A stretch of 64,000 nucleotides of DNA from Chitinophaga chungangae (GTDB taxonomy: Bacteria; Bacteroidota; Bacteroidia; Chitinophagales; Chitinophagaceae): positions 1,174,308 to 1,238,307 of the forward strand of contig NZ_JAGHKP010000003.1 of the NCBI RefSeq assembly GCF_017742215.1. The letters run 5' to 3'. How positions within the stretch are numbered: position 1 is the first letter of the stretch; every line of letters starts with the position of its first letter. The notes under the pieces are model-generated. The model did not search any database. It was not told the DNA's origin and saw nothing but the letters and a program-made list of their open reading frames with translations. Shown piece after piece: positions 1-64,000 of this stretch. Made by a program: the position numbers and the translations under genes.

Positions 1-357
1 AACGAGTTCAGAGGCATCATCAATTACGGCGTGATCGCCCTGATGCAGATGGACCTGGGAGGGGAAGACCCTTATACCGACCTGCCCGTGGAAAAAGTAG
101 CCGCGCTGTACGACGAAAAGATCTGGTTCATCAGCGAAGTGAAGGAAGCCAAAAACCACGACTACGGGGAAGCCTGGCGCAGCATGAGCCAGGAATCGTT
201 CGTGGATCTCATACTCACCAAATTGCTGCGCATCAAACAGATATTGCGCAACGACGGGAAAACCATCATCTCCGAAGGGATGGACGCCAACTATGTAGAC
301 ATCGTGAATTATGCGGTGTTTGCCCTCATACTTATTGAAGAAAAGCAGATTAATTAA
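1..357 (+). CDS. DUF1599 (nucleotide-modification-associated) domain protein, 5' partial
   Basis: The frame is open from the first base and ends at TAA 355-357, so the N-terminus lies outside the window; 118 residues are visible. The pattern NYGVIALMQMDLG, then YDEKIWFISEVKEAKNHDYG and a C-terminal DANYVDIVNYAVFALI matches the DUF1599 family as I know it, common in Bacteroidota as a short protein of nucleotide-modification type. The enzymatic activity is not established. The DoxX-like gene follows after about 75 bp on the same strand, an order I recall from other Bacteroidota, so they are probably co-transcribed. The family call is fairly sure; the function is unknown. Confidence 0.75.
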   Translation, partial: NEFRGIINYGVIALMQMDLGGEDPYTDLPVEKVAALYDEKIWFISEVKEAKNHDYGEAWRSMSQESFVDLILTKLLRIKQILRNDGKTIISEGMDANYVDIVNYAVFALILIEEKQIN

Positions 358-434
358 TATTTTGAGCCTGGAACAAAACCGTGCATGACGGATTTCATGC
401 ACGGCTCCATCCGACCTTTAAAAGAAAAAAATTG

Positions 435-1535
435 ATGAAACCGATCCTGATCCTATTCCGCATCCTCGTAGGGGTGTTATTTATCTTTTCCGGGCTGATC
501 AAAGCCAACGACCCGCTGGGCCTGAGCTATAAAATGGACGAGTTTTTCGAGGTGCTGCACCTGCACTTCCTGATACCCGCTTCCCTGGCCTTTTCGCTGG
601 TGATGAACGCTTTTGAGATCATCGCCGGCTTCGCGGTATTGCTGGGGTACCGCATGCGGTTCTTTTCTTTCCTGCTGCTGATACTGATCATATTTTTCAC
701 CTTCCTTACCGGTTTCGCGCTGTTCAGCGGCCTGATCCGCGAGTGCGGGTGTTTTGGCGACTGTATCAAACTCACGGCCGACCAGTCTTTTTACAAAGAC
801 CTCATCCTGCTGGTGATGATCCTGGTGATCTTTATTTACCATAAACGTATAAAACCTGCATTCCCGACGAAAGCCACGAACATGCTGATGGCGCTGGCCG
901 TGCTGTTTCCGATTGCGCTGCAGTGGTATACGCTGGCGCATTTGCCCATCGTGGATTGCCTGCCTTACAAAGTGGGCAACAACATCATGGAAAAAATGAA
1001 AGTGCCGCCCGGCTCCACGCCCGATGTGTACGAAACCGTGCTGATCTACGAAAAGAACGGCCAGCAGCAGGAGTTCACCACCGAAAACTACCCCTGGCAG
1101 GATACGCTGTGGAAGTTCGTGGACCGGAAAGACAAACTGGTGAAAAAAGGCAACGCCGAGCCGGCCATCAAAGACTTCGTGCTCACCGACTTCGACGGCG
1201 TGAACATGAACCGGGGCGTACTGATGGAATCCTTGCCCGTGTACCTTTTCCTTGTGCGCGACGTGCGCGAAGCGGGCAGCGGATGGGAGAAAAAGATGCA
1301 GGCCCTGCAGCAGCAGTTCAAAGAAGGGAAGTTCATGCTGTTTGGCGTGACCAGTTCCAATAAAGCGCAGGTAGAGCAGTTCCAGAAAGAACGCGGCATC
1401 GATTTCCAGTTCCTGCAAATGGACGGCACCGCCATCAAAACCGCCGGCCGCAGCACGCCCTGCCTGTTACTGCTGGAAAAATCCGTGGTGAAAGGCAAAT
1501 GGCATTATAACGACATACCAGATTTTACAAAATAA
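435..1535 (+). CDS. DoxX/MauE-like membrane protein with thioredoxin-like C-terminal region
   Basis: A 366-residue protein. I start it at ATG 435 (MKPILILFRI), which begins directly with the first membrane helix, and not at upstream ATG 381, which would add 18 basic non-membrane residues. Residues 1-170 hold about four to five helices with the DoxX-type pattern FIFSGLIKANDPLG and a CGCFGDC motif at residues 104-110. Residues from about 270 resemble a thioredoxin fold (FLVRDV, then FGVTSSN, then STPCLLLLEK) without a CxxC pair. The three loop cysteines suggest redox or quinone-linked chemistry at the membrane, but the role is unproven. Its stop overlaps the next start (TAATG), implying translational coupling with the permease. 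Confidence 0.75.
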   Translation: MKPILILFRILVGVLFIFSGLIKANDPLGLSYKMDEFFEVLHLHFLIPASLAFSLVMNAFEIIAGFAVLLGYRMRFFSFLLLILIIFFTFLTGFALFSGLIRECGCFGDCIKLTADQSFYKDLILLVMILVIFIYHKRIKPAFPTKATNMLMALAVLFPIALQWYTLAHLPIVDCLPYKVGNNIMEKMKVPPGSTPDVYETVLIYEKNGQQQEFTTENYPWQDTLWKFVDRKDKLVKKGNAEPAIKDFVLTDFDGVNMNRGVLMESLPVYLFLVRDVREAGSGWEKKMQALQQQFKEGKFMLFGVTSSNKAQVEQFQKERGIDFQFLQMDGTAIKTAGRSTPCLLLLEKSVVKGKWHYNDIPDFTK

Positions 1536-2593
1536 TGTTCCGCTTTTTCCTCCGCAAACTCGGTTACGGCATCCTGGTATTACTGGGAGTGGTGATCGTC
1601 ATTTTCCTGCTGTTCAACGTGCTGCCCGCCGATCCGGCGCGGCTCACGCTCGGCCAGCGCACCGACCTCACGTCGCTGGAAAATGTGCGGAAGGAACTGC
1701 ACCTGGACAAACCCAAGAGCGTCCAGTTCCTGCTGTACCTCAATGATCTCAGCCCCATCGGCATCCATACCCGGCAGGAATTGAAGGAATCGCTGAACGG
1801 GGTGGCGCTTTTCAGCACGGGCGGCAATAACGCGCTGGTGCTGAAAACGCCCTACCTCCGCAGGAGCTACCAGGGGAAAAAAGACGTGTGGGAAATACTG
1901 ATGGAAGCCCTGCCCGGTACGCTGGTGCTGGCGCTGGCCGCGATGATCTTCGCCACGGTGGCGGGCATTGCGCTGGGCATTCTTTCCGCCGTAAAACAAA
2001 ACACCTGGATGGACACCAGCGCCGTATTTGCCAGCGTGATCGGCATTTCAGCGCCATCGTTCTTCACCGGCATCGTGCTGGCGTATGTTTTCGGGTTTGT
2101 GCTCACGGATTACACGGGCCTGCACATGACCGGCAGCCTGTTCGACATCGATCCCTTCAAAGGCCGCATCCTCAATATCCGCAATCTCATCCTGCCTGCC
2201 GTCACGCTCGGCATCAGGCCGCTGGCCATCATCGTACAGCTCACCCGCAGCGCCATGCTCGACGTGCTGAACCAGGATTACATCCGCACCGCCTACGCCA
2301 AAGGGCTGGGCAGCCGCGCCATTTTGTACAAACACGCGCTGCGCAATGCGCTCAATCCCGTGATCACGGCCATTACCGGCTGGTTTGCAGAACTGCTGGC
2401 CGGGGCGTTTTTCGTTGAATATATCTTCGGGTGGAAAGGCATCGGCAAAGTAACGGTCGATGCATTGGAGAAATTCGATTTCCCGGTGGTGATGGGCGCC
2501 GTGCTGGTAACGGCGGGGATTTTTGTGATCATCAACCTGATGGCGGACCTTCTATATAGTATCGTCGATCCGCGCATCAGGCTGGAGAACTGA
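1535..2593 (+). CDS. Peptide-type ABC transporter permease (OppB/DppB family)
   Basis: A 352-residue inner-membrane permease with about six helices. The N-terminus (FRFFLRKLGYGILVLLGVV, then NVLPADPARL) and the EAA-type cytoplasmic loop near residues 250-275 (AYAKGLGSRAILYKHALRN) are typical of the OppB/DppB subunit. It normally pairs with an OppC permease and two ATPases to import or export peptides or nickel. None of these partners is adjacent: upstream is the DoxX-like gene (1-nt overlap), and downstream a convergent gene begins its stop codon at the very next base. An oligopeptide-binding lipoprotein gene lies at 9671 and could be a functional partner. The region between helix 1 and helix 2 is long for the family. 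Confidence 0.85.
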   Translation: MFRFFLRKLGYGILVLLGVVIVIFLLFNVLPADPARLTLGQRTDLTSLENVRKELHLDKPKSVQFLLYLNDLSPIGIHTRQELKESLNGVALFSTGGNNALVLKTPYLRRSYQGKKDVWEILMEALPGTLVLALAAMIFATVAGIALGILSAVKQNTWMDTSAVFASVIGISAPSFFTGIVLAYVFGFVLTDYTGLHMTGSLFDIDPFKGRILNIRNLILPAVTLGIRPLAIIVQLTRSAMLDVLNQDYIRTAYAKGLGSRAILYKHALRNALNPVITAITGWFAELLAGAFFVEYIFGWKGIGKVTVDALEKFDFPVVMGAVLVTAGIFVIINLMADLLYSIVDPRIRLEN

Positions 2594-3586
2594 TCAATGT
2601 GCCTTCCTGAATTCCGGCGCTTTCCCAACTTTTTGCACCGTGAGCTTAACTACCGAAGGATCGTGCTGCTGCACCTGTGCGGACCAAACATACATGCTCC
2701 TGCCAAAGCGGGTCACTTCCCCGGGAGAATAAAAATATACGTCTTCATCGTCTTCGATCATGAGATTGACCTGGTTGCTGCCGCCCTGTGCCACCATGTT
2801 GTTCCGGTCGTCCCACGCAACTACTTTGTGCGTAACGCCGTCCAGGTCCACAGAGCCTCTCCAGCTTGCGCGCCGGAAGAGGGCAATGTCCAGCAGCCGC
2901 TCCGTTTTATCGGCATAACCGGGCGCGTCGTAGTGGAATTCGTAGGGGCTTACAGTAACGTAAACGGTCTTTTCACGTACCGTTTCACCGTCAAAATAAG
3001 CGGTGTTGAGGGCGTATTCGGGAAGGGCGCGGGTGGAATCCCTTACGTTGTCGCAATCCGAGATGTTTACCACCACTTCCATATCGTCTCCGAAATCGTG
3101 GTTATTGTTGGCGTCTACGATGACGTGTTTTTTCCCTTTATCGTCCAGCCCCACGAACAGGTAAACCGTATTTTTCGGAATGGGGGCGCGGGAAAGGAGG
3201 GAAGTGTCCACGCCTTTGGACTTTTCATTAAATTCACCGGCGGGGATTTCACCTTGAAGGTATTTTTCATACCGCCACTGGTCGCCGTTTAACACCAGCA
3301 TGCGCACACAGGACCGGGGATAAGCGGGAATGTTTTTAAAGGAAGAAATGTCTTCGACCTTTCGGGTGGGCGACTGAACGGAATATTTCGCTTCTTTGCC
3401 GGTGCGTTCCTGCAACGCGAATGTTTGCGGGGAAGGCGCGGGAGCGGCGGTTTGGGCGGAGGCGGAAATTGAAACGAGGCCAAGCGCAAGGCTTAAGGCG
3501 GAGGATAGGAGCTTTTGCCTGTTTTCAAACAATTTTAAATGAAACCGGAAACTACCCGGATTGTTGTTAAGAAGGATATAAAGCAT
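2594..3586 (-). CDS. Secreted protein of unknown function
   Basis: 330 residues; I do not recognise the family. The N-terminus has a basic stretch, a hydrophobic run (residues 27-42) and an SASAQ-T site near 45, so it is probably exported by signal peptidase I. The rest looks beta-rich. An acidic loop at residues 158-168 (DANNNHDFGDD) resembles a calcium-binding Dx[DN]xDxD-type loop, and a second aspartate-rich stretch (MIEDDEDVYFY) occurs later. The gene stands alone: convergent with the OppB gene with zero bases between the stops, and divergent from the ECF sigma gene at 3750. Its partner and substrate are unknown. Confidence 0.6.
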   Translation of the reverse strand: MLYILLNNNPGSFRFHLKLFENRQKLLSSALSLALGLVSISASAQTAAPAPSPQTFALQERTGKEAKYSVQSPTRKVEDISSFKNIPAYPRSCVRMLVLNGDQWRYEKYLQGEIPAGEFNEKSKGVDTSLLSRAPIPKNTVYLFVGLDDKGKKHVIVDANNNHDFGDDMEVVVNISDCDNVRDSTRALPEYALNTAYFDGETVREKTVYVTVSPYEFHYDAPGYADKTERLLDIALFRRASWRGSVDLDGVTHKVVAWDDRNNMVAQGGSNQVNLMIEDDEDVYFYSPGEVTRFGRSMYVWSAQVQQHDPSVVKLTVQKVGKAPEFRKAH

Positions 3587-3621
3587 ATAATATAAGTTTT
3601 CTTTAACAGGTATAAATTCAC

Positions 3622-3633
3622 AATCAATTGATT
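3622..3633. promoter_or_regulatory. 12-bp perfect palindrome in the divergent region upstream of the ECF sigma gene
   Basis: AATCAATTGATT is self-complementary and lies in the 163-bp AT-rich gap between the secreted-protein gene (minus) and the ECF sigma gene (plus). It could be a regulator site for either gene; in AT-rich DNA such a short palindrome can also occur by chance. Confidence 0.2.
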
Positions 3634-3749
3634 ATCAGTTCAGCCAAAATATTTCCTATTATTTTGTAACAAAGGCAAAAAGCAGTCGTCTTCTTTATGT
3701 AACACACAATAAAAGAGGGTGCTTCCTTCCGCCAAACTAAAACCGTGAT

Positions 3750-4265
3750 ATGTCGTCCGAATCGTTTATCTCTTTAATCATGCCTTTCAGGGAGAAGCTT
3801 TACCGCTTCGCGCTGCGCTTGCTGGGCAATGAGGAAGACGCGAAGGACATTATCCAGGACGCCTTCGTGAAGGTGTGGAACAACAAAGATAAAATGGGCG
3901 AGCTGCAGAACCTGGAGGCCTGGTGCATGCGCATTACGCGCAACCTGGCGCTGGACAAGATCAAAAGCCGCAAGTACCGGGTTACCGACGACCTGGAGCG
4001 CGCGGGGGAAGTGCCGGCCGCCCATCACAGCCCGCATCAGAGCGCCGAAAAAAGCGATCTGATGCGGCGGGTACACGGGGCGATCCGCGGGTTGCCGGAA
4101 AAATACCGGACCATTCTCCAGCTGCGCGACATAGACGGGCTCAGCTACCAGGAGATCGGCGAGGTACTGGAAATAGAACTGGGTGAAGTAAAAGTGAACC
4201 TGCACCGCGCCAGGAAACAGGTGCGGGAGCAACTACAAAATCTGCATGTATATGGAATACAATAA
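3750..4265 (+). CDS. ECF-type RNA polymerase sigma factor (sigma-70 family)
   Basis: 171 residues, the normal size for an ECF sigma factor. Region 2 spans about residues 8-80, with the core-binding segment FREKLYRFALRLLGNEEDA, the typical DIIQDAFVKVWNN and a LEAWCMRITRNLALD promoter-melting segment. Region 4 spans about residues 112-160 (LPEKYRTILQLRDIDGLSYQEIGEVL, then a helix-turn-helix ending in VKVNLHRARKQ). It directs RNA polymerase to a small regulon, probably including its own operon. The next gene starts inside its 3' end, and the two DUF4252 genes follow on the same strand, so the membrane protein at 4246 is the obvious anti-sigma candidate. There is no FecR or SusC gene here, unlike the second ECF gene at 62.6-63.2 kb. 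Confidence 0.93.
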   Translation: MSSESFISLIMPFREKLYRFALRLLGNEEDAKDIIQDAFVKVWNNKDKMGELQNLEAWCMRITRNLALDKIKSRKYRVTDDLERAGEVPAAHHSPHQSAEKSDLMRRVHGAIRGLPEKYRTILQLRDIDGLSYQEIGEVLEIELGEVKVNLHRARKQVREQLQNLHVYGIQ

Positions 4266-4779
4266 CATCAGGGCCTTACTGGAAAAGTACTGGGCCTGTG
4301 AAACCACCGAAGCGGAAGAAGCCGGGCTGCGCATGTTTTACGCCGCGCACGAAGGCCCTTTGCCGGCCGACCTGCAGGAAGCGGCGCCGATGTTCCGGTA
4401 TTTCCATGCAGCAGGGGAGGGCGAAGCGGAAGAACTTTTCTCCATGCCCGAACTGTTCACCGACCGCCCCGCACCATGGGAAACGGCCACTAAGACAGAA
4501 ATAAAGATCATCCGCCCGTTCTGGCAGGGATGGATGAAATACGCCGCCGTACTGCTCGCCGCCGCCGGCATCGTATACTCCATAAACCAGCACCAGGTGA
4601 AACTGCATGGGGACGCCACCGCGTTTAAAGATACCTACAGCGATCCCAAACTGGCATACGAACAAACACAACGCGCCCTCCAGCTGCTGAGCCGCAATCT
4701 CAACAAAGGAAAAAAAGAAATGGAGAAACTGAGCTATTTCAACGAAGCGAAAGGAATGGTAGAGGGCAATCGTAATTAA
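4246..4779 (+). CDS. Single-pass membrane protein, putative anti-sigma factor
   Basis: 177 residues. Its start codon lies inside the ECF sigma gene (20-bp overlap from ATG 4246; ATG 4252 is an equally good start). Residues 1-85 are acidic and cytoplasm-like (YWACETTEAEEAGLRMFYAAH), one helix is at about 96-113 (WMKYAAVLLAAAGIVYSI), and the C-terminal 60 residues would lie outside. This topology and the overlap with the sigma gene fit an anti-sigma factor. I see neither a zinc-binding HxxxCxxC motif nor a FecR domain. The N-terminal pattern resembles the short helical segment at the start of many Bacteroidota anti-sigma factors. The function is inferred from position only. Confidence 0.6.
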   Translation: MYMEYNNIRALLEKYWACETTEAEEAGLRMFYAAHEGPLPADLQEAAPMFRYFHAAGEGEAEELFSMPELFTDRPAPWETATKTEIKIIRPFWQGWMKYAAVLLAAAGIVYSINQHQVKLHGDATAFKDTYSDPKLAYEQTQRALQLLSRNLNKGKKEMEKLSYFNEAKGMVEGNRN

Positions 4780-4832
4780 GGCTATTCTAGAACCGCATAC
4801 CAACAATTTACAGCAACACAAATTTTGTAACA

Positions 4833-5369
4833 ATGAAAAGGATGCTAATGATCATATGTGTCTTGTGCAGCAGCGAATTGGCGCTGGCACAAAGCACGAT
4901 CGACAAATTCTTCCAAAAGTACCAGGACGATGAATCGTTTACCGTGATCAACATCACGCCGAAAATGTTCAACATGTTTTCGAAATTCTCGGTAGACGAT
5001 CCCGATGCCAAAAAGGTAACCGCGCTGGCCTCCAAACTCAAAGGGCTGCGCATCCTGATCAAAGAAGACACGAAAGACGGGCAGAAACTTTACCGCGAAG
5101 CCTCCCAATTCCTCGGCACCGGCATGGAAGAGCTTATGTCAGTGCGCGACAAAGAGACCGACCTCAAATTCATGGTGCGCGAAAACACGAAAGGCAATAT
5201 CCAGGAACTGGTGATGCTCGTAGGCAGCACCGACGAATTTGTAGCGCTCACCGTTTTCGGGGACTTCAGCATCGCCGAGATCAGCGAGATCGCCGGCGGC
5301 ATGAACATCGACGGCTTCCAGAACCTGGGCCAGCTCAGGGACAACAAGGGAGCGAAAGGAAAAAAATAA
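4833..5369 (+). CDS. DUF4252 domain secreted protein (first copy)
   Basis: 178 residues with a signal peptide (MKRMLMIICVLCSSELALAQ) and a short exported domain. The pattern FFQKYQDDESFTVINITPKMFNMF, then LKGLRILI and ELVMLVGSTDEFVALTVFGDFSIAEISEI, is the DUF4252 family, which in Bacteroidota usually sits downstream of an ECF sigma gene. The molecular function is unknown. It follows the putative anti-sigma gene by 53 bp and precedes a second, divergent DUF4252 gene by 70 bp, so all four genes probably form one operon under the sigma factor. The C-terminus is short and basic (KGAKGKK). Confidence 0.85.
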   Translation: MKRMLMIICVLCSSELALAQSTIDKFFQKYQDDESFTVINITPKMFNMFSKFSVDDPDAKKVTALASKLKGLRILIKEDTKDGQKLYREASQFLGTGMEELMSVRDKETDLKFMVRENTKGNIQELVMLVGSTDEFVALTVFGDFSIAEISEIAGGMNIDGFQNLGQLRDNKGAKGKK

Positions 5370-5439
5370 GGAACGCGCCGTATCCATCCGCGGCGTCCCT
5401 TCCATCACCCATTATTCATTCTCCTCCAAAACCATCCGC

Positions 5440-6042
5440 ATGAAACGCGTAATTTTACTTACCGCCATCGCCTGTACCCTCGCCATCAGCGCCTCCGCGC
5501 AACGCAAACAGCTCCGTCAGTTCACCAACGAACATTGCAGCGTGGCCGAAACCCACCGCATCGGCCTCAGCTTCCTGCCCCTGCGTATCGTAAGCTGGTT
5601 CATCCCAGGCACTGCTTTCGACGGAGACGCGCGTGAAGTAAAATTGTTATTGAAGAAAGTAAAAAGCGTAAAACTCTGGACGATCCAGATGGACAACGGC
5701 GAGCCCGTTTCCCCCGAATCCATCGCGCAGCTGAAAAAAGACCTTTATGCAGAAGGGAAATTCGAAAGCCTGATGGAGATCCGCCACCCGGAGGGCCATG
5801 TACAATTGCTCAGCAACGCAAAATCAGACGACCGCATCGATAACCTGGTGGCGCTCATCCACGAAGATGGTGAAATGATCATGGTGCACCTGAAAACCAA
5901 ACTCAGTATGGACGACCTGTCCCGCATCGCCAACAGGATCAATAACCGGGTAAAAGAAGAAGAAGATAAGAAAAGAGAAGAAATACCCGTCGCGAAAGAC
6001 AACAACGTAGCAAGCGCCCAAACAGGGCCGTTATCCCACTAA
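5440..6042 (+). CDS. DUF4252-like secreted protein (second, diverged copy)
   Basis: 200 residues with a clear signal peptide ending SASAQR. It shares with the preceding gene a helix-beta layout (KLLLKKVKSVKLWTIQMDNGE, IDNLVALIHEDGEMIMVHLKTKLSMDDLSRIANRIN) but has a different N-terminal part (HRIGLSFLPLRIVSWFIPG), so it is a diverged paralogue and not a recent duplicate. The tail (residues 170-200) is low-complexity and charged. It ends the ECF operon and overlaps the convergent DUF721 gene by 4 nt at their stop codons. The function is unknown; its position suggests it is an output of the sigma factor. Confidence 0.7.
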   Translation: MKRVILLTAIACTLAISASAQRKQLRQFTNEHCSVAETHRIGLSFLPLRIVSWFIPGTAFDGDAREVKLLLKKVKSVKLWTIQMDNGEPVSPESIAQLKKDLYAEGKFESLMEIRHPEGHVQLLSNAKSDDRIDNLVALIHEDGEMIMVHLKTKLSMDDLSRIANRINNRVKEEEDKKREEIPVAKDNNVASAQTGPLSH

Positions 6043-6329
6043 CGGATCGTCACTTCCTTCACGATATCCTCGCCGAGCATATCGTTCACCAGCTTCATAA
6101 TCCTGTCTTTGGAATAATTCAGTTCCTGCTTTAGCGGCGCAACGGTGGTAGTGATCACCAGTTTGCTGCCATCGAACAGCTGCACGCTTTCCGTATACCG
6201 GGCGATGGTTTTGCCTACCACCGCTTCCCAGTTTTCCTGGATGCGCACCTCCATCAGCCTGGGTTTGAACCGGCTTTTGTTGAGGTATTCCCTGAGCGCA
6301 TCGCCCATGCTGACCGTCCTGTTTCGCAT
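6039..6329 (-). CDS. DUF721 (DciA-related) protein
   Basis: 96 residues. The pattern SMGDALREYLNKSRFKPRLMEVRIQENWEAVVGKTIARYTESVQLFDG, followed by LKQELNYSKDRIMKLVNDMLG, matches DUF721, a small beta-alpha domain related to DciA, which in many bacteria loads the replicative helicase. In Bacteroidota these proteins are short, as here, and lack the long DciA tail. Whether this one acts in helicase loading is inferred from the family. recF lies far away at 27.4 kb. The gene is convergent with the DUF4252 gene (4-nt overlap at the stops) and has no obvious operon partner. Confidence 0.8.
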   Translation of the reverse strand: MRNRTVSMGDALREYLNKSRFKPRLMEVRIQENWEAVVGKTIARYTESVQLFDGSKLVITTTVAPLKQELNYSKDRIMKLVNDMLGEDIVKEVTIR

Positions 6330-6361
6330 CTTGCAAAGGTAAGGGAATGCGGGAAAAGGAA

Positions 6362-6811
6362 TCAGGATTTTTCTTCCACTACCAGCCCGTGTTCTTTCAA
6401 CACCTTTTCTTCATCGCCGGAAATGAACGCAAATATTTTAATGTCGTTGTTAACGAAGGTGAGAATATAGATCACATAAAAACCGATGGTGATCAGTTCG
6501 CCGTTTTTATTGTAACCGGAATCCCAATAAACTTTCGCTGCGGCGTGCAGATCATCCAGTTCGGTCACCTCGATGTTGGTCACTTTCATATATTTCGCGC
6601 CGATCTTGCGGTAGCGGTCTTCGTTTCCCCGGATCATCTGCCGGTAAGTCTCGTCGTTTTTCCCGCCCATTACGCCGGTAGGGCCGGAGCCCACGATGTA
6701 TTCGGCGAAATCGGCCGTCATCGCGTTCACGTCCAGCGGTTTGCCTGCCAGCGAATCGTTGAAACGCCGCTCATATTCGGCAAAAAACGCTTTGATCTTG
6801 CTTTTGTTCAT
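6362..6811 (-). CDS. NTF2-like / SnoaL-like small protein
   Basis: 149 residues from ATG 6811 (MNKSKIKAFFAEYERRFNDS). A longer frame to 6955 exists but its extra 48 residues are proline- and cysteine-rich and overlap the Ada gene in another frame, so I reject that start. The helix FFAEYERRFNDSLAG, then DVNAMTADFAEYIVGSGPTGVMGG and later beta strands (IGFYVIYILTFVNNDIKIFAFIS), suggests the cone-shaped NTF2-like fold used by many unrelated small enzymes and binding proteins. No catalytic residues can be named. It begins 46 bp after the stop of the Ada-like gene on the same strand and is probably co-transcribed with it. Confidence 0.65.
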   Translation of the reverse strand: MNKSKIKAFFAEYERRFNDSLAGKPLDVNAMTADFAEYIVGSGPTGVMGGKNDETYRQMIRGNEDRYRKIGAKYMKVTNIEVTELDDLHAAAKVYWDSGYNKNGELITIGFYVIYILTFVNNDIKIFAFISGDEEKVLKEHGLVVEEKS

Positions 6812-6857
6812 ATAGCAGGTTTTGTAAGGTCCCGCAAACACGGGGCCAGCACAAACG

Positions 6858-7748
6858 TCAGTCTTCCGTGGAGGAAAGGGCAACGGGCTGGTTCTTAGCG
6901 CATTCCCAGCCGAGCATGGCCGTTTTGCGCACGGGGCCCCAATGGTAGCCGCCAAACAGGCCTGTAGACTTTATTACACGATGGCAGGGGATGAGGTAAG
7001 CAACGGGATTGTCGCCAACGGCAGTGCCCACCGCGCGCGCCGCTTTAGGGTGATCGATCTCCCGCGCGATGCGTGAATAGGTAGCCACCTGGCCGGCCGG
7101 CACTTTCAGCAGCGCTTCCCACACTTTCAGCTGGAAAGGCGTGGCTTTCACATGCAGACGAATACCCTTTTCACTTTTTGCTTTATCCGCCGGCGATGGC
7201 GTTTCTTCTTTCATTTCTGCTTCGATCCCGCTGAAGTATGCTTTTACATCATCGATAAAAGGCGAAGCCGATTCGATGAAGGCGGCGTTGGGCCATTGCA
7301 GGGTGAGCTCTTTCAGGGCGGCGGCGCGGTCGTCCGCAAAAGCGATGGAACAAACGCCTTTTTCGGTGGCGGCCGCCAGCATGGGGCCGAACACGGTGTC
7401 TATAAAAGCATAACGGATGGTGAGCGCTTCGCCGCCGTTGCGGTATTCTCCGGGCGTCATCGCTTCGAGGTTCACGAACATATCGTGCAGGCGGCTGGTA
7501 CCGGAAAGACCGGTTTCGAAAGTAGCCTGTTCAACGGTATAATCTTTTGCCAGCAAACCTTTTGCATGTTGCAGGCTGATATATTGCAGGAATTTCTTCG
7601 GGCTCACGCCGGCCCATTCCGTAAAAAGACGTTGAAAATGAAAAGGGCTCAGGTGTACCGCGGCAGCGATATTGTCCAGCGACGGCTGCCCGGTGTGGTT
7701 CGCGTGAATGTACGCGATGGCGTCGGCAATCTTGTTGTAATGGTGCAT
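6858..7748 (-). CDS. Ada-like AraC regulator fused to methylated-DNA cysteine methyltransferase
   Basis: 296 residues from ATG 7748 (MHHYNKIADAIAYI); upstream in-frame ATGs at 7781 and 7829 would add a cysteine-bearing stretch without family resemblance. Residues 1-100 form an AraC-type double helix-turn-helix (SLDNIAAAVHLSPFHFQRLFTEWAGVSPKKFLQYI). Residues 115-280 are the O6-alkylguanine-DNA alkyltransferase domain, with the helix TPFQLKVWEALLKVPAGQVATYS and the active-site motif PCHRV, whose cysteine is residue 255. It takes alkyl groups from guanine onto that cysteine in a suicide reaction. The zinc-bearing N-terminal Ada domain of E. coli is absent, so sensing of phosphotriesters is not expected. 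The NTF2-like gene follows. Confidence 0.9.
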   Translation of the reverse strand: MHHYNKIADAIAYIHANHTGQPSLDNIAAAVHLSPFHFQRLFTEWAGVSPKKFLQYISLQHAKGLLAKDYTVEQATFETGLSGTSRLHDMFVNLEAMTPGEYRNGGEALTIRYAFIDTVFGPMLAAATEKGVCSIAFADDRAAALKELTLQWPNAAFIESASPFIDDVKAYFSGIEAEMKEETPSPADKAKSEKGIRLHVKATPFQLKVWEALLKVPAGQVATYSRIAREIDHPKAARAVGTAVGDNPVAYLIPCHRVIKSTGLFGGYHWGPVRKTAMLGWECAKNQPVALSSTED

Positions 7749-7867
7749 TGTTTTTTTATCGCAAATAACACTCGTTTTCATACCCGTACAACCTGTTTCT
7801 TGCTGTTTTGATACGATTGAAGTTACCACATTAAATTTTAACAGGAATTTTCATTCGTAACGAACAT

Positions 7868-7903
7868 AAAAAACCGCCACGAGGCTGTTCTGTGGCGGTT
7901 TTG
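7868..7903 (-). terminator. Intrinsic terminator downstream of the M1 peptidase gene
   Basis: A stem AAAACCGCCAC / GTGGCGGTTTT of 11 bp around an 11-nt loop sits 31 bp beyond the stop of the M1 peptidase gene (minus strand); the minus-strand product ends in a run of U. It can also insulate against plus-strand readthrough. Confidence 0.8.
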
Positions 7904-7933
7904 TTGATATTTTAACAGAAGGCGCCTTTCAAC

Positions 7934-9556
7934 TTATACCTTCCTGGTTTTCACATAGAAATTCTTGTCCACCGCAAATTTTGCGGCATTCTTCACTGTC
8001 GTTGTTTTCCATTCCGCCGAAGGCCGGATGAATTGTTGTTTGCCATCGCCCAGGTCTACCTTCAACGGCATATCGAATCCTTTTACATCGGCCACCCAGC
8101 GGTAACGCAGCCGGTTATTCTCCAGCGAATATTCGAACACGGGCGGGTTGGTATGCCGTAGGTACTGGTCGAACACCTTATCGAAGTTTTTGCCGCTGGT
8201 GGTATTGATGTATTGTTCCACCTGGGCCGTCGTAACGGTTTGATGGTAAAAGGTCTTGTTCAGCCCACGCAATATCTTCCGGAAAGTTTCATCGTTGTTG
8301 ATGATCTGGCGGATGGTATGCAGCATGTTTGAACCTTTATAGTACATATCGCCGGAGCCTTCCGTATTCACGCCATACGGCCCGATCACCGGGATATCGT
8401 TCGCAATCCGCTTGCGGATGCCCTGCACATATGCGTCCGCCGCCTCTTTCCCGAACTGGCATTCGGTGAAGATCGTTTCGGAATAGTTGGTGAAAGATTC
8501 GTGCACCCACATATCGGCAATGTCTTTCGTCGTGATGTTGTTGCCGAACCATTCATGCCCGCTTTCGTGGATGATGATAAAATCCCACTTCGTGCCCCAT
8601 CCCGTACCCGAAAGATCGGTGCCGCGGTAACCCATTTTATACTGGTTGCCATACGCCACGGCGCTTTGATGCTCCATGCCGAGATGCGGCGTTTCCACCA
8701 GCTTGTAGCTGTCTTTATAAAAAGGGTACGGGCCAAACCAGTGCTCGAAACATTTCATCATCGGTTTTACGACCTCAAAATGCCCGCGGGCGCGTTCCAG
8801 ATTGTAGTCCAGCACCCAATAATCCAGGTCCAGCGCGCCTTCTTCGCCCTGGTAGCGGTCAGAGAAATGTTTATAATAACCGATGTTGAGCGCCACGTCG
8901 TAATTATTGATGGGGTTGCTCACGTACCAGGTGGACGTAACGGTACCGTCTTCATTTTCTTTTACGCCGCGCAGCCTGCCGTTGGATACATTGGTGAGTG
9001 CTTTAGGAACGGTCACGTGGATGCGCATGCTGTCCGGCTCTTCGGTCTGATGGTCTTTGTTCGGCCACCACACGCTTGCGCCCAAACCCTGGCATGCCGT
9101 GGCGATCCAGGGACGGCCGAGCGAATCTTTCGTCCATACCACGCCGCCGTCCCACGGTGCGCGTTTGGCTTCGCGGGGAATGCCGTGATAGCTGAGCGTC
9201 AGTTCCTGTATGGAATTTTGCGGCTGTTGGGCCTGCAGGGTGATGAACCAGGCGTTGCCGTCTTTCGTGAAAGTCAGTTCCCGGCCGTTCTGCACGGCTT
9301 TATCGAGCACAAGCGGCGCCTGCAGGTCGATCTGCAGCCGCCGGGCCGGCGTCAGCACACGGTAACGGACTACGTTGACGCCTTCGAGGGATTTTTTTGC
9401 GGGATCGACGCGCACACTGAGATCGTAAAAGGTAACGTCCCACCAGGAGCGGTCTGCCGAAAGCGTTCCCCGCAGCGTGTCTTGCCGGGTGAATTGCTGG
9501 CCATCGGCCGTGGCGCTGAAAAGAATAACAAGCAGGGCGGGGAAAATACGTCTCAT
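7934..9556 (-). CDS. Secreted M1-family zinc metallopeptidase
   Basis: 540 residues from ATG 9556 (MRRIFPALLVILFSATADGQ, a signal peptide); ATG 9580 would add eight residues before it. The zinc site is HESGHEW: H330, catalytic E331, H334, with the third ligand E353 eighteen residues on (WVHESF), the exact HExxH-x18-E spacing of family M1. Upstream, HLGMEHQS is the substitute for the GAMEN exopeptidase motif seen in this Bacteroidota branch. Residues 20-250 form the beta-rich N-terminal domain. It is expected to remove N-terminal residues from peptides in the periplasm. The helical C-terminal domain is shorter than in large aminopeptidase N enzymes. It is divergent from the peptide-binding lipoprotein gene at 9671, a plausible functional neighbour. 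Confidence 0.92.
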   Translation of the reverse strand: MRRIFPALLVILFSATADGQQFTRQDTLRGTLSADRSWWDVTFYDLSVRVDPAKKSLEGVNVVRYRVLTPARRLQIDLQAPLVLDKAVQNGRELTFTKDGNAWFITLQAQQPQNSIQELTLSYHGIPREAKRAPWDGGVVWTKDSLGRPWIATACQGLGASVWWPNKDHQTEEPDSMRIHVTVPKALTNVSNGRLRGVKENEDGTVTSTWYVSNPINNYDVALNIGYYKHFSDRYQGEEGALDLDYWVLDYNLERARGHFEVVKPMMKCFEHWFGPYPFYKDSYKLVETPHLGMEHQSAVAYGNQYKMGYRGTDLSGTGWGTKWDFIIIHESGHEWFGNNITTKDIADMWVHESFTNYSETIFTECQFGKEAADAYVQGIRKRIANDIPVIGPYGVNTEGSGDMYYKGSNMLHTIRQIINNDETFRKILRGLNKTFYHQTVTTAQVEQYINTTSGKNFDKVFDQYLRHTNPPVFEYSLENNRLRYRWVADVKGFDMPLKVDLGDGKQQFIRPSAEWKTTTVKNAAKFAVDKNFYVKTRKV

Positions 9557-9629
9557 GAAAGGTCCAGATTTACGGGGCAATATATTTTAATTGCGGCAAA
9601 CGGCCTTGCCTTTTTTGACCGGCGGGGGA

Positions 9630-9661
9630 TTTGACATTCCAGCGATTTCTGTCTACCTTAA
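9630..9661 (+). promoter_or_regulatory. Bacteroidota-type promoter of the peptide-binding lipoprotein gene
   Basis: A -33 TTTG (9630-9633) and a TACCTT -7 box (9654-9659) are separated by 20 bp, close to the Bacteroidota consensus TTTG-N19-21-TAnnTTTG, though the last two bases of the -7 box differ. The ATG at 9671 lies only about 10 nt downstream, so the leader would be very short. Confidence 0.5.
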
Positions 9662-9670
9662 AGCCGCTTT

Positions 9671-11281
9671 ATGAGATACTTAGCCGTTTTATTTTCAATT
9701 CTCCTGCTTGCCTGCGGCCAGCGCGGCACCCAACAAAAAATGGTGTTCCGCTACAACCAGCAGGAAGGCATTCCTTCGCTCGACCCGGCGTTCGCAAAGA
9801 ACCAGGCCATCATGTGGGCGGTGCGGCAATTGTATAACACGCTGGTGGAGCCGGACAGCCTGCTGAACATCCGGCCGTCGCTGGCGACGGGCTGGGATGT
9901 AAGCGAAGACCGGCGCACTTACACTTTTCATTTAAGGAACGACGTGTATTTTCATGATCATGAAGTATTCCCCGGCGGCAAAGGAAGAAAAATGACGGCG
10001 GAAGATGTGGTGTACAGTTTCAGAAGAATTATGGAACCTTCCACCGCATCGCCCGGCGCGTGGATATTCAACGATAAGGTAGACCCGGTAAAAGGGTTCA
10101 AAGCACTGGACGATACAACGTTCCAGCTTACGCTGGTGCAGCCGTTCCACCCGATCATGGGCATTTTGAGCATGCAATATTGTTCCGTGGTGCCGCATGA
10201 GGCGGTGGAGAAATACGGGAAAGATTTCCGGAAACACCCCGTAGGCACGGGGCCGTTCCTTTTTCATTTCTGGGACGAAGGGCAGGCGCTCATCCTCCAT
10301 AAAAACCCCCGTTATTTTGAGAAAGACGAAAGCGGGCAAAGATTGCCTTACCTGGATGCGGTGAAAGTGACGTTTGTGGACAGCAAAGGCACGGAGTTCC
10401 TGCTTTTCCGGCAGGGACAGCTGGATTTTGTGAACGATATCGAAACTTCTTTTAAAGACGAAGTGCTCACCAAACAGGGCGAGCTGAAAAAAGAATGGGC
10501 GGGAAAAATCGCGCTGGTGAAAGCGCCGTACCTCAACACCGAGTATTTCGGGATCGTGATGGACCCGGACAAACCCGGCGTGAAAGGCTCTCCGTTACTG
10601 GATTTGCGCATCCGCCAGGCGATCAACTACGGTTTCGACCGTACGAAAATGATGACCTATCTGCGCAACAGCATTGGCATACCCGCCACTTCGGGTTTTG
10701 TGCCCGCGGGCCTGCCTTCGTTTGATACTTCGGTCGTTAAAGGATATGATTACAATATCCCTTTAGCAAGACAATTGCTGCGCGAAGCCGGTTACCCGAA
10801 CGGGAAAGGGCTTCCGCCGATCAAACTGGTATCCATTCCCATTTATGCAGACCTGGCCAATTATGTGGCGCACCAGCTGCAGAACATCGGCATGCAGGTA
10901 AACGTGGAAGTGATCCAGAAAGGCACGCTGATGGACCAGGTGGCGAAATCGGCCGTACCGTTTTTCCGCGCCAGCTGGATCGCCGATTACCCCGATGCGG
11001 AGAGTTACCTGGCGATGTTTTACAGCAAAAACCCCGCGCCGCCGAATTATACGCGGTACAACAACCCGGCGTTCGACCGGCTGTACGAAAAGGCATTGCT
11101 GGAAACCGACGATTCGGTGCGGTACCGCCTGTACCAGCAGATGGACCAGATGGTGATCAGCGACGCGCCGGTGGTACCGTTGTTTTACGACATTTCCATA
11201 CGTTTCCGCCAGCCGAACGTGACGGGCCTGACCAGCAACGGCCTTAACCTGCTGGAGCTGCGGCGGGTGCGGATAGAATAG
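9671..11281 (+). CDS. Oligopeptide-binding lipoprotein of an ABC transporter (SBP family 5)
   Basis: 536 residues. A lipoprotein signal peptide ends in LLLAC (lipid-bearing Cys15). The mature protein follows the family 5 plan: IPSLDPAFAKNQAIMWAVRQLYNTLVE, LATGWDVSEDRRTYTFHLRNDVYFHD, MTAEDVVYSFRRIMEP, HPVGTGPF, then LDLRIRQAINYGFDR and a C-terminal region with YSKNPAPPNYTRYNNPAFDRLYEKA. It captures peptides or similar solutes for an ABC importer. No permease or ATPase adjoins it; the OppB-like permease at 1535 is the nearest candidate. It stands alone between the divergent M1 peptidase and the desaturase gene. Confidence 0.92.
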   Translation: MRYLAVLFSILLLACGQRGTQQKMVFRYNQQEGIPSLDPAFAKNQAIMWAVRQLYNTLVEPDSLLNIRPSLATGWDVSEDRRTYTFHLRNDVYFHDHEVFPGGKGRKMTAEDVVYSFRRIMEPSTASPGAWIFNDKVDPVKGFKALDDTTFQLTLVQPFHPIMGILSMQYCSVVPHEAVEKYGKDFRKHPVGTGPFLFHFWDEGQALILHKNPRYFEKDESGQRLPYLDAVKVTFVDSKGTEFLLFRQGQLDFVNDIETSFKDEVLTKQGELKKEWAGKIALVKAPYLNTEYFGIVMDPDKPGVKGSPLLDLRIRQAINYGFDRTKMMTYLRNSIGIPATSGFVPAGLPSFDTSVVKGYDYNIPLARQLLREAGYPNGKGLPPIKLVSIPIYADLANYVAHQLQNIGMQVNVEVIQKGTLMDQVAKSAVPFFRASWIADYPDAESYLAMFYSKNPAPPNYTRYNNPAFDRLYEKALLETDDSVRYRLYQQMDQMVISDAPVVPLFYDISIRFRQPNVTGLTSNGLNLLELRRVRIE

Positions 11282-11371
11282 GGGGCGGAAATGTAAAGAA
11301 AAGTATCATATCAGATATTAATATATTCATTAACATGGAGTTAAATTATTAGAGAAAGAAAATATTTAAGT

Positions 11372-11379
11372 TACCTTTG
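11372..11379 (+). promoter_or_regulatory. -7 box of the desaturase promoter
   Basis: TACCTTTG fits TAnnTTTG exactly. The expected transcription start (about 11386) lies beyond the TTG at 11377, so the longer reading frame beginning there cannot be the protein start; this supports ATG 11416. No clear -33 TTTG is seen. Confidence 0.5.
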
Positions 11380-11415
11380 CGGTTCATTTTTTCATTTTAT
11401 TTAACGAGTGGTAAC

Positions 11416-12195
11416 ATGGTAGCGATCCTGATATTTTTCTTTTCACACTGGTTCCTTTCTTTGTTCTTTCATACATTTTTCCTTCACAGGTACGCATCTC
11501 ACCAGATGTACGATACAAGCAAAGGCTGGGAGCGCGTATTTTATTTCTGCACCTGGTTTTTCCAGGGCTCATCTTACCTGATCCCGAGAGCTTATGGCGT
11601 TATGCACCGCATGCACCATGAATATAGCGATACCGAACACGACCCGCATTCACCGCACTTTTTTAAGGACGTGTGGCATATGATGACACACACCCGCGAG
11701 ATCTACGCAGGTTTCGTGACCGGCAAAGTAACGCCCGATGCGCAGTTCACCAAAGACCCGCTGCCCACCTGGGACGCGATGGACAAATTCGGCGATTCCC
11801 GCTGGACGCGTTTTGCATGGATAGGCATCTATGTGGCGTTTTACGCGGTATTCGCGCCGAGCCTTTGGTGGTGGCTGCTGCTGCCAATCCATTTCCTGGT
11901 AGGGCCTGTACAGGGTGCGGTAGTGAACTGGTGCGGCCACAAATACGGCTACAGCAACTTCGACAACGGCGATCATTCCCGCAACTCGGAGCCCTGGGGC
12001 ATCCTGCTGCTGGGCGAACTGTTCCAGAACAATCACCACAAACATAAAGACAGCGCCAACTTCGCTAAAAAATGGTACGAGTTCGACCCGACTTACCCTG
12101 TAATGAAAGCCATGCACTGGGTAGGCATCATCAAACTCCGTGAAACCGCTACGGCAAAGATCAAAGTGCCGAAAAAAGAGAAACAGGCGGCGTAA
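11416..12195 (+). CDS. Membrane fatty acid (acyl-CoA type) desaturase
   Basis: 259 residues from ATG 11416 (MVAILIFFFSHWFLSLFFH). The three histidine boxes that bind the di-iron centre are visible: H24RYASH29, then HRMHH (with EYSDTEHDPHSP after it), and NNHHKH near residue 212. About four hydrophobic helices surround them. The enzyme inserts a double bond into an acyl chain using oxygen and an electron donor, adjusting membrane fluidity. It is short compared with animal desaturases, as usual for this bacterial branch. It is monocistronic: its promoter box lies 37 bp upstream and a strong terminator follows the stop. The substrate position is not predictable from sequence. Confidence 0.92.
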   Translation: MVAILIFFFSHWFLSLFFHTFFLHRYASHQMYDTSKGWERVFYFCTWFFQGSSYLIPRAYGVMHRMHHEYSDTEHDPHSPHFFKDVWHMMTHTREIYAGFVTGKVTPDAQFTKDPLPTWDAMDKFGDSRWTRFAWIGIYVAFYAVFAPSLWWWLLLPIHFLVGPVQGAVVNWCGHKYGYSNFDNGDHSRNSEPWGILLLGELFQNNHHKHKDSANFAKKWYEFDPTYPVMKAMHWVGIIKLRETATAKIKVPKKEKQAA

Positions 12196-12219
12196 GCAGC
12201 CCGTTTTAAAGAAATTGTA

Positions 12220-12252
12220 ACAGCCATCCGGAAACGGGTGGCTGTTTTTTTG
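12220..12252 (+). terminator. Intrinsic terminator after the desaturase gene
   Basis: Stem ACAGCCATCCG / CGGGTGGCTGT (G-T pairs allowed) with a GAAA loop, followed by seven T, 25 bp after the desaturase stop. Confidence 0.85.
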
Positions 12253-12266
12253 TAACTTGAAAATCT

Positions 12267-13340
12267 ATGACACAAGACCATCCCTTACCTGATGGCCGGA
12301 AATATCCCCGGCGGCTGTGGATAGCCATTGGAATCACCACCTTTATCTGCGTATTCCTGATCTGGCTGGATACGCATAAACTGAATCATTATACGGACGG
12401 GTTGTTCCTGCTGACGCCGTTCTTTTCCGGGTTTTGTACCGTACTGCTTTACGGCGAAAAAAATATAACCAGGGGCCGTGCCTTCGGGATCAGTCTTTTA
12501 ACCCTGGCATTGATCTTCGCGGGTTTGTTACTGCTCCAGATCGACGGGCTGATATGCCTGGTGATGGCCGCGCCGCTGGTGATACCGGTCAATTTCGTTG
12601 GCGCCATCATCGGCCGTTCGATCGTGAACCGCAGAAAAAGCGCGAAGATCGCCGTGATAGTGTTGTTCATCGCCGGCATTCCGTCGCTGGGTTTTCTTGA
12701 GGAGAGCAGTCCGCCCACAGTACATTCCGTTGTTACGTCCATTGAAATAGCCGCTCCGCCGGAGGCCGTTTGGCGGCATGTGGTTACGTTCCCTAAACTG
12801 GATGAACCTGAAGAGCTTATTTTCAAAACGGGCATTGCGTACCCGGTAGATGCGACCATCGACGGGGAAGGCCTGGGCGCGGTGCGGCACTGCAACTTTA
12901 CGACCGGCAGTTTTGTAGAACCGATCACGGTTTGGGACGAGCCGAGGCTGTTGAAGTTCAGCGTGGAAGAACAGCCGGCGCCGCTGAAGGAATTGAGTTA
13001 TACGGATATAGACGCGCCGCACCTGCATGATTTTTTTGTATCACAGGAAGGACAATTCAGGCTACAGGCGCTGCCTAACGGGCATACTTTGCTGGAAGGC
13101 ACCACCTGGTATTATCACCGGATCAGGCCGGCGGCGTACTGGCGTTTGTGGAGCGATCATATCATTCACGAGATCCATGGCCGGGTTTTGCGGCATATTA
13201 AGAAGAATGCGGAACAGGAAATAAAGCCAATCGTCCAGCATCACGAAGCCGTTAAATCCGTCCAAATGCAAATCCAGCAAGGATTTCATTCAATTTATCC
13301 TTCTTCAACTTGTGTTCATAATTTACATTATGTTAAATAG
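12267..13340 (+). CDS. Membrane protein with C-terminal SRPBCC (START-like) domain
   Basis: 357 residues. The first 140 hold four hydrophobic segments (LWIAIGITTFICVFLIW, FLLTPFFSGFCTVLLYG, ISLLTLALIFAGLLLL, ICLVMAAPLVIPVNFVGA). From about residue 155 a hydrophobic-ligand-binding SRPBCC fold follows (SIEIAAPPEAVWRHVVTFPKLDEPEELIF, then GAVRHCNFTTGSFVEPITVWDEP and LLEGTTWYYHRIRPAAYW). The ligand is unknown. The last 40 residues (after HIKKNAEQEIKPIVQHH) look unlike coding sequence and end in AT-rich DNA next to a duplicated 60-bp element, so the original stop may have been lost. No partner gene is evident. Confidence 0.75.
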   Translation: MTQDHPLPDGRKYPRRLWIAIGITTFICVFLIWLDTHKLNHYTDGLFLLTPFFSGFCTVLLYGEKNITRGRAFGISLLTLALIFAGLLLLQIDGLICLVMAAPLVIPVNFVGAIIGRSIVNRRKSAKIAVIVLFIAGIPSLGFLEESSPPTVHSVVTSIEIAAPPEAVWRHVVTFPKLDEPEELIFKTGIAYPVDATIDGEGLGAVRHCNFTTGSFVEPITVWDEPRLLKFSVEEQPAPLKELSYTDIDAPHLHDFFVSQEGQFRLQALPNGHTLLEGTTWYYHRIRPAAYWRLWSDHIIHEIHGRVLRHIKKNAEQEIKPIVQHHEAVKSVQMQIQQGFHSIYPSSTCVHNLHYVK

Positions 13341-13384
13341 AATAATCGAAGTATTCCCTATTCTTTAAATCCCACCAATTCTGT

Positions 13385-13514
13385 ATCCAACTGCTTTCGC
13401 CTTCTACAGATCCTTCATCCGATAACGTTGTTGGATGAATCCTAGCCGGTCTTATCCAACTGCCTTGTCCCTTGCCGGTCCTTATTCGATAACAACGGTC
13501 GCAGCCGATGAATC
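13385..13514. repeat. Two imperfect direct repeats of about 60 bp, one covering the end of the gene at 13482
   Basis: Copy A (13385-13442) and copy B (13454-13514) both begin ATCCAACTGC and end GATGAATCC, with CCTTCATCCGATAAC in A matching CCTTATTCGATAAC in B; the period is about 69 bp. Copy B holds the 3' end of the minus-strand gene at 13482-14150. Copy A lies just past it and could be a remnant of a local duplication. Confidence 0.5.
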
Positions 13515-14150
13515 CCCGTTTAAAATATTCGATCTCAACCCGTACAAAAGCATTTTATCATCCGTGCTGCCCGGATATTTTGCGAGGATCGCATCCAGGT
13601 CCTTCAGCACTTTTCCCTTTTTTTCAAGCTTTACTTTCAGGTAAAATAAGTCTGAGATCGCCATCACGTCCGAAGCATTTTCTTTCAGTTTAAGGAATGC
13701 CTCCAGCTCGTCCACAGATTTCCAGTAATGCGCATCCCTGCCTAATGTATCGCCCTTTTGGTCTAACATATTGGCTTTTAATGCATTGAGATAGTATTTT
13801 TTCCTGTAAGGCCTGTCAAACCCTTCAGGATCAAGGGTTTCGATAAATTTAAACGCTTTTTCATCGTCTTTTCGCAAAAGCAGCAGGTCTATTTTCAGGC
13901 TCGTCATGCGCGTTTTGTACTCCGGGCATCTTGCCAGATTCCCATCTATGATCGCCAGCGCGGAATCAAGCTCTTTGTAGTCGTTGCCTGGCTTCAGGAA
14001 ATATATTTTTCTCCAGGTATTCAGTAATGCCTTTGCGGCGGCGTACTTTTTCGGGCAATCTTCCTGCCCATGCGAAACACAGCCCTGGCTGGCGATCCCG
14101 GCCAGTCCGGCCGCCAAACCGAAGAAAACGATGGTCCGTTTTTTAAACAT
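13482..14150 (-). CDS. Exported protein of unknown function, helical (TPR-like)
   Basis: 222 residues; not recognised. The N-terminus is a signal peptide (MFKKRTIVFFGLAAGLAGIA) followed by SQGC, which could be a weak lipobox. The rest is a set of amphipathic helices (YKELDSALAIIDGNLARC, KAFKFIETLDPEGFDRPYRKKYYLNALKANMLDQKG, LEAFLKLKENASDVMAISDLFYLKVKLEKKGK) in pairs of roughly 35 residues, which suggests a degenerate TPR array. Its 3' end lies in the second copy of the direct repeat at 13385-13514. It is convergent with the SRPBCC gene and divergent from the cupin gene. No function can be assigned. Confidence 0.55.
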   Translation of the reverse strand: MFKKRTIVFFGLAAGLAGIASQGCVSHGQEDCPKKYAAAKALLNTWRKIYFLKPGNDYKELDSALAIIDGNLARCPEYKTRMTSLKIDLLLLRKDDEKAFKFIETLDPEGFDRPYRKKYYLNALKANMLDQKGDTLGRDAHYWKSVDELEAFLKLKENASDVMAISDLFYLKVKLEKKGKVLKDLDAILAKYPGSTDDKMLLYGLRSNILNGDSSAATVVIE

Positions 14151-14220
14151 TTTCTTTTATTGAAGTCCAACGCAAAAGACAGCAAAATAATCCACAACTT
14201 TATACCAAACTCCCAAAACC

Positions 14221-14772
14221 ATGGCGCAGAAAAACAAAACCATCAGCAACCCGGTAAACGGCCAAACGATCACCTTCCTGCAAACCGCGGCCGATACCCA
14301 GGGCCAGCTGCTTGAAATGCACGCGGTTTACACGGCCGGCTCCACGGAACCACCGCTCCATTATCATCCCACCCAGGCCGAGGATTTTGTGTTTGAAACG
14401 GGCGAAATGCACGTAAAACTCAACGGCCAGACGCGCGTCTGCAAAGCCGGTGAAACCCTGCACATTCCCGCCGCCACGCCCCACGCCATGTGGAACGCCG
14501 GCCCGGAGCCTGCCAGCATCAACTGGAAAGTGCGCCCGGCCCTGGACATGGAACAGTTCTTCGAACAGGTTACCGGCATGGCTGCCGACGGAAAGATCGG
14601 CCCCTCAGGTAAACCACCCTTTCTGCAAACTGCCTTGCTTGCCAACCGCTTTTCCAACGTTTTCCGCATGGCAAAACCGGTATTTCCGGTGCAAAAAGTT
14701 GTTTTTACACTACTTTCACCCATTGCGTATCTTGCTGGTTATAAATCCTTTTACAAAAAATACTCCGACTAA
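14221..14772 (+). CDS. Cupin-domain protein
   Basis: 183 residues. The N-terminal 115 residues are a single cupin barrel with metal-ligand-like residues in PPLHYHPTQAEDFVFETGEMHVKLNG and the second motif AGETLHIPAATPHAMWNAG. The C-terminal part (about 120-183) is a hydrophobic extension with one probable helix (FPVQKVVFTLLSPIAYLAGYKSFY). Cupins of this kind bind a metal and act as small-molecule enzymes or sensors; the substrate is unknown. It precedes a truncated VOC gene and a YjbR gene on the same strand. Confidence 0.8.
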   Translation: MAQKNKTISNPVNGQTITFLQTAADTQGQLLEMHAVYTAGSTEPPLHYHPTQAEDFVFETGEMHVKLNGQTRVCKAGETLHIPAATPHAMWNAGPEPASINWKVRPALDMEQFFEQVTGMAADGKIGPSGKPPFLQTALLANRFSNVFRMAKPVFPVQKVVFTLLSPIAYLAGYKSFYKKYSD

Positions 14773-14895
14773 AATTTCAAATAAAAATACCTCCAGTTAA
14801 TTGATTTACAATTAAATGTGAAGTATCAATACGAGATTTGGATAAGTTTTGTTAATATTCCTCATTCATTTTCGGAATAAAAAGCTCCTCTCCCA

Positions 14896-15057
14896 TTGAA
14901 ATTCAATAATTTAGAAAAATATTTATTTAAGGGATTGCGTGTGGCCCGGCATACTACCGACCTGGAAAGAATTACCGCCTTTTACCGGAACAGCCTGGAC
15001 CTGGAAGTACTTCGGATTCCGTTTCGTAATTTCCTAACTTCAATAACAAACACATGA
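14896..15057 (+). pseudogene. N-terminal remnant of a VOC (glyoxalase/dioxygenase superfamily) gene
   Basis: A short frame reads LFKGLRVARHTTDLERITAF and then YRNSLDLEVL, the unmistakable first strand-helix of a VOC-family protein (ARHTTxLxxIxxFYxxxLxLxVLG). After that the similarity stops abruptly and unrelated sequence runs to a TGA that overlaps the ATG of the YjbR gene. About 100 expected residues are missing, so this is a truncated relic, probably left by a deletion that joined it to the YjbR gene. There is no good ATG; the first family-like codon is TTG 14935 or TTG 14896. Confidence 0.65.
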
Positions 15058-15401
15058 ACCTCGACAAATACATGCAATTCTGCCTCTCACTGCCCGGCGC
15101 CGAAGAAGGTTTCCCTTTCGGGGAGCACACGCTGGTCTTCTTTGTAAAAGGAAAGATGTTCGCCCTGCTCGACGTGGACAACTTCGAAAGCGTGAACCTG
15201 AAATGCGACCCGGACGAAGCCGTGGAGCTCCGGGAACGCTACGAAGGCGTCACCCCGGGTTATCATATGAGTAAAAAACACTGGAACACGGTAACCTTCG
15301 ACGGCTCTATCCCCGATAAGCTGCTGCTGGAATGGACGCGCAATTCCTACGACCTGGTAGTGGCCGGTCTTCCCAAAAAGCTGCGGGAGGAATTAAAATG
15401 A
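15054..15401 (+). CDS. MmcQ/YjbR family protein
   Basis: 115 residues. The sequence MNLDKYMQFCLSLPGAEEGF, then FGEHTLVFFVKGKMFALLD, then VNLKCDPDEAVELRERYEGVTPGYHMSKKHWNTV and ending RNSYDLVVAGLPKKLREEL, covers the whole family. YjbR has a CyaY-like fold and is often called DNA-binding; the cellular role is uncertain. Its start codon overlaps the stop of the VOC remnant, so it probably now uses that gene's transcription signals. A hairpin follows 53 bp after the stop. Confidence 0.88.
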   Translation: MNLDKYMQFCLSLPGAEEGFPFGEHTLVFFVKGKMFALLDVDNFESVNLKCDPDEAVELRERYEGVTPGYHMSKKHWNTVTFDGSIPDKLLLEWTRNSYDLVVAGLPKKLREELK

Positions 15402-15453
15402 TTGCGGCGGATATATTGAGCCGCATCACTGGCCGGGATAAAGGAAAGAAACT

Positions 15454-15482
15454 GGCGTTCGCCATTCTCGCCTGCGAACGCC
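15454..15482 (+). terminator. Hairpin downstream of the YjbR gene
   Basis: GGCGTTCGC and GCGAACGCC form a perfect 9-bp stem with an 11-nt loop. There is no strong T run after it, so it may be a weak terminator or a transcript-stabilising hairpin. Confidence 0.4.
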
Positions 15483-15626
15483 TTCCCTAATTATGTATTT
15501 TTCCATGAACAGTTTGGTTTTGGCGATCCTGCCGTTCTAAGAGAAACGATTTCCTTTTTGCAGCACGCCATTTTTTGCCGGCACGATCAGTACCACCAAA
15601 ATCGACCGGCTGCTTGGCGATGCCAC

Positions 15627-16574
15627 CTAAACTGTTTCATCGATCACGATAATCGTCTTGCCTTTGCTTTTCCGCTCGCGGCTTTCCGCGATGGCGGCCG
15701 GCGCCTGGGCCAGCGAGAGCCTGCGGTCTACCGGTATCACGATCTCTTTGCTGTCTATCAGCGCCCGCAACGCATCGAGCGAAGCCGCCGTGCTTTTCGT
15801 CTCGAAATTCCCGCCATGCAGCCCTTTTTCTTCCAGCCTGGTTTTATCGGCTACAAACTGCGTGGTGAGCGCCGCGCCGCCGCGTTTCACCAGCGCGCTC
15901 ATTTTTTCAAAACCGGCCGCATCACTTACCAGGTCGATCAATGCATCGGCGCCGCCGGGAAACTGTTCTTCCACCGGCGCTTTTTTATAATCGATCGTTT
16001 CGCTCGCTCCCAGCGATTTGATCCGTTTGGCGGCAGCTTCGCTGGAAACGGTGGCGATCACTTTGATGCCTTTTATTTTAGCCACCTGCGTGGCAAACGA
16101 GCCTACGCCGCCGGTAGCGCCTATCAGCAACAGGGTTTGCCCGGACCTCAGCCCGGTCTTATCGATCAGCTGCATAGCGGTCATACCCGCGGTGGGCGCG
16201 GCTGCGGCATCCGCCAGCGGGACGTTCTCCGGCGCTTTGGTGATGGGCGCCGTTTCGGGCACGGCCACATATTCGGCGTAAGCGCCTTCGCCCACCGGCG
16301 AATGCAGCACCTGGCCGTACACCTTGTCGCCCGTCTTGAAACGCGTAACCCCCGCGCCGGTTTCCACCACCACGCCCGCGGCGTCTGCCCCGATGATCAG
16401 CGGGAACACGTGCGGCATATGATCTTTTAAAATCCCATCTATCGTTTTCCAGTCAAACGGGTTCAGCCCGGCGGCGGCGATCTTTATCTTAATGAAACCC
16501 TCTTTCACCGCTGGCTCTGCAACATCCAGCAATTGAGGAATGGCTTTAAATTCTTTAACGGCTACTGCTTTCAT
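15627..16574 (-). CDS. NADP-dependent zinc-independent alcohol dehydrogenase-like oxidoreductase (quinone reductase type)
   Basis: 315 residues of the medium-chain reductase family. The N-terminal GroES-like fold has AAAGLNPFDWKTIDG and GADAAGVVVETGAGVTRFKTGDKVYG; the Rossmann domain has the NADP-binding GATGGVGSFATQVAK near residue 152 and ends with the family-typical ALIDSKEIVIPVDRRLSLAQAPAAIAESR and a KGKTIIVI tail. The cysteine and histidine ligands of zinc enzymes are absent, as in quinone oxidoreductases. It probably reduces quinones or activated double bonds with NADPH. It stands alone between YjbR and the KGG gene. Confidence 0.9.
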   Translation of the reverse strand: MKAVAVKEFKAIPQLLDVAEPAVKEGFIKIKIAAAGLNPFDWKTIDGILKDHMPHVFPLIIGADAAGVVVETGAGVTRFKTGDKVYGQVLHSPVGEGAYAEYVAVPETAPITKAPENVPLADAAAAPTAGMTAMQLIDKTGLRSGQTLLLIGATGGVGSFATQVAKIKGIKVIATVSSEAAAKRIKSLGASETIDYKKAPVEEQFPGGADALIDLVSDAAGFEKMSALVKRGGAALTTQFVADKTRLEEKGLHGGNFETKSTAASLDALRALIDSKEIVIPVDRRLSLAQAPAAIAESRERKSKGKTIIVIDETV

Positions 16575-16650
16575 ATATGCGGTTTAACGGCGGTAATTTA
16601 CGCCGAATTTGTTTGCAGGCGGGTGGACAGAACAACGCTTATGGTGACAA

Positions 16651-16690
16651 AAAAAGCGCGTACCAATTTTTAATTGATACGCGCTTTTTT
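16651..16690. terminator. Bidirectional terminator between the oxidoreductase and KGG genes
   Basis: AAAAAGCGCGTA ... TACGCGCTTTTTT, with a CAATT/AATTG inner stem, one mismatch and a TTT loop. The A run on one side and T run on the other let it stop transcripts of the KGG gene on the minus strand and readthrough on the plus strand. Confidence 0.85.
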
Positions 16691-16705
16691 TTCAAACATT
16701 TTGCA

Positions 16706-17077
16706 CTAACGATTTTTGCTTGGCTTACGGCCACCGCCATGCGAAGCTTTGCCGCCTTTACTGGCGATCGCTCTTTGTTTTTCCTTGTCCATCGCAGCAA
16801 AACCACGACGGCTGGGCGTGCGTTTCTGCTGAGGCTGTTCATGGGCGGCGGCATCGCCATCGGCCAGGCCAGCTTCCCGGCGGTTACGGCGGTCATCTGC
16901 GTCGAATTCGTTTTCGTCATAACCTTCCAGCCGTTGATTTTTGTCGTCGTTAAATTCGTCCGTATCTTCATCATCCTCACGACGTGCAGGTTCGTGCCTG
17001 GTAACCTGGTCATCCTGATACATACCATGATGCCTGGTTGCTTCCTGTGTTCCGGTAGTTTTAGCTTGTGTGACCAT
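16706..17077 (-). CDS. KGG-repeat stress-induced small protein
   Basis: 123 residues, very hydrophilic. The C-terminal RRGFAAMDKEKQRAIASKGG and following KASHGGG form the KGG motif of the YciG/Con-10 family, stress-induced proteins of unknown mechanism in bacteria and fungi. The first 75 residues are acidic and arginine-rich (REDDEDTDEFNDDKNQ) and probably disordered. No enzyme domain is present. The 5' leader holds three nested inverted repeats (17112-17166), which suggests post-transcriptional or operator control. It is monocistronic with its own terminator. Confidence 0.8.
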   Translation of the reverse strand: MVTQAKTTGTQEATRHHGMYQDDQVTRHEPARREDDEDTDEFNDDKNQRLEGYDENEFDADDRRNRREAGLADGDAAAHEQPQQKRTPSRRGFAAMDKEKQRAIASKGGKASHGGGRKPSKNR

Positions 17078-17111
17078 AAATTAAGGATTTGATATGGTTA
17101 AGTGAATAATT

Positions 17112-17166
17112 GCATGTTTCTCAATAACATGCGGCATTTATAATGCCAAGGGCCGCCGGCATTATA
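17112..17166 (-). promoter_or_regulatory. Cluster of three inverted repeats upstream of the KGG gene
   Basis: GCATGTT/AACATGC (17112-17132), GGCATT/AATGCC with a 3-nt loop (17133-17147) and TATAATGCC/GGCATTATA with a 10-nt loop (17139-17166), all perfect. The second and third share the arm 17139-17147, so they cannot form together. This could be a switching leader RNA or overlapping operator sites. Confidence 0.4.
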
Positions 17167-17285
17167 CATAGAATTAATATCAATATCTAAACAACTGCTC
17201 AAAAGTTAATTAGCATTAACACCGGAATTTAGTGAAGAGACAAGATTAACAGCATTGTGGAATAATGCAAACAGCATGGGGCAAC

Positions 17286-17322
17286 AAAAAAGGCAAGGGT
17301 TGCCCCTTGCCTTTGTATTTTT
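17286..17322. terminator. Intrinsic terminator after the gyrA-TPR operon
   Basis: AAAGGCAAGGG / CCCTTGCCTTT, a perfect 11-bp stem with a 4-nt loop (17289-17314), about 25 bp past the TPR gene stop; the minus-strand product runs into TTTTTTG and the plus-strand side into a T-rich run. Confidence 0.85.
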
Positions 17323-17337
17323 TTGCCGTAATGCGGC

Positions 17338-18585
17338 TTACAGGCTTTCGAGTTTCTTTTTTACTACCTCTACTTTATCGTTCATGTTCTTGATCGCGTA
17401 GATCTTCTGCAGTGCGTACAGCGCGCTCTCGTAAGTGCGTTTGTCGCTCGGCTCCAGTTTACCCATTCCGGTGAAGCCGGCGTCGGCTTTCTCGAAATAA
17501 GGCAGGCTCTGGTCCATGAGGGTCTGTACTTTGGTCTGCAGTTCTTTTGCTTTCGGCGTGCTCTGTGCTTTGCTATCCAGCGCGTTCAGTTCTTTGTTGA
17601 AAGCCACCGCGCGGTTGAAGTACAGCGCGCCCAGCTGGAAGTTGGCGGTTGCGTCGTCTGCTTTCAGCGCCAGCGCTTTTTTGTACACTTCTTCCGCTTT
17701 GTTCATCAGCTCGTCGTAGTTTGCGGGCTTCGGCAGATCGCCGCCTTTTTCGTCGCGGGGGTTGGCCACGTTATCCAGGCGGATAGCGTAATCCAGCACC
17801 AGTGCGAAATCGCTCGGGTTGTCGTTCACTTTCTTTTCCAGCATGGCCAGCAGTTCGTTCGTTTTACCGGTTTTGCTGTAGTACAGCATTTCCATGTCGT
17901 TAAAACGTTTGTCTGCCGGGAACATCGCTTTGGCGGAATCGATCGTGGCCAGCCAGTTGGCGTTGTCGCCTCTTTCTTCGTACTGTTGCGCCAGTACTAC
18001 ATACAGGGCGGGCTCGGTCTTGAATTTCAGGTCGGCGGCTTTTTTCAGCATTTCGAATGCTTCGTCCTTTTTACCGGCCTGCTGTGCGGCATAACCCGCA
18101 TAGAACACCATGGCAGTGTCTGTGGGGATGCTTCCGCCCAGGTTTTTACCATTATAATAATCGCGTACTTCGCCGGCTTTTTTGAAATACAGGTAGGAAG
18201 AATCCCATTTCTGTTCGTTCAGATTGCCATAACCGGCGTTGCCGATGGTAGCGTATACGTTGAACATGCGGTTGTTCATTTCCAGCAGCGCTTCGGGCAG
18301 CTTCGGGTTGATCTCCAGCGCTTTTTTGAAGGCATCATAAGCTACTTCCGCGTCAGCGGCGCTTTTGTTCTTCAGGGCAACAGTTTCGTAGATCTTTCCT
18401 TTCACATACCATGCGCGCGCATCGTCTTTCGTTTTCTCGTTCGCAAGTGCCGCCTCGATATCTGTTTTTGCCTGGTCGATCTTGTCGCCTTTCAATGCCT
18501 CATCTGCACTGTTAATCTTTGCCTTTTGCGCCACCACTGCGAAGCTTGCGCCGCAAAACAGCAGAGATACAAATAGTTTTTTCAT
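17338..18585 (-). CDS. Exported tetratricopeptide-repeat protein
   Basis: 415 residues: a signal peptide (MKKLFVSLLFCGASFAVVAQ) then TPR units (KAYDAFKKALEINPKLPEALLEM-like, FYAGYAAQQAGKKDEAFEMLKKAADL, AEEVYKKALALKADDATANFQLGALYFNRAV). It is periplasmic or surface-attached and probably a scaffold; partners are unknown. The gene begins 45 bp after the gyrA stop on the same strand and ends at a strong terminator, so it is co-transcribed with gyrA. As I recall, this gyrA-TPR order is common in Bacteroidota. No enzymatic motif is seen. Confidence 0.82.
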   Translation of the reverse strand: MKKLFVSLLFCGASFAVVAQKAKINSADEALKGDKIDQAKTDIEAALANEKTKDDARAWYVKGKIYETVALKNKSAADAEVAYDAFKKALEINPKLPEALLEMNNRMFNVYATIGNAGYGNLNEQKWDSSYLYFKKAGEVRDYYNGKNLGGSIPTDTAMVFYAGYAAQQAGKKDEAFEMLKKAADLKFKTEPALYVVLAQQYEERGDNANWLATIDSAKAMFPADKRFNDMEMLYYSKTGKTNELLAMLEKKVNDNPSDFALVLDYAIRLDNVANPRDEKGGDLPKPANYDELMNKAEEVYKKALALKADDATANFQLGALYFNRAVAFNKELNALDSKAQSTPKAKELQTKVQTLMDQSLPYFEKADAGFTGMGKLEPSDKRTYESALYALQKIYAIKNMNDKVEVVKKKLESL

Positions 18586-18630
18586 GTGGCTCAGGTTTTT
18601 TTTGAAATTATTGTTTAAGGTTGAAATTTT

Positions 18631-21234
18631 TTATGCATTGGTTTCCTCTTCCCCTTCCGTATTTTCATTTTCAGTATTCCCGCTTTCTTCCGCCTGTCCT
18701 TCACTTCCTTCCGCCGCTTCCACCGAAATTTCCGCGCCTGCTTCCGTGTCGATCACTTCTTCCTCTTCGTCGAGACGGGCCACTGCGGCTATTTCATCGT
18801 TTTCGTCCATCCTGATCAGCCTTACGCCCTGCGTGGCGCGGCCCGCTTCGCGGATGTCGCCCACTGCCATACGGATCGTAATGCCGGATTTGCAGGTGAT
18901 CATCAGGTCGTTTTTCTCGGTAACGTCGAGGATGCCGATCAGCGGGCCCGTTTTTTCGGTAACGCTGATGGTCTTCACCCCTTTTCCCCCGCGGTTGGTA
19001 ATCCTGTATTCCTCGATCTCGGTGCGTTTGCCGAAACCTTTTTCGGAAACCACCAGCACGGTCCTGGACGTATCCTCCTTATCAACACAAATCATACCAA
19101 CCACTTCGTCGTTCTCATTATCCACCTCGATGCCTCTTACGCCGATGGCGCCGCGGCCGGTGTCGCGCACGGTATTTTCAGGGAAACGGATGGCGCGGCC
19201 GCTGCGGATGGCCATCATGATCTCGCTGTTGCCATTGGTAAGCTTGGCTTCCAGCAGCTGGTCGCCGTCGTTCACCGTAATGGCGTTCACGCCGTTCGCG
19301 CGCGGGCGGCTGAACTCTTCCAGCAGGGTCTTTTTGATGATCCCGTTGCGGGTGCAGAGTACAATATAATGGTTGTTGATGAAATCTTTGTCGTTCAGGT
19401 CCTTGATGTCGATGATCGCGCGGATCTTGTCGTCGCCCGGGATCGTGATCAGGTTCTGGATCGCGCGGCCCTTGCTTTGTTTTTCGCCCTCGGGGATCTC
19501 ATACACCTTCAGCCAGTAACAGCGGCCTTTTTCGGTGAAGAACAACATGGTGTGGTGGGTGGAGGCCACGAACAGGTGCTCGATATAGTCCTCGTCCCTC
19601 GTTTTGCCGCCGATGGCGCCGCGGCCGCCGCGTTTCTGCTGGCGGTAGTCGAACGCGGAAGTGCGTTTGATGTAACCCAGGTGCGAAATGGTGATCACCA
19701 CGTCTTCCTCGGCGATAATATCCTCGATCCTCATTTCGGCCGCCAGGTACTGGATCTCCGTTCTTCTTTCGTCGCCGAATTTTTTCTTCACATCTTCCAG
19801 TTCGTCCTTGATGATCTGGAAGCGCAGGCTTTCGTCTCCCAGGATCTCTTTCAGGCGTGCAATGAGTTTCATGATCTCTTCGTATTCGTCGCGGATCTTG
19901 TCGCGCTCCATGCCGGTGAGGCGTTGCAGGCGCAGTTCCAGGATGGCCTTGGCCTGTATCTCGCTGAGGCCGAAGTTGCTCATCAGGCCTTCGCGCGCCA
20001 CTTCTGGCGTGGTGGAGTTGCGGATCAGGGCGATCACTTCGTCCAGGTGGTCCAGCGCAATAAGGTAACCGGCCAGGATGTGGGCTTTCTTTTCCGCTTC
20101 GCGCAGTTCGTACTGCGTGCGGCGGGTCACCACTTCATGCCTGAACTCTACAAATTCTTCCAGCAGTTCCTTCAGGTTCATGATCCGCGGGCGGCCTTTT
20201 ACGAGCACCACGTTGTTGATGCCGTAGGAGGTCTGCAGCTCGGAATATTTGTACAGCTGGTTGATGATCACGTTGGGGATCGCTTCGCGTTTGAGGTCGA
20301 TCACCAGGCGCATGCCGTCGCGGTCGCTTTCGTCGCGCACGTCGGTAATGCCTTCGATCACCTTGTCGTTCACCAGCTGGGCGATCTTCTGGTGCAGCAC
20401 GGCCTTGTTCACCTGGTACGGCAGTTCGTGGATAATAAGCCTGTCTTTACCGGATTTGGTGGTTTCGGACATGATCTTTCCACGGACCACCACCCTTCCG
20501 CGGCCGGTCTCGAAGCCTTGTTTCACGCCTTCGAAGCCATAAATGGTGCCGCCTGTCGGGAAGTCGGGCGCTTTTACGTGTTTGATCAGCTCCTCTATCG
20601 TGATCTCGCGATTATCGATCAGCGCGATCAGACCGTCTACCAGTTCGGTAAGGTTGTGGGGCATGATATTGGTGGCCATGCCCACGGCGATGCCGGAGGC
20701 GCCGTTCGCCAGCAGGTTGGGTATGCGCGTGGGCAATACCGCGGGCTCTTCCAGCGTATCGTCGAAGTTGAGTGTGAAGTCTACCGTGTCTTTATCCAGG
20801 TCTTCCAGCATCGCTTCCGCGATCTTCTGCAGGCGCACCTCCGTATAACGCATGGCCGCCGGCATGTCGCCGTCTATCGATCCGAAGTTACCCTGGCCGT
20901 CAATCAGCATGTAACGGAGGCTCCAGGGCTGCGCCATACGTACCATGGTGTCGTATACAGACGCGTCGCCGTGGGGGTGGTACTTACCCATTACGTCACC
21001 CACCACACGGGCGGATTTTTTGTAGGGTTTGTTATGCGTATTGCCCAGCTCATTCATCCCGAACAACACCCTCCGGTGCACCGGTTTAAAACCGTCGCGC
21101 ACGTCGGGCAATGCCCTTCCCACGATCACCGACATGGAATAGTCGATGTACGCGGTCTTCATCTGCTCCTCAATGTTGATCTGAACAATTCTACCTTCCT
21201 TTTGATTGCCTTGATTGTCCGTGTTCTCTATCAT
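18631..21234 (-). CDS. gyrA: DNA gyrase subunit A
   Basis: 867 residues. The breakage-reunion domain starts at [20 protein letters not shown]; the catalytic tyrosine is Y130 in [10 protein letters not shown]. The quinolone-determining region reads [15 protein letters not shown]: Ala91 stands where E. coli has Ser83, and Asp95 matches Asp87. The C-terminal beta-pinwheel (from about 510) carries the GyrA-box QKRGGRG that wraps DNA and distinguishes gyrase from topoisomerase IV ParC. The last 50 residues are an acidic tail. With GyrB it introduces negative supercoils using ATP. A TATATTTG -7 box lies 45 bp upstream; the TPR gene follows in the same operon. Confidence 0.98.
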
Positions 21235-21278
21235 TATGTTGTTGGTTTACAGGTTTTTCTGCAGTTTTAAATAAAGAG

Positions 21279-21286
21279 CAAATATA
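21279..21286 (-). promoter_or_regulatory. -7 box of the gyrA promoter
   Basis: On the minus strand TATATTTG fits TAnnTTTG exactly, about 45 bp upstream of the gyrA ATG. The same octamer appears before pdhA (27318). No clear -33 TTTG is visible. Confidence 0.5.
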
Positions 21287-21596
21287 ACGTTTTCAGGCCG
21301 TATTTATGGGGTTTGGGGGCTATTTGTGAATAAAAAACTGCCCTACAGGAGTTTGACGCTTAAAAGTATTTGCCATACCTTCGCGTCATCTCCGGTAAAT
21401 GTTCTATATATCTTAAATTTGATATATACCAGCCGATCACAAATTGGCAAGCAATTTGTTTATAACCCTATGAAAATCACACCTTATTGTTGGAGGAACA
21501 CAATGTCAGGCCAGGCACCGGAAACCTCGTTTATCTGAACATTCGCCCGGTTTTTATTGTTTACTCCCTGTAGTTTTTAACCATTTTCAAGTGACT
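21287..21596. other. Intergenic region between gyrA and the saccharopine dehydrogenase-like gene
   Basis: No convincing gene. A 70-codon plus-strand frame (21326-21538) lacks family resemblance; its last 11 codons (ATG 21503 to TGA 21538) are preceded by an unusually strong Shine-Dalgarno-like GGAGGA at 21492. The region also holds two perfect 8-bp inverted repeats (21405-21428 and 21439-21459), listed separately. It is AT-rich compared with the flanks. Confidence 0.4.
21405..21459 (+). promoter_or_regulatory. Pair of perfect inverted repeats upstream of the saccharopine dehydrogenase-like gene
   Basis: TATATATC-8 nt-GATATATA (21405-21428) and ACAAATTG-5 nt-CAATTTGT (21439-21459). Their centres are about 32-33 bp apart, close to three helical turns. 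They lie 140-190 bp before ATG 21597 and could be operator sites for a dimeric regulator; no regulator gene adjoins. Confidence 0.4.
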
Positions 21597-22922
21597 ATGA
21601 AGAATATTCTATTGTTTGGCGCCGGTAAGTCTGCGACCGTCCTGATCGACTATTTGCTGGCCAACGCCCCCCGGCAGAAATGGCATATCACGGTGGCAGA
21701 CAGCGACCTGATGCTGATCAAATCCAAGATCGGCAAATCGTACTATGCCACTCCCGCCGCTTTCGATATCAAAGACCAGGCATTGCGCCAGCAGCTGATC
21801 CAGGAGACCGATCTCGTGATCTCCCTGCTGCCTCCCGCCCTGCATATCGTTGTCGCCAAAGATTGCCTTCAGTTCCATAAAAACCTGCTCACCGCTTCTT
21901 ATATCGACCCGGAAATACGCAAACTCGAAAAAGACATCAAAAAAGCCGGTCTTCTTTTCATGTACGAAATGGGGCTCGACCCGGGCATCGATCATATGTC
22001 CGCCATGAAACTCATCCATTCCATCGAGAAAAAAGGCGGGCAGATCTACTGTTTCAAATCTTACTGCGGCGGCCTCGTGTCTCCCGAAAGCAACGACAAT
22101 CCCTGGCAGTACAAGATCTCCTGGAACTCCCGGAATATCGTATTGGCGGGCATTTCAGGGGCCACTTACAAAGAAAAGGGAAAGGTGAAGGAAGTGGAAT
22201 ACCAGCAACTGTTCGACCAGAACAAAACCGTGCAGATCCCCGGCCTCGGCAAACTCGCCTTTTATCCCAACCGCGATTCGCTCAGTTATATCGACGTCTA
22301 TTCCCTCGGCAACATCCCCACCTTCATGCGCGCCACGCTGCGTTACCCGGATTTCTGCGAGGGCTGGAACGCACTCATCAAGCTCGGGCTTACCGACGAC
22401 GCGCGCAAACAACAAACGGCCAACATGACCTGGTTCGCCTGGGCTTCGCAGAACATTCCCGTGAACGCGGATCTCAGCCACGAAGAAAATGTGGCTGCTT
22501 TCCTCGGCGTGAGCAGTAAAAGCAAACTGGTCCGACAGCTCAAATTTCTGGGCATCATGAACGGGGAATTGATTAACTTAGGAGAACAAACTAATGCGGG
22601 CGTGCTGCAGCATGTGCTGGACACGAAGCTCAAAATGGAACCGTCCGATAAGGACATGATCGTGATGCTGCATGAGATCGAGTTCGAGCGCCGGAACATG
22701 GGCACGAAGCTGCACAGTTACATGATCGTTCAGGGTGAAGACAATCTCCGCACCGCAATGGCCAAAACAGTCGGGCTGCCGCTGGGCATTATGGCCAAAC
22801 TGGTTTTATCAGGCGCTTTAGAATTAACAGGTTTACAGATCCCGGTAATGCCCGAAGTATACAACCCTGTATTGCGGGAACTGGAAGAACACGATATCAG
22901 GTTCGAAGAGAGTTTCGAGTAA
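21597..22922 (+). CDS. Saccharopine dehydrogenase family protein
   Basis: 441 residues from ATG 21597 (MKNILLFGAGKSATVLIDYL); an in-frame GTG lies 6 bp upstream. The N-terminal Rossmann fold has GAGKSATV, and the middle has YEMGLDPGIDHMSAMKLI and the substrate-side FKSYCGGLVSPESNDNPWQYKISWN, typical of the Lys9/saccharopine reductase group. It would catalyse an NAD(P)-linked step between saccharopine and aminoadipate semialdehyde in lysine metabolism, or a related reaction on a carboxylated amine. No lysine-pathway gene adjoins. The upstream region carries two perfect inverted repeats; a terminator follows. Confidence 0.88.
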   Translation: MKNILLFGAGKSATVLIDYLLANAPRQKWHITVADSDLMLIKSKIGKSYYATPAAFDIKDQALRQQLIQETDLVISLLPPALHIVVAKDCLQFHKNLLTASYIDPEIRKLEKDIKKAGLLFMYEMGLDPGIDHMSAMKLIHSIEKKGGQIYCFKSYCGGLVSPESNDNPWQYKISWNSRNIVLAGISGATYKEKGKVKEVEYQQLFDQNKTVQIPGLGKLAFYPNRDSLSYIDVYSLGNIPTFMRATLRYPDFCEGWNALIKLGLTDDARKQQTANMTWFAWASQNIPVNADLSHEENVAAFLGVSSKSKLVRQLKFLGIMNGELINLGEQTNAGVLQHVLDTKLKMEPSDKDMIVMLHEIEFERRNMGTKLHSYMIVQGEDNLRTAMAKTVGLPLGIMAKLVLSGALELTGLQIPVMPEVYNPVLRELEEHDIRFEESFE

Positions 22923-22984
22923 GAAGATATTTTTCCTATGGTAACTCCGTCTTGAAAAATGAGATTGAACGTGTGAATGAACGG

Positions 22985-23018
22985 GCCGTCCGGGCTTATT
23001 GCCGGGACGGCTTTTTTA
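22985..23018 (+). terminator. Intrinsic terminator after the saccharopine dehydrogenase-like gene
   Basis: GCCGTCC-g-GGC ... GCC-g-GGACGGC with TTTTTT after it. The T run overlaps the stop codon of the convergent sirtuin gene (23016-23018). Confidence 0.75.
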
Positions 23019-23696
23019 TTTCTTCAGCAGTTCCATCAGCTCCGCCATACCTTCCGTGGCGGGCTTTTCGATGAGGTGATAACCGCTCCCCTTCACCGGC
23101 GGGATCTTTTTGTCGACGATGTATTTCGGCACGCCCGGGCGCAGGTAATCCACCAGTCCCGCAGCGGGATACACATTCAGCGAGGTGCCCACCAGCAGGA
23201 AAAGATCGGCCTGCACGATTTCCAGCACCGCGGGCTCTATCATGGTCACCGCTTCGCCAAACCACACCACGTGCGGGCGGAACTGCCCGCCGTCCGGCGC
23301 CAGCTCTCCCATTAAAATGTCTTCCGTTACAGGGTACAATTCCGTTTCGTCGAGCACGCTGCGTTTTTTAAGGATCTCGCCGTGCAGGTGCAGCACGCGC
23401 GTACTGCCCGCGCGCTCGTGCAGGTCGTCGATGTTCTGCGTGATGATGCGCACGTCGTACCATTCTTCCAGCTTCGCCAGCAGCAGGTGCGCCTGGTTGG
23501 GGCTCGCCGCCATCACGTCTTTGCGGCGCATGTTGTAAAAATCCTGCACCAGGCCGGGATTTTTCTCCCATCCCATGGGGCTCGCCACTTCGTAAATATC
23601 ATATCCCTCCCACAGCCCGTCACTGTCCCTGAAAGTGCGGAGGCCGCTCTCGGCGCTGATGCCGGCGCCCGTAAGCACGATAAGCTTTGGTTTCAT
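23016..23696 (-). CDS. NAD-dependent protein deacylase of the sirtuin (Sir2) family, class III-like
   Basis: 226 residues. NAD-binding motifs are complete: GAGISAESGLRTFRD at the N-terminus, TQNIDDLHERAG, and the catalytic histidine H105 in HLHGE, followed by GTSLNVYPAAGLV. The pair Y54-x-x-R57 (FYNMRR) is the class III signature for removal of succinyl or malonyl groups from lysine. The four zinc cysteines of typical sirtuins are missing; the protein has no cysteine at all and a short small domain. The gene is the last of a minus-strand run after lutA and the EVE gene (43-bp gap to EVE), so it is probably co-transcribed. Confidence 0.9.
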   Translation of the reverse strand: MKPKLIVLTGAGISAESGLRTFRDSDGLWEGYDIYEVASPMGWEKNPGLVQDFYNMRRKDVMAASPNQAHLLLAKLEEWYDVRIITQNIDDLHERAGSTRVLHLHGEILKKRSVLDETELYPVTEDILMGELAPDGGQFRPHVVWFGEAVTMIEPAVLEIVQADLFLLVGTSLNVYPAAGLVDYLRPGVPKYIVDKKIPPVKGSGYHLIEKPATEGMAELMELLKK

Positions 23697-23739
23697 GTTG
23701 CGTTGGTTTTGTGTGAACGGGGTTTGCGGGGGAAAAATC

Positions 23740-24150
23740 TTATTTGGCGTTCGCCATTTCCATGATCTTTTTGAACTCGTCTTCTTTGACCGTTCCGACA
23801 GACAAACGGCCCAGCCTGATGAGGTCCATGTTGGCGAGGCTTTTCTCCGCTTTCATCTGCGCCAGCGTTACCGGCTTCTTCAGTTTTTTCAGCGGCGCCA
23901 GGTCTACCGCCAGCCACGCGGGATCGGGCGTGGTGGGGTCCTGGTAAGATTCTTTCACCACTTTGGCAATGCCCACGATCTCCAGCCCTTCGTTGCTGTG
24001 ATACCAAAGCACCTGGTCGCCTTTTTTCATGGCGCGCAGGTTATTGCGGGCCGCATAGTTACGCACGCCGTCCCAATGCGTTTGGCCATCGGCCACAAAT
24101 TGGTCCCAGGAATATTTAAAAGGTTCCGATTTCACTAACCAGTATTGCAT
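23740..24150 (-). CDS. EVE-domain protein
   Basis: 136 residues, the full length of a single EVE domain. The start MQYWLVKSEPFKYSWDQF, then WDGVRNYAARNNLRAMKKGDQVLWYHS and IVGIAKVVKESYQDPT, is characteristic. EVE is related to PUA and YTH domains and is thought to bind modified bases in DNA or RNA; the target is unknown. It lies 95 bp after lutA and 43 bp before the sirtuin gene on the same strand. Confidence 0.93.
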   Translation of the reverse strand: MQYWLVKSEPFKYSWDQFVADGQTHWDGVRNYAARNNLRAMKKGDQVLWYHSNEGLEIVGIAKVVKESYQDPTTPDPAWLAVDLAPLKKLKKPVTLAQMKAEKSLANMDLIRLGRLSVGTVKEDEFKKIMEMANAK

Positions 24151-24245
24151 GCTCGAAGTATTTTATCAGTGAGGTAATTCCGCTTTGTGCCAAAGCCCAC
24201 CCACCGGCAGGCGCATGATCCTGCGGCGCGCGGTGGCGCTGTATT

Positions 24246-24965
24246 TTACCAGCCGCTGGCCAGTACGTCCGCGATGTGCATGATCTTAATGCTCTGCCCG
24301 TGTTTGCGGATGTAGCCATCCAGGTGCATGAGGCAGCTGAGGTCGGTGGAGATGAGGTAGTCCGCCCCGCTGTCGCTGGCGTTGTGTACTTTCTGCTCTC
24401 CCATGCCCAGCGAAATGGGCTTGTATTTTACGGCGAAAGTACCGCCGAAGCCGCAGCATACTTCGCTGTCGTTCATTTCTCGCAGCTCCAGCCCCTTCAC
24501 TTTTTCGAGCAGCTGGCGCGGCCCCGCCTTGATGCCGCATTCGCGCAAAGCGCCGCAGGCGTCGTGGTAAGTGCCTACGCCTTCGAGCGTGGCGCCCACG
24601 TCTGTCACGCGCAGCACGTCCACGAGGAATTCGGTGAACTCGTACAGGTTTTTGCGGAGCAGTTTTACGTCGTTATGTGCGGCGGAGTTGTCGAACAATT
24701 TGCCGTAATAGTTGCGCACAAAACCGGTGCAGGAACCGCTGGGCGCAACGATATAATCGTATGTGTGGAAGTCTTTGAGGAATTTTGTCGCTACGGAACG
24801 GCACTCGTCCTGGTACCCTGCGTTAAAAGCCGGCTGGCCGCAGCAGGTCTGCTCTGTATTATAACTTACGTTGCAGCCCAGTTTCTCGAGTACTTTTACC
24901 ATGTTGAAGGCGGTTTCCGGGAAAAGCTGGTCTACGAAGCACGGTATGAAAAGGTGTACGTTCAT
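24246..24965 (-). CDS. lutA: Lactate utilisation LutA/YkgE-type iron-sulfur oxidoreductase subunit
   Basis: 239 residues with two cysteine-rich CCG-type units: IPCFVDQLFPETA with TCCGQPAFNAGY and SGSCTGF, then HDACGALRECG with SEVCCGFGGTFAVKY. These ligate iron-sulfur or heterodisulfide-type centres, and the protein is the LutA-like subunit of the three-part L-lactate oxidation complex LutABC. Neither LutB nor LutC lies in the window next to it; the EVE and sirtuin genes follow, so the complex would have to be completed from elsewhere. The family call is sure; the lactate role is inferred from homologues. Confidence 0.85.
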   Translation of the reverse strand: MNVHLFIPCFVDQLFPETAFNMVKVLEKLGCNVSYNTEQTCCGQPAFNAGYQDECRSVATKFLKDFHTYDYIVAPSGSCTGFVRNYYGKLFDNSAAHNDVKLLRKNLYEFTEFLVDVLRVTDVGATLEGVGTYHDACGALRECGIKAGPRQLLEKVKGLELREMNDSEVCCGFGGTFAVKYKPISLGMGEQKVHNASDSGADYLISTDLSCLMHLDGYIRKHGQSIKIMHIADVLASGW

Positions 24966-25041
24966 CTGTCAGTATCAGTTTGGGTCAATAAGCATCAAAA
25001 ATAACGTGTTCAGCCTTCACGCGCAGATAGTTTGTTGCTAA

Positions 25042-25545
25042 TTACAGATAGCTTTTTGAAAGTTGCCGCTGGAAGCTGATCATTTTAAGGGCGGTGAGCG
25101 CGCCTTCTTCCCCTTTGTGGCCGTGAGCGCCGCCCAGGCGGTCTGTAGCCTGTTCGGTGGTGTTCACGGTGAGCACGCCGAAAACGACGGGCACCGGCAG
25201 TTCGAGGTTCAGCTGCAAAATGCCGTCTGTAGCTGCTTTGCAAACGTAATCGAAATGCGGCGTTTCTCCGCGGATGACGCATCCGAAAGCGATGATGGCG
25301 CTGGGCTGGCTGCCCGTGCCTTTGGATTGCTCCCAGATCTGTTTGCAGGCGAACGGCAGTTCGAAAGAGCCGGGCACGATCAGTTTTTTATGATTCACCT
25401 TATATTGGTCCAGCGTGCGCTCGGCGCCCGCCACCAGTTCGTTAACGATAAAATCGTTCCACTCCGTATAAACAATAACAACACTGGCACCCTCCAGTTG
25501 AAGAATGCCAGCGTTGTCAAGTAAGGTCTGATTGTGTATGGACAT
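25042..25545 (-). CDS. ribH: 6,7-dimethyl-8-ribityllumazine synthase
   Basis: 167 residues, the usual length. YTEWNDFIVNELVAGAERTL with VPGSFELPFACK binds the ribityl substrate; GCVIRGETPHFDYVC holds the catalytic histidine; FGVLTVNTTEQATDRLGG is the phosphate-binding segment. The enzyme joins 5-amino-6-ribitylaminouracil with 3,4-dihydroxybutanone phosphate in the penultimate step of riboflavin synthesis, usually in a hollow icosahedral or pentameric assembly. The gene begins 8 bp after the TPR gene and is the third gene of a pdhA-TPR-ribH operon. No FMN riboswitch is evident. Confidence 0.96.
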   Translation of the reverse strand: MSIHNQTLLDNAGILQLEGASVVIVYTEWNDFIVNELVAGAERTLDQYKVNHKKLIVPGSFELPFACKQIWEQSKGTGSQPSAIIAFGCVIRGETPHFDYVCKAATDGILQLNLELPVPVVFGVLTVNTTEQATDRLGGAHGHKGEEGALTALKMISFQRQLSKSYL

Positions 25546-25553
25546 TTCCTGAA

Positions 25554-26252
25554 TTATTTCACCACTCCGAGCCTTGCCAGGTATTTATCCATCTGGCCGC
25601 CTTCTGCAGACTGCGGATATTTCTGTTTGATCTGTTCGTAGATGGCGATCGCATCCTGCATTTTGTTGCTTTTTTCAAGCGCGAGGCCGGCGCGGAAGAG
25701 GTACATCGGGCTGAGCAGCTCGTTGTCGTCCGCACTTGCTTTTTTGTAGTAGGAAACCGCTTCGTCCGCTTTATTCAGCTCCATGTAAGCATCGCCGATC
25801 AGGCCGTCTGCCATGGATTTCACGACCAGGTCGTCTGAAGAAAAGCTTTTCAGCAGGTCGATGCCTTTCTGGTATTCGCCCATTTTCACGTAACAAACGC
25901 CTGCGCTGTATTTGGCGAGGTTGCCGGCTTTGGTGCCGCCGTATTTGTCGATCACCTGGAGAAAACCGTAGTTGTTGCCGTCGCCGTTAAGCGCGAGCCT
26001 GAAAGAATCCACCGCGAAGTTGTTCTGCGCCCAGAAAATGGATTCCTGCGCTTTCTTTTCGTTGGGGGCTTTCACAAAACGGTTGTAGCCGAAATAACCG
26101 CCGACGATCACCACTACCGCCAGCACGGCGATGTTGATTACGTTTTTGTTCTTCGTATAAAAATCCTGCGCGCGGTCTGCCGTGGCCTGGAGGTCGAAAT
26201 CCTGGTTTTTGGCAGCTGCTGCCTGTTTGGTGTTTGGTTTGTTGTCTGCCAT
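25554..26252 (-). CDS. Membrane-anchored tetratricopeptide-repeat protein (YfgM-like)
   Basis: 232 residues. A short cytoplasmic N-terminus, one helix at about 38-56 (NVINIAVLAVVVIVGGYFGY), then an external domain with TPR units (GTKAGNLAKYSAGVCYVKMGEYQKGIDLLKSF, MADGLIGDAYMELNKADEAVSYYKKAS, YLFRAGLALEKSNKMQDAIAIYEQI). The plan is that of YfgM, a periplasmic chaperone-linked protein in E. coli, but here it sits between pdhA and ribH, an order I recall in other Bacteroidota. It starts 36 bp after the pdhA stop. The role is unknown. Confidence 0.85.
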   Translation of the reverse strand: MADNKPNTKQAAAAKNQDFDLQATADRAQDFYTKNKNVINIAVLAVVVIVGGYFGYNRFVKAPNEKKAQESIFWAQNNFAVDSFRLALNGDGNNYGFLQVIDKYGGTKAGNLAKYSAGVCYVKMGEYQKGIDLLKSFSSDDLVVKSMADGLIGDAYMELNKADEAVSYYKKASADDNELLSPMYLFRAGLALEKSNKMQDAIAIYEQIKQKYPQSAEGGQMDKYLARLGVVK

Positions 26253-26288
26253 TGTTGTTGTTAAATATTTGATAGGTGGACAGGGGAA

Positions 26289-27281
26289 TTAATCAACGAT
26301 AAAAGGATAATCCTGCTGGATGTAAACATCTTTCAGCAGTTCGTCGTCAGACGGCCAGGGGCTTTCTTCGGCGAATTTCACGGATTCTTCCACTTCGTTT
26401 TTCACTCTTTCGTTGATCGCTTCCAGTTCTGCGTCGTTGATCCACTTGTTTTTCTGCAGGGTGTTGAGCACCAGCGTCAGCGGATCTCTTTCTTTATATT
26501 CTTCCACCTCTTCTTTTGTGCGGTATTTGGCCGGGTCGCTCATGGAGTGGCCGCGGTAGCGGTATGTTTTGATCTCGAGCAGGGTCGGGCCGCCGTTTTC
26601 GCGCGCTCGGTTGATCGCTCTTTCGATGCCTTCGTGAACGGCTTCGCAGCTCATGCCGTCGATGGAATCGGCGGGCATTTCGTAAGCGTCTGCCAGTTTG
26701 TAGATGTCGAGCACGTTGGAAGTACGTTCAACGGAAGTGCCCATGGCGTAGTGGTTGTTCTCGCAGATGAATACCACGGGAAGTTTCCACAGCATGGCCA
26801 TGTTGAAGGTTTCGTGCAGCATGCCCTGGCGTGCGGCGCCGTCGCCGAAGAAACACAATACGGCGTTCTGCGTGCCGAGGTATTGCTCGGCAAACGCGAG
26901 GCCCGCGCCGGTGCCGATCTGTGCGCCCACGATACCGTGACCGCCGAAGAAACCGTGCTCTTTGGAGAAAAAGTGCATGGAGCCGCCTTTGCCTTTGGAA
27001 CAGCCGGTAGCTTTACCATACAGTTCGGCCATACATTCTTTCGCGGAAATGCCTTTCGCGATCGCCAGCGCGTGGTCGCGGTAAGCCGTGATGAATTTAT
27101 CGCCCGGTTTGGTGGCCGTCATCGCTGCAGCCGCAATCGCTTCCTGACCAATATATAAATGGCAAAAGCCACGTATTTTTTGCATACCGTAGAGTTGCCC
27201 CGCTTTTTCTTCAAAACGGCGCAGTAACAGCATCAATTCGTACCAGTACAGATAAGTCTCTTTGGTGAATTTCGTTTTCAC
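26289..27281 (-). CDS. pdhA: Pyruvate dehydrogenase E1 component, alpha subunit
   Basis: 330 residues from GTG 27281 (VKTKFTKETYLYWYELM). The frame is open further upstream to 27407, but a promoter box at 27318-27325 lies inside that extension, so translation cannot begin there; a second GTG at 27299 is also possible. Family motifs: RGFCHLYIGQEAIAAAA, the thiamine diphosphate-binding region around FGDGAARQGMLHETFNMA, and the phosphorylation-loop-like YRYRGHSMSDPAKYRTKEEV. With the beta subunit (not in the window) it decarboxylates pyruvate and passes the acetyl group to E2. First gene of an operon with a TPR gene and ribH. Confidence 0.95.
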   Translation of the reverse strand: MKTKFTKETYLYWYELMLLLRRFEEKAGQLYGMQKIRGFCHLYIGQEAIAAAAMTATKPGDKFITAYRDHALAIAKGISAKECMAELYGKATGCSKGKGGSMHFFSKEHGFFGGHGIVGAQIGTGAGLAFAEQYLGTQNAVLCFFGDGAARQGMLHETFNMAMLWKLPVVFICENNHYAMGTSVERTSNVLDIYKLADAYEMPADSIDGMSCEAVHEGIERAINRARENGGPTLLEIKTYRYRGHSMSDPAKYRTKEEVEEYKERDPLTLVLNTLQKNKWINDAELEAINERVKNEVEESVKFAEESPWPSDDELLKDVYIQQDYPFIVD

Positions 27282-27317
27282 GTCTGTTAAAGTTTGCACT
27301 ATTTCTAAATTTGTTCG

Positions 27318-27325
27318 CAAATATA
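27318..27325 (-). promoter_or_regulatory. Promoter of the pdhA operon
   Basis: On the minus strand a TTG is followed after exactly 19 bp by TATATTTG, an almost ideal Bacteroidota promoter. It places transcription start near 27311 and fixes the pdhA start downstream of it. Confidence 0.7.
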
Positions 27326-27451
27326 ACAGGAAAATCTGCAAATTCAAGCAATTTTGCAGAAGGAAGCGCAAACCCGCTTCGGGAGATGCAAGAGATTGCT
27401 CCTCCATTCATTAAAAATATTACTTCATTATATTAATTATATATCGCAGGA

Positions 27452-28540
27452 TTGCTTTCCGTTTCCAAAATATCACTCACCCAGTTCAAGAATTACGCAC
27501 ACCGCAGCTTCCGGTTTACCTCCCGGATCGTTGGCATTACCGGCCGCAACGGCTCCGGTAAAACCAACCTGCTCGACGCCATCTATTACCTCTGTTTTAC
27601 CAAAAGTTATTTCAGCACCGCCGAAAACCAGAACGTACAGTATACCATGAACGGGTTCAGGCTGGAAGCCAGCCTGCAAAGGCACCTCAAAGAGGAAAAG
27701 ATCGTGTGCACCGTGAAAGACGGTAAAAAAGAGATCGCGCTCAACGACGAGCCCTACGATAAATTCTCCCGCCACATCGGCCAGTTCCCCGCCGTAATGA
27801 TCGCGCCGGACGATGCGGAGATCATTCTCGGCGGCAGCGAGGACCGCCGCAAATGGCTGGACGCGCTGCTTTCCCAGCTCCTCCCCGGCTATCTCGACCA
27901 TCTTATCGCCTACCATAAAGTGTTGCAGCAGCGCAACAGCCTGCTCAAGGCCATGCCAACGATGAGCCATTCGCCCGACCCGCTGCTGGACGTATTTGAT
28001 GAACAAATGGTACAACATGGGGCGCCGGTGTTCGAAGCCAGGAAACAATTCCTGGAAACGTTCATCGGCAAGGTGCAGGACCGGTACGATTATCTCGCTG
28101 GCAAACACGAGACCGTGGCCTTCCGATACCAGAGCCAGTTGCTGGAACAACCGCTGGCCGCGCTGCTGGCGGCCAACCGCCTGCGCGACAAACAAATGCA
28201 GCGCACCACACAGGGCATTCACCGGGACGATCTGCTGTTCCTGCTGGACGAACATCCCATGAAAACGAGCGCCTCGCAGGGCCAGCGCAAGAGCTTCCTG
28301 TTCGCGCTTAAACTGGCACAATACGAGGCGATCCGCGCGCATAAACAGTTCCCCCCCATCCTGCTGCTCGACGATGTGTTTGAAAAGCTGGACCAGGAAA
28401 GGGTTTCGCGGCTTATAACACTCGTGCAGGGGCCGGATTACGGCCAGGTTTTTATTACAGACACACACGAAGACAGGCTCCGGGCGGCGTTTGCAGACAA
28501 TCCCGGCGTGATCCAGCTGATATCCATGCAGGAAGAATAA
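27452..28540 (+). CDS. recF: DNA replication and repair protein RecF
   Basis: 362 residues, normal length. The start is TTG 27452 (LSVSKISLTQFKNY), preceded by GCAGGA; no ATG lies near the conserved N-terminus. Walker A is G31RNGSGKT38, RNGSGKTNLLDAIYYLCF is typical, the signature motif is ASQGQRKSFLFALKLAQYE, and Walker B is ILLLDDVFEKLDQER. RecF is an SMC-like ATPase that loads RecA at single-strand gaps with RecO and RecR. The gene is divergent from pdhA (about 170 bp) and convergent with a tiny DUF1328 gene 6 bp beyond its stop. Confidence 0.96.
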   Translation: MLSVSKISLTQFKNYAHRSFRFTSRIVGITGRNGSGKTNLLDAIYYLCFTKSYFSTAENQNVQYTMNGFRLEASLQRHLKEEKIVCTVKDGKKEIALNDEPYDKFSRHIGQFPAVMIAPDDAEIILGGSEDRRKWLDALLSQLLPGYLDHLIAYHKVLQQRNSLLKAMPTMSHSPDPLLDVFDEQMVQHGAPVFEARKQFLETFIGKVQDRYDYLAGKHETVAFRYQSQLLEQPLAALLAANRLRDKQMQRTTQGIHRDDLLFLLDEHPMKTSASQGQRKSFLFALKLAQYEAIRAHKQFPPILLLDDVFEKLDQERVSRLITLVQGPDYGQVFITDTHEDRLRAAFADNPGVIQLISMQEE

Positions 28541-28546
28541 ACCCGC

Positions 28547-28708
28547 CTATTTCCGCATCAGCCCCGCTATCAGGGAAATGAGGAACAGCACTATGAAGAT
28601 GAAAAAGAGGATCTTGGCGATGGAAACCGCGCCCGCGGCGATCCCGCCAAACCCGAAAATGGCCGCCACGATGGCGATGATGAGGAAAATTACAGCCCAG
28701 CGTAACAT
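28547..28708 (-). CDS. DUF1328 small membrane protein
   Basis: 53 residues: [20 protein letters not shown], then [20 protein letters not shown] and [13 protein letters not shown]. This is the complete DUF1328 (YtjA-like) pattern: two short membrane helices linked by a glycine-rich turn. Such proteins are small inner-membrane proteins, often raised under stress, of unknown function. The ATG is at 28706-28708 and the TAG at 28547-28549. It is convergent with recF and divergent from the MFS gene; a perfect 20-bp inverted repeat lies about 20 bp upstream of its start. Confidence 0.88.
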
Positions 28709-28728
28709 AATCAATGGTTTTAAGGTTA

Positions 28729-28748
28729 AACAATATCGCTATATTGTT
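28729..28748. promoter_or_regulatory. Perfect 20-bp inverted repeat between the DUF1328 and MFS genes
   Basis: AACAATAT-CGCT-ATATTGTT, 8-bp arms without mismatch. The symmetry and length fit a TetR- or MarR-type operator that could control both divergent genes; no regulator gene adjoins. Confidence 0.45.
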
Positions 28749-28816
28749 CCTTTTGCAATTATCATTCCACGAATGCAGTTGGACATTTAGCGCCCGTTCG
28801 CCGTCCTGAATACGGC

Positions 28817-28824
28817 TACTTTTG
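28817..28824 (+). promoter_or_regulatory. -7 box of the MFS transporter promoter
   Basis: TACTTTTG fits TAnnTTTG, 14 bp before ATG 28839, giving a leader of only a few bases. Confidence 0.5.
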
Positions 28825-28838
28825 CGCAAATTCTTTTT

Positions 28839-30119
28839 ATGATACGCAGGCAAACGGGGCCATTGACTTTTATCTTCTTCACTTTACTCATCGATTTTAT
28901 CGGCTTCGGCATTATCAGCCCGGTAATACCCAAACTGATCGAACAACTGATCGGCGGGAACGTGAGCGACGCATCGCAATACGGCGGCTGGCTCACATTT
29001 GCCTATGCGTTCATCCAGTTTTTCTTCGCTCCCGTTCTCGGCGGGCTCAGCGATAAATACGGCCGCAGGCCCGTCCTGCTCGTGTCTATGTTCGGCATGG
29101 GTGTCGATTACCTGTTCCTGGCCTTTGCGCCCTCCATTTTCTGGCTGTTCCTGGGCCGCATTATACTCGGCGTCACCGGCGCGAGCATGACGGCCGCATC
29201 GGCCTATATCGCCGATATCAGCACGCCCGAAAAACGCGCCCAGAATTTCGGGCTGGTCGGGATGGCGCTGGGTCTCGGGTTTATTCTCGGCCCCACCATC
29301 GGCGGCATTGTGGCGGGCGAATGGGGCGTGCGCGCGCCTTTCCTGCTGGCGGCCTGTCTTTCGCTGATCAACTGGCTCTACGGTTATTTTATCCTCCCGG
29401 AATCCCTTAAAAAGGAAAACCGCAGGGCCTTCGAATGGAAACGGGCCAACCCTGTCGGCGCGCTTGTGCAGATCCGGAAATACAAAAAGGTGTATTCCCT
29501 CCTGGGCGCCATTGCGCTCGTTTTCACGGCAGCCCATTCCATCCAGAGCAACTGGACGTATTTCACGATGTACAAATTCAGCTGGACCGAAAAGATGGTG
29601 GGGTATTCCCTCTCCTTTACGGGCCTGATGCTGGCCATTGTGCAGGGAGGACTGATCAGGGCAGTATTGCCGAAGCTGGGGTATCACCGCGCGGTGTATA
29701 TCGGGCTGCTGATCTATGGGGTGAGCTTTATTTTGTTCGGCATGGCGACCGAAGGCTGGATGATGTTTGCCATATTGGCCATTTACGCCATGGGCGGCAT
29801 TTTCGGCCCCAGCCTGCAGGGCGTGATCAGCAACCAGGTGCCGCCGAACGAACAGGGAGAATTACAGGGCGCCTTAACCAGCCTGATCAGTCTTACCAAT
29901 ATCATCGGCCCGCTGCTGATGACGGGGCTTTTCCATTATTTCACGCAGGAAGAGCGGCCGTTCCATTTCCCGGCGGCGCCGTTTTTCATGAGCGCGCTGC
30001 TTACACTTACCGCGGCGGTGCTGGCCATCCGCAGTTTCCGGCGGTCATTGCCGGAGAAAAGCAAAAGCATGGTCCCAGCCACCGTTCCTGAAGCCGTAGG
30101 CGAACCACAGCACGTATAA
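28839..30119 (+). CDS. Major facilitator superfamily exporter (TetA-like, TCR/Tet group)
   Basis: 426 residues with twelve hydrophobic segments. Motif D1 LIDFIGFGIISPVIPKLIE in helix 1 and motif A G68GLSDKYGRR77 between helices 2 and 3 are those of the tetracycline-exporter group; GRIILGVTGASMTAASAYIADIS and GLGFILGPTIGG follow. It is a proton-coupled drug or metabolite exporter; the substrate cannot be read from the sequence. Its last 25 codons overlap, in antiparallel orientation, the 3' end of the NADP-binding gene at 30045. A possible operator lies upstream at 28729. Confidence 0.92.
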   Translation: MIRRQTGPLTFIFFTLLIDFIGFGIISPVIPKLIEQLIGGNVSDASQYGGWLTFAYAFIQFFFAPVLGGLSDKYGRRPVLLVSMFGMGVDYLFLAFAPSIFWLFLGRIILGVTGASMTAASAYIADISTPEKRAQNFGLVGMALGLGFILGPTIGGIVAGEWGVRAPFLLAACLSLINWLYGYFILPESLKKENRRAFEWKRANPVGALVQIRKYKKVYSLLGAIALVFTAAHSIQSNWTYFTMYKFSWTEKMVGYSLSFTGLMLAIVQGGLIRAVLPKLGYHRAVYIGLLIYGVSFILFGMATEGWMMFAILAIYAMGGIFGPSLQGVISNQVPPNEQGELQGALTSLISLTNIIGPLLMTGLFHYFTQEERPFHFPAAPFFMSALLTLTAAVLAIRSFRRSLPEKSKSMVPATVPEAVGEPQHV

Positions 30120-30701
30120 CGATTCCAGGTGACGGCTCATTTCGATGCCGCCGATATCGATCACGTCTTTCCAGCCAAGCTGGCTGAGCAGGTCTGACAC
30201 GGCCAGCTTGGCCAGCCGGTCGTTTCCGGCGATGAACATTACGGGAGTGCCCTGCGAAAGAGAAGGTTTTACCATCAGCCGGCTGCCGTGGCTGTTGAGG
30301 GCTTTTACCACCATCGTATCCTGCAGCCATGCCTGCACCTGTTCGCCTCCCGAAGCATTGTGCCCGCCGGGCGCGAGGTTGAGCCTGCCTGTTTTGTCGG
30401 GGCCTCTGCCATCTAGGGGATTGGTAACGTCTATGAGCACCTTTTTTTTAAAGTTCCAGATGCCGGACATTTCAACGGCTTCCTTGGTGCCCTGCCAGTG
30501 CGTGCAGAGGAAGATGACCTCGCCGAATGCGGCCGCCTCGGAGTAAGATCCCGCGGCGATCCCGCTGTGCTCTTTGCGCCATTGCTCCAGCGAAGGTTTG
30601 CCGGTATGGCGGGTGCCTATCATAACGGCATGCCCCAGGCTGCCGAAGCCCGCGGCAAGCGCCAGCCCGGTTTCGCCTGATCCAAGGATAGCAATCTTCA
30701 T
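30045..30701 (-). CDS. NADPH-dependent F420 reductase-like Rossmann-fold protein
   Basis: 218 residues. The N-terminus MKIAILGSGETGLALAAGF is a dinucleotide fold with GxGxxG; MIGTRHTGKPSLEQW has the arginine expected for NADPH; then FLCTHWQGTKEAVEMSGIW, LIDVTNPLDGR and VVKALNSHGS correspond to the F420:NADP reductase-like (NPDAP) family. Members in organisms without F420 act on unknown substrates. Its 3' end overlaps the MFS gene by 75 bp. A perfect inverted repeat covers its start codon (30699-30720). Confidence 0.8.
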   Translation of the reverse strand: MKIAILGSGETGLALAAGFGSLGHAVMIGTRHTGKPSLEQWRKEHSGIAAGSYSEAAAFGEVIFLCTHWQGTKEAVEMSGIWNFKKKVLIDVTNPLDGRGPDKTGRLNLAPGGHNASGGEQVQAWLQDTMVVKALNSHGSRLMVKPSLSQGTPVMFIAGNDRLAKLAVSDLLSQLGWKDVIDIGGIEMSRHLESLYVLWFAYGFRNGGWDHAFAFLRQ

Positions 30702-30720
30702 ACTACCAGGATTTAGTATG
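30699..30720 (-). promoter_or_regulatory. Inverted repeat spanning the start codon of the NADP-binding protein gene
   Basis: CATACTA-8 nt-TAGTATG, perfect 7-bp arms, with the ATG of the gene at 30699-30701 inside one arm. It could be a repressor site or a hairpin hiding the start codon. Confidence 0.35.
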
Positions 30721-30745
30721 GTAAGTTACACAAAAGCCCCGGCAT

Positions 30746-31483
30746 TTACTGCAGGTACGAAAGGAAGCGCTGCATGCCCTGCCGTTTGGCGGGGGTTAAA
30801 CGGTAGCTGATATTTTGTGTATAATAGGCCGTAAGGTCGTAATCCGGGCTATTGTTCTCCGCCACCACCGTCGGCAGGCTGTTCAGCCCGATGCTGTTGG
30901 CGTCGTTGAACAACTGGATGAATTCCACCGGCAGCGGTTTGTTGCTGATCCATGCGGCGAATACGAACGGCAGGCTGGTAAAACGCATCCAGGCTTCTGC
31001 CAGGTCGTAGATGAACGGTGAAATACGACGCTGATGCAACGCCCTGTCGCCGATCACCAGTCCCGCATCGGTGCCTTTGATAAGATGTTCGTACCCTCCT
31101 TCGGTTTCCACCAGCTCCACGTCCAGCTTCCAGTATTCGCGCACCAGCACTTTCAGCAGCGCTACGGAGGTGCGGCTCTGGTAATCGAGGTAAATACGTT
31201 TGATCTCCTGCATGGGCACTTCGCTGAAAAGGCACACCGATGCCACCGGCCCTTCTGCCCCGATGCAGAAATCCGCGATAATGTGGTATTCTTTTAATTT
31301 GGGAATGATGGCTACCGGCACCAGCGCCACGTCTACCTCCCCGTCTATCAGCTGCCGCGCGATCTTCGCGGGGTAATCCATCGTCAATTCCATGGACCGG
31401 AGCACCTTATGACCCTCAAATCCGTACAACAAAGGCTTCGTATTCAGATAACTGACTGCCGCTACTTTTACTTTCCGTTCCAA
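30746..31483 (-). CDS. mqnA: Chorismate dehydratase of the futalosine menaquinone pathway
   Basis: 245 residues. VAAVSYLNTKPLLYGFE and DYPAKIARQLIDGEVDVALVPVA are hallmarks of MqnA, a periplasmic-binding-protein-like fold acting in the cytoplasm; later GTDAGLVIGDRAL and FTSLPFVFAAWISNKPLP. It converts chorismate to 3-enolpyruvylbenzoate, the first step of futalosine-dependent menaquinone synthesis. The other mqn genes are not in the window. It is divergent from purB with 59 bp between starts. Confidence 0.93.
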   Translation of the reverse strand: MERKVKVAAVSYLNTKPLLYGFEGHKVLRSMELTMDYPAKIARQLIDGEVDVALVPVAIIPKLKEYHIIADFCIGAEGPVASVCLFSEVPMQEIKRIYLDYQSRTSVALLKVLVREYWKLDVELVETEGGYEHLIKGTDAGLVIGDRALHQRRISPFIYDLAEAWMRFTSLPFVFAAWISNKPLPVEFIQLFNDANSIGLNSLPTVVAENNSPDYDLTAYYTQNISYRLTPAKRQGMQRFLSYLQ

Positions 31484-31489
31484 TTTCTG

Positions 31490-31497
31490 TAATTTTG
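31490..31497 (+). promoter_or_regulatory. -7 box of the purB promoter
   Basis: TAATTTTG fits TAnnTTTG; a TTTTAC lies 18 bp upstream, where a -33 element is expected, inside the 5' part of mqnA. The ATG of purB is 45 bp downstream. Confidence 0.5.
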
Positions 31498-31542
31498 AGC
31501 CTGCTAAAATACAGGAATTTTATTTGACAGGATAATCAATAC

Positions 31543-32883
31543 ATGATGCAATTACAAGCTTTAACTGCTATTTCCCCGGTAGACGGGCGTTACAGGGGTC
31601 AACTCGAAGAACTGGCTCCCTATTTTTCCGAGTTCGCGTTGATTCGTTACCGTGTACAGGTGGAGGTGGAATACTTCATTGCCCTGTCTGAACAGAAACT
31701 GTTCTCCCTTCCAAAGGCCAAAGTTCCGGCCCTGCGCAAGATCTACCAGGAATTTTCCGTGGAGAACGCCCAGCTGGTGAAGGACACTGAAAAAGTAACC
31801 AATCACGACGTGAAGGCCGTGGAATATTTCCTTAAGAACGAGCTGAAAACCATCGGGCTGGAAGACAAACTCGAATGGGTGCACTTCGGCCTCACTTCGC
31901 AGGACGTGAACAATACCGCCACGCCCCTGCTTTGGAAAGAAGCCGTGGAGCACGTGTATCTCCCTGCCATCGCCAATCTCATCCTTCACCTGAAAAAACT
32001 CGCCAAAGACTGGAAAAACGTGCCGATGCTGGCCCGCACCCACGGTCAGCCCGCTTCCCCCACCCGCCTCGGTAAAGAGATCCAGGTGTTCGTGGAAAGG
32101 CTGGAAGGACAGGTGAAGCTGCTCTCCGACATTCCTTTCGCGGCCAAGTTCGGCGGCGCTACCGGTAATTTCAACGCGCATCATGTGGCTTTTCCTTCCG
32201 TTAACTGGGAAAAATTCGGCAACAAGTTCGTGAACAACGTGCTGGGCCTGCAACGCATGCAGTTCACCACGCAGATCGAGCATTACGACAACATCGCCGC
32301 GCAGTTCGACACGCTTAAAAGGGTGAACAACATCCTGGTGGATTTTGCGCGCGACGTATGGACGTACATTTCCATGGATTATTTCAAACAGAAGATCAAG
32401 AAAAACGAAGTAGGCTCCTCCGCGATGCCGCATAAAGTGAACCCGATCGATTTCGAGAACGCCGAAGGCAACCTCGGCCTGGCCAACGCCATCTTCGAGC
32501 ACCTCAGCGCCAAACTGCCCATCAGCCGCCTCCAGCGCGACCTGACGGATTCCACCGTGCTGCGCAACGTGGGCGTGCCTTTCGCGCATACGCTGCTCGC
32601 CTTCAAAAGCCTCGACAAAGGTTTGAACAAACTCATCCTCAACGCCGGCAAACTGCACGACGATCTCGAGCACAACTGGGCCGTGGTGGCGGAAGCCATT
32701 CAAACGGTACTGCGCCGCGAGAACTACCCGCAGCCTTACGAAGCGCTGAAAGAACTGACCCGCGGCGGCGAACAGATCACGCAGAAAACCATGCACAAAT
32801 TCATCGACGGGCTGAAGATCAGCGCCGCGCTGAAAAAGGAACTGAAAGCCATTACGCCGCATAACTACACCGGTATCCACTAA
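31543..32883 (+). CDS. purB: Adenylosuccinate lyase
   Basis: 446 residues. The start is ATG 31543 or the next codon 31546 (MQLQALTAISPVDGRYRGQL, typical of the long PurB type also found in E. coli). The fumarase/aspartase superfamily signature GSSAMPHKVNPIDFENAEGN begins near residue 291, and ARTHGQPASPT carries a catalytic histidine. It cleaves adenylosuccinate and SAICAR, two steps of purine synthesis, releasing fumarate. Its stop overlaps the start of the DCC-family gene by one base (TAATG). Confidence 0.97.
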   Translation: MMQLQALTAISPVDGRYRGQLEELAPYFSEFALIRYRVQVEVEYFIALSEQKLFSLPKAKVPALRKIYQEFSVENAQLVKDTEKVTNHDVKAVEYFLKNELKTIGLEDKLEWVHFGLTSQDVNNTATPLLWKEAVEHVYLPAIANLILHLKKLAKDWKNVPMLARTHGQPASPTRLGKEIQVFVERLEGQVKLLSDIPFAAKFGGATGNFNAHHVAFPSVNWEKFGNKFVNNVLGLQRMQFTTQIEHYDNIAAQFDTLKRVNNILVDFARDVWTYISMDYFKQKIKKNEVGSSAMPHKVNPIDFENAEGNLGLANAIFEHLSAKLPISRLQRDLTDSTVLRNVGVPFAHTLLAFKSLDKGLNKLILNAGKLHDDLEHNWAVVAEAIQTVLRRENYPQPYEALKELTRGGEQITQKTMHKFIDGLKISAALKKELKAITPHNYTGIH

Positions 32884-33278
32884 TGGAGCACGCGGTCATA
32901 TTGTTCGACGGCGTGTGCAACTTCTGCAATGCGAGCGTGAACTTCCTGATCCGCCGCGACGGGCGCGATCATTTCCGTTTCGCGCCGCTGCAGTCCGCCA
33001 CGGGGCGGGCTTTGCAGGAACAATACCATTTCGACCCTGCGGCGCTCAACACGTTCATCCTCGTCGAAAACGGGAAAACGTTCAGCAAAAGCACCGCTGC
33101 GCTGAAAGTGGCGCGGAGGCTGGGTTTCCCGCTGAATATGACCTACGCGTTCATCATCGTGCCCCGCTTCCTCCGCGATGCGGCGTACAACCTGGTGGCG
33201 AAGAACCGTTATAAATGGTTCGGGAAAAAAGAAAGCTGTATGGTGCCGGACGAACGTACCCGGCGGAAGTTTTTATAA
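32883..33278 (+). CDS. DUF393 / thiol-disulfide oxidoreductase DCC family protein
   Basis: 131 residues. The N-terminal FDGVCNFCNASVNFLIRRD gives the family motif DxVCxxC with C12 and C15; then FRFAPLQSATGRALQEQY and TFILVENGKTFSKSTAALKVARRLGFP follow the DCC pattern. The predicted fold is thioredoxin-like, so thiol-disulfide exchange is likely; the partner is unknown. It overlaps the purB stop by one base and is probably translated by coupling. A terminator follows. Confidence 0.9.
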   Translation: MEHAVILFDGVCNFCNASVNFLIRRDGRDHFRFAPLQSATGRALQEQYHFDPAALNTFILVENGKTFSKSTAALKVARRLGFPLNMTYAFIIVPRFLRDAAYNLVAKNRYKWFGKKESCMVPDERTRRKFL

Positions 33279-33279
33279 A

Positions 33280-33316
33280 ACACGAAGGGCTGGCAAATTC
33301 GCCGGCCCTTTGTGTT
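33280..33316 (+). terminator. Hairpin terminator after the purB-DCC operon
   Basis: AACACGAAGGGCTGGC / GCCGGCCCTTTGTGTT, a long stem with G-T pairs and a 6-nt loop, immediately after the stop; AAA lies before the stem and TTT within its 3' arm. Confidence 0.7.
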
Positions 33317-33322
33317 TAGCGC

Positions 33323-33356
33323 ATAAAAAAATGCCGGCCCATCAAAGAGCCGGCAT
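33323..33356 (-). terminator. Intrinsic terminator after the FKBP gene
   Basis: AATGCCGGC / GCCGGCATT with a 10-nt loop; on the minus strand seven T follow. It ends the convergent FKBP gene. Confidence 0.85.
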
Positions 33357-33380
33357 TGATTATAATGATTCATTCACAGA

Positions 33381-34256
33381 TTACTTGGCAGGAGGCGGAG
33401 GCGTGGCAGGGATCTCTGCGGGAGCGCCCGGTTTCACGTCCAGCAGTTCAACGTCGAACACGAGGATGCTGTTGGGTTTGATGATCGGGCCGGAGCCTTG
33501 CAGGCCGTAAGCCAGTGAAGACGGGATCACCAGCGTGGCTTTGGAGCCTTTTTTCAGCTGGGCCAGGGCATCGTCCCATCCGGGAATAACACGGCCTTCG
33601 CCTACGTTGAATTTCAGGGGCTCCAGCGGCATGCCGGGGCGGATCGTTGAATCCACGTTGGAATCGAACTTGGTGCCGTCCATCAGTTTGCCGGTGTAGT
33701 TCACGGTCACTTCGTCGCCGGCTTTAGCCTGTGCACCGGTACCTTCCTGGGTTACAGCGATGTGTACGCCTTTGGGGGATTTGGTGGTTTTCAGGTTGTT
33801 TTTCTGGATGTATTCAGCGATTTCTTTTTCTTCCTGTGCGTTCTGTTTAGCGGCGGCATATTTGCTTTCCACCACGAAAGCCACTTTCATCACGTCGCCT
33901 TTTTTAGCCATGGGAGGCATCTGCGGCATGGAATCCACGGGCAGTACGAATACGGCGCTGTCACCTTCGGTGAGCATGGCGAAACCGTCCATCAGGTCGT
34001 ATTTGTCGCGGGATTCGGTGATCACCAGCGGCAGCGCGCTGCCTTGCTGCTGGCGGGAGCTCATCAACAGGGAATCGTTCAGGTAAGAAGCGAAGTGTAC
34101 CAGTACGGTATCGCCTTTCTTCAGTTTTTCACCCTTCCCGGCCTTTTCGATCGTAAAGGCGATGCCGCCCGGCGTTTTTTTCGGGCCGCTTTTACCACAG
34201 CTGGCCAGGGCCAGGGCTCCCAGTGATGCAGCAAGTAACAGGTTGTTCTTTTTCAT
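33381..34256 (-). CDS. FKBP-type peptidyl-prolyl cis-trans isomerase lipoprotein
   Basis: 291 residues from ATG 34256 (MKKNNLLLAASLGALALASC); the longer frame to 34313 would bury this signal peptide. Lipidated Cys20 follows LAS. The C-terminal FKBP domain (about 175-285) has VTVNYTGKLMDGTKFDSN, FNVGEGRVIPGWDDALAQLKKG and AYGLQGSGPIIKPNSILVFDVELL. An upstream region (about 35-150) has a similar order (GDTVLVHFASYLNDSLL, MDGFAMLTEGDSAVFVLP), which suggests a degenerate first FKBP domain. It would help fold proteins in the periplasm or at the outer membrane. Monocistronic. Confidence 0.92.
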   Translation of the reverse strand: MKKNNLLLAASLGALALASCGKSGPKKTPGGIAFTIEKAGKGEKLKKGDTVLVHFASYLNDSLLMSSRQQQGSALPLVITESRDKYDLMDGFAMLTEGDSAVFVLPVDSMPQMPPMAKKGDVMKVAFVVESKYAAAKQNAQEEKEIAEYIQKNNLKTTKSPKGVHIAVTQEGTGAQAKAGDEVTVNYTGKLMDGTKFDSNVDSTIRPGMPLEPLKFNVGEGRVIPGWDDALAQLKKGSKATLVIPSSLAYGLQGSGPIIKPNSILVFDVELLDVKPGAPAEIPATPPPPAK

Positions 34257-34325
34257 TTGTTCGTTTTGTTTTTTATGGTCAAACGGAACTTGCATCCCGC
34301 CTGTTTTCAGCATTCTGATTCATAA

Positions 34326-34350
34326 GTAATGAGGCCAACGGGCCTCATTT
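34326..34350 (-). terminator. Hairpin after the DHH phosphoesterase gene
   Basis: AATGAGGCC / GGCCTCATT, perfect 9-bp stem with a 4-nt loop, 33 bp beyond the minus-strand stop at 34383; only a weak T run follows. Confidence 0.55.
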
Positions 34351-34382
34351 CATTGATATATCATTCTATAATATTAATACTT

Positions 34383-35387
34383 TTACTGCAACAAATCCTC
34401 ATTTTCGTGCATCGCTTTCAGGAAACGCTGCACGGTCCTGTCCAGGGAATCGGTGCTCCGGCCTCCGGAAGCGTTAAAATGCCCGCCGCCGTCGAAATAT
34501 TTCCGCGCGAAAGTATTCACGTCAAAGTTGCCTTTGGAACGGAAAGAAAGCTTCACCTCGCTGTTACGGTCGATGATCAGCGCCGCTAATTTAATGCCTT
34601 GTATGGACAAAAGGAAATTTACCAGCCCTTCCGTATCGCCCGTTTGCAGGTCGAACCGTTTGAGGTCGCTGTAAGGGATCGCCATGATGGCGGTATTGGT
34701 TTCGTAATACACCTCCATGCGGTTCAGCAGGCTATGGCCGATGAAACGCAGGCGGTTCTCCAGGAAATTGTCGTAAATGGCCTGGTGGATATATTCATGC
34801 TCCAGCCCTCTTTCCAGCAGATCGGCCACCATTCGGTGCACGCGCGCCGACGTGGAAGCGAAGCGGAAAGACCCGGTATCCGTCATGGTACCGGCATAAA
34901 TGCACTGGGCGATGTCGTTGTCGATATAATGCTCGTCGCCGAGGCGGTAGATGAATTCGTACACCAGCAGGGCCGTGGAAGCCGCGGAGGTGTCGCTGGT
35001 GCCGTAATCGAAGTCCGGAGAAGGTTCCAGGTGATGGTCGATCAGCACTTTCACGCACTGCAGTTTGTCCAGGAAAGGCGCCAGGTTCTTGGTGCGGCTC
35101 ATGGTGTTGAAATCCAGGCAAAACAGCATTTCAACGCCCTCCAGCGCTTTGATCGACTTTTCCTGCGCCGATTCGAAATCGAGCACTCCTTCGCTGCCGG
35201 GCATCCATTTCAGGAAATCCGGGAAATTGGTGGGCGAAATAACCGTTACGTCGTGCCCTTTGCGCCGCAAATAGTGGTACAGGGCCAGTGAAGAACCCAT
35301 GGCGTCCGCATCAGGTTTCTGATGCATCGTCACCACTATTTTCTTGGGGCTGTCCAGCAGCGGCTTGATATCCTCGATCGGCTTCAT
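34383..35387 (-). CDS. DHH/DHHA1 phosphoesterase (NrnA-like oligoribonuclease / pAp phosphatase family)
   Basis: 334 residues. DHH motifs: VTMHQKPDADAMGSSLAL (metal ligands), LFCLDFNTMSR, and LIDHHLEPSPDFDY with the DHH triad; YAGTMTDTGSFRFASTS is motif IV. The C-terminal DHHA1 part ends in FARKYFDGGGHFNASGG. NrnA enzymes degrade very short RNA or pGpG and can dephosphorylate 3'-phosphoadenosine phosphate, with manganese. Which of these applies here is not decided by sequence. The gene is divergent from ndk and probably monocistronic. Confidence 0.9.
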   Translation of the reverse strand: MKPIEDIKPLLDSPKKIVVTMHQKPDADAMGSSLALYHYLRRKGHDVTVISPTNFPDFLKWMPGSEGVLDFESAQEKSIKALEGVEMLFCLDFNTMSRTKNLAPFLDKLQCVKVLIDHHLEPSPDFDYGTSDTSAASTALLVYEFIYRLGDEHYIDNDIAQCIYAGTMTDTGSFRFASTSARVHRMVADLLERGLEHEYIHQAIYDNFLENRLRFIGHSLLNRMEVYYETNTAIMAIPYSDLKRFDLQTGDTEGLVNFLLSIQGIKLAALIIDRNSEVKLSFRSKGNFDVNTFARKYFDGGGHFNASGGRSTDSLDRTVQRFLKAMHENEDLLQ

Positions 35388-35515
35388 TCCTAAACTGTAA
35401 TATTTTAATGTACAAGGTGTTGTGCAGCCAACTGCCTCCGTTCATGCAAACGAAGTGCGAAGTTCTTTATTTGAGCCAGAATTTCAAAATTTTTTACGGG
35501 TAATCAAAAACTGTT

Positions 35516-35523
35516 TACTTTTG
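35516..35523 (+). promoter_or_regulatory. -7 box of the ndk promoter
   Basis: TACTTTTG fits TAnnTTTG; TTTTTAC lies 18 bp upstream, as before purB. It places transcription start near 35530, after the first codons of the longest frame, supporting ATG 35567. Confidence 0.5.
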
Positions 35524-35566
35524 CGGCGCATTGAGGTTTTTTACCGTTAAACGACTAATTCACAAT

Positions 35567-35983
35567 ATGAGCAACAGAACATTTACCATGATCAAGCCCG
35601 ACGCAGTGCAGAACGGGCATATCGGCGGCATCCTGGACAAGATCTGCGCGGCAGGTTTCCGGATCGTAGCCATGAAACTGACCCGCCTGAGCGCTGAAAA
35701 AGCCGGCGAATTTTACGCAGTGCATAAAGAGCGGCCTTTTTACGGTGAACTCGTTGAATTTATGAGCAGCGGCCATATCGTTGCCGCTATTCTCGAGAAA
35801 AACAATGCAGTGGAAGACTTCCGCAAGCTGATCGGCGCCACCAACCCCGCCCAGGCCGAAGAAGGCACCATCCGCAAGATCTACGCTGAATCCATCGGCC
35901 GCAACGCCGTTCACGGTTCCGATTCAGACGAAAACGCCGCGATCGAAGGAAACTTCTTCTTTAGTGGCCTGGAGAAATTCTAA
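35567..35983 (+). CDS. ndk: Nucleoside diphosphate kinase
   Basis: 138 residues from ATG 35567 ([20 protein letters not shown]), the conserved start; the longer frame from 35531 overlaps the promoter. The phospho-accepting histidine is H116 in NAVHGSDS, the Ndk signature. The enzyme equalises nucleoside triphosphate pools by passing a phosphate from ATP through that histidine. Monocistronic, with a terminator 29 bp after the stop. Confidence 0.97.
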
Positions 35984-36010
35984 GGAAAGTTCTCAACCTG
36001 AAATAATAAG

Positions 36011-36045
36011 GCGGTCTCCCCTCAAAGGGAGGCCGTTTCTTTTTT
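36011..36045 (+). terminator. Intrinsic terminator after ndk
   Basis: CGGTCTCCC / GGGAGGCCG (one G-T pair) with a 6-nt loop, followed by TTTCTTTTTT. Confidence 0.85.
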
Positions 36046-36065
36046 GCCGGAAGAATACAAACATG

Positions 36066-36098
36066 AAAAAAGCCCCGGCATTCCGCCGGGGCTTCATT
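36066..36098 (-). terminator. Intrinsic terminator after the pyruvate carboxylase gene
   Basis: AAGCCCCGGC / GCCGGGGCTT with a 5-nt loop; the minus-strand product continues into TTTTT. It faces the ndk terminator. Confidence 0.85.
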
Positions 36099-36120
36099 TT
36101 TATCAACATAATTCTCTTTC

Positions 36121-39100
36121 TTACTCTAACTCCACCACCAGGTCATCCTGCTGCACCATCGTGCCTTCACGCAGGTGGATGGTCTTCACTTTCGTATCGC
36201 GTGTGGCCGTTACCGTTGTTTCCATCTTCATCGCTTCGATGATGAACAGCGGCGTGTTGGCGCTGATCGCGTCGCCGGATTTTACCAGCACTTTCGAAAG
36301 TTTGCCCTGCAAAGGCGCGCCCACTTCCTGCTCGGGATTGCTCACTTTTTTATTGACCGGCACTTCGCTTTTCACCGCGCGGTCGCGCACCTGCACACGG
36401 CGGGTATAACCGTTCAGCTCAAACACTACGGTACGCATGCCGCTTTCGTCGGCAGGCAGCACATACAGCAGTTTTACGATGATGGTCTTGCCCTTGCCAA
36501 GCGTGATCAGGATCTCCTCTCCCAGCCTCAGGCCGTAGAAAAACGCCGGTGTGGGAATTGCTTCCACGTTGCCGAAGATCTGGGCGTGCTGGTAATATTC
36601 CTCGAACACTTTCGGGAACATATGATAGCTCAGGTAATCCAGGAACTCGGCCAGCGGGTATTTCAGCTGGAAGGCGGCAAAGTCGCTGTCGAAGTCCACT
36701 GCCGCGAGATGCGCGTTAGGTTTGCCTTTCAGCGGTTCCTGCCCTTTCAGCACGATCTTTTGCAGCGGCTGCGGGAACCCGCCGTAGGGCTGACCGATCT
36801 CGCCTTTGAAGAAACCCTGCACAGACGCGGGGAACGCCAGGTTGCGCGTTTCGTCCATCACATCGGCGGCGGTAAGGTTGTTGGAAGTCATGAACAGCGC
36901 CATGTCTCCCACTACTTTCGAGCTGGGCGTTACTTTCACGATGTCGCCGAACAGCTGGTTCACCACGGCGTAGTTGTGCTTGATGGTTTCCAGCTTGTCG
37001 CCAAGACCGAGCGATTCCGCCTGCTGGCGCAGGTTGGAATATTGACCGCCGGGAATTTCGTTTTCGTACACCTGCGCGGTGCCCGCTTTCATATCCGATT
37101 CGAAGGGATAGTAGTACTCGCGCACATCTTCCCAGTAATTGCTGTATTCGTTGAGGGAAGCCAGGTTCATGGGCTGGCTGCGCTCGTGGCCTTCCAGGAT
37201 GGCGGCCATGGAGTTGAGGTTCGGCTGCGAGGTAAGCCCGCTGAGCGATGCGATGGCGCAATCCACCACGTTCACGCCGGCCTCGATGGCTTTCAGGTAG
37301 CTGGCTGCCTGAACAGACGCGGTATCGTGCGTATGCAGCACTATCGGCAGCTTCACGGTGTCGCGGAGCGCGCCGACCAGTACGGTGGCGGCTTGCGGCT
37401 TCAGCAAACCCGCCATGTCTTTTATGCAGAGCATGTGCGCTCCGGCGTCTTCCAGGCGTTTGGCCAGGTCCAGGTAATAATCGAGCGTGTATTTGCTGTT
37501 CTCCTTGTTCAGGATGTCGCCGGTATAACTGATGGCGGCCTGGGCCAGCGAAGTGGTGTTGTTGCGCACAAAACCGATGCTGGGCGTCATGGCGCCGATG
37601 TCGTTGAGCGAATCGAAGATGCGGAAGATATCGATGCCGTTTTCCGCCGCCTTTTCGATGAACTTCGCGATGAGGTTCTCCGGGTAAGCGGAATAACCTA
37701 CGGCGTTGGAGCCGCGGAACAGCATCTGGAGCAGCACGTTAGGCATGGCCTGCCGCATGAGCTGCAGCCTGCGCCAGGGGCATTCGTGCAGGAAACGCAT
37801 AGCCACGTCGAAAGTAGCGCCACCCCATACTTCCATGGAGAAGATCTGCGGGTTGTTGCGCGCATAACCTTCGGCTACGGCCAGTATGTCTTTGGTGCGC
37901 ACGCGCGTGGCCAGCAGGCTCTGGTGCGCATCGCGGTAAGTGGTGTCTGTAAAATAGACCGGTTTTTCGTTGCGCAGCCATTTGCTGAACTCCTCGCGGC
38001 CCATAGACAGCAGTTTGTTGCGGCTGCCTTCCGGCACGGGCGCCAGCGGGTCGAACGAAGGAACGTGCGGCGTGCGGAACTTGCGGCCGTCGTACTGGCC
38101 TTTTACGTCGGGGTGACCGTTCACCGTTACGTCTGCGATGTACATCAGCGTTTTGGTGGCGCGGTCGCGTATCGGCGAAAGTTTGAACAGTTCCGGGTGC
38201 TGGTCTATGAAACTTACCGTGCAGTTGCCTTTGCGGAAAGTATCGTGGGTGATCACGTTCTCCAGGAAGCGGATATTCGTTTTCACGCCCCTGATCCTGA
38301 ACTCTTTCAAAGTGCGCAGCAGGCGGCTGGCCGCTCCGCTGAGCGTACGGCCCGAAGCCGTTACTTTTACAAGCATGGAATCGAAGAAGGGCGAGATCTT
38401 CACGCCGGAATAGGCGCTGCCTTCATCCAGCCGGATGCCGAAACCGCCCGCGTTGCGATAAGCGATCACGGTGCCGTAATCGGGCGTGAAATTATTTTCC
38501 GGGTCTTCCGTGGTTACGCGGCACTGGATGGCAAAACCGTTCAGGCGCACATCGTCCTGGCTTTTGAGGAAGATCTCGGGATCGGACAAATGATGGCCTT
38601 TGGCGATCAGTATCTGCGAACGCACGATGTCGATGCCGGTCACTTCTTCCGTTACCGTATGCTCCACCTGGATGCGCGGGTTCACTTCAATGAAATAGAC
38701 CTTGTTCTGACGGTCTACCAGGAACTCCACGGTGCCTACGTTATTATATCTTACTTCGCGGGCTAACGCCAACGCATATCCGTAAATTTCATTGCGTGTT
38801 TCGAGGGGCAGATTGGGAGACGGGGCGATCTCCACCACTTTTTGGAAACGGCGCTGCACGGAGCAGTCGCGTTCGTAGAGGTGTACGATGTTACCGTGGT
38901 TGTCGCCCATCAGCTGCACTTCGATGTGTTTGGGCTCTTCGATGAACTTTTCGATGAAGATGGTATCGTCTCCGAAAGCTTTACCGGCTTCGCTGCGAGC
39001 TTCCAGGAAGGATTTCTCCAGCTGGCTTTCCTCGCGCACCACGCGCATGCCGCGGCCGCCGCCGCCCGCTGCGGCTTTGAGGATAATGGGCAGGCCAATG

Positions 39101-39570
39101 CGTTTGGCTTCCTTTTTTACCGTCGCCACATCGGTCAGCTTTTCCTGGCTGTCTTCGATGAGAGGCACATTTACTTTACGGGCAAGGGTTTTGGCGGCCA
39201 CTTTGTCGCCCAGCTGGGCCATTACTTCATGGTCGGGGCCAACGAAAATGATGCCTTCCTCCTTGCACCTGCGTGCGAAATGCATGTTTTCGCTGAGAAA
39301 ACCGTAACCCGGATGAATCGCGTCTACCTGCTGGGATTTAGCGAGGTGAATAATGGCTTCAATGTCTAGGTACGGCTTCAGGGGCTCGTCGTCTTTTCCG
39401 ATCTGGTAAGCTTCATCCGCCTTGTAACGATGGAGGGAGTAACGGTCTTCATAAGTGAAGATCGCCACGGTCCTTATCCTTAATTCCGAGGCTGCTCTTA
39501 AAATCCGCACGGCAATCTCGCCGCGGTTAGCTACTAACAGCTTGTGTATCCTTTTTAGCGAATCCGACAT
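36121..39570 (-). CDS. pyc: Pyruvate carboxylase
   Basis: 1149 residues with all domains of the single-chain enzyme. Biotin carboxylase (1-460): KLLVANRGEIAVRI, the glycine-rich ATP loop AAAGGGGRGMRVV, and EVNPRIQVEHTVTEE. Carboxyltransferase (about 545-830): DTTYRDAHQSLLATRVRTKD, LHTHDTASVQAASYLKA. Allosteric/tetramerisation region (about 850-1060). Biotin carrier: EAMKMETT with the biotinyl Lys1115, 34 residues from the end. It carboxylates pyruvate to oxaloacetate with ATP and bicarbonate, refilling the TCA cycle. Monocistronic with its own terminator. Confidence 0.98.
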   Translation of the reverse strand: MSDSLKRIHKLLVANRGEIAVRILRAASELRIRTVAIFTYEDRYSLHRYKADEAYQIGKDDEPLKPYLDIEAIIHLAKSQQVDAIHPGYGFLSENMHFARRCKEEGIIFVGPDHEVMAQLGDKVAAKTLARKVNVPLIEDSQEKLTDVATVKKEAKRIGLPIILKAAAGGGGRGMRVVREESQLEKSFLEARSEAGKAFGDDTIFIEKFIEEPKHIEVQLMGDNHGNIVHLYERDCSVQRRFQKVVEIAPSPNLPLETRNEIYGYALALAREVRYNNVGTVEFLVDRQNKVYFIEVNPRIQVEHTVTEEVTGIDIVRSQILIAKGHHLSDPEIFLKSQDDVRLNGFAIQCRVTTEDPENNFTPDYGTVIAYRNAGGFGIRLDEGSAYSGVKISPFFDSMLVKVTASGRTLSGAASRLLRTLKEFRIRGVKTNIRFLENVITHDTFRKGNCTVSFIDQHPELFKLSPIRDRATKTLMYIADVTVNGHPDVKGQYDGRKFRTPHVPSFDPLAPVPEGSRNKLLSMGREEFSKWLRNEKPVYFTDTTYRDAHQSLLATRVRTKDILAVAEGYARNNPQIFSMEVWGGATFDVAMRFLHECPWRRLQLMRQAMPNVLLQMLFRGSNAVGYSAYPENLIAKFIEKAAENGIDIFRIFDSLNDIGAMTPSIGFVRNNTTSLAQAAISYTGDILNKENSKYTLDYYLDLAKRLEDAGAHMLCIKDMAGLLKPQAATVLVGALRDTVKLPIVLHTHDTASVQAASYLKAIEAGVNVVDCAIASLSGLTSQPNLNSMAAILEGHERSQPMNLASLNEYSNYWEDVREYYYPFESDMKAGTAQVYENEIPGGQYSNLRQQAESLGLGDKLETIKHNYAVVNQLFGDIVKVTPSSKVVGDMALFMTSNNLTAADVMDETRNLAFPASVQGFFKGEIGQPYGGFPQPLQKIVLKGQEPLKGKPNAHLAAVDFDSDFAAFQLKYPLAEFLDYLSYHMFPKVFEEYYQHAQIFGNVEAIPTPAFFYGLRLGEEILITLGKGKTIIVKLLYVLPADESGMRTVVFELNGYTRRVQVRDRAVKSEVPVNKKVSNPEQEVGAPLQGKLSKVLVKSGDAISANTPLFIIEAMKMETTVTATRDTKVKTIHLREGTMVQQDDLVVELE

Positions 39571-39877
39571 AACGTTGGTTTGGCAGTCAATATAACATTT
39601 ATGCTAAAAATCAGCGGGCATAAAAGTAGTGAAAGAAACCTATTTTTTCTTTGTTTATTTCTAAAAATTGCAAGGGATTTCTAAAATATATTCAAACATG
39701 CATGTCATAAAAGCTGTTTTGTCCAAAAATATCCACATTAATAAAAAAAATATTTAATACAACCCCTGTGGTGTGTAGCAGATACGCTATGGCCGCGGAT
39801 AACGGGCGACGCGTCAATGACGGATTTATACAATGTGTGATGAGCGGGCTTTTGGAGAAGAATATTATCTTGCGGCC
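39571..39877. other. Intergenic region between pyc and xerD
   Basis: AT-rich, with no coding frame that I can support. It holds a 10-bp palindrome ACATGCATGT (39696-39705) and runs of A. A short frame to 39833 continues in phase with xerD but has no family resemblance. The pyc and xerD promoters must lie here; no exact TAnnTTTG box was found for either. Confidence 0.4.
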
Positions 39878-40774
39878 ATGTGGGAAGCAGCGATCAACGG
39901 ATTTAAGATTCACCTCAGGCTGGAACGCTCCCTGTCCGCCAACACCATCGAGGCGTACGAGCGGGACGTGCTGGCGCTTACCCGTTACCTCGTTATGGAA
40001 AACAAACCCCTCGCCCTGGAAGACGTGACGCTGGAAGAGCTGCAGGGCTGCGTGCGGTGGATCGCTTCCCTGGGCATGACCGCCACGTCGCAAAGCAGGA
40101 TCATTTCGGGAATCAAGACGTTTTTCCGGTTCCTGCTGCTGCAGGACATGATCAAGGCCGACCCTACCCAATTGCTGGAAGCGCCCAAAGTGCGCCGCAA
40201 GCTGCCCGATTTTCTCAGCTTTGAGGAAATAGAAAAACTCATCGGGCAGATAGACCTCAGCAAACCCGAAGGCCACCGCAACAAAGCCATCCTCGAAACC
40301 ATGTACAGCTGCGGGCTGCGCGTCAGCGAAGCAGTGAGCCTCCAGATCTCGCATCTTTATTTCGACGAAGGTTTCGTGCGCGTGATCGGCAAGGGCAATA
40401 AAGAAAGGCTGATCCCCATCGGCAGCTCCGCCGTAAAATATATAGAGATGTATTACGAAAGCACCCGCCGGCACATGGCGGTGAAAAAGGGGCATGAGGA
40501 CGTGCTGTTCCTCAACCGGCGGGGCGCCGCGCTCAGCCGCGTGATGATCTTTCTGATGATCAAGGACCTGGCGGCCAAGGCGCAGATCAATAAAACCATT
40601 TCACCGCATACCTTCAGGCATTCTTTCGCCACCCACCTGGTGGAAGGCGGGGCGGACCTGGTGGCCGTGCAGGAAATGCTGGGCCACGAAAGCATTACCA
40701 CCACCGAGATCTACACCCATCTCAACCGAGAATACCTGCGCGACATGCTTCAGCAGTACCACCCGGGCTTCTGA
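39878..40774 (+). CDS. xerD: Tyrosine site-specific recombinase XerD
   Basis: 298 residues from ATG 39878 (MWEAAINGFKIHLRLERSLS); an in-frame ATG at 39833 would add 15 residues not usual for XerD. The N-terminal SAM-like domain has SANTIEAYERDVLALTRYL. Catalytic residues: R148 (GLRVSE), K172 (GKGNKER), H244 and R247 (HTFRHSFATH), H270 (GHESITTT) and nucleophile Y279 (EIYTHL). With XerC it resolves chromosome dimers at dif. The single Xer of some Bacteroidota is also named XerC or XerD, so the letter is less sure than the function. No attachment site or phage gene adjoins, so it is not a mobile-element integrase. Confidence 0.93.
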   Translation: MWEAAINGFKIHLRLERSLSANTIEAYERDVLALTRYLVMENKPLALEDVTLEELQGCVRWIASLGMTATSQSRIISGIKTFFRFLLLQDMIKADPTQLLEAPKVRRKLPDFLSFEEIEKLIGQIDLSKPEGHRNKAILETMYSCGLRVSEAVSLQISHLYFDEGFVRVIGKGNKERLIPIGSSAVKYIEMYYESTRRHMAVKKGHEDVLFLNRRGAALSRVMIFLMIKDLAAKAQINKTISPHTFRHSFATHLVEGGADLVAVQEMLGHESITTTEIYTHLNREYLRDMLQQYHPGF

Positions 40775-40871
40775 CGGCCCCATCGCGGGGCCTGGACATA
40801 CACGTCCGGGTATCCAGTAAAAAACCAAAAAAACGATTTTGAAGAACCTTCAACGGCGGAAGGAGAAAAAA

Positions 40872-40913
40872 AACAGCTGCCCGTTGAGGCTTGGCTGAGG
40901 GTAGGCAGCTGTT
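40872..40913 (-). terminator. Intrinsic terminator after the gene of unknown function at 40945
   Basis: AACAGCTGCC / GGCAGCTGTT, a perfect 10-bp stem with a 22-nt loop; on the minus strand eight T follow. Confidence 0.8.
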
Positions 40914-40944
40914 CGTATATTGGGGCTTTTCCAACATTGGAGGA

Positions 40945-41787
40945 CTAGTACACGACGTACCGGTCTTTATAATTGCTTCTTGCGCTTTTGTTACTGATAA
41001 AGTCACTGATCCAGCCGGTAAGCCGGGCCGCTTTTTTTTCCGCGGCGGCGGGCACTACGGCGAGGTTAATTTTGGTGCAATTGGCGATCTGCTGTCTTTC
41101 GGGCTGCAGGGCGTTGTCCGGGTTTTCGGTCCAGACCATGCCATGGTTGCCGGATACCTTGAAATAAACGTCCGGCCCCGATTTGCCGCGGGGGCGGTTG
41201 AAATACATTTTATAGCGGCCGTTTTCGCCGGTGAAAGCGAAAGCCAGCAATTTTTGCGTGAGCGCGTTGTACACTTCCACCCGCACGCCTTTCATGGCTT
41301 CATGCGTCTCAAAATGCCTGACGGTGCCGGCCAGCGCCCATGCGCCGAACTCGCGGCGGATGGCGGACCATTTTTCGGAAGGCACCACGTAAGCGAAAGC
41401 GGCCAGGTATTTGTCGCGCGAGCGTTTCCAGTGCGGCACGAAAGTGCTGAGATGATACTGCAGCCATTCCTGCTGCCCCTGCCCCCTGCCGGGAACATCG
41501 TTCAGGCAGATATCCATTTCCAACGGCTCGGTGAACAGGTGCAGTTCCTCCCAACCGATGCTGAAATTGCCCCGTTCGTCCAGCCGGGATTCGGCCAACA
41601 GGCGTTCTTCCTTGGCCTGCACGTCCCTTTCAGACAGCAGCCTCAGATCTTTAAAGATGCCGCGCGCCAATTCGTCCGCCCCATAAGGCGTGCCTGGCAG
41701 ATAGATCCGGATGCGGGCGTTGGCGAGGGGTTCGATACACTCTTCACAGATCAACGCAGAAATGTTTCCGATCAACAGGTAACTCAT
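40945..41787 (-). CDS. Protein of unknown function with two transthyretin-like beta domains
   Basis: 280 residues from ATG 41787 (MSYLLIGNISALICEECIEP; ATG 41796 is also possible). I do not know the family. Two segments resemble carboxypeptidase-regulatory or transthyretin-like beta-sandwiches: residues 1-95 (ISALICEECIEPLANARIRIY ... LDERGNFSIGW) and residues 150-215 (AGTVRHFETHEAMKGVRVEVY ... FTGENGRYKMYF). No signal peptide is visible, so it may be cytoplasmic, which is unusual for such folds. It is divergent from the signalling cluster at 42263 across a 475-bp region with two perfect inverted repeats, and could be its regulated output. Confidence 0.55.
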   Translation of the reverse strand: MSYLLIGNISALICEECIEPLANARIRIYLPGTPYGADELARGIFKDLRLLSERDVQAKEERLLAESRLDERGNFSIGWEELHLFTEPLEMDICLNDVPGRGQGQQEWLQYHLSTFVPHWKRSRDKYLAAFAYVVPSEKWSAIRREFGAWALAGTVRHFETHEAMKGVRVEVYNALTQKLLAFAFTGENGRYKMYFNRPRGKSGPDVYFKVSGNHGMVWTENPDNALQPERQQIANCTKINLAVVPAAAEKKAARLTGWISDFISNKSARSNYKDRYVVY

Positions 41788-42262
41788 AGCGATCACAAAT
41801 TTGGTTTCAATAAATTGGGGATAACTGTTCTTTTATTCTCATGTCTGTCCTTCTCAATCCTGCCGGTATCCGGGCCACCGGCCAGCCCTCTGCATACTAA
41901 CGAAACAAACGATGGTAGAAAGGCCCGAGTGCGTGTAAAAAAGTATTGGAATTAACACGGTCCTTATTCCTCCTTACGTCTTCATGTCACTTTGCAAAGG
42001 TTAATAAGAATGCGTTTTCAATCAAGCGTTCAACCCCGGAAAATGCGAATGCGTATTTCTACGCATTTTACGCGGAGAAACCCCTAAAAGGGCATACCCA
42101 GGTTTGGGTATAAACCTTCCGGAATCCGCAGTGGGCGCGTCCGCAAATCATTTCCAGCGGAGGAAACCGGCCATTTTGCCGCATCCGGCCGCCTTTGAAA
42201 AGTGGGATTTTGTAATAATTTTACCGGCGACATTTTCTAACTAACTCTTAAAAAGGCAAAAC
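41788..42262. other. Long regulatory region between the beta-domain gene and the signalling cluster
   Basis: 475 bp without a supported gene. It holds AATGCGTA-TTTC-TACGCATT (42048-42067, perfect 8-bp arms) and ATACCCA-GGTT-TGGGTAT (42094-42111, perfect 7-bp arms), 45 bp apart centre to centre, and further AATGCG repeats at 42009 and 42043. The length and symmetry suggest regulation of one or both divergent genes, perhaps by the response regulator at 44150. Confidence 0.45.
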
Positions 42263-42655
42263 ATGTCCAAATTCACCAAATCAACCGGCCGGTTCATCAA
42301 CCTTGTGAAAGGTTCCAAACTGACCCAGGCCTACCGCATCGATCAAACCGATCGCAAAAAACACAAAGACCCGAAACTGGCGGGCTTTTTTGGCATCGAC
42401 AAGATCAACGAACTGCTCGACAAACCAGGCGTTGGCGGTTTGCGGATCTATTATGGTATGGATATCGACGGCGACGGCAAACGCGACAAAGGTTTCGTGC
42501 TCGTTGCAACGGATGAGGAAGGAAACGACATCATTCCCTCCGCTACGCAGCATCTTGAAAAAGACAGCGAGCCGGCTAAAGACATTCTTATTACAGACAC
42601 CTTCTGCCCCTACGATTGCCCCAAATCGAATCCCCTGAATTCAGATAACGGATAA
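42263..42655 (+). CDS. Small acidic protein of unknown function with a CPxxCP tail
   Basis: 130 residues. A core GGLRIYYGMDIDGDGKRDKG has an acidic loop (D67, D69, D71, D75) like a calcium-binding loop, then VATDEEGNDIIPSA, and the C-terminus TDTFCPYDCPKSNPLN carries Cys115 and Cys119. I recall short Bacteroidota proteins with the same order (a PGxxGLRIYxG core and a CPxxCP-x-LN tail) beside small multi-helix membrane proteins, but know no assigned function. It has no signal peptide. It starts a four-gene run: the seven-helix gene begins 10 bp after its stop, then kinase and regulator. Confidence 0.65.
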   Translation: MSKFTKSTGRFINLVKGSKLTQAYRIDQTDRKKHKDPKLAGFFGIDKINELLDKPGVGGLRIYYGMDIDGDGKRDKGFVLVATDEEGNDIIPSATQHLEKDSEPAKDILITDTFCPYDCPKSNPLNSDNG

Positions 42656-42665
42656 AGACTGCCTA

Positions 42666-43340
42666 GTGGAGCTTCATCACATTTTTTGGTATTGTATGTT
42701 GGGGATCGAAATCCTGTTTTTGATCCCCTTTACTTTAAAACTGAAGTTGTTCGACAAAGAACAACGACTCATTTACATTTATTTTCTCTCCGCCGTTTTT
42801 TACGGGATCGGGTGCGAAGTGCTGGCGCGGCTGATAGGCAACAACATGCCCCTCATCTCCTGCATGATGCTGGTCCAGTTCTACATTCTTTCCCTGTTTT
42901 ATCTCAGGGTGCTGAAGGGCGAAGCCATGCATAAGACCATCAAGGTGCTGCTGGGTGTTTGCACCGTCATTTTCCTGCTGGATTTTATCTGGCTGGAAGG
43001 CCCCATGCATTTTAATTCCATATTTATCTCTACCCGCGGGTTTATCCTGATCGTATACGCTATTATTTTCTTCCTCCAGCTGATGCGGGACGAAAGCCTT
43101 ATAGAACGGTCCATTTTCATCAACTCCCTCCCTGTGTTCTGGTTCAACGCCGGGCTTTTTGTTGAAAACTGCTGCTCGTTCATGCTGAACCTCTCCTTTA
43201 ATATCATCCAGCAGGGCGGTCCTGGCGAGGTATTGCTCTCCATGTACCGTATTACCGCCGCTTTAACATGGATCGCAGGCATAATTCAGGTCTTTCTTTT
43301 TTATATTGGGCTCCAAAAGATTAAAAAAGCAAAGGCATGA
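42666..43340 (+). CDS. Seven-helix membrane protein, possible detached sensor of the following kinase
   Basis: 224 residues from GTG 42666. Seven hydrophobic helices are visible (about residues 3-24, 35-56, 62-84, 90-110, 122-142, 150-174, 195-217) with short loops and a lysine-rich end KIKKAKA. No known domain name can be given. Its stop overlaps the kinase start (ATGA), so the two are made together. The following kinase has only one helix and no input domain, which makes this protein the likely sensor or signal transmitter. It resembles the seven-helix sensor halves fused to kinases in other systems, but here it is a separate chain. Confidence 0.65.
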   Translation: MELHHIFWYCMLGIEILFLIPFTLKLKLFDKEQRLIYIYFLSAVFYGIGCEVLARLIGNNMPLISCMMLVQFYILSLFYLRVLKGEAMHKTIKVLLGVCTVIFLLDFIWLEGPMHFNSIFISTRGFILIVYAIIFFLQLMRDESLIERSIFINSLPVFWFNAGLFVENCCSFMLNLSFNIIQQGGPGEVLLSMYRITAALTWIAGIIQVFLFYIGLQKIKKAKA

Positions 43341-44131
43341 ATACCCTGCAACTTATACTGATCGGTACGATCGTGATGCTCAGCCTGGGCATTTTCGTGG
43401 TGATCATGGTCGTTTTGCAGCAAAAGCAGGTAGTGCAGTATAAGCTCATCCTGAAAGACAAAGACCTGCAGCTGCAGAAAGAACGTCTCGTGGCCGTGCT
43501 GCAGGGGCAGGAAACCGAGCGCAAACGCATCGCCGAAGACCTGCACGACGAAGTGGGCGCCCAGCTTTCGGTGCTGAAACTCTCGCTGAACCACCTCCAG
43601 CAGCTGGCCGGCAACGGGGAAAAGGAAAAGATCCGGGAAACCAAGGAATTTGCGGACACCATTATCCAGCAGCTCCGGTTCATCTCCCAAAGCCTGCACC
43701 CCACCACGCTGGAGAACCTCGGGCTCAGCCACGCGCTGGATTCGTTTTCCAGCCTGATGAACAAAAACCGGGAGATCCTCATTTCCTTCCGGACAGACGG
43801 CACCAGCTACAACGTAGACCGGGAAAAGGCCCTGAACGTTTACCGGGTGGTGCAGGAACTGATGAACAATATCCTTAAACACGCCGAAGCGCGCCATGTA
43901 CAGCTCACCTACCAGAGCACTCCCACCCTGCTCACCATCCGGGTGGAAGACGATGGCAACGGCAAACTCGTCGATAAGTTCGAGGAATCGAGGAAAAAGA
44001 CCGGCCATCTGGGCTTAAAAAATATCGAAAGCCGTTTGAATATTATCGGGGGAAACATCACCTTTGTGAAGAATTCTCCTGCCGGAACAGTGGCCGAGAT
44101 CACCGTGGAGAACTATCAGCCTCTTGTTTAA
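43337..44131 (+). CDS. NarL-type sensor histidine kinase (HisKA_3)
   Basis: 264 residues. One N-terminal helix (residues 5-27), a short coiled coil (30-60), then the HisKA_3 dimerisation domain with phospho-acceptor H70 in AEDLHDEVGAQL, and a HATPase domain with VVQELMNNILKHAEA (N box), EDDGNGK (G1) and GHLGLKNIESR (G2). It phosphorylates a LuxR-type regulator, clearly the next gene, 18 bp away. There is no periplasmic or PAS input domain, so the signal must come from another protein, most likely the overlapping seven-helix protein. Confidence 0.93.
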   Translation: MNTLQLILIGTIVMLSLGIFVVIMVVLQQKQVVQYKLILKDKDLQLQKERLVAVLQGQETERKRIAEDLHDEVGAQLSVLKLSLNHLQQLAGNGEKEKIRETKEFADTIIQQLRFISQSLHPTTLENLGLSHALDSFSSLMNKNREILISFRTDGTSYNVDREKALNVYRVVQELMNNILKHAEARHVQLTYQSTPTLLTIRVEDDGNGKLVDKFEESRKKTGHLGLKNIESRLNIIGGNITFVKNSPAGTVAEITVENYQPLV

Positions 44132-44149
44132 GCAAAATATATAACCATT

Positions 44150-44809
44150 ATGTTGCCGCCAATCAAGGTTGCGATCGCCGACGACCATAAGATCTTCCGC
44201 AGCGGGGTGATCAATACGCTGACCCCGTATGAGAACATTAACGTCGTATTCGAAGCTGAAGACGGCGAACACCTCCTGCAGATCATGCAGGAGCAACAGC
44301 CGGACGTGATCCTCATGGACCTGAAAATGCCGAAGATGGACGGCATCCAGGCCACCATCAAAGTACGGGAAAAATATCCCCAGGTGAAGATCATCATCCT
44401 CACCATGTACGAAGACGATAACTTCATCGTTCACCTCGTGGAGAACGGCGCAAACGCCTACCTGCTCAAAAACAGCGAGCCGGAAGAGATCTATGAGGCC
44501 ATCTGCACCACGTTCGACAAAGGTTTTTATTTCAATGAGAACGTAAACCTCGCCCTCCTCAAAAAAGTGCTGCATAAAAACAAGCAGCAATTCAAGCCCA
44601 CGTTCAAAAACGAAGTGCAGCTCAGCGACCGCGAGCTGGAAGTGCTCAAGCTCATCTGCAACGAATACACCACCCAGGAAATAGCCGACCAGATCTATCT
44701 CAGCTCCCGCACCGTGGAAGGCCTGCGCCAGAAACTGCTGGAAAAGCTCAGCGTGAAGAACACCGTCGGGCTGGTGCTGTACGCATTCCGCAACGGCCTG
44801 ATCGAGTAA
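44150..44809 (+). CDS. NarL/LuxR-family response regulator
   Basis: 219 residues. The receiver domain has acidic pair D11-D12, phospho-acceptor D57 (LMDLKMPKMDG) and the conserved lysine in YLLKNSEP. The C-terminal LuxR-type helix-turn-helix (about 155-215) reads LSDRELEVLKLICNEYTTQEIADQIYLSSRTVEGLRQKLL. It is a DNA-binding regulator activated by the kinase at 43337. Likely targets include the palindromes at 42048 and 42094 upstream of its own cluster. The link between the domains is long and lysine-rich. Confidence 0.95.
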   Translation: MLPPIKVAIADDHKIFRSGVINTLTPYENINVVFEAEDGEHLLQIMQEQQPDVILMDLKMPKMDGIQATIKVREKYPQVKIIILTMYEDDNFIVHLVENGANAYLLKNSEPEEIYEAICTTFDKGFYFNENVNLALLKKVLHKNKQQFKPTFKNEVQLSDRELEVLKLICNEYTTQEIADQIYLSSRTVEGLRQKLLEKLSVKNTVGLVLYAFRNGLIE

Positions 44810-44918
44810 CCTGCCGGAATTTTTATCGTTTTATGCAGAATTAATGCCCCTGCCCGATTTTCTTCAGCAAAACCGGCATAAATTGCATTTGCAAAATCTT
44901 TACTACCACCAAATTAAT

Positions 44919-45776
44919 ATGCGAACTATGAAGCAACTATCCGCGTTCCTTTCCGCCGTGGCGCTGTGTGTGATGACGGCCGGCGCAGCGCAGGCCCAGG
45001 GCATCAAGATGCCGGCGCCCAGCCCTACCCAGACCATCAAACAGGACTTTGCCCTGTCTTCCGTTGAAGTAACCTATTCCCGCCCGCTGGCCAAAGGCCG
45101 CGTGATCATGGGCGACCTGGTGCCTTACGGCAAACTATGGCGCATGGGTGCAAACGCCGCCACCCGGATCAAATTCGGGGAAGATGTGAAACTGAACGGC
45201 ACGCCCGTGCCCGCAGGCGAATACGTGATGTACGGCATTCCTTCCCCCGAAGGCTGGGAGATCGTGCTCAACAAAGGCCTGAAAAACTGGGGCATCGACG
45301 GTTACAAAAAAGAAGAAGACGTGGCCCGTTTTAAAACCGAAACGCAGGAACTGCCCTTCCCCATCCAATCTTTTATGATCCTGTTCGAAGACGTTCGCCC
45401 CAATGCCATGACGATGATGATCAGCTGGGACAGAACGCTGATACCCGTGGAGATCACGGCGGATATCGACAGCAAAGTAATGGCCTCCATCGATTCGGCG
45501 ATGAAAACGGACAAAAAACCTTATTTCTCCGCCGCTGTGTATTATTACGAAACCAACCGCGACGTGAAAACCGCGCTGGATTACGCAACCAAGGCCACCC
45601 AGCAGCCCGGCAACGAAAAAGCTTTCTGGATCTACCACTGGAAAGCGAAGATCGAAGCCAAAGCGGGCGATAAGGCAGCAGCGAAAGCCACTGCCGAAAA
45701 ATCCATCGCGCTGGCAAAAGCAGCCAACAACGCCGATTACGTGGCGCTGAACGAGAAGCTGATCGCTTCCCTCTAA
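44919..45776 (+). CDS. DUF2911 exported protein
   Basis: 285 residues from ATG 44919 (MRTMKQLSAFLSAVALCVMTAGAAQAQ, a signal peptide); the longer frame from 44844 would hide it. The DUF2911 core is SPTQTIKQDFALSSVEVTYSRPLAKGR, then GKLWRMGANAATRIKF, PVPAGEYVMYGIP and EGWEIVLNKGLKNWG. The C-terminal 80 residues are helical and may be a small TPR-like add-on. The function of DUF2911 is unknown; members are periplasmic in Bacteroidota. It is separated from the response regulator by 109 bp. Confidence 0.88.
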   Translation: MRTMKQLSAFLSAVALCVMTAGAAQAQGIKMPAPSPTQTIKQDFALSSVEVTYSRPLAKGRVIMGDLVPYGKLWRMGANAATRIKFGEDVKLNGTPVPAGEYVMYGIPSPEGWEIVLNKGLKNWGIDGYKKEEDVARFKTETQELPFPIQSFMILFEDVRPNAMTMMISWDRTLIPVEITADIDSKVMASIDSAMKTDKKPYFSAAVYYYETNRDVKTALDYATKATQQPGNEKAFWIYHWKAKIEAKAGDKAAAKATAEKSIALAKAANNADYVALNEKLIASL

Positions 45777-45796
45777 GCCCGAAAGGCATTCAAATA

Positions 45797-45834
45797 AAAA
45801 GCGGCCGCTTCGAAATGAGGCGGCCGCTTTTTTT
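45797..45834. terminator. Bidirectional terminator between the DUF2911 and symporter genes
   Basis: AAAAGCGGCCGC / GCGGCCGCTTTT with an 11-nt loop and T runs on both strands. Confidence 0.9.
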
Positions 45835-45847
45835 TATATCGGTGACA

Positions 45848-47548
45848 TTAACGTACAGGTTTGATGATGGCATTCTGCAGCAGCTGGCAGATACCCGCAA
45901 ACAGCATCACCGCCGCGCAACCGATCAGGTTCAGCCAGAGGAAAGAAACGATATCGGCAAAAAATACCGCCACCACCACGATCTCCGCCAGCAGGGCGCC
46001 CCAGAACACGGCATGGCCCCTTACGAACTTCATGGCGAAGGCCGTTACGAAAATGCCGAGAATGGTGCCGTAAAACAGTGAGCCCAGGATGTTCACCGCT
46101 TCGATCAGGCTGCCCAGCCCGCTGGCGAACTGCGCCACGGCAATGCCGAAAACGCCCCAGATGAGCGTCCAGGCTTTGGAAGCGCGCAGGTTTTCGGCGT
46201 CGGTGCCGTTACGGCGGAACAATCGCTGATAGAAGTCTACCATCGTGGTGCTGGCGAGCGAATTGAGCGCCGCCGCAATACTGCCCCACGACGCGAGGAA
46301 GATGATGGCGATCAGCAGCCCGACCAGCCCTTCAGGCAGGTTGCTCACCACGAAATGCAGGAAGATGTAATTGGTATCGTTGGTTTCCGCGCCGGGCGCG
46401 ACCTTTTCGATCAGCTGGTTCGCTTCTTTCCGCACCGTGTCCGACGCGGCTTCCGCGCCTTGCAGCGAAGTTTTGATGGATTCCACGGCGGCTTCGTCTT
46501 CCGTCTCCAGCGCGGCGGCCATAGCTTTGACGTACCCAGTTTTCTCCACCGAAAGGGAATCGAAACGTTTTTCCAGCACCTGCATTTCAGGTGCATATTG
46601 GGAATTGTGCACGCGGTTGAGCAAACCCTGGTTGAAGTTGATCGGCGCACGGAAATACAGGTAAAAAACGAACACCAGCGCGCCGATAAGCATGATCAGG
46701 AACTGCATGGGCACTTTCACCAGCCCGTTCATCAGCAGCCCCATCCGGCTCTCGGTAAGCGTTTTAGCGGTCAGGTAACGGCCCACCTGGCTCTGGTCAG
46801 TACCGAAATAAGACAATGCCAGGAAAAAACCGCCGATCACGCCGCTCCAGATATTGTAACGGTCTTTGATGTCGAAATCCGTCACGATCACGTTCAGCTT
46901 GCCCATTTTGCCGGACACGTGCAGCGCATCGGAAAAACCGATATCGTCCGGCAACAGGTGCATTACCATCCATCCCGCCAGGAACATGCCGGAGAAGATG
47001 ATCGCAAGCTGCAGGCTTTGCGTGTAAGACACGGCCTTTGTACCGCCATACATCGTGTAAATGATGAGCAGGCCGCCCATAAAAAAGTTCGTATAATAAA
47101 TATTCCAACCGAGTAAAGACGAAAGGATGATGCTCGGCGCATAAATGCTGATACCCGTGCTGAGCGCGCGCTGCAGCAGGAAAAGAAAACTGGTGAGCGT
47201 TCTTGTTTTCAGGTCGAAGCGCTGCTCAAGGTATTCATATGCCGTGATCACTTTCAGCCGGTGAAAGATCGGCACGAAAAAGATGCAGATCACGATCATC
47301 GCCAAAGGCAGGCCGAAATAATATTGCACGAAACGCATACCGTCTGCGTACGCCTGGCCCGGCGCGCTCAGGAACGTGATGGCGCTGGCCTGCGTGCCCA
47401 CGATAGAGAGCAGCACGATGTACCAGGGCATAGACCGGTTGCCGAGGAAATAGCTGTCCAGGTCTTTCTGGCCGCGGCTTTTCCACATGCCGTAAACGAT
47501 AATGAAGATCAGGGTGCAGGATAGAACGATCCAGTCTAAAAAACTCAT
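45848..47548 (-). CDS. Sodium:solute symporter (SSS family)
   Basis: 566 residues with about 13 helices. Family features: SYFLGNRSMPWYIVLLSIVGTQASAITFLSAPGQAY, YLEQRF, MYGGTKAVSYTQSLQ and GSIAAALNSLASTTMVDFY. It imports a small organic solute with sodium; the substrate may be a sugar acid, amino sugar or similar, given the secreted PIG-L deacetylase upstream. Residues about 301-395 form a hydrophilic helical insertion between two helices, longer than in most SSS proteins. Its ATG overlaps the TGA of a 41-residue membrane protein gene (ATGA), and it is the last gene of the operon. Confidence 0.93.
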   Translation of the reverse strand: MSFLDWIVLSCTLIFIIVYGMWKSRGQKDLDSYFLGNRSMPWYIVLLSIVGTQASAITFLSAPGQAYADGMRFVQYYFGLPLAMIVICIFFVPIFHRLKVITAYEYLEQRFDLKTRTLTSFLFLLQRALSTGISIYAPSIILSSLLGWNIYYTNFFMGGLLIIYTMYGGTKAVSYTQSLQLAIIFSGMFLAGWMVMHLLPDDIGFSDALHVSGKMGKLNVIVTDFDIKDRYNIWSGVIGGFFLALSYFGTDQSQVGRYLTAKTLTESRMGLLMNGLVKVPMQFLIMLIGALVFVFYLYFRAPINFNQGLLNRVHNSQYAPEMQVLEKRFDSLSVEKTGYVKAMAAALETEDEAAVESIKTSLQGAEAASDTVRKEANQLIEKVAPGAETNDTNYIFLHFVVSNLPEGLVGLLIAIIFLASWGSIAAALNSLASTTMVDFYQRLFRRNGTDAENLRASKAWTLIWGVFGIAVAQFASGLGSLIEAVNILGSLFYGTILGIFVTAFAMKFVRGHAVFWGALLAEIVVVAVFFADIVSFLWLNLIGCAAVMLFAGICQLLQNAIIKPVR

Positions 47549-47670
47549 GAATAGTTTTTAGTGAACAAATAGAAAAAAACGATCAAAGCGGCCAGTACGC
47601 CCGCTACCAGCCAGTACCAGGCGGACCAGCGGGAAAATACCGGCGGCTTTTCTTCGGGTGTTTCCTGCAT
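47545..47670 (-). CDS. Tiny membrane protein (41 residues) overlapping the symporter gene
   Basis: MQETPEEKPPVFSRWSAWYW followed by LVAGVLAALIVFFYLFTKNYS. One membrane helix (residues 19-36) with an acidic N-terminal tail. The TGA overlaps the symporter ATG by 3 nt, and its own ATG overlaps the stop of the next small gene upstream (TAATG). Tiny single-helix proteins encoded with SSS symporters (such as YhdT with PanF, or DUF485 proteins with ActP) are known as partner genes, and this may be an analogue. The family is not one I can name. Confidence 0.75.
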   Translation of the reverse strand: MQETPEEKPPVFSRWSAWYWLVAGVLAALIVFFYLFTKNYS

Positions 47671-47822
47671 TATTTACCTCGTTTTGATAACAGGCCTCCG
47701 CCCAGCAAACCCAGTCCCAAACCGATCAGCAGGCCGATATGCACTCTTTTGATCAAAAATCCGATCACCAGGCCGATGATGATGCACAGGGCCGCGGATA
47801 TCGTCACTCTTTCGTTTCTCAT
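47670..47822 (-). CDS. Tiny membrane protein (50 residues), glycine-rich
   Basis: MRNERVTISAALCIIIGLVI, then GFLIKRVHIGLLIGLGLGLL and GGGLLSKRGK. Two short helices (about 9-24 and 28-45) separated by a basic turn. It starts 11 bp after the stop of the PIG-L gene, and its stop overlaps the next ATG by one base. The two-helix glycine-rich pattern is like small membrane accessory proteins; no family name is known to me. Tight coupling with the symporter suggests a joint complex. Confidence 0.72.
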   Translation of the reverse strand: MRNERVTISAALCIIIGLVIGFLIKRVHIGLLIGLGLGLLGGGLLSKRGK

Positions 47823-47833
47823 TTTCCTGTTTT

Positions 47834-50323
47834 TTATTTGGAAAGCATATTTACGAATAAACGGTAAGCGCCCGGAACGCCCGCGGGCAGCTGCCGGAAG
47901 AAGCTCAAACCGGTGTAGATGTAACGCCCCTGGCCGTAGGCGGCCACGATGGTGGAGCCGTCCATCGGTCTTTCGCCAGGGTCGTTCATTTCAAACGGCT
48001 GCTGGTATTCCCTGCTCAGGTCCGCCGGGAAATACAGCCCGCGCTCCTGCACCCAGCCCTCGAAATCCTTTTCGGTAATGGCGTTCGGGTAAGTGAACAG
48101 TTTGTCCTGCGGCCGGAGGAATTTCACCGGCGCCTGCTCGTTGGTCACCCTGTCCCGCGAAAGCCTGAAGGGATAAGGCCCGAGCTGGTCGGTCACCAAT
48201 CCGCCGCTGGTATTGTATTGCACCACCAATGTGCCGCCGTTTTTCACGTAGTCCATCAGGCGCGGTTGCCAGTAACGCAGCCTGTCCTGCGTGTTGTACG
48301 CCCGTACGCCGGTAATGATGGCGTCGTAATCTTCCAGCCTGCCGTTCATGATGTCTTTTTCCGTCAGCAGCGTTACGCTGTAGCCTACCTGGCGCAGCGA
48401 TTCGGCGACTTTATCGCCCGCGCCCGGGATGTAACCCAGCTTCCGGCCGTTGTATTTCAGGTTCACAGTTACCAGCCTTGCGCTGGCAGGCGGGAAAATA
48501 TTGATGGCGGGAATATGGTCGTATTCGATGGTGGTGATGCTTTTCGTGTAGATGTCCCCGTTAACGTCGAGCGCAACGGTCATGGTATCGGTGATGTTCT
48601 GCCCGTTCACTTTCAGCGGCGTTACCTGGAAGCTCACTTCGGTTTCGTCGCCTTTGCGGTCGAGGTTGAAGGCTATGCTGGCCTGATCTGCCTTGAAACC
48701 AGCCGGCAGCATCAGTTTCACGGAACCCTTCACTTTTTCTTTCATCGCCCTGATCTTCACCGGCACGGTTTGCGGCGCGGCCTGCGTGTAGATGTACACC
48801 TGGTTGCCCAATTCGGCCACCACGGGCGGCGCTATCACGAGCGGGCGGTACACCTCTCCTTTTACGGGATCGGTGAATTTGAAAATGAAGGGTCTCGTTG
48901 CTTCGATGGTCTGCACGCCTTTGTCCGTACTGAAGTCGAAATGGAAAGTGGCGGTGAGCGAAGGAATATTTTCAGGATTGCCGATCAGCGCTTCGTTGCG
49001 GATGCTGTAAGTGCCCAGCGCGTGCGGGTCCTGCAGCCAATACGGCTGCGAGATGGGCGTTTGCGCGGGAACGGTGAGATCTTTCTGCAGCGAAACGAAT
49101 TTGTTCGGCACCAGGTCCTGCTGCACGGAAGCGACTTCCGCGCCATTGACGGTCACTTTCCGCAATTTTACCGGCACCTGGCTGCGGTTGATCAGCTGGA
49201 GGTTATAACCCATCTGCCCGCCGGGCACCACTTCCGCGGCGGTGGAAAAAGCTTCCGCCCAAATACCCGCGCAGGCGAGGATCAACTGCTCCGTTTCTTT
49301 CAGTTTCAACGTTTTCCAGTAACCGTCAGGCAGCGACAATATAGAAGATCGTATAGCCAGCAACGTGGGCACGCTGGCCGCAGGGTTGCCGGTATTGTAA
49401 TTTTTTATAGCCGCGGCGATCTGTTCGCCGATGTTTTTTCCGCCTTCCACACGTTCCCAACCGGTCTGCACGCCGTCCATCAGGTCTTTTTCAGGCGCGG
49501 CGCCTTTGATCGTGCTGAAATATTCGATGGCGGTTCCGCGGGAAGATGCCACGCCAAAGCCCTGGCTTTTATGCTGGGAGCGGCTTTCAGCGGCTATTTC
49601 GCCATACCCCCTGCCCAGCAGCGGATTGTAGGAACCTGCGTCTATTTTGAACTGGTCTTCGGAAGTGTTGTTGTTGCCGCCGAAATTGTAGTTGTTCCAC
49701 AGCAAACGTTTCGCCTGCCAGGGTTTTACGCTTTTCAGCTGCTCGGGGTATCGTTTCGGGTCTGCCGCGGCGGTGAACGCTTCGGCGGCGAGAATGGCCG
49801 ATGCGGTGTGATGGCCGTGCCCCGCCCGGCTGTCTGCCGGGAAACGGCAGATGATCACATCCGGCTGGAATTTGCGGATCACCCATACCACGTCTCCCAG
49901 GATCTTTTTACGGTCCCAGATCGTGAAGGTCTCTTCAGGATTTTTGGAAAAACCGAAATCGTTGGCGCGGGTAAAAAACTGTTCGGCCCCGTCTATCCTG
50001 CGGGCCGCCAGCAGTTCCTGCGTGCGGATGAGGCCCAGCAGCTCCGCCTGTTCGTTGCCGATGAGGTTTTGCCCGCCATCGCCGCGCGTAAGCGAAAGAT
50101 AACCCGTGCGGTAGCAGCTTTCCCGGGCAAGGTATGCCAGCAGGCGCGTGTTCTCATCGTCAGGATGCGCGGCAACGTACAGCACGCTGCCGAGTGTGTT
50201 GAGTTTCTTCAGTTGGACCTGTATGTCTGCTGCGTTCATAACGGGCGCCGTTTGCGCATGGAGGCCTGAAAGACCAGCCAGCAAAGCAACGGCCAACCCG
50301 ATCGCGGATCGTATTTTAAACAT
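47834..50323 (-). CDS. Secreted PIG-L family deacetylase with long C-terminal extension
   Basis: 829 residues with a signal peptide ending LHAQ (about residue 24). The deacetylase domain (about 35-260) has AAHPDDENTR with zinc ligands H53 and D56, and the second motif SRAGHGHHTAS with H169-H172. After it come beta-rich segments (about 370-600) and a C-terminal domain (about 630-829, DAIITGVRAYNTQDRLRYWQPRLMDYVKNGGTLVVQYNT) with a glutamine-amidotransferase-like fold pattern. It probably removes acetyl groups from N-acetylated sugars or glycans outside the cytoplasm. It heads the operon with two tiny membrane proteins and the symporter, which may import its product. Confidence 0.88.
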   Translation of the reverse strand: MFKIRSAIGLAVALLAGLSGLHAQTAPVMNAADIQVQLKKLNTLGSVLYVAAHPDDENTRLLAYLARESCYRTGYLSLTRGDGGQNLIGNEQAELLGLIRTQELLAARRIDGAEQFFTRANDFGFSKNPEETFTIWDRKKILGDVVWVIRKFQPDVIICRFPADSRAGHGHHTASAILAAEAFTAAADPKRYPEQLKSVKPWQAKRLLWNNYNFGGNNNTSEDQFKIDAGSYNPLLGRGYGEIAAESRSQHKSQGFGVASSRGTAIEYFSTIKGAAPEKDLMDGVQTGWERVEGGKNIGEQIAAAIKNYNTGNPAASVPTLLAIRSSILSLPDGYWKTLKLKETEQLILACAGIWAEAFSTAAEVVPGGQMGYNLQLINRSQVPVKLRKVTVNGAEVASVQQDLVPNKFVSLQKDLTVPAQTPISQPYWLQDPHALGTYSIRNEALIGNPENIPSLTATFHFDFSTDKGVQTIEATRPFIFKFTDPVKGEVYRPLVIAPPVVAELGNQVYIYTQAAPQTVPVKIRAMKEKVKGSVKLMLPAGFKADQASIAFNLDRKGDETEVSFQVTPLKVNGQNITDTMTVALDVNGDIYTKSITTIEYDHIPAINIFPPASARLVTVNLKYNGRKLGYIPGAGDKVAESLRQVGYSVTLLTEKDIMNGRLEDYDAIITGVRAYNTQDRLRYWQPRLMDYVKNGGTLVVQYNTSGGLVTDQLGPYPFRLSRDRVTNEQAPVKFLRPQDKLFTYPNAITEKDFEGWVQERGLYFPADLSREYQQPFEMNDPGERPMDGSTIVAAYGQGRYIYTGLSFFRQLPAGVPGAYRLFVNMLSK

Positions 50324-50352
50324 GGGAATAGTTACCGGTTATATCAAGTTGT

Positions 50353-50360
50353 CAAAAATA
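50353..50360 (-). promoter_or_regulatory. -7 box of the PIG-L/symporter operon
   Basis: On the minus strand TATTTTTG fits TAnnTTTG, 30 bp before ATG 50323. A TTG lies 14 bp upstream, too close for an ideal -33 element. Confidence 0.45.
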
Positions 50361-50444
50361 GTGATTTATCCCGGCAAGTGTTTACCGCTGGTGGATTTAT
50401 AGGCGTTTTCAGCAATCTGTGCAGAATTGAAATGCAGAATGTTA

Positions 50445-50774
50445 TCATTTTTTGAACATAAAATAGACCGCGCCCAGCAACAACGAAAATGAAATGAGGT
50501 AATTCCATCGCAGCGGCTCTTTGAGGAACGTCACGGCAAACACGCAGAACACGGTAAGCGTGATCACTTCCTGGACCATTTTCAGCTGGAAACCATTGAA
50601 CCCGTCGAGATAACCCAAACGGTTGGCCGGCACCATAAAACAATATTCAAAAAACGCGATGCCCCAACTCACAAGCACCACTTTCCAGAGCGGAACATTG
50701 GTGTTCCGCAAATGGCCATACCATGCGAAAGTCATGAAGATATTGGAGATCAGCAGCAAAATTATCGTACGCAT
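50445..50774 (-). CDS. DUF486 / DMT-family small membrane protein
   Basis: 109 residues with four helices: LLLISNIFMTFAWYGHLRN, KVVLVSWGIAFFEYCFMVPANRLGY, QEVITLTVFCVFAVTFLKEPLRW and YLISFSLLLGAVYFMFKK. This is the whole DUF486 pattern, a relative of the small multidrug resistance (EmrE-like) fold. The function is unknown; a transporter role is assumed from the fold. It is divergent from the FtsX-type permease gene (158 bp) and 121 bp upstream of the PIG-L gene. Confidence 0.9.
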   Translation of the reverse strand: MRTIILLLISNIFMTFAWYGHLRNTNVPLWKVVLVSWGIAFFEYCFMVPANRLGYLDGFNGFQLKMVQEVITLTVFCVFAVTFLKEPLRWNYLISFSLLLGAVYFMFKK

Positions 50775-50932
50775 ACACTAAACTAATATTTTTTTATGCG
50801 CTGTTCTTCACCGGACAATGAATGTGCATAATCGGACATAAAATAAAATATAATCATGCGTATCCCATTCATTTTTACAATATGCCACCACTGGCATTCC
50901 CTTTGAAAAGTGGAAATCATTAATTTAACCGC

Positions 50933-53308
50933 ATGATCCGCAACTATCTTCTGCTTGCTTACCGCAACATCGTGAAACATAAACTGTTTACGGCCATCAA
51001 CCTGGTCGGTCTTGCCATGAGCATGAGCCTTTGTATGATGGTGATCCTCCATGTAGCGGATTATCTTTCTTACGACCGTTTTCATCCGCATCCGGCGCGC
51101 ACGTACAGGCTGCTGACGGAATTGCGCAACCCCGAAGGCCAGGGATTTCTTTTCGCCAGTTCGCCGCTGCCACTGAAAGGCGCTGTACTGGCGGATAGTA
51201 CGCTGGTGGCGGACGCAGTGAGCCTCTACCCCGCCCTTCGCGGCAATGTGCGCAGCGGCGACCGTTCACTGCCGATTTACGGCGCATTCACCACGCCGTC
51301 GTTCTTCAAAGTATTCGGTTTCCGCCTGGCCAAAGGCAACGAAATCACGGCGCTGACGCAGCCCAACGGCATCGTGCTGTCGCACAACGCGGCGCTGCGG
51401 TATTTCGGACATACGGACGCGCGGGGCAAAACGCTGGACGTTGCGCCCCTCGGCACTTTCATCGTAACCGGCGTGCTGGAGCAGTCGGCGTCCAAATCGC
51501 ATATCGATTTTGAAGCCTATGCATCGGCTTCCGCGGTGCCGCAACTGGAGAAAAACAAACTGCTGGCGGAAAAATCAGGGCAGTGGAACACCTGGGGCGA
51601 TGCATACACCTACGTGCTGCTGCAGCCTGGGGCGGAAAAAGCGCAATTGCAGGCTTCGCTGGACAGGCTGGCGCGAACGCTTTTCAACGATCCCAAACAG
51701 GGCAGCATCGCGTTTCTCCTGCAGCCGCTCCACCACATCACGCCCAGCTGGGAAGAAACGAACAACAACATCGGCAACGGCCAGAGCTGGGGCAAAGTGG
51801 GCGCCGAGATCGGCCTGGGGCTGATCATCCTCATTTCCGCCTGTTTTAACTACACCAACCTGTCCATCGCCCGTTCGCTGTCCCGCGCGAAAGAAGTGGG
51901 CATCCGCAAAGTGGCCGGGGCTTCGCGGCTGCAGGTGTTCGGGCAGTACGTCATCGAAGCGGTGATCATCACCTTTCTCGCGCTGGGCCTCGGTTACATT
52001 ATGCTCGCGGCCGCGCAGCACAACAATCTTTTTAACGCCAATACCGGCGTGGTCAACGAATTGCTGCAGTGGAAGATATTGCTGGCCTTCGTAGTGTTCA
52101 GCGTCTTTACCGGCCTGCTCGCCGGCACGCTGCCCGCCTGGATACTTTCCGCCTTTAATCCCGCCGAAGTATTAAAACGCCTGCCTTCCCACCGCGTGTT
52201 CGGCAGGATGGGACTGCGTAAAAGCCTGCTGGTGTTCCAGCTGGCGCTGTCGCTTCTTATCACCGTATTCCTCTTCGCATTCTACCGCCAGTTTTCGTAC
52301 CTGGCCGATGCCAACAAGGGTTACCGCCCGGAAGGCGTGTTCACCGTGCACCTGCAGGGGCATGCGGATAACCTGCTGCGGCAGGAGCTGGCTTTGCTGG
52401 CCGGCGTGGAAGCGGTGTCGGGTGTTTCATACGACTTTAAAAAATATTTGGGAGACCGGCTTTCCGCGAAAAGCGACCGCTCCAAAGAAGCCGCTTCCAT
52501 CGAATATTTTAACGCAGACGAGAACCTGTTAAATGTCATGGAGCTGCGGCTTGCAGCGGGGCACAACTTCCAGGCGGGGCAAACCGGCCAGCTGCTGATC
52601 AATGAAAAAGCGGCTACAAGCCTGGGATTTGCGGATGCCGCCAGCGCGGCGGGGCAACTGGTACGGCTAAACGATACCACGACCGCTACGGTTGCCGGCG
52701 TGCTGAAGGATTTTAATTACCAGCACCTGGGCCAGCCCATCAGGCCGATGGCCGTGGTGGCCAACGGCGGCGGCTACACGCTGTTGCAGGTGAAGGCGAA
52801 CGTGGCCGATCCTTCGCAGTTCGGGAAACGCGTAAAGGCGGTATGGGCGAAGCTTTACCCGGGGGAAACGTTCCGCGGCGAATGGCTGGCGGAAGAGCTG
52901 TACCGTAATCAGAAACAGGCGGACAGCGTTTCCTTCATGGGCTATATTTCCATCATGACCGTGCTGATCGCGGTGATGGGGCTGCTGGCGATGGTGGTGT
53001 ATTCCACCGCGCTGCGCAAAAAAGAGATCGGCGTGCGCAAAGTGATGGGCGCCGACGTGAAAAGCCTCGTGCTGCTGCTTTCCAAAGGTTTCCTGAAACT
53101 GATCGCGATCGCGGGTTTCATCGCTTTGCCGTTGGGATGGATGGCCGGGAATATTTTCCTCAACAATTTCCCTTACCGCATCGATTTTGGTTTCGGCAGC
53201 CTGATGGCCTGTTTTGCCGCCGTGCTGGCAGTGTGCCTGCTGGCGATCGTTTCGCAGACCTGGAGGGCGGCCAATGCCGATCCTACGGATAGTTTGCGGA
53301 ATGAATGA
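50933..53308 (+). CDS. FtsX-family ABC transporter permease with two permease units
   Basis: 791 residues in the double FtsX/MacB-PCD plan. Start: MIRNYLLLAYRNIVKHKLFT, helix 1, a long external domain (about 45-280), three helices (280-400: GLGLIILISACFNYTNLSIARSLSRAKEVGIRKVAGAS), then a second unit with helix (KSLLVFQLALSLLITVFLF), a second external domain and three helices (MTVLIAVMGLLAMVVYSTALRKKEIGVRKVMGA). The RAKEVGIRKVAGAS and RKKEIGVRKVMGA segments are the FtsX coupling motifs. These proteins pair with an ATPase to act on lipoproteins or antibiotics mechanically; no ATPase gene adjoins. Ends at a shared terminator. Confidence 0.93.
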   Translation: MIRNYLLLAYRNIVKHKLFTAINLVGLAMSMSLCMMVILHVADYLSYDRFHPHPARTYRLLTELRNPEGQGFLFASSPLPLKGAVLADSTLVADAVSLYPALRGNVRSGDRSLPIYGAFTTPSFFKVFGFRLAKGNEITALTQPNGIVLSHNAALRYFGHTDARGKTLDVAPLGTFIVTGVLEQSASKSHIDFEAYASASAVPQLEKNKLLAEKSGQWNTWGDAYTYVLLQPGAEKAQLQASLDRLARTLFNDPKQGSIAFLLQPLHHITPSWEETNNNIGNGQSWGKVGAEIGLGLIILISACFNYTNLSIARSLSRAKEVGIRKVAGASRLQVFGQYVIEAVIITFLALGLGYIMLAAAQHNNLFNANTGVVNELLQWKILLAFVVFSVFTGLLAGTLPAWILSAFNPAEVLKRLPSHRVFGRMGLRKSLLVFQLALSLLITVFLFAFYRQFSYLADANKGYRPEGVFTVHLQGHADNLLRQELALLAGVEAVSGVSYDFKKYLGDRLSAKSDRSKEAASIEYFNADENLLNVMELRLAAGHNFQAGQTGQLLINEKAATSLGFADAASAAGQLVRLNDTTTATVAGVLKDFNYQHLGQPIRPMAVVANGGGYTLLQVKANVADPSQFGKRVKAVWAKLYPGETFRGEWLAEELYRNQKQADSVSFMGYISIMTVLIAVMGLLAMVVYSTALRKKEIGVRKVMGADVKSLVLLLSKGFLKLIAIAGFIALPLGWMAGNIFLNNFPYRIDFGFGSLMACFAAVLAVCLLAIVSQTWRAANADPTDSLRNE

Positions 53309-53332
53309 CCTGTTTTTTTACGGCCGTACATA

Positions 53333-53362
53333 AAAAATCCCGGCGCAATGCCGGGATTTTCT
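53333..53362. terminator. Bidirectional terminator between the FtsX permease and pyrB
   Basis: AAAATCCCGGC / GCCGGGATTTT with a 5-nt loop; A and T runs flank it on both sides. Confidence 0.88.
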
Positions 53363-53384
53363 TTTATCTGCAATAAGTTGTTGG

Positions 53385-54308
53385 TTATTCGTTCCTGCCC
53401 AGCAGGTACAGCACGGCCATGCGGGTGGCTACGCCGTTTTCCACCTGGTCGAGAATGATGCTCTGGCCGGAGTCGGCCACGTCTGAGCTAAGCTCCACGC
53501 CCCTGTTGATCGGGCCGGGGTGCATGATGACGATATCTTTTTTCAGGCTGTCCAGCAGTTTGCGGTTCACGCCGTATGCGAGGGAATATTCGCGGAGGGA
53601 AGAAAACAGCGGCATGTTCTGCCTTTCCAGCTGGATGCGGAGCACATTGGCCACGTCTGCCCATTCCAGGGTTTCGCGGATATTGTAGCTCACGTTTACG
53701 CCCAGCGCGGCGCCGATATGTTTGGGAATGAGGGTGGGCGGGCCTACAACGGTTACTTCAGCGCCCAGTTTCTTGAGGCAGTAAATATTGGAGAGCGCCA
53801 CGCGGGAATGCATAATGTCTCCGCAGATGGCGATCTTTTTGCCTTCCACGCCTCCCAGCCTTTCACGGATGGAAAATGCATCCAGCAGGGCCTGGGTGGG
53901 GTGTTCGTTGATACCGTCGCCGGCGTTCACGATGGGCACGTTGATGTGTTTGGCGAGGAAGTGCGGCGCGCCGGTGGCGGAATGGCGCATCACCACCATA
54001 TCCACTTTCATGGACAGGATGTTGTTGACCGTATCGATCAGGGTTTCGCCTTTGGATACCGAACTGCCGGACGCGGAAAAGTTCACCACATCGGCCCCGA
54101 GGCGTTTTTCGGCCAGCTCGAAGGAAATGCGCGTGCGCGTGGAGTTCTCGAAAAATACGTTAACGATGGTAGTATCCCGGAGGGTGGGCACCTTCTTGAT
54201 AGGACGTTGTAAAACTTCCTTGAATTGATCGGCGGTTTGAAAGATGAGCTCTATATCCTGACGCGTCAGATCGCGTATACCCAGCAGATGTTTAACAGAC
54301 AGTGACAT
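53385..54308 (-). CDS. pyrB: Aspartate carbamoyltransferase catalytic subunit
   Basis: 307 residues from ATG 54308 (MSLSVKHLLGIRDLTRQDIE). Carbamoyl phosphate-binding motif FFENSTRTRISFELAEKRLGAD; then MRHSATGAPHF and INEHPTQALLDAFSI; the C-terminal MHPGPINRGVEL binds aspartate. It makes carbamoyl aspartate in pyrimidine synthesis. The length and lack of a pyrI gene suggest the B. subtilis-like type without regulatory subunit. It follows pyrR by 23 bp, so regulation by the PyrR protein on RNA or DNA is likely. A TATATTTG octamer at 54318 lies so close to the start that it may be fortuitous. Confidence 0.97.
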   Translation of the reverse strand: MSLSVKHLLGIRDLTRQDIELIFQTADQFKEVLQRPIKKVPTLRDTTIVNVFFENSTRTRISFELAEKRLGADVVNFSASGSSVSKGETLIDTVNNILSMKVDMVVMRHSATGAPHFLAKHINVPIVNAGDGINEHPTQALLDAFSIRERLGGVEGKKIAICGDIMHSRVALSNIYCLKKLGAEVTVVGPPTLIPKHIGAALGVNVSYNIRETLEWADVANVLRIQLERQNMPLFSSLREYSLAYGVNRKLLDSLKKDIVIMHPGPINRGVELSSDVADSGQSIILDQVENGVATRMAVLYLLGRNE

Positions 54309-54331
54309 TCTAAGGTGCAAATATAAGAGGT

Positions 54332-54862
54332 TTAGGCAATCAACACAACTTCATCTTTACCATCCCTTTCTTTCCACAGCACTTTTACGCGCTCCGTGAT
54401 AATGGCGTCGATCGTACGGCCGGTGTAATCGGGCTGTATGGGCAGCTCCCGGCTGAAACGGCGGTCGATGAGCACGAGCAGCTCCACGGCTGCCGGCCGG
54501 CCGAAGTCCAGCAGGGCGTCCATGGCGGAGCGGATCGTCCTTCCCGTATACAATACGTCGTCTATCAGTATCACGCGTTTGTTATCTATGGAAAAATCGA
54601 TGTCGGTTTCGTTGGGCACCTGCAGCCCCTTGTTGGATTTGTAGTCGTCGCGGTAAAACGTGATGTCTACCTTCCCGTAAGGAATGTCCGTGCCCGGCAG
54701 CAACTGCTGCAGGTTGCGATAGATCCTGTCTGACAGGAAAATACCCCGGGGTTGGAGGCCGACGATCACGGTATTGCTGAAATCCAGGTGATTTTCGATC
54801 AGCTGGTGGCTTAATCTCTCAATTGTAATTGCTAATTGCCGGTCTGTAAGAATCGATTTCAA
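54332..54862 (-). CDS. pyrR: Bifunctional pyrimidine operon regulator / uracil phosphoribosyltransferase
   Basis: 176 residues. The PRPP-binding motif is VILIDDVLYTGRTIRSAMDAL; GLQPRGIFLSDRI and DITFYRDD are PyrR-typical. PyrR binds RNA leaders of pyr operons when UMP or UTP is high and also has weak uracil phosphoribosyltransferase activity. It is the first gene of the pyrR-pyrB operon. I did not find a convincing attenuator with a PyrR-binding loop upstream or in the 23-bp gap, so control may act on other loci or by another mechanism. Confidence 0.95.
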   Translation of the reverse strand: MKSILTDRQLAITIERLSHQLIENHLDFSNTVIVGLQPRGIFLSDRIYRNLQQLLPGTDIPYGKVDITFYRDDYKSNKGLQVPNETDIDFSIDNKRVILIDDVLYTGRTIRSAMDALLDFGRPAAVELLVLIDRRFSRELPIQPDYTGRTIDAIITERVKVLWKERDGKDEVVLIA

Positions 54863-54885
54863 AACAAAGGGTATTTAATAAAGGT

Positions 54886-54893
54886 CAAAAATA
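54886..54893 (-). promoter_or_regulatory. -7 box of the pyrR-pyrB promoter
   Basis: On the minus strand TATTTTTG fits TAnnTTTG, about 24 bp upstream of ATG 54862. Confidence 0.45.
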
Positions 54894-54903
54894 AGGATTA
54901 ATG

Positions 54904-54911
54904 TAATTTTG
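54904..54911 (+). promoter_or_regulatory. -7 box of the peroxiredoxin promoter
   Basis: TAATTTTG fits TAnnTTTG, 20 bp upstream of ATG 54932. It is divergent from the pyrR box with 10 bp between. Confidence 0.5.
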
Positions 54912-54931
54912 AGCATATAATCATTCTGATC

Positions 54932-55450
54932 ATGAAATTCCTTCAAACCATGCTGATCACATTGAGCCTTTTCGGCTTTGGCAACCAGGCCAAATCACAG
55001 ATCGCCACCGGCGCCGTTGTGCCCGACTTTTCGCTGCAGGACCAGAACGGGCAGACCTTCAAACTGTCTTCCGCGCTGGCGAAAGGCCCGGTGGTTGTGT
55101 ATTTTTACCCGAAAGACGATACGCCGGGCTGCACCAAGGAAGCCTGTTCTTTCCGCGATTCTTTCGCCGAATTCCAGGACGCGGGCGTACAGGTGGTGGG
55201 CATCAGTTCAGACGACGTGGATTCCCACAAGAAGTTCGCAGAAAAATACCACCTCCCCTTCACCCTGTTGAGCGATACCAAAGGCGAAGTGCGCAAGCTG
55301 TTCGGTGTGCCCAAAACCATGATGATGCCGGGCCGCGTTACGTATGTGCTTGACAGTAAAGGCAAAGTGGTGCATCAGTTCAATTCCATGACGCAGGCCA
55401 CCCAGCACGTGGAAGAAGCGATGGAAGCCATCAAAAAACTGAAAGCGTAA
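54932..55450 (+). CDS. Exported peroxiredoxin of the PrxQ/BCP type
   Basis: 172 residues with a signal peptide (MKFLQTMLITLSLFGFGNQAKS). The thioredoxin fold carries the peroxidatic Cys67 in DDTPGCTKEACSFRD and a resolving Cys72 five residues on, the atypical two-cysteine PrxQ pattern; then GISSDDVDSHKKFAEKYHLPFTLLSD and PGRVTYVLDSKG. It reduces hydrogen peroxide and organic hydroperoxides outside the cytoplasm; the exported location differs from E. coli Bcp. Monocistronic with a hairpin after the stop. Confidence 0.93.
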   Translation: MKFLQTMLITLSLFGFGNQAKSQIATGAVVPDFSLQDQNGQTFKLSSALAKGPVVVYFYPKDDTPGCTKEACSFRDSFAEFQDAGVQVVGISSDDVDSHKKFAEKYHLPFTLLSDTKGEVRKLFGVPKTMMMPGRVTYVLDSKGKVVHQFNSMTQATQHVEEAMEAIKKLKA

Positions 55451-55454
55451 ATAT

Positions 55455-55495
55455 CATATCCGCCGGGTGTTTCTAAAAAACGCCCGGCGGATATG
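55455..55495 (+). terminator. Large hairpin downstream of the peroxiredoxin gene
   Basis: CATATCCGCCGGGTG / CGCCCGGCGGATATG, 14 of 15 positions paired, with an 11-nt A-rich loop. A T-poor tail makes it more a stabilising or bidirectional hairpin than a textbook terminator. Confidence 0.55.
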
Positions 55496-55727
55496 TTGCT
55501 TCAGATTTCCTTCAGCTTTGATTCAAAGTTCAGGGCGGGCTATGCTTACAATTTCCTGCCCGGCCGGAACCTGATGAAATATTACCCATTTCGACCGCCG
55601 GTCAAGTCCGCCTCAACTCCGTCTTCGCTGTATCTCTCCTTCTTTTCTCTAAAGGATTTCAGGGTGATTACCGTTACATTTCCCATGCGAAAGCAAAATA
55701 CTATCATAAAGTTGGGATAGTTTCAAA

Positions 55728-55755
55728 AATAAAAGGCCAGCCAAACGGCCAGCCT
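55728..55755 (-). terminator. Probable terminator of the SusCD operon
   Basis: AAAGGC-ca-GCC-AAAC-GGC-ca-GCCTTT folds into a stem with an internal loop; on the minus strand TTTTATTTTT follows. It lies 35 bp past the SusD stop. Confidence 0.6.
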
Positions 55756-55789
55756 TTGTTGTCACAATTCACAATCATTATACTAAAAA

Positions 55790-57583
55790 TCAGTTGATCC
55801 AGTCGGGGTTTTGCCGGAGATTGCCGTTCATCTGCACTTCCTGCTCGGGAATGGCCCAGTTGTACAGGTAATCGCCGCTCCAGAGGTACGGTATGTTCAC
55901 GTTGCCCCAGATCTCCTTCACCCCGTTGCCCGTGTAGAATACCGTTTCTTTCCACGTTTTCCAGCGCATTTCATCAAAAAAGCTGATGCCCTCGTTCGGG
56001 AACTCCGCTCTTCTTTCGTGACGGATGCGTTGCCGCATATCGTCCTGCCCGGTTACCGTGGTGGCCGGGGAAGAATTCAGCAGGCCCACGCCGGCGCGTT
56101 GCCTTACTTCATTCACCAGGGGAACCGCTTCGTCGGTTTTGCCCTGTTCGTTGAGCGCTTCAGCCCACATCAGCAGTACGTCCGCAAAACGGATCAGCGG
56201 AAAGTCCGTCGGGCCGGTGGTGCGGTCGGGCAGCTCGGTACTGCCGAGGTATACGAACTTGCGGTGCAGGTAATAGAAAAACGTGCGCGTGTCTGTCGTT
56301 AGGTCCAGTGTAGGCAGGTTTTCGTTGCGGTGCGGCCAGCGGTAGGTGAATACGCGGTCTGCCCCTTCGATCTGCCTGCCGAGATAAGTGGAATACGGCG
56401 TGATCACGTTCGCGGTCAGGCGCGGGTCGCGGCCGGCATACGCCTGTGCGATGCGCTGTTCGTTGCCGTCAGGCAGGTACGCGTCCATGTTCACACCCCT
56501 GTTTTTCGCGGCGGTGATCTCCGCTGCGGTGAGGTTGTTGCGGAAAAAATATACTTCGCGCTGTTTGGCGGGCATGGCGTTGTAGCCGGGTATTACGGCG
56601 TCCCAGTCAAAGGGGCTGCCGTCCGCATTTTCGTACCTGTCCACCAGATCCGGGTGCACCATGTAAGAGTTCCAGCAGGAGCCGAAAGAGGAGCGCGTGC
56701 CGGTGTAGAACTGCGTGGTGGAACCAAAGCCCGGCACGTTGTTGTACTGGATGGAAAAGATCATTTCATCGCTTTGTTCATTGGCCGGGCGGAACAGTTC
56801 GTAATAGTTGCCGAAAAGCGAATAACCCGCTTCGCGCACTTTCTGGAAATCGGCCGCGGCCAGCGCCCATTGTTCCAGGTACATATAGGCTTTGCCGCGA
56901 AGCGCGTAGGCCGCGCCTTTTGTAGCATGACCGAAAGCCGCGTTGCCTTTGGCATATTTCATCGGCAGCTCCGGCTCGTTGATGGCGTCCGTCAGGTCTT
57001 GCACCACCACATCCCAAACCGCCTGCTCGGTCTCGCGGCCGCGGTTCATCTGGTCTACGGGCACCGGTTCGAGATACACGGGCACGCCTTTCCAGAGCTG
57101 GTTCAGGCGCATGTAAAAATATGCGCGCATGAATTTCATTTCCGCCACATAACGGGCCTTTTTCTCGGCCGGCGACGGCGATTTGGCCGGGATGCTCGTA
57201 ATAGCGTCGTTGGCGCGGTGAACGCCTTCGTACAGTTCTTTCCAGACGTTGGTGAACATGCCGTTGCCTGTCGTGGCCGTGCCTTGCAGCAATGCATCGC
57301 CGTCGCGGCCGATGCTGGTCACGAAACGGTCGTACATGTACAGCTCGCGCCCGCTGGCGCCGCCAGTGGCAATGCCCAGCCGCAGCGCATTGTACACGCC
57401 CGCCACGCCAAGGTCGGTAAGATTGTCGGTGGTCCACATGGTAGACGAGGCGATGTTGCCGGGAGGCACCGTATCGAGCAGGTCGCTTTTACAACCGCTC
57501 ATAAAACCCGCGCTGCCCGCGATCGCCAGCGCCAGTATGGATTGTTGGATATATCGTTTGGTGTTGTGTTGTTTGTTCGTCAT
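55790..57583 (-). CDS. SusD/RagB family outer-membrane lipoprotein
   Basis: 597 residues. The signal peptide ends FMSGC with lipidated Cys31. The helical TPR-like frame is typical: YVAEMKFMRAYFYMRLNQLWKGVPVYLEP (SusD signature), RGKAYMYLEQWALAAADFQKV, and the C-terminal RFADVLLMWAEALNEQGKTDEAVPLVNEVRQRAG and RHERRAEFPNEGISFFDEMRWKTW. It is the surface lid that delivers a ligand (glycan or peptide) to the SusC transporter. It lies 10 bp after susC in the same operon. No glycoside hydrolase or other enzyme follows, so the substrate is not evident. Confidence 0.96.
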   Translation of the reverse strand: MTNKQHNTKRYIQQSILALAIAGSAGFMSGCKSDLLDTVPPGNIASSTMWTTDNLTDLGVAGVYNALRLGIATGGASGRELYMYDRFVTSIGRDGDALLQGTATTGNGMFTNVWKELYEGVHRANDAITSIPAKSPSPAEKKARYVAEMKFMRAYFYMRLNQLWKGVPVYLEPVPVDQMNRGRETEQAVWDVVVQDLTDAINEPELPMKYAKGNAAFGHATKGAAYALRGKAYMYLEQWALAAADFQKVREAGYSLFGNYYELFRPANEQSDEMIFSIQYNNVPGFGSTTQFYTGTRSSFGSCWNSYMVHPDLVDRYENADGSPFDWDAVIPGYNAMPAKQREVYFFRNNLTAAEITAAKNRGVNMDAYLPDGNEQRIAQAYAGRDPRLTANVITPYSTYLGRQIEGADRVFTYRWPHRNENLPTLDLTTDTRTFFYYLHRKFVYLGSTELPDRTTGPTDFPLIRFADVLLMWAEALNEQGKTDEAVPLVNEVRQRAGVGLLNSSPATTVTGQDDMRQRIRHERRAEFPNEGISFFDEMRWKTWKETVFYTGNGVKEIWGNVNIPYLWSGDYLYNWAIPEQEVQMNGNLRQNPDWIN

Positions 57584-57593
57584 CGTAGCCGGA

Positions 57594-60500
57594 TTAAAAG
57601 TTAACGTTTAAGCCCAGTGCAAACTGCTGCATGGTCGGGTATCCCACGTTCGGCCCCAGCTCGGGGTCCAGCCCCGGGAAAGCCGTGAAGGTGAGCAGGT
57701 TCTCGCCGGTGAAATACACACGTGCCTTGGCGATCCTGAGCCGGTCTGTCCAGTGTTTCGGCAACGTATACCCGATCTGCGCATTCTTCAGTCTTACCCA
57801 CGCCGCATTGTCCATCCAGAAAATGTTCGCCGTGTTGTTGATGGCGTCGCTGTTGAATTTCAGCCGCGGGAACCTGCCGTTGATGTTGTTCCCCGGATCG
57901 TCCGGATTGTCTGCGTTGTAGTAATAATGATCGTCCGCCATACGCGTGCCGGTGGCATTGCCGTTGCGGAGAATGGAGTTGTTGTAACCTTCAGCGTTCC
58001 AGTAATACTGCATGCCCGCCATGCCGGCCAAGATCATCGATACGTCGATACCTTTGTATTCCGCGGAAAGATTCAAACCGAATATGTACTTCGGTTCCGT
58101 GCGGATGTTGGTCAGGTACTGGTCGAACGTATTGCCGTAAACACCATCTCCGTTCCTGTCTGCAAAAATGAAATCGCCGTAATACAATTGCGCCTTGCCG
58201 ACGGTATTTACCGGCGAAAAGCTGTATCCCGCGGCTTTCATCGCGTTCACCCACGCAAGGTCTTCCGGTGTGCGGATCATGCCTGTTTTGGGGCCGCCGT
58301 TCACGTTCACGCTGCCGTCCGCATTAAAATAAGAGCCGCTGCCGGCATAAAGGTCGCGGAGATAATACGTGTTGATGCCATACCCTTCCACGATACGCTC
58401 CAGCCCGCCGGACGATACGTCGCCGATATTGCTGGTGTACACGTTCTGCCCGGATGCGTTTTTGCTCCAGCCTTCTTTCAGGGTGCCTTTGTATTTGTCT
58501 ACCACGTTGTAGTTGTACGCGAAGTTGGCGCCGACGGAATAATTAAAATCGCCTTTGCTGTCGCGCCAGTTCAGCGCTACTTCCAAACCGCGGTTCAATA
58601 CGGCGGCGGTGTTGCGCGTAGGCCCCGCTTGCGTGCCCGCGGTGAGATAGATCGGCGGAACGGTCAGGATGCCGTCTGTATACCGGCTGTAGTAGTCCAT
58701 TTCCACGGAAAGGCGGTTGTGCAGCATGGTGAAGTCCAGGCCAATGTCCGTCTGCGTGGTTTCTTCCCAGCTCAGGTCAGCATTGGCGTATTTGCTTTGG
58801 GCAAGACCGATCACCGGCGCGTTGTTGAACGCATAGTTCACGCCGCCGTAAGTGGCCAGGTAATCGTAGTTGCCGATGTTGCTGTTCCCCAGCTTGCCCC
58901 ATGAAGCGCGGAGCTTGAGGTTCTGGAAAACGCTGCGGACGTTTTTGAGGAAAGGCTCTTCCGAAATACGCCAGCCCGCGGAGAACGAAGGAAACGTGCC
59001 CCAGCGGTTGTTTTCAGCGAAGCGCGAAACGCCGTCGTATCGCAGGTTCGCCTCCACCAGGTATTTCTCCTTGTACCCGTAATTCACGCGGCCGAAATAC
59101 GAACGGTATGCATAATCGTACCCGCCGCCGCTGGTAGACACCATTTCGGTGGCGGAGCTGAGCGTGGTAACGGTAGCGTCTATCAGCCCGCGTTTGGTGG
59201 CCGCCACGTCTTTGTAATGCAGCGCGTATTCGTTGTAACCCACCAGCGCGCCGATACTGTGATCTTTATTGATCACGGTGTTGTAACGCAGTACATTATC
59301 AAAAGTGAGCTTGTAGTTTTTGTTGTAGTCGAATGAAGTGGAGAGCGTATTCGGCAATCCCGCGGGCACGATGATGATGTTCTTCGAAAAGTCCCAGCGG
59401 TCCAGCGGAATGCTGTAGCTGGTGCCGTCGAACTGGTTCATCTGGTAGTTGATCTTGCTTTCGAGCTGCAGCCCTTTCCAGATGTTGAGTTTGGCGTACA
59501 CGGTGGAGTTGAAGCGGGAAGTCTGTTCGTTGCCGCCATTGCCGTACAGGTGCACCAGCAGGTTGTTCAGCCCTGCCGATTCGTCCGGCGAGGAAGGCGC
59601 GCCGAAACGCCCTTCGTACAAGGGATACAGGCCCGGCGTGGTTTGGCGCAGGAAGTTGAAAGTATTGTCCGTATTGCCTTTCTGGCGGTTCTGCAACAAG
59701 CCGAACGTTTGCGTGCCCAGTGTCAGGAAATCGTTCACTTTTACTTCCAGGTTGGCCCGCAGCTCGTAACGTTTAAGGCCGGTGTTGTACATCAGGCCCG
59801 GGTTGTTGAGGATGCGCGCGGACACGTTGTAGTTCACGTATTCACTGCCGCCCATTACGGACAGGTTATGGTTCTGCACTATATTTTTCTCGAATATCTC
59901 GCTGCCCCAGTCCGTGTTGGGGTAAGCAACGTAGTTGGGAATGCCGAATTCGTTGAGGGCATTGGGATCTTTGTTGGCTTCCGTCCATTTATCGATGCTG
60001 GCCTGCGAGTATACGGGCGACTGGCCCAGGTTTCGCGCCGCTTCGTTGTACAGGTTCATGTGCCGCACATAGTCGGAAACGAAGGTGGGCAGGTTGGTCG
60101 GTTGGGTGATGGACAATACGGAAGAATAACTCATCTGCGGCTTGCCCGTTTTGCCTTTTTTGGTGGTGATGAGAATAACGCCGTTGGCGGCCAGCGAGCC
60201 GTAGATCGATGCGGAGGCGGCGTCTTTGAGGATGGAGATGCTCTCCACGTCGTTCGGGTTCACGGCGTCCATGCTGCCGATGATGCCGTCGATGAGCACG
60301 AGCGCGTCGTTGTTGTTGAGCGTGCCCTGGCCGCGGATGCGGATGCTTGCGCCGTCGCTGCCGGGGCGACCGGAGCTTTGGCGAACGGCTACGCCTGGGG
60401 CGAGCCCTGCGAGGGAAGACGATACGTTGGTCACGGAGCGGTTCTCAATTTCTTTGCTGCTCACTGTAGCAACGGAACCGGTGAGGTCCACTTTTTTTTG

Positions 60501-61169
60501 CGTGCCGTAACCTACCACCACCACTTCGCCGAGGTCGGATTCCGATTCGCTGAGGGTGATGTTCATCGCGCTTTGCCGCACGGGCGTCTCAATCGTCTCG
60601 TACCCGATGTATTTAAGGATGAGCGCGGCGGAGGGGCTTTTCACCTTCAGGGAAAAGTCGCCGTTTTCGTTTGTTACCGTACCGTTGGACGTGCCTTTTT
60701 CCAGCACGCTTACGCCGGGAAGCGCAATGCCTTTTTTATCGGCCACTTTTCCTTTAACAATGATGGAACTGTCTGCCGCAACGGCTGCCGGCAGCTCGGG
60801 AATCTCTACCCTGCGCATCAGCGTAATGGTGCGGTTTTCGATGGAATAAGACAGGCCGCGGTTTTTGAGCACCTCGTTCAACACCAGCTCCACCGGTGCT
60901 TTTTCCACGTCGATGGTTACGGGAGGCGCTCCTTTGAGCAGGCCCGCATCATAAAAGAAGCCGTACCCGGCCTGCTTTTCGATGGCTTTAAACACGCGTG
61001 CAAGCGAGATCTTGCGGGCGGAAAGCGTAACGGTTTGCGAATAGCTGCTGGCGCTTACGTGCAGCGAGCCGATCAGAATGAAGGCTGTTAATAACCTCAT
61101 GGTCCTCCAGAATTTGGTTGACAGGGACAGTGCGCCAATGCGATATTGGCACAAAGCAGTTAAATTCAT
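57594..61169 (-). CDS. SusC/RagA family TonB-dependent transporter with STN signalling domain
   Basis: 1191 residues. After a signal region (to about 45) comes an STN domain (about 48-118, VTLSARKISLARVFKAIEKQ), a carboxypeptidase-D-regulatory-like domain (137-210, VKGKVADKKGIALPGVSVLEKG), the TonB-linked plug (214-335, LGEVVVVGYGTQKK, RGQGTLNNNDALVLIDGI, SAS-type ASIYGSLAANGVILITTKKG) and a beta barrel ending in a C-terminal NF motif. It imports a ligand presented by SusD, driven by TonB. The STN domain signals ligand status to the FecR-type anti-sigma factor encoded upstream. A candidate antisense RNA lies in the 148-bp gap before its start. Confidence 0.97.
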   Translation of the reverse strand: MNLTALCQYRIGALSLSTKFWRTMRLLTAFILIGSLHVSASSYSQTVTLSARKISLARVFKAIEKQAGYGFFYDAGLLKGAPPVTIDVEKAPVELVLNEVLKNRGLSYSIENRTITLMRRVEIPELPAAVAADSSIIVKGKVADKKGIALPGVSVLEKGTSNGTVTNENGDFSLKVKSPSAALILKYIGYETIETPVRQSAMNITLSESESDLGEVVVVGYGTQKKVDLTGSVATVSSKEIENRSVTNVSSSLAGLAPGVAVRQSSGRPGSDGASIRIRGQGTLNNNDALVLIDGIIGSMDAVNPNDVESISILKDAASASIYGSLAANGVILITTKKGKTGKPQMSYSSVLSITQPTNLPTFVSDYVRHMNLYNEAARNLGQSPVYSQASIDKWTEANKDPNALNEFGIPNYVAYPNTDWGSEIFEKNIVQNHNLSVMGGSEYVNYNVSARILNNPGLMYNTGLKRYELRANLEVKVNDFLTLGTQTFGLLQNRQKGNTDNTFNFLRQTTPGLYPLYEGRFGAPSSPDESAGLNNLLVHLYGNGGNEQTSRFNSTVYAKLNIWKGLQLESKINYQMNQFDGTSYSIPLDRWDFSKNIIIVPAGLPNTLSTSFDYNKNYKLTFDNVLRYNTVINKDHSIGALVGYNEYALHYKDVAATKRGLIDATVTTLSSATEMVSTSGGGYDYAYRSYFGRVNYGYKEKYLVEANLRYDGVSRFAENNRWGTFPSFSAGWRISEEPFLKNVRSVFQNLKLRASWGKLGNSNIGNYDYLATYGGVNYAFNNAPVIGLAQSKYANADLSWEETTQTDIGLDFTMLHNRLSVEMDYYSRYTDGILTVPPIYLTAGTQAGPTRNTAAVLNRGLEVALNWRDSKGDFNYSVGANFAYNYNVVDKYKGTLKEGWSKNASGQNVYTSNIGDVSSGGLERIVEGYGINTYYLRDLYAGSGSYFNADGSVNVNGGPKTGMIRTPEDLAWVNAMKAAGYSFSPVNTVGKAQLYYGDFIFADRNGDGVYGNTFDQYLTNIRTEPKYIFGLNLSAEYKGIDVSMILAGMAGMQYYWNAEGYNNSILRNGNATGTRMADDHYYYNADNPDDPGNNINGRFPRLKFNSDAINNTANIFWMDNAAWVRLKNAQIGYTLPKHWTDRLRIAKARVYFTGENLLTFTAFPGLDPELGPNVGYPTMQQFALGLNVNF

Positions 61170-61173
61170 AACT

Positions 61174-61181
61174 TAGATTTG
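61174..61181 (+). promoter_or_regulatory. Plus-strand -7 box antisense to the susC-like leader
   Basis: TAGATTTG fits TAnnTTTG on the strand opposite to the operon, immediately upstream of the susC-like start. A TTG lies 25 bp before it, slightly far for a -33 element. It would drive a short RNA ending at the terminator 61223-61255. Confidence 0.45.
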
Positions 61182-61186
61182 GGAAT

Positions 61187-61256
61187 TTTAAAAATTGTTT
61201 ACCATACAGTTTTTGCCCATTGCCGGCCCCGATGCCAGTCGGGAGCCGGTTTTTTA
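61187..61256 (+). ncRNA. Candidate cis-antisense small RNA in the FecR-SusC gap
   Basis: About 70 nt on the plus strand, in a region where every gene is on the minus strand. It is bounded by a TAnnTTTG box (61174-61181) and a strong intrinsic terminator: CCGGC-CCCGA (61223-61232) pairs with TCGGG (39-43) and GCCGG (45-49) with one bulged A and a 6-nt loop, followed by six T. It is fully complementary to the leader of the susC-like mRNA. DonS-type cis-antisense RNAs that repress glycan-utilisation operons in Bacteroides fragilis have this position. The call rests on signals only. Confidence 0.45.
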
Positions 61257-61317
61257 CGGCCTTTTTCGATCCTGGTGTTTAAGCGATACGTGAAATTTTT
61301 AGGTGAACGAATAATGT

Positions 61318-62460
61318 TTATGGCAGCAATGTGAGCTGTTTTCCTTCGATTTTGGTATGTACCCCGCTCCTTTCCAGTATGCGCAATACCTGCGCAAGCG
61401 TGAGGTCTCGCCGTATCTTTCCTTCAAATGTCTTGTCCGGCACCGCGCCTTCATATTTTACTTCTACATCGTACCAGCGCGAAAGCTGCCGCATCACTTC
61501 CGGCAGCGATGCCTGGTTGAACAGGAACCAGCCTTCTTTCCAGGCCAGCACTTCGGCCGGGTCTATGTCGCTGCTCACCGTAATGCTGCCCGATGCAGCC
61601 TGCCGCGCCTGCTGGCCGGGGCGCAGTTCCTGCGCGGGACTGTCTTTCGCGCCCACTTTCACTTTCCCTTCCAGCAAGGTTGTTTTGATGAATGTCTCAT
61701 CGTCATACGCGCTGATGTTAAAGCTGGTACCCAGCACTTCCACCCTGCTGCGGCCCGCGGCCTCTACCCTGAAGGGTTTCAGGGCGTCGGGCATTACTTC
61801 GAAATATACTTCGCCTGTGATCTCCACTTTCCGCTCCTGCCCGGCGAACGCGGTGGGGTAACGGATAGACGATGCGGCGTTGAGCCAAACGCGCGTGCCG
61901 TCGGGCAATGTAAGCCTGAACTGACCGGCGCGCGGCGTGCTGAGTTTGTTCCAGACCGGCTGGCCGCCATCGTCTTCATAACGCAGCTGGCCGCCGTGCT
62001 GGCTGATGCGGGCGCTCCCCTGCCTGATCACCTGGTTGCCCGCGCTGTCCAGCGTTACAACGGAACCGTCTGCCAGCGTGAGCGTAGCTTTGTTGGCCCC
62101 GGGGGCTATATCTGCAATGGTTGAAATGGTTTGCGGGGAAGAAGTTTCGTTTGTCTTTAACCGGTTATACCCTACCACGGCCATGCCTAATACCGCAGCT
62201 GCGGCGGCAACGGCCCACCAGCGGCGCATCGGGCGCACGGTTGTTTTGGGCGCGGTTATTTGCTGAAAGATGCGGGCGGCGTCCTCTTCTTCCATCCGCG
62301 CGTCCGGCGTAAAACCCGTCCAGGCCTCTTCCAGCGCGGTTTGCAAAGCGGCGTCGTGCCGGGAATCTTCCAGCAATTGCTGCAATTCCTGATTTTCGGC
62401 GGGCGTTTCGGCGCCGTTGAACCATCGCTGAAATAAATATTGAACCCTCGATTCCGACAT
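61318..62460 (-). CDS. FecR-family anti-sigma factor
   Basis: 380 residues from ATG 62460 (MSESRVQYLFQRWFNGAETP); ATG 62490 would add ten residues. A cytoplasmic N-terminus (1-78) binds the sigma factor; one helix at 81-98 (WWAVAAAAAVLGMAVVGY); then the periplasmic FecR domain with ATLTLADGSVVTLDSAG, TLPDGTRVWLNAASSIRYPTAF, ITGEVYFEVMPD and RVEVLGTSFNISAYDD, and a C-terminal STN-like DUF4974 domain (FEGKIRRDLTLAQVLRILERSG). It holds the ECF factor until the SusC-type receptor signals. It lies between sigma and susC in the operon order expected for such systems. Confidence 0.96.
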   Translation of the reverse strand: MSESRVQYLFQRWFNGAETPAENQELQQLLEDSRHDAALQTALEEAWTGFTPDARMEEEDAARIFQQITAPKTTVRPMRRWWAVAAAAAVLGMAVVGYNRLKTNETSSPQTISTIADIAPGANKATLTLADGSVVTLDSAGNQVIRQGSARISQHGGQLRYEDDGGQPVWNKLSTPRAGQFRLTLPDGTRVWLNAASSIRYPTAFAGQERKVEITGEVYFEVMPDALKPFRVEAAGRSRVEVLGTSFNISAYDDETFIKTTLLEGKVKVGAKDSPAQELRPGQQARQAASGSITVSSDIDPAEVLAWKEGWFLFNQASLPEVMRQLSRWYDVEVKYEGAVPDKTFEGKIRRDLTLAQVLRILERSGVHTKIEGKQLTLLP

Positions 62461-62570
62461 AAAAGATGCTTGTTCCTGGTATGATGACAAATAACTTAAC
62501 CGGCAGAAGTAGTCCGCCGAAAAAAAATTTTCCGGGATAGTAAAAAACGAGGTAATGGGATGAAACGGCC

Positions 62571-63176
62571 TCAGGCCAGTTGCAGGCAGGCAGGCCCCAT
62601 GGCGGCGATGATGAGCACGATCGCCGGGTCTTGCCGGATAATGCCTTTCAGCGCCTGTGTGGCCAGGCTCAGGTGTTTTTTAACGGTGCCTTCGGAGATA
62701 TGCAGCCTGCGGGCAATGTCTTCCACGGCCAGCCCCTGCAGGCGATTGAGCGTAAAAACGGCTTTCTGCTGCGGCGGCAGCTGGCTGATGGCTTTGTCCA
62801 GCTGGTCTTGCAGCGCTTTGTAACGCACCATCTGCTCGGTTTCGTGGGAGGCGCCGGTTTGGCCGGCGTAAAGACTGCGGAGAATATCGTTGCGGTAAGC
62901 GCTTTTTTTGGCAAGATTAAAAGCGTGATTGCGCGCCAAAGTAAAAAGATAGGCGTCGAAACTGCGTATTTCAGCGAGCAGGCTGCGGTCTGTCCATATC
63001 TTCAGGAACACGTCCTGTACGATGTCTTTGGCGGTTTCCGGGCTGGCGGTGAGGCGCAGCATATATGCAAACAGCTTGTTCCGGTGCCCGTCGAAAAGGC
63101 AACGGAAAGCCGCTTCGTCTCCGGCAGCCGTTTGCCGCAATACATCCGCTTCTGAATACGATCCGCCGGTGTTCAT
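62571..63176 (-). CDS. ECF-type sigma factor of the SusCD locus (FecI-like)
   Basis: 201 residues from ATG 63176 (MNTGGSYSEADVLRQTAAGD); the frame is open to 63242 but that extension has no family pattern. Region 2: FRCLFDGHRNKLFAYMLRLTASPETAKDIVQDVFLKIW and FDAYLFTLARNHAFNLAKK; region 4: LPPQQKAVFTLNRLQGLAVEDIARRLHISEGTVKKHLSLA. The C-terminal tail (VLIIAAMGPACLQLA) is hydrophobic, as often in Bacteroidota FecI-type factors. It is controlled by the FecR protein encoded 110 bp downstream and should activate the SusCD operon. Confidence 0.95.
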   Translation of the reverse strand: MNTGGSYSEADVLRQTAAGDEAAFRCLFDGHRNKLFAYMLRLTASPETAKDIVQDVFLKIWTDRSLLAEIRSFDAYLFTLARNHAFNLAKKSAYRNDILRSLYAGQTGASHETEQMVRYKALQDQLDKAISQLPPQQKAVFTLNRLQGLAVEDIARRLHISEGTVKKHLSLATQALKGIIRQDPAIVLIIAAMGPACLQLA

Positions 63177-63268
63177 GAATAAAAAGTTAGCATCAGTTAG
63201 TCTGCCCATTCCTGGCCGGGCCTCAGATCCCGCCAACATCAAGTCTTATTTCAGGTATGTGTGTGTGC

Positions 63269-63276
63269 CAAAAATA
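63269..63276 (-). promoter_or_regulatory. Possible -7 box of the ECF sigma gene
   Basis: On the minus strand TATTTTTG fits TAnnTTTG, 92 bp upstream of ATG 63176, giving a long leader. Weak evidence because the surrounding DNA is A-rich. Confidence 0.3.
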
Positions 63277-63300
63277 TGTAAAAAAGCATAATGGCGCTAT

Positions 63301-63332
63301 AAAAAAAGCCGCCCGGGGAAAACCGGGGCGGC
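63301..63332 (-). terminator. Intrinsic terminator after pruA
   Basis: GCCGCCC / GGGCGGC flanking GG-AAAA-CC-type inner pairs (63308-63332); on the minus strand seven T follow. Confidence 0.8.
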
Positions 63333-63385
63333 CGCGTATACAGTTTCACATAATTGCCCGCCGTTGCGGCGGAAAAAATAAAAAC

Positions 63386-64000
63386 TTATGCTTCTTTCAG
63401 GAAGGGGTACCGGTAATCTGTAGGCGGTACCAGCGTTTCCTTTACGGTCCTGGCGCTCAGCCAGCGGTAAAGGTTCAGCTGCGAGCCGGCCTTGTCGTTG
63501 GTGCCGGATGCGCGCGCGCCGCCGAAGGGCTGCTGGCCTACTACCGCGCCGGTGGGTTTGTCGTTCAGGTAAAAGTTACCTGCGGCGTTCACCAGTTTTT
63601 TGGTAGCGAGATCAAGCGCGTAACGGTCCTGTGCCAGCACGGCGCCGGTGAGGGCGTATTCGCTGGTGCCGTCCACCAGTTCGAGGGTTTCTTCCCATTG
63701 CTCTGCGTCGTACGTGTATACGGTGAGCACGGGGCCGAAAATTTCCTCGCACATGGTCCTGTATTTCGGATCGGTGGTTTCAATTACGGTCGGTTCGATA
63801 AAGTAACCCTCCGTTTTGTTGTAATTGCCGCCGGCGATGATCTTCGCTTTGGGATCTTTTTTCGCGTCTTCGATGTAAGCTGCGATCTTGTCGAACGAAC
63901 GTTCGTCGATCACGGCGTTGATGAAGTTGCTGAAATCTTCGGTGGTGCCCATTTTCATGGTCTTGAGCTCAGCTGCGAGTTTCGTTTTGATCTCTTCCGC
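63386..64000 (-). CDS. pruA: L-glutamate gamma-semialdehyde (1-pyrroline-5-carboxylate) dehydrogenase, partial
   Basis: The C-terminal 204 residues are present; the frame runs unbroken to the window edge, so the N-terminus with the NAD site and catalytic cysteine lies outside. Visible: INAVIDERSFDKIAAYIEDAKKDPKAKIIAGG, YFIEPTVIETTDPKYRTMCEEIFGPVLTVY (with the NAD-binding EEIFGPV), AGNFYLNDKPTGAVVGQQPFGGARASGTNDKAG and the LYRWLSARTVKETLVPPTDYRYP ending, which is specific to the glutamate semialdehyde type. It oxidises the semialdehyde to glutamate in proline degradation. A terminator follows. Confidence 0.93.
   Translation of the reverse strand, partial: AEEIKTKLAAELKTMKMGTTEDFSNFINAVIDERSFDKIAAYIEDAKKDPKAKIIAGGNYNKTEGYFIEPTVIETTDPKYRTMCEEIFGPVLTVYTYDAEQWEETLELVDGTSEYALTGAVLAQDRYALDLATKKLVNAAGNFYLNDKPTGAVVGQQPFGGARASGTNDKAGSQLNLYRWLSARTVKETLVPPTDYRYPFLKEA

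Follow-up and report, generated by a model that had tools for sequence, protein, structure and literature searches.

Background

Does the leader of a SusC-like transporter gene in a Chitinophaga-like genome contain a gene for a small antisense RNA that restrains the transporter, and, if so, how widely are such genes distributed and by what features can they be recognised? Antisense control of PULs has already been described for gut Bacteroides. According to the accessible parts of the sources cited here and below, the DonS family of Bacteroides fragilis consists of cis-antisense RNAs of 78-128 nt, which are divergent from and antisense to the PUL susC homolog (PMC7366714). In B. thetaiotaomicron, 10 and later 32 PUL antisense RNAs were reported opposite susC homologs, some of which anti-correlate with their PUL (PMC7366714, PMC10994844). 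Others correlate positively with it (PMC10994844), which counts against reading the RNA studied here as an antisense brake, and functional characterisation of the class has been called for (PMC10994844). The FopS sRNAs of the Bacteroidaceae, which have many paralogs, act in trans with a shared seed (PMC11697453).

A preliminary description of the DNA studied here, a window of 64,000 nucleotides, proposed that a promoter box and an intrinsic terminator ahead of a SusC-like gene define a cis-antisense RNA. In the present work, we utilise shuffled-sequence controls, a covariance model and a comparison of related loci to examine this proposal. We put at roughly two in three the probability that positions 61169-61258 of the plus strand form a small RNA gene whose product, about 76 nt long, would act in cis as a DonS-like antisense RNA and restrain susC. 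The box, the terminator, their spacing, orientation and place are supported by the comparison of sequences; transcription, pairing in the cell and repression are inferred.

Results and discussion

The locus and its predicted RNA

The genes of the locus all lie on the minus strand, as the preliminary description had stated: an ECF sigma factor gene (62571-63242; Pfam Sigma70_r2 and Sigma70_r4_2), a FecR-type anti-sigma gene (61318-62490; FecR and FecR_C), a gene for a SusC-like TonB-dependent transporter (57594-61169, start codon 61167-61169; Plug, STN and TonB_dep_Rec_b-barrel) and a SusD-like gene (55790-57583; SusD_RagB and SusD-like_3). A terminator-like site directly after the SusD-like gene (55732-55757, minus strand) appears to end the operon. 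The gap between the FecR stop (61318) and the SusC start codon measures 148 nt, and it is here, on the plus strand, that the box TAGATTTG (61174-61181) and the bulged terminator of the preliminary description are indeed present. The terminator (61222-61255) comprises a stem-loop at 61222-61250 with one bulged A and a run of six T at 61250-61255; apparently because of the bulge, it is absent from the list returned by a generic terminator scan of the window. On both strands of the window we counted 31 sites matching TAnnTTTG and, with limits of dG <= -18 and five or more of six T, 16 strong terminators, among which TAGATTTG and this terminator make up the single pair with a box 40-130 nt ahead of a strong terminator. 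The predicted folding energy of the 87-nt stretch is -32.8 kcal/mol; 200 shuffles give -19.5 kcal/mol (sd 2.95; z = -4.5).

The assignment of TAGATTTG as the promoter box has to be revised. Alignment to the covariance model R1, built from 26 related sequences and described below, places the predicted antisense -7 box 5 nt upstream, at 61169-61176 of the plus strand (TAACTTAG), and the TTTG of TAGATTTG falls on GUUUGG, which the RNA family conserves at its 5' end. TAACTTAG has one mismatch to TAnnTTTG, at the seventh base, and its first base pair doubles as that of the susC start codon; TAACTTNG is also found in five other loci (L256, L260, L269, L273 and L128). TAACTTAG is the likely promoter box, overlapping the susC start codon. 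A -7 box at this position means that the RNA, for which about 70 nt had been proposed, would be about 76 nt long (61181-61256, plus strand; positioned by analogy with the family, with its start placed to within a few nt). Its sequence is perfectly complementary to the susC leader immediately before the ribosome site; complementarity over the whole leader is an assumption about where the susC mRNA starts. As a closed ORF of at least 10 aa occurs in just 11 of 47 predicted RNAs of the family, a general small ORF was rejected.

Recurrence in the own genome

The own genome holds 73 FecR_C matches, 13 of which belong to open frames longer than 900 codons and were taken as SusC-type; the remaining 60 are FecR loci, all of which were examined. 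A SusC frame lies at most 400 nt away in 55 of the 60, and the other five were left out. With a terminator defined by dG <= -9 and at least five of six T, antisense terminators are present in 28 of the 41 FecR-SusC gaps of at least 80 nt and in none of the 14 shorter gaps, where the shuffle expectation over all 55 gaps is 4.7. Sense-strand terminators were found in four of the same 41 gaps, on which count a sense-strand terminator or attenuator was rejected as a general feature. Control tandem gaps, which were taken from 400 kb of this genome and span 80-300 nt between ORFs called by mechanical rules, show the reverse arrangement, with antisense terminators in 6 of 57 and sense terminators in 24 of 57.

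Two further observations concern these gaps. Those of L116 and L132 carry an additional sense-strand terminator-like hairpin before susC, a possible case of attenuation. Upstream of the hairpin, the words CCACGT, CGTTATG and ACCAAAA are enriched (for example in L131, L147 and L161) and perhaps represent the ECF promoter of susC.

A covariance model for the predicted RNA gene

R1 was built from 26 aligned sequences of the genus with the window's own locus excluded; of 47 related RNAs, 21 did not enter the alignment because their hairpins were untidy or atypical. Changes on both sides occur in nine of the ten pairs of its terminator stem and 96.9% of the cells pair, a covariation count that rests on sequences picked for a stable hairpin. 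Though trained without it, R1 finds the locus in the window, matching promoter box, RNA and terminator at 61161-61258 (plus strand) with 27.8 bits (E = 0.0017, R1 E-values being rough throughout); the runner-up scores 10.5 bits, and the best match in 400 kb of control DNA reaches 20 bits (E = 0.29).

Searched through the whole own genome at E <= 1, R1 gives 23 matches, 22 of which sit antisense at FecR-SusC junctions (five of these had been used to build the model); the remaining match is the weakest of all. The window site is not among these matches, for which 150 of 1560 candidates were scored. R1 alone adds four own-genome loci (L122, L142, L144 and L152) to those of the terminator test, so that at least one of the two tests detects the signature in 32 of 55 loci, whereas 23 lack it in both. 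Among the 53 titled loci outside its training set, R1 finds 24 at E <= 0.026, all with the match directly ahead of susC and antisense to it; some are near-duplicates, such as L065 and L069, and the matches include Niastella, Pollutibacter, Pinibacter, Niabella, Mucilaginibacter and Sphingobacterium. Rfam returned two matches in the gap region of the window, far below threshold (E 1.2 and 2.2), and none at the gathering score in 11 related loci.

Recurrence in the genus and the phylum

Antisense terminators recur in two relatives of the genus, G022 and G014, where 30 FecR loci per genome were sampled: gaps of at least 80 nt contain them in 14 of 22 cases (1.3 expected) in one genome and in 14 of 19 (2.4 expected) in the other, with 3 of the 60 loci lacking SusC and 4 with gaps of at most 10 nt unscored. 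The best FecR match from each of 30 genus genomes, a set that contains some near-duplicates, yields 21 of 29 (2.8 expected), or 20 of 28 without the window's own locus. R1 matches at E <= 0.01 occur in all 38 genus genomes searched, drawn from 79, at 6 to 47 per genome. All of 20 genus sites from the strong end of the R1 matches, none of them in the model, lie between FecR and SusC; all 20 also have the exact box, a result that is partly built in because R1 includes the promoter box. Taken together, the recurrence, orientation and spacing, and the recovery by R1 of a locus it had not seen, strongly support the cis-antisense RNA gene that the preliminary description placed in the SusC-like leader.

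Across the phylum, with strict filters and 12 candidates scored per genome, R1 matches at E <= 0.001 in 27 of 296 genomes (own included) and 17 of 140 genera. Of the matches of this search, 28 loci outside the own genome were checked; they comprise 25 with both FecR and SusC, two with SusC only and one with neither. The two with SusC only, L376 and L382, have box and hairpin before susC without a recognised FecR upstream, so it may be susC, and not FecR, that the signature accompanies. L377 is an orphan box and hairpin with no susC recognised alongside, possibly the remnant of a lost gene. The Bacteroidaceae, sampled as a positive control for the signature, proved mostly negative: R1 matches 3 of 56 loci at E <= 0.0005; antisense terminators occur in 2 of 15 gaps of at least 80 nt against 1.0 expected (from 34 loci, of which six had no SusC frame and four had gaps of at most 10 nt), and under laxer limits in 4 of 9 against 2.65 expected (10 of 19 unscored, L337 excluded beforehand).

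A predicted promoter box on the start codon of susC

The susC starts that are accompanied by an antisense terminator tend to read, on the sense strand, CCAAAC, about 4 nt, CAAA, two free bases, T and ATG. Read on the opposite strand, CAAAnnTATG gives TAnnTTTG, which serves the primary Bacteroides sigma factor as its -7 box (PMC7366714); T-1 and A+1 of the start supply the TA. In a test in which boxes were not selected, CAAAnnTATG occupies 31 of the 57 susC starts that have an antisense terminator and 3 of the 51 that lack one; it is found at 3 of 311 control gene starts, at none of 52 susD starts and at none of 55 fecR starts. Conservation falls on C-7 (0.72), A-6 to A-4 and T-1 (0.88), as a promoter box requires, and position -3 is free at the signature susC starts (A 0.39, T 0.35). 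Since -3 is a key base for translation in Flavobacterium (PMC6847099), translation alone does not account for CAAAnnTATG. No -33 element was seen in the base frequencies of the signature loci.

The predicted RNAs start near -12 of susC, typically with GUUUGG, and in 35 related loci, an unfiltered set, they have a median length of 93 nt (range 62-144). In the SusC proteins, the stretch before the hydrophobic core has a median of 24.5 residues where box and terminator are both present (44 loci) and of 15 where neither is (56 loci), loci with terminator or box alone being left out of this comparison; it is as if the longer stretch before the signal-peptide core housed the antisense promoter. In the window, the DNA of the first 23 susC codons (61101-61169, minus strand), which in the translation precede a second Met and the signal-peptide core, would house the upstream part of that promoter. 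With a promoter box and a start codon sharing bases, the DNA would be put to two uses at once, which is unusual and of which the literature consulted gives no earlier description; that literature also contained no work on antisense or small RNAs in Chitinophaga.

The nearest relatives of the window's locus

Four loci, L256, L260, L269 and L273, were picked from the genus set because their leaders resemble that of the window. Their FecR proteins are 52-56% identical to the window's in the aligned part and their SusC N-termini 43-45%, and in SusC likeness they rank 7, 8, 12 and 13 of 86. The 95 nt before susC (61170-61264) are 69-71% identical in the four, where the rest of the gap reaches 40-48%, susC nt 1-300 59-62% and nt 301-900 47-49%; leader identity to the window in 82 other loci has a median of 39% and a maximum of 52%. 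The preliminary description had looked to co-conservation of box and hairpin in related FecR-SusC gaps. R1 matches all four loci, TAGATTTG itself is not kept in any of them, and the box 5 nt upstream is kept as TAACTTGG. The T run of L256 is weak (3 of 6).

The closest SusC relatives are others, L032-L035, with 52-53% identity over nearly the whole protein and 53-54% in a comparison of the SusC body. R1 matches none of these four, their leaders are 42-46% identical to the window's, and an antisense terminator, a lax one, is found among them only in L034. The RNA gene therefore does not simply track the SusC lineage. Loss of box and hairpin from close relatives that keep the operon had been named at the outset as evidence against the RNA gene; L032-L035 go part of the way towards it. 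The window's leader and its SusC body have different nearest relatives, a hint of shuffling between leaders and transporter bodies. Within the signature set, the site in the window ranks as a weak member.

Alternative explanations

The sequence features described above could also be read on the sense strand, with CAAAnnTATG as a translation-initiation signal and the hairpin as an element of the susC leader RNA, and no antisense RNA at all. Bacteroidota do use adenines upstream of the start codon, at -3, -6, -12 and -13 (PMC6847099), adenine is frequent in the signature loci at -15 to -13 and -6 to -4, and by eye the sequences of L032 and L033 contain an inverted repeat that resembles a hairpin but has no T run after it. 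The fixed positions, however, are C-7 and T-1, neither among the reported adenine positions, and -3 is free; a general initiation signal would also sit poorly with the near-absence of CAAAnnTATG from other starts (0 of 52 susD, 0 of 55 fecR, 3 of 311 others), and the T run follows the stem on the antisense strand in 28 cases versus 4 on the sense strand. We regard this explanation as improbable. Somewhat less so, though still unlikely, is a spurious antisense promoter followed by an insulating terminator that guards fecR and sigma, the RNA itself being inert. In its favour, 73% of the antisense starts of B. thetaiotaomicron belong to short, weakly expressed and maybe spurious transcripts (PMC7366714). 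Yet the box lies on the start codon in 31 of the 57 terminator-bearing loci and in 3 of 51 others, a distribution that noise would not produce, nor would noise hold the predicted length near 93 nt while gap length varies widely; and in the four loci with similar leaders, picked for that likeness, the RNA stretch is 69-71% identical to the window's versus 47-49% for susC nt 301-900.

That the RNAs might instead be trans-acting paralogs, which through a common GUUUGG 5' end regulate one another's susC mRNAs, is suggested by their resemblance to the description of FopS (PMC11697453), in the shared 5' sequence as well as in the layout of 5' part and terminator. The predicted duplex energies argue for pairing in cis. 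The 5' ends of 14 own-genome RNAs are predicted to pair with their cognate leaders at a mean of -20.4 kcal/mol, against -7.73 for the 378 non-cognate pairs and -7.68 for shuffled leaders. The 5' end of the window's RNA is predicted to pair with its own leader at -18.0 kcal/mol and at a mean of -5.7 with 54 other leaders, likewise no better than with shuffled ones. These energies contain no signal of cross-pairing in trans among the paralogous RNAs, which was rejected, and the loci tried have no Rfam match; we consider the trans-acting explanation very improbable.

Comparison with known antisense RNAs

A cis-antisense RNA gene, the reading we prefer, has its closest likeness in DonS: the short RNA predicted at 61181-61256 (plus strand) is antisense to and divergent from susC on the minus strand. 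The predicted lengths are about 76 nt in the window and 62-144 nt (median 93) in 35 related loci; those of DonS RNAs are 78-128 nt. The comparison is with DonS as known by description, from which the present RNAs differ in their host, a Chitinophaga-like genus and its relatives, and may differ in the merging of the predicted box with the susC start codon and in a signature made up of the 5' GUUUGG and a terminator about 90 nt from the box. The B. thetaiotaomicron RNAs were found by RNA-seq, with no sequence signature given in the accessible parts of the sources, whereas here the signature comes from sequence alone. With FopS, as far as its description is available, the RNAs would have in common many paralogs, a single-stranded 5' part, a terminator hairpin and, by prediction, action at the susC start region; a shared 5' seed that pairs in trans is not indicated by the predicted energies, and predicted pairing is cis-specific for the 14 RNAs and for that of the window.

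Proposed mechanism and significance

We propose that RNA polymerase with the primary sigma factor would bind the TAnnTTTG-type box lying over the susC start codon, start transcription about 12 nt upstream of susC, head away from the gene and stop at the terminator, giving a product of about 76 nt in the window and about 90 nt in most relatives. The RNA, present at a basal level, would pair with its own susC leader and so lower the translation or stability of the susC mRNA while the ECF-sigma/FecR switch is off; once the switch makes enough mRNA, the RNA would be overcome, and an induction threshold would result.

More broadly, we think it about an even bet that these RNAs form a Bacteroidota-wide family in which antisense promoter and susC start are one DNA element, the N-terminal extension of SusC partly houses the promoter, and each signature-bearing ECF/FecR glycan transporter has its own antisense brake, up to several dozen per genome. 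The recurrence at more than 20 transporter loci of the own genome and in every genus genome searched suggests an RNA brake on glycan uptake well beyond gut Bacteroides. A searchable signature, present in other families too, would make a general regulatory layer of what have been individual cases. It also gives exact predicted start sites and would let sequence reveal which transporters carry the brake.
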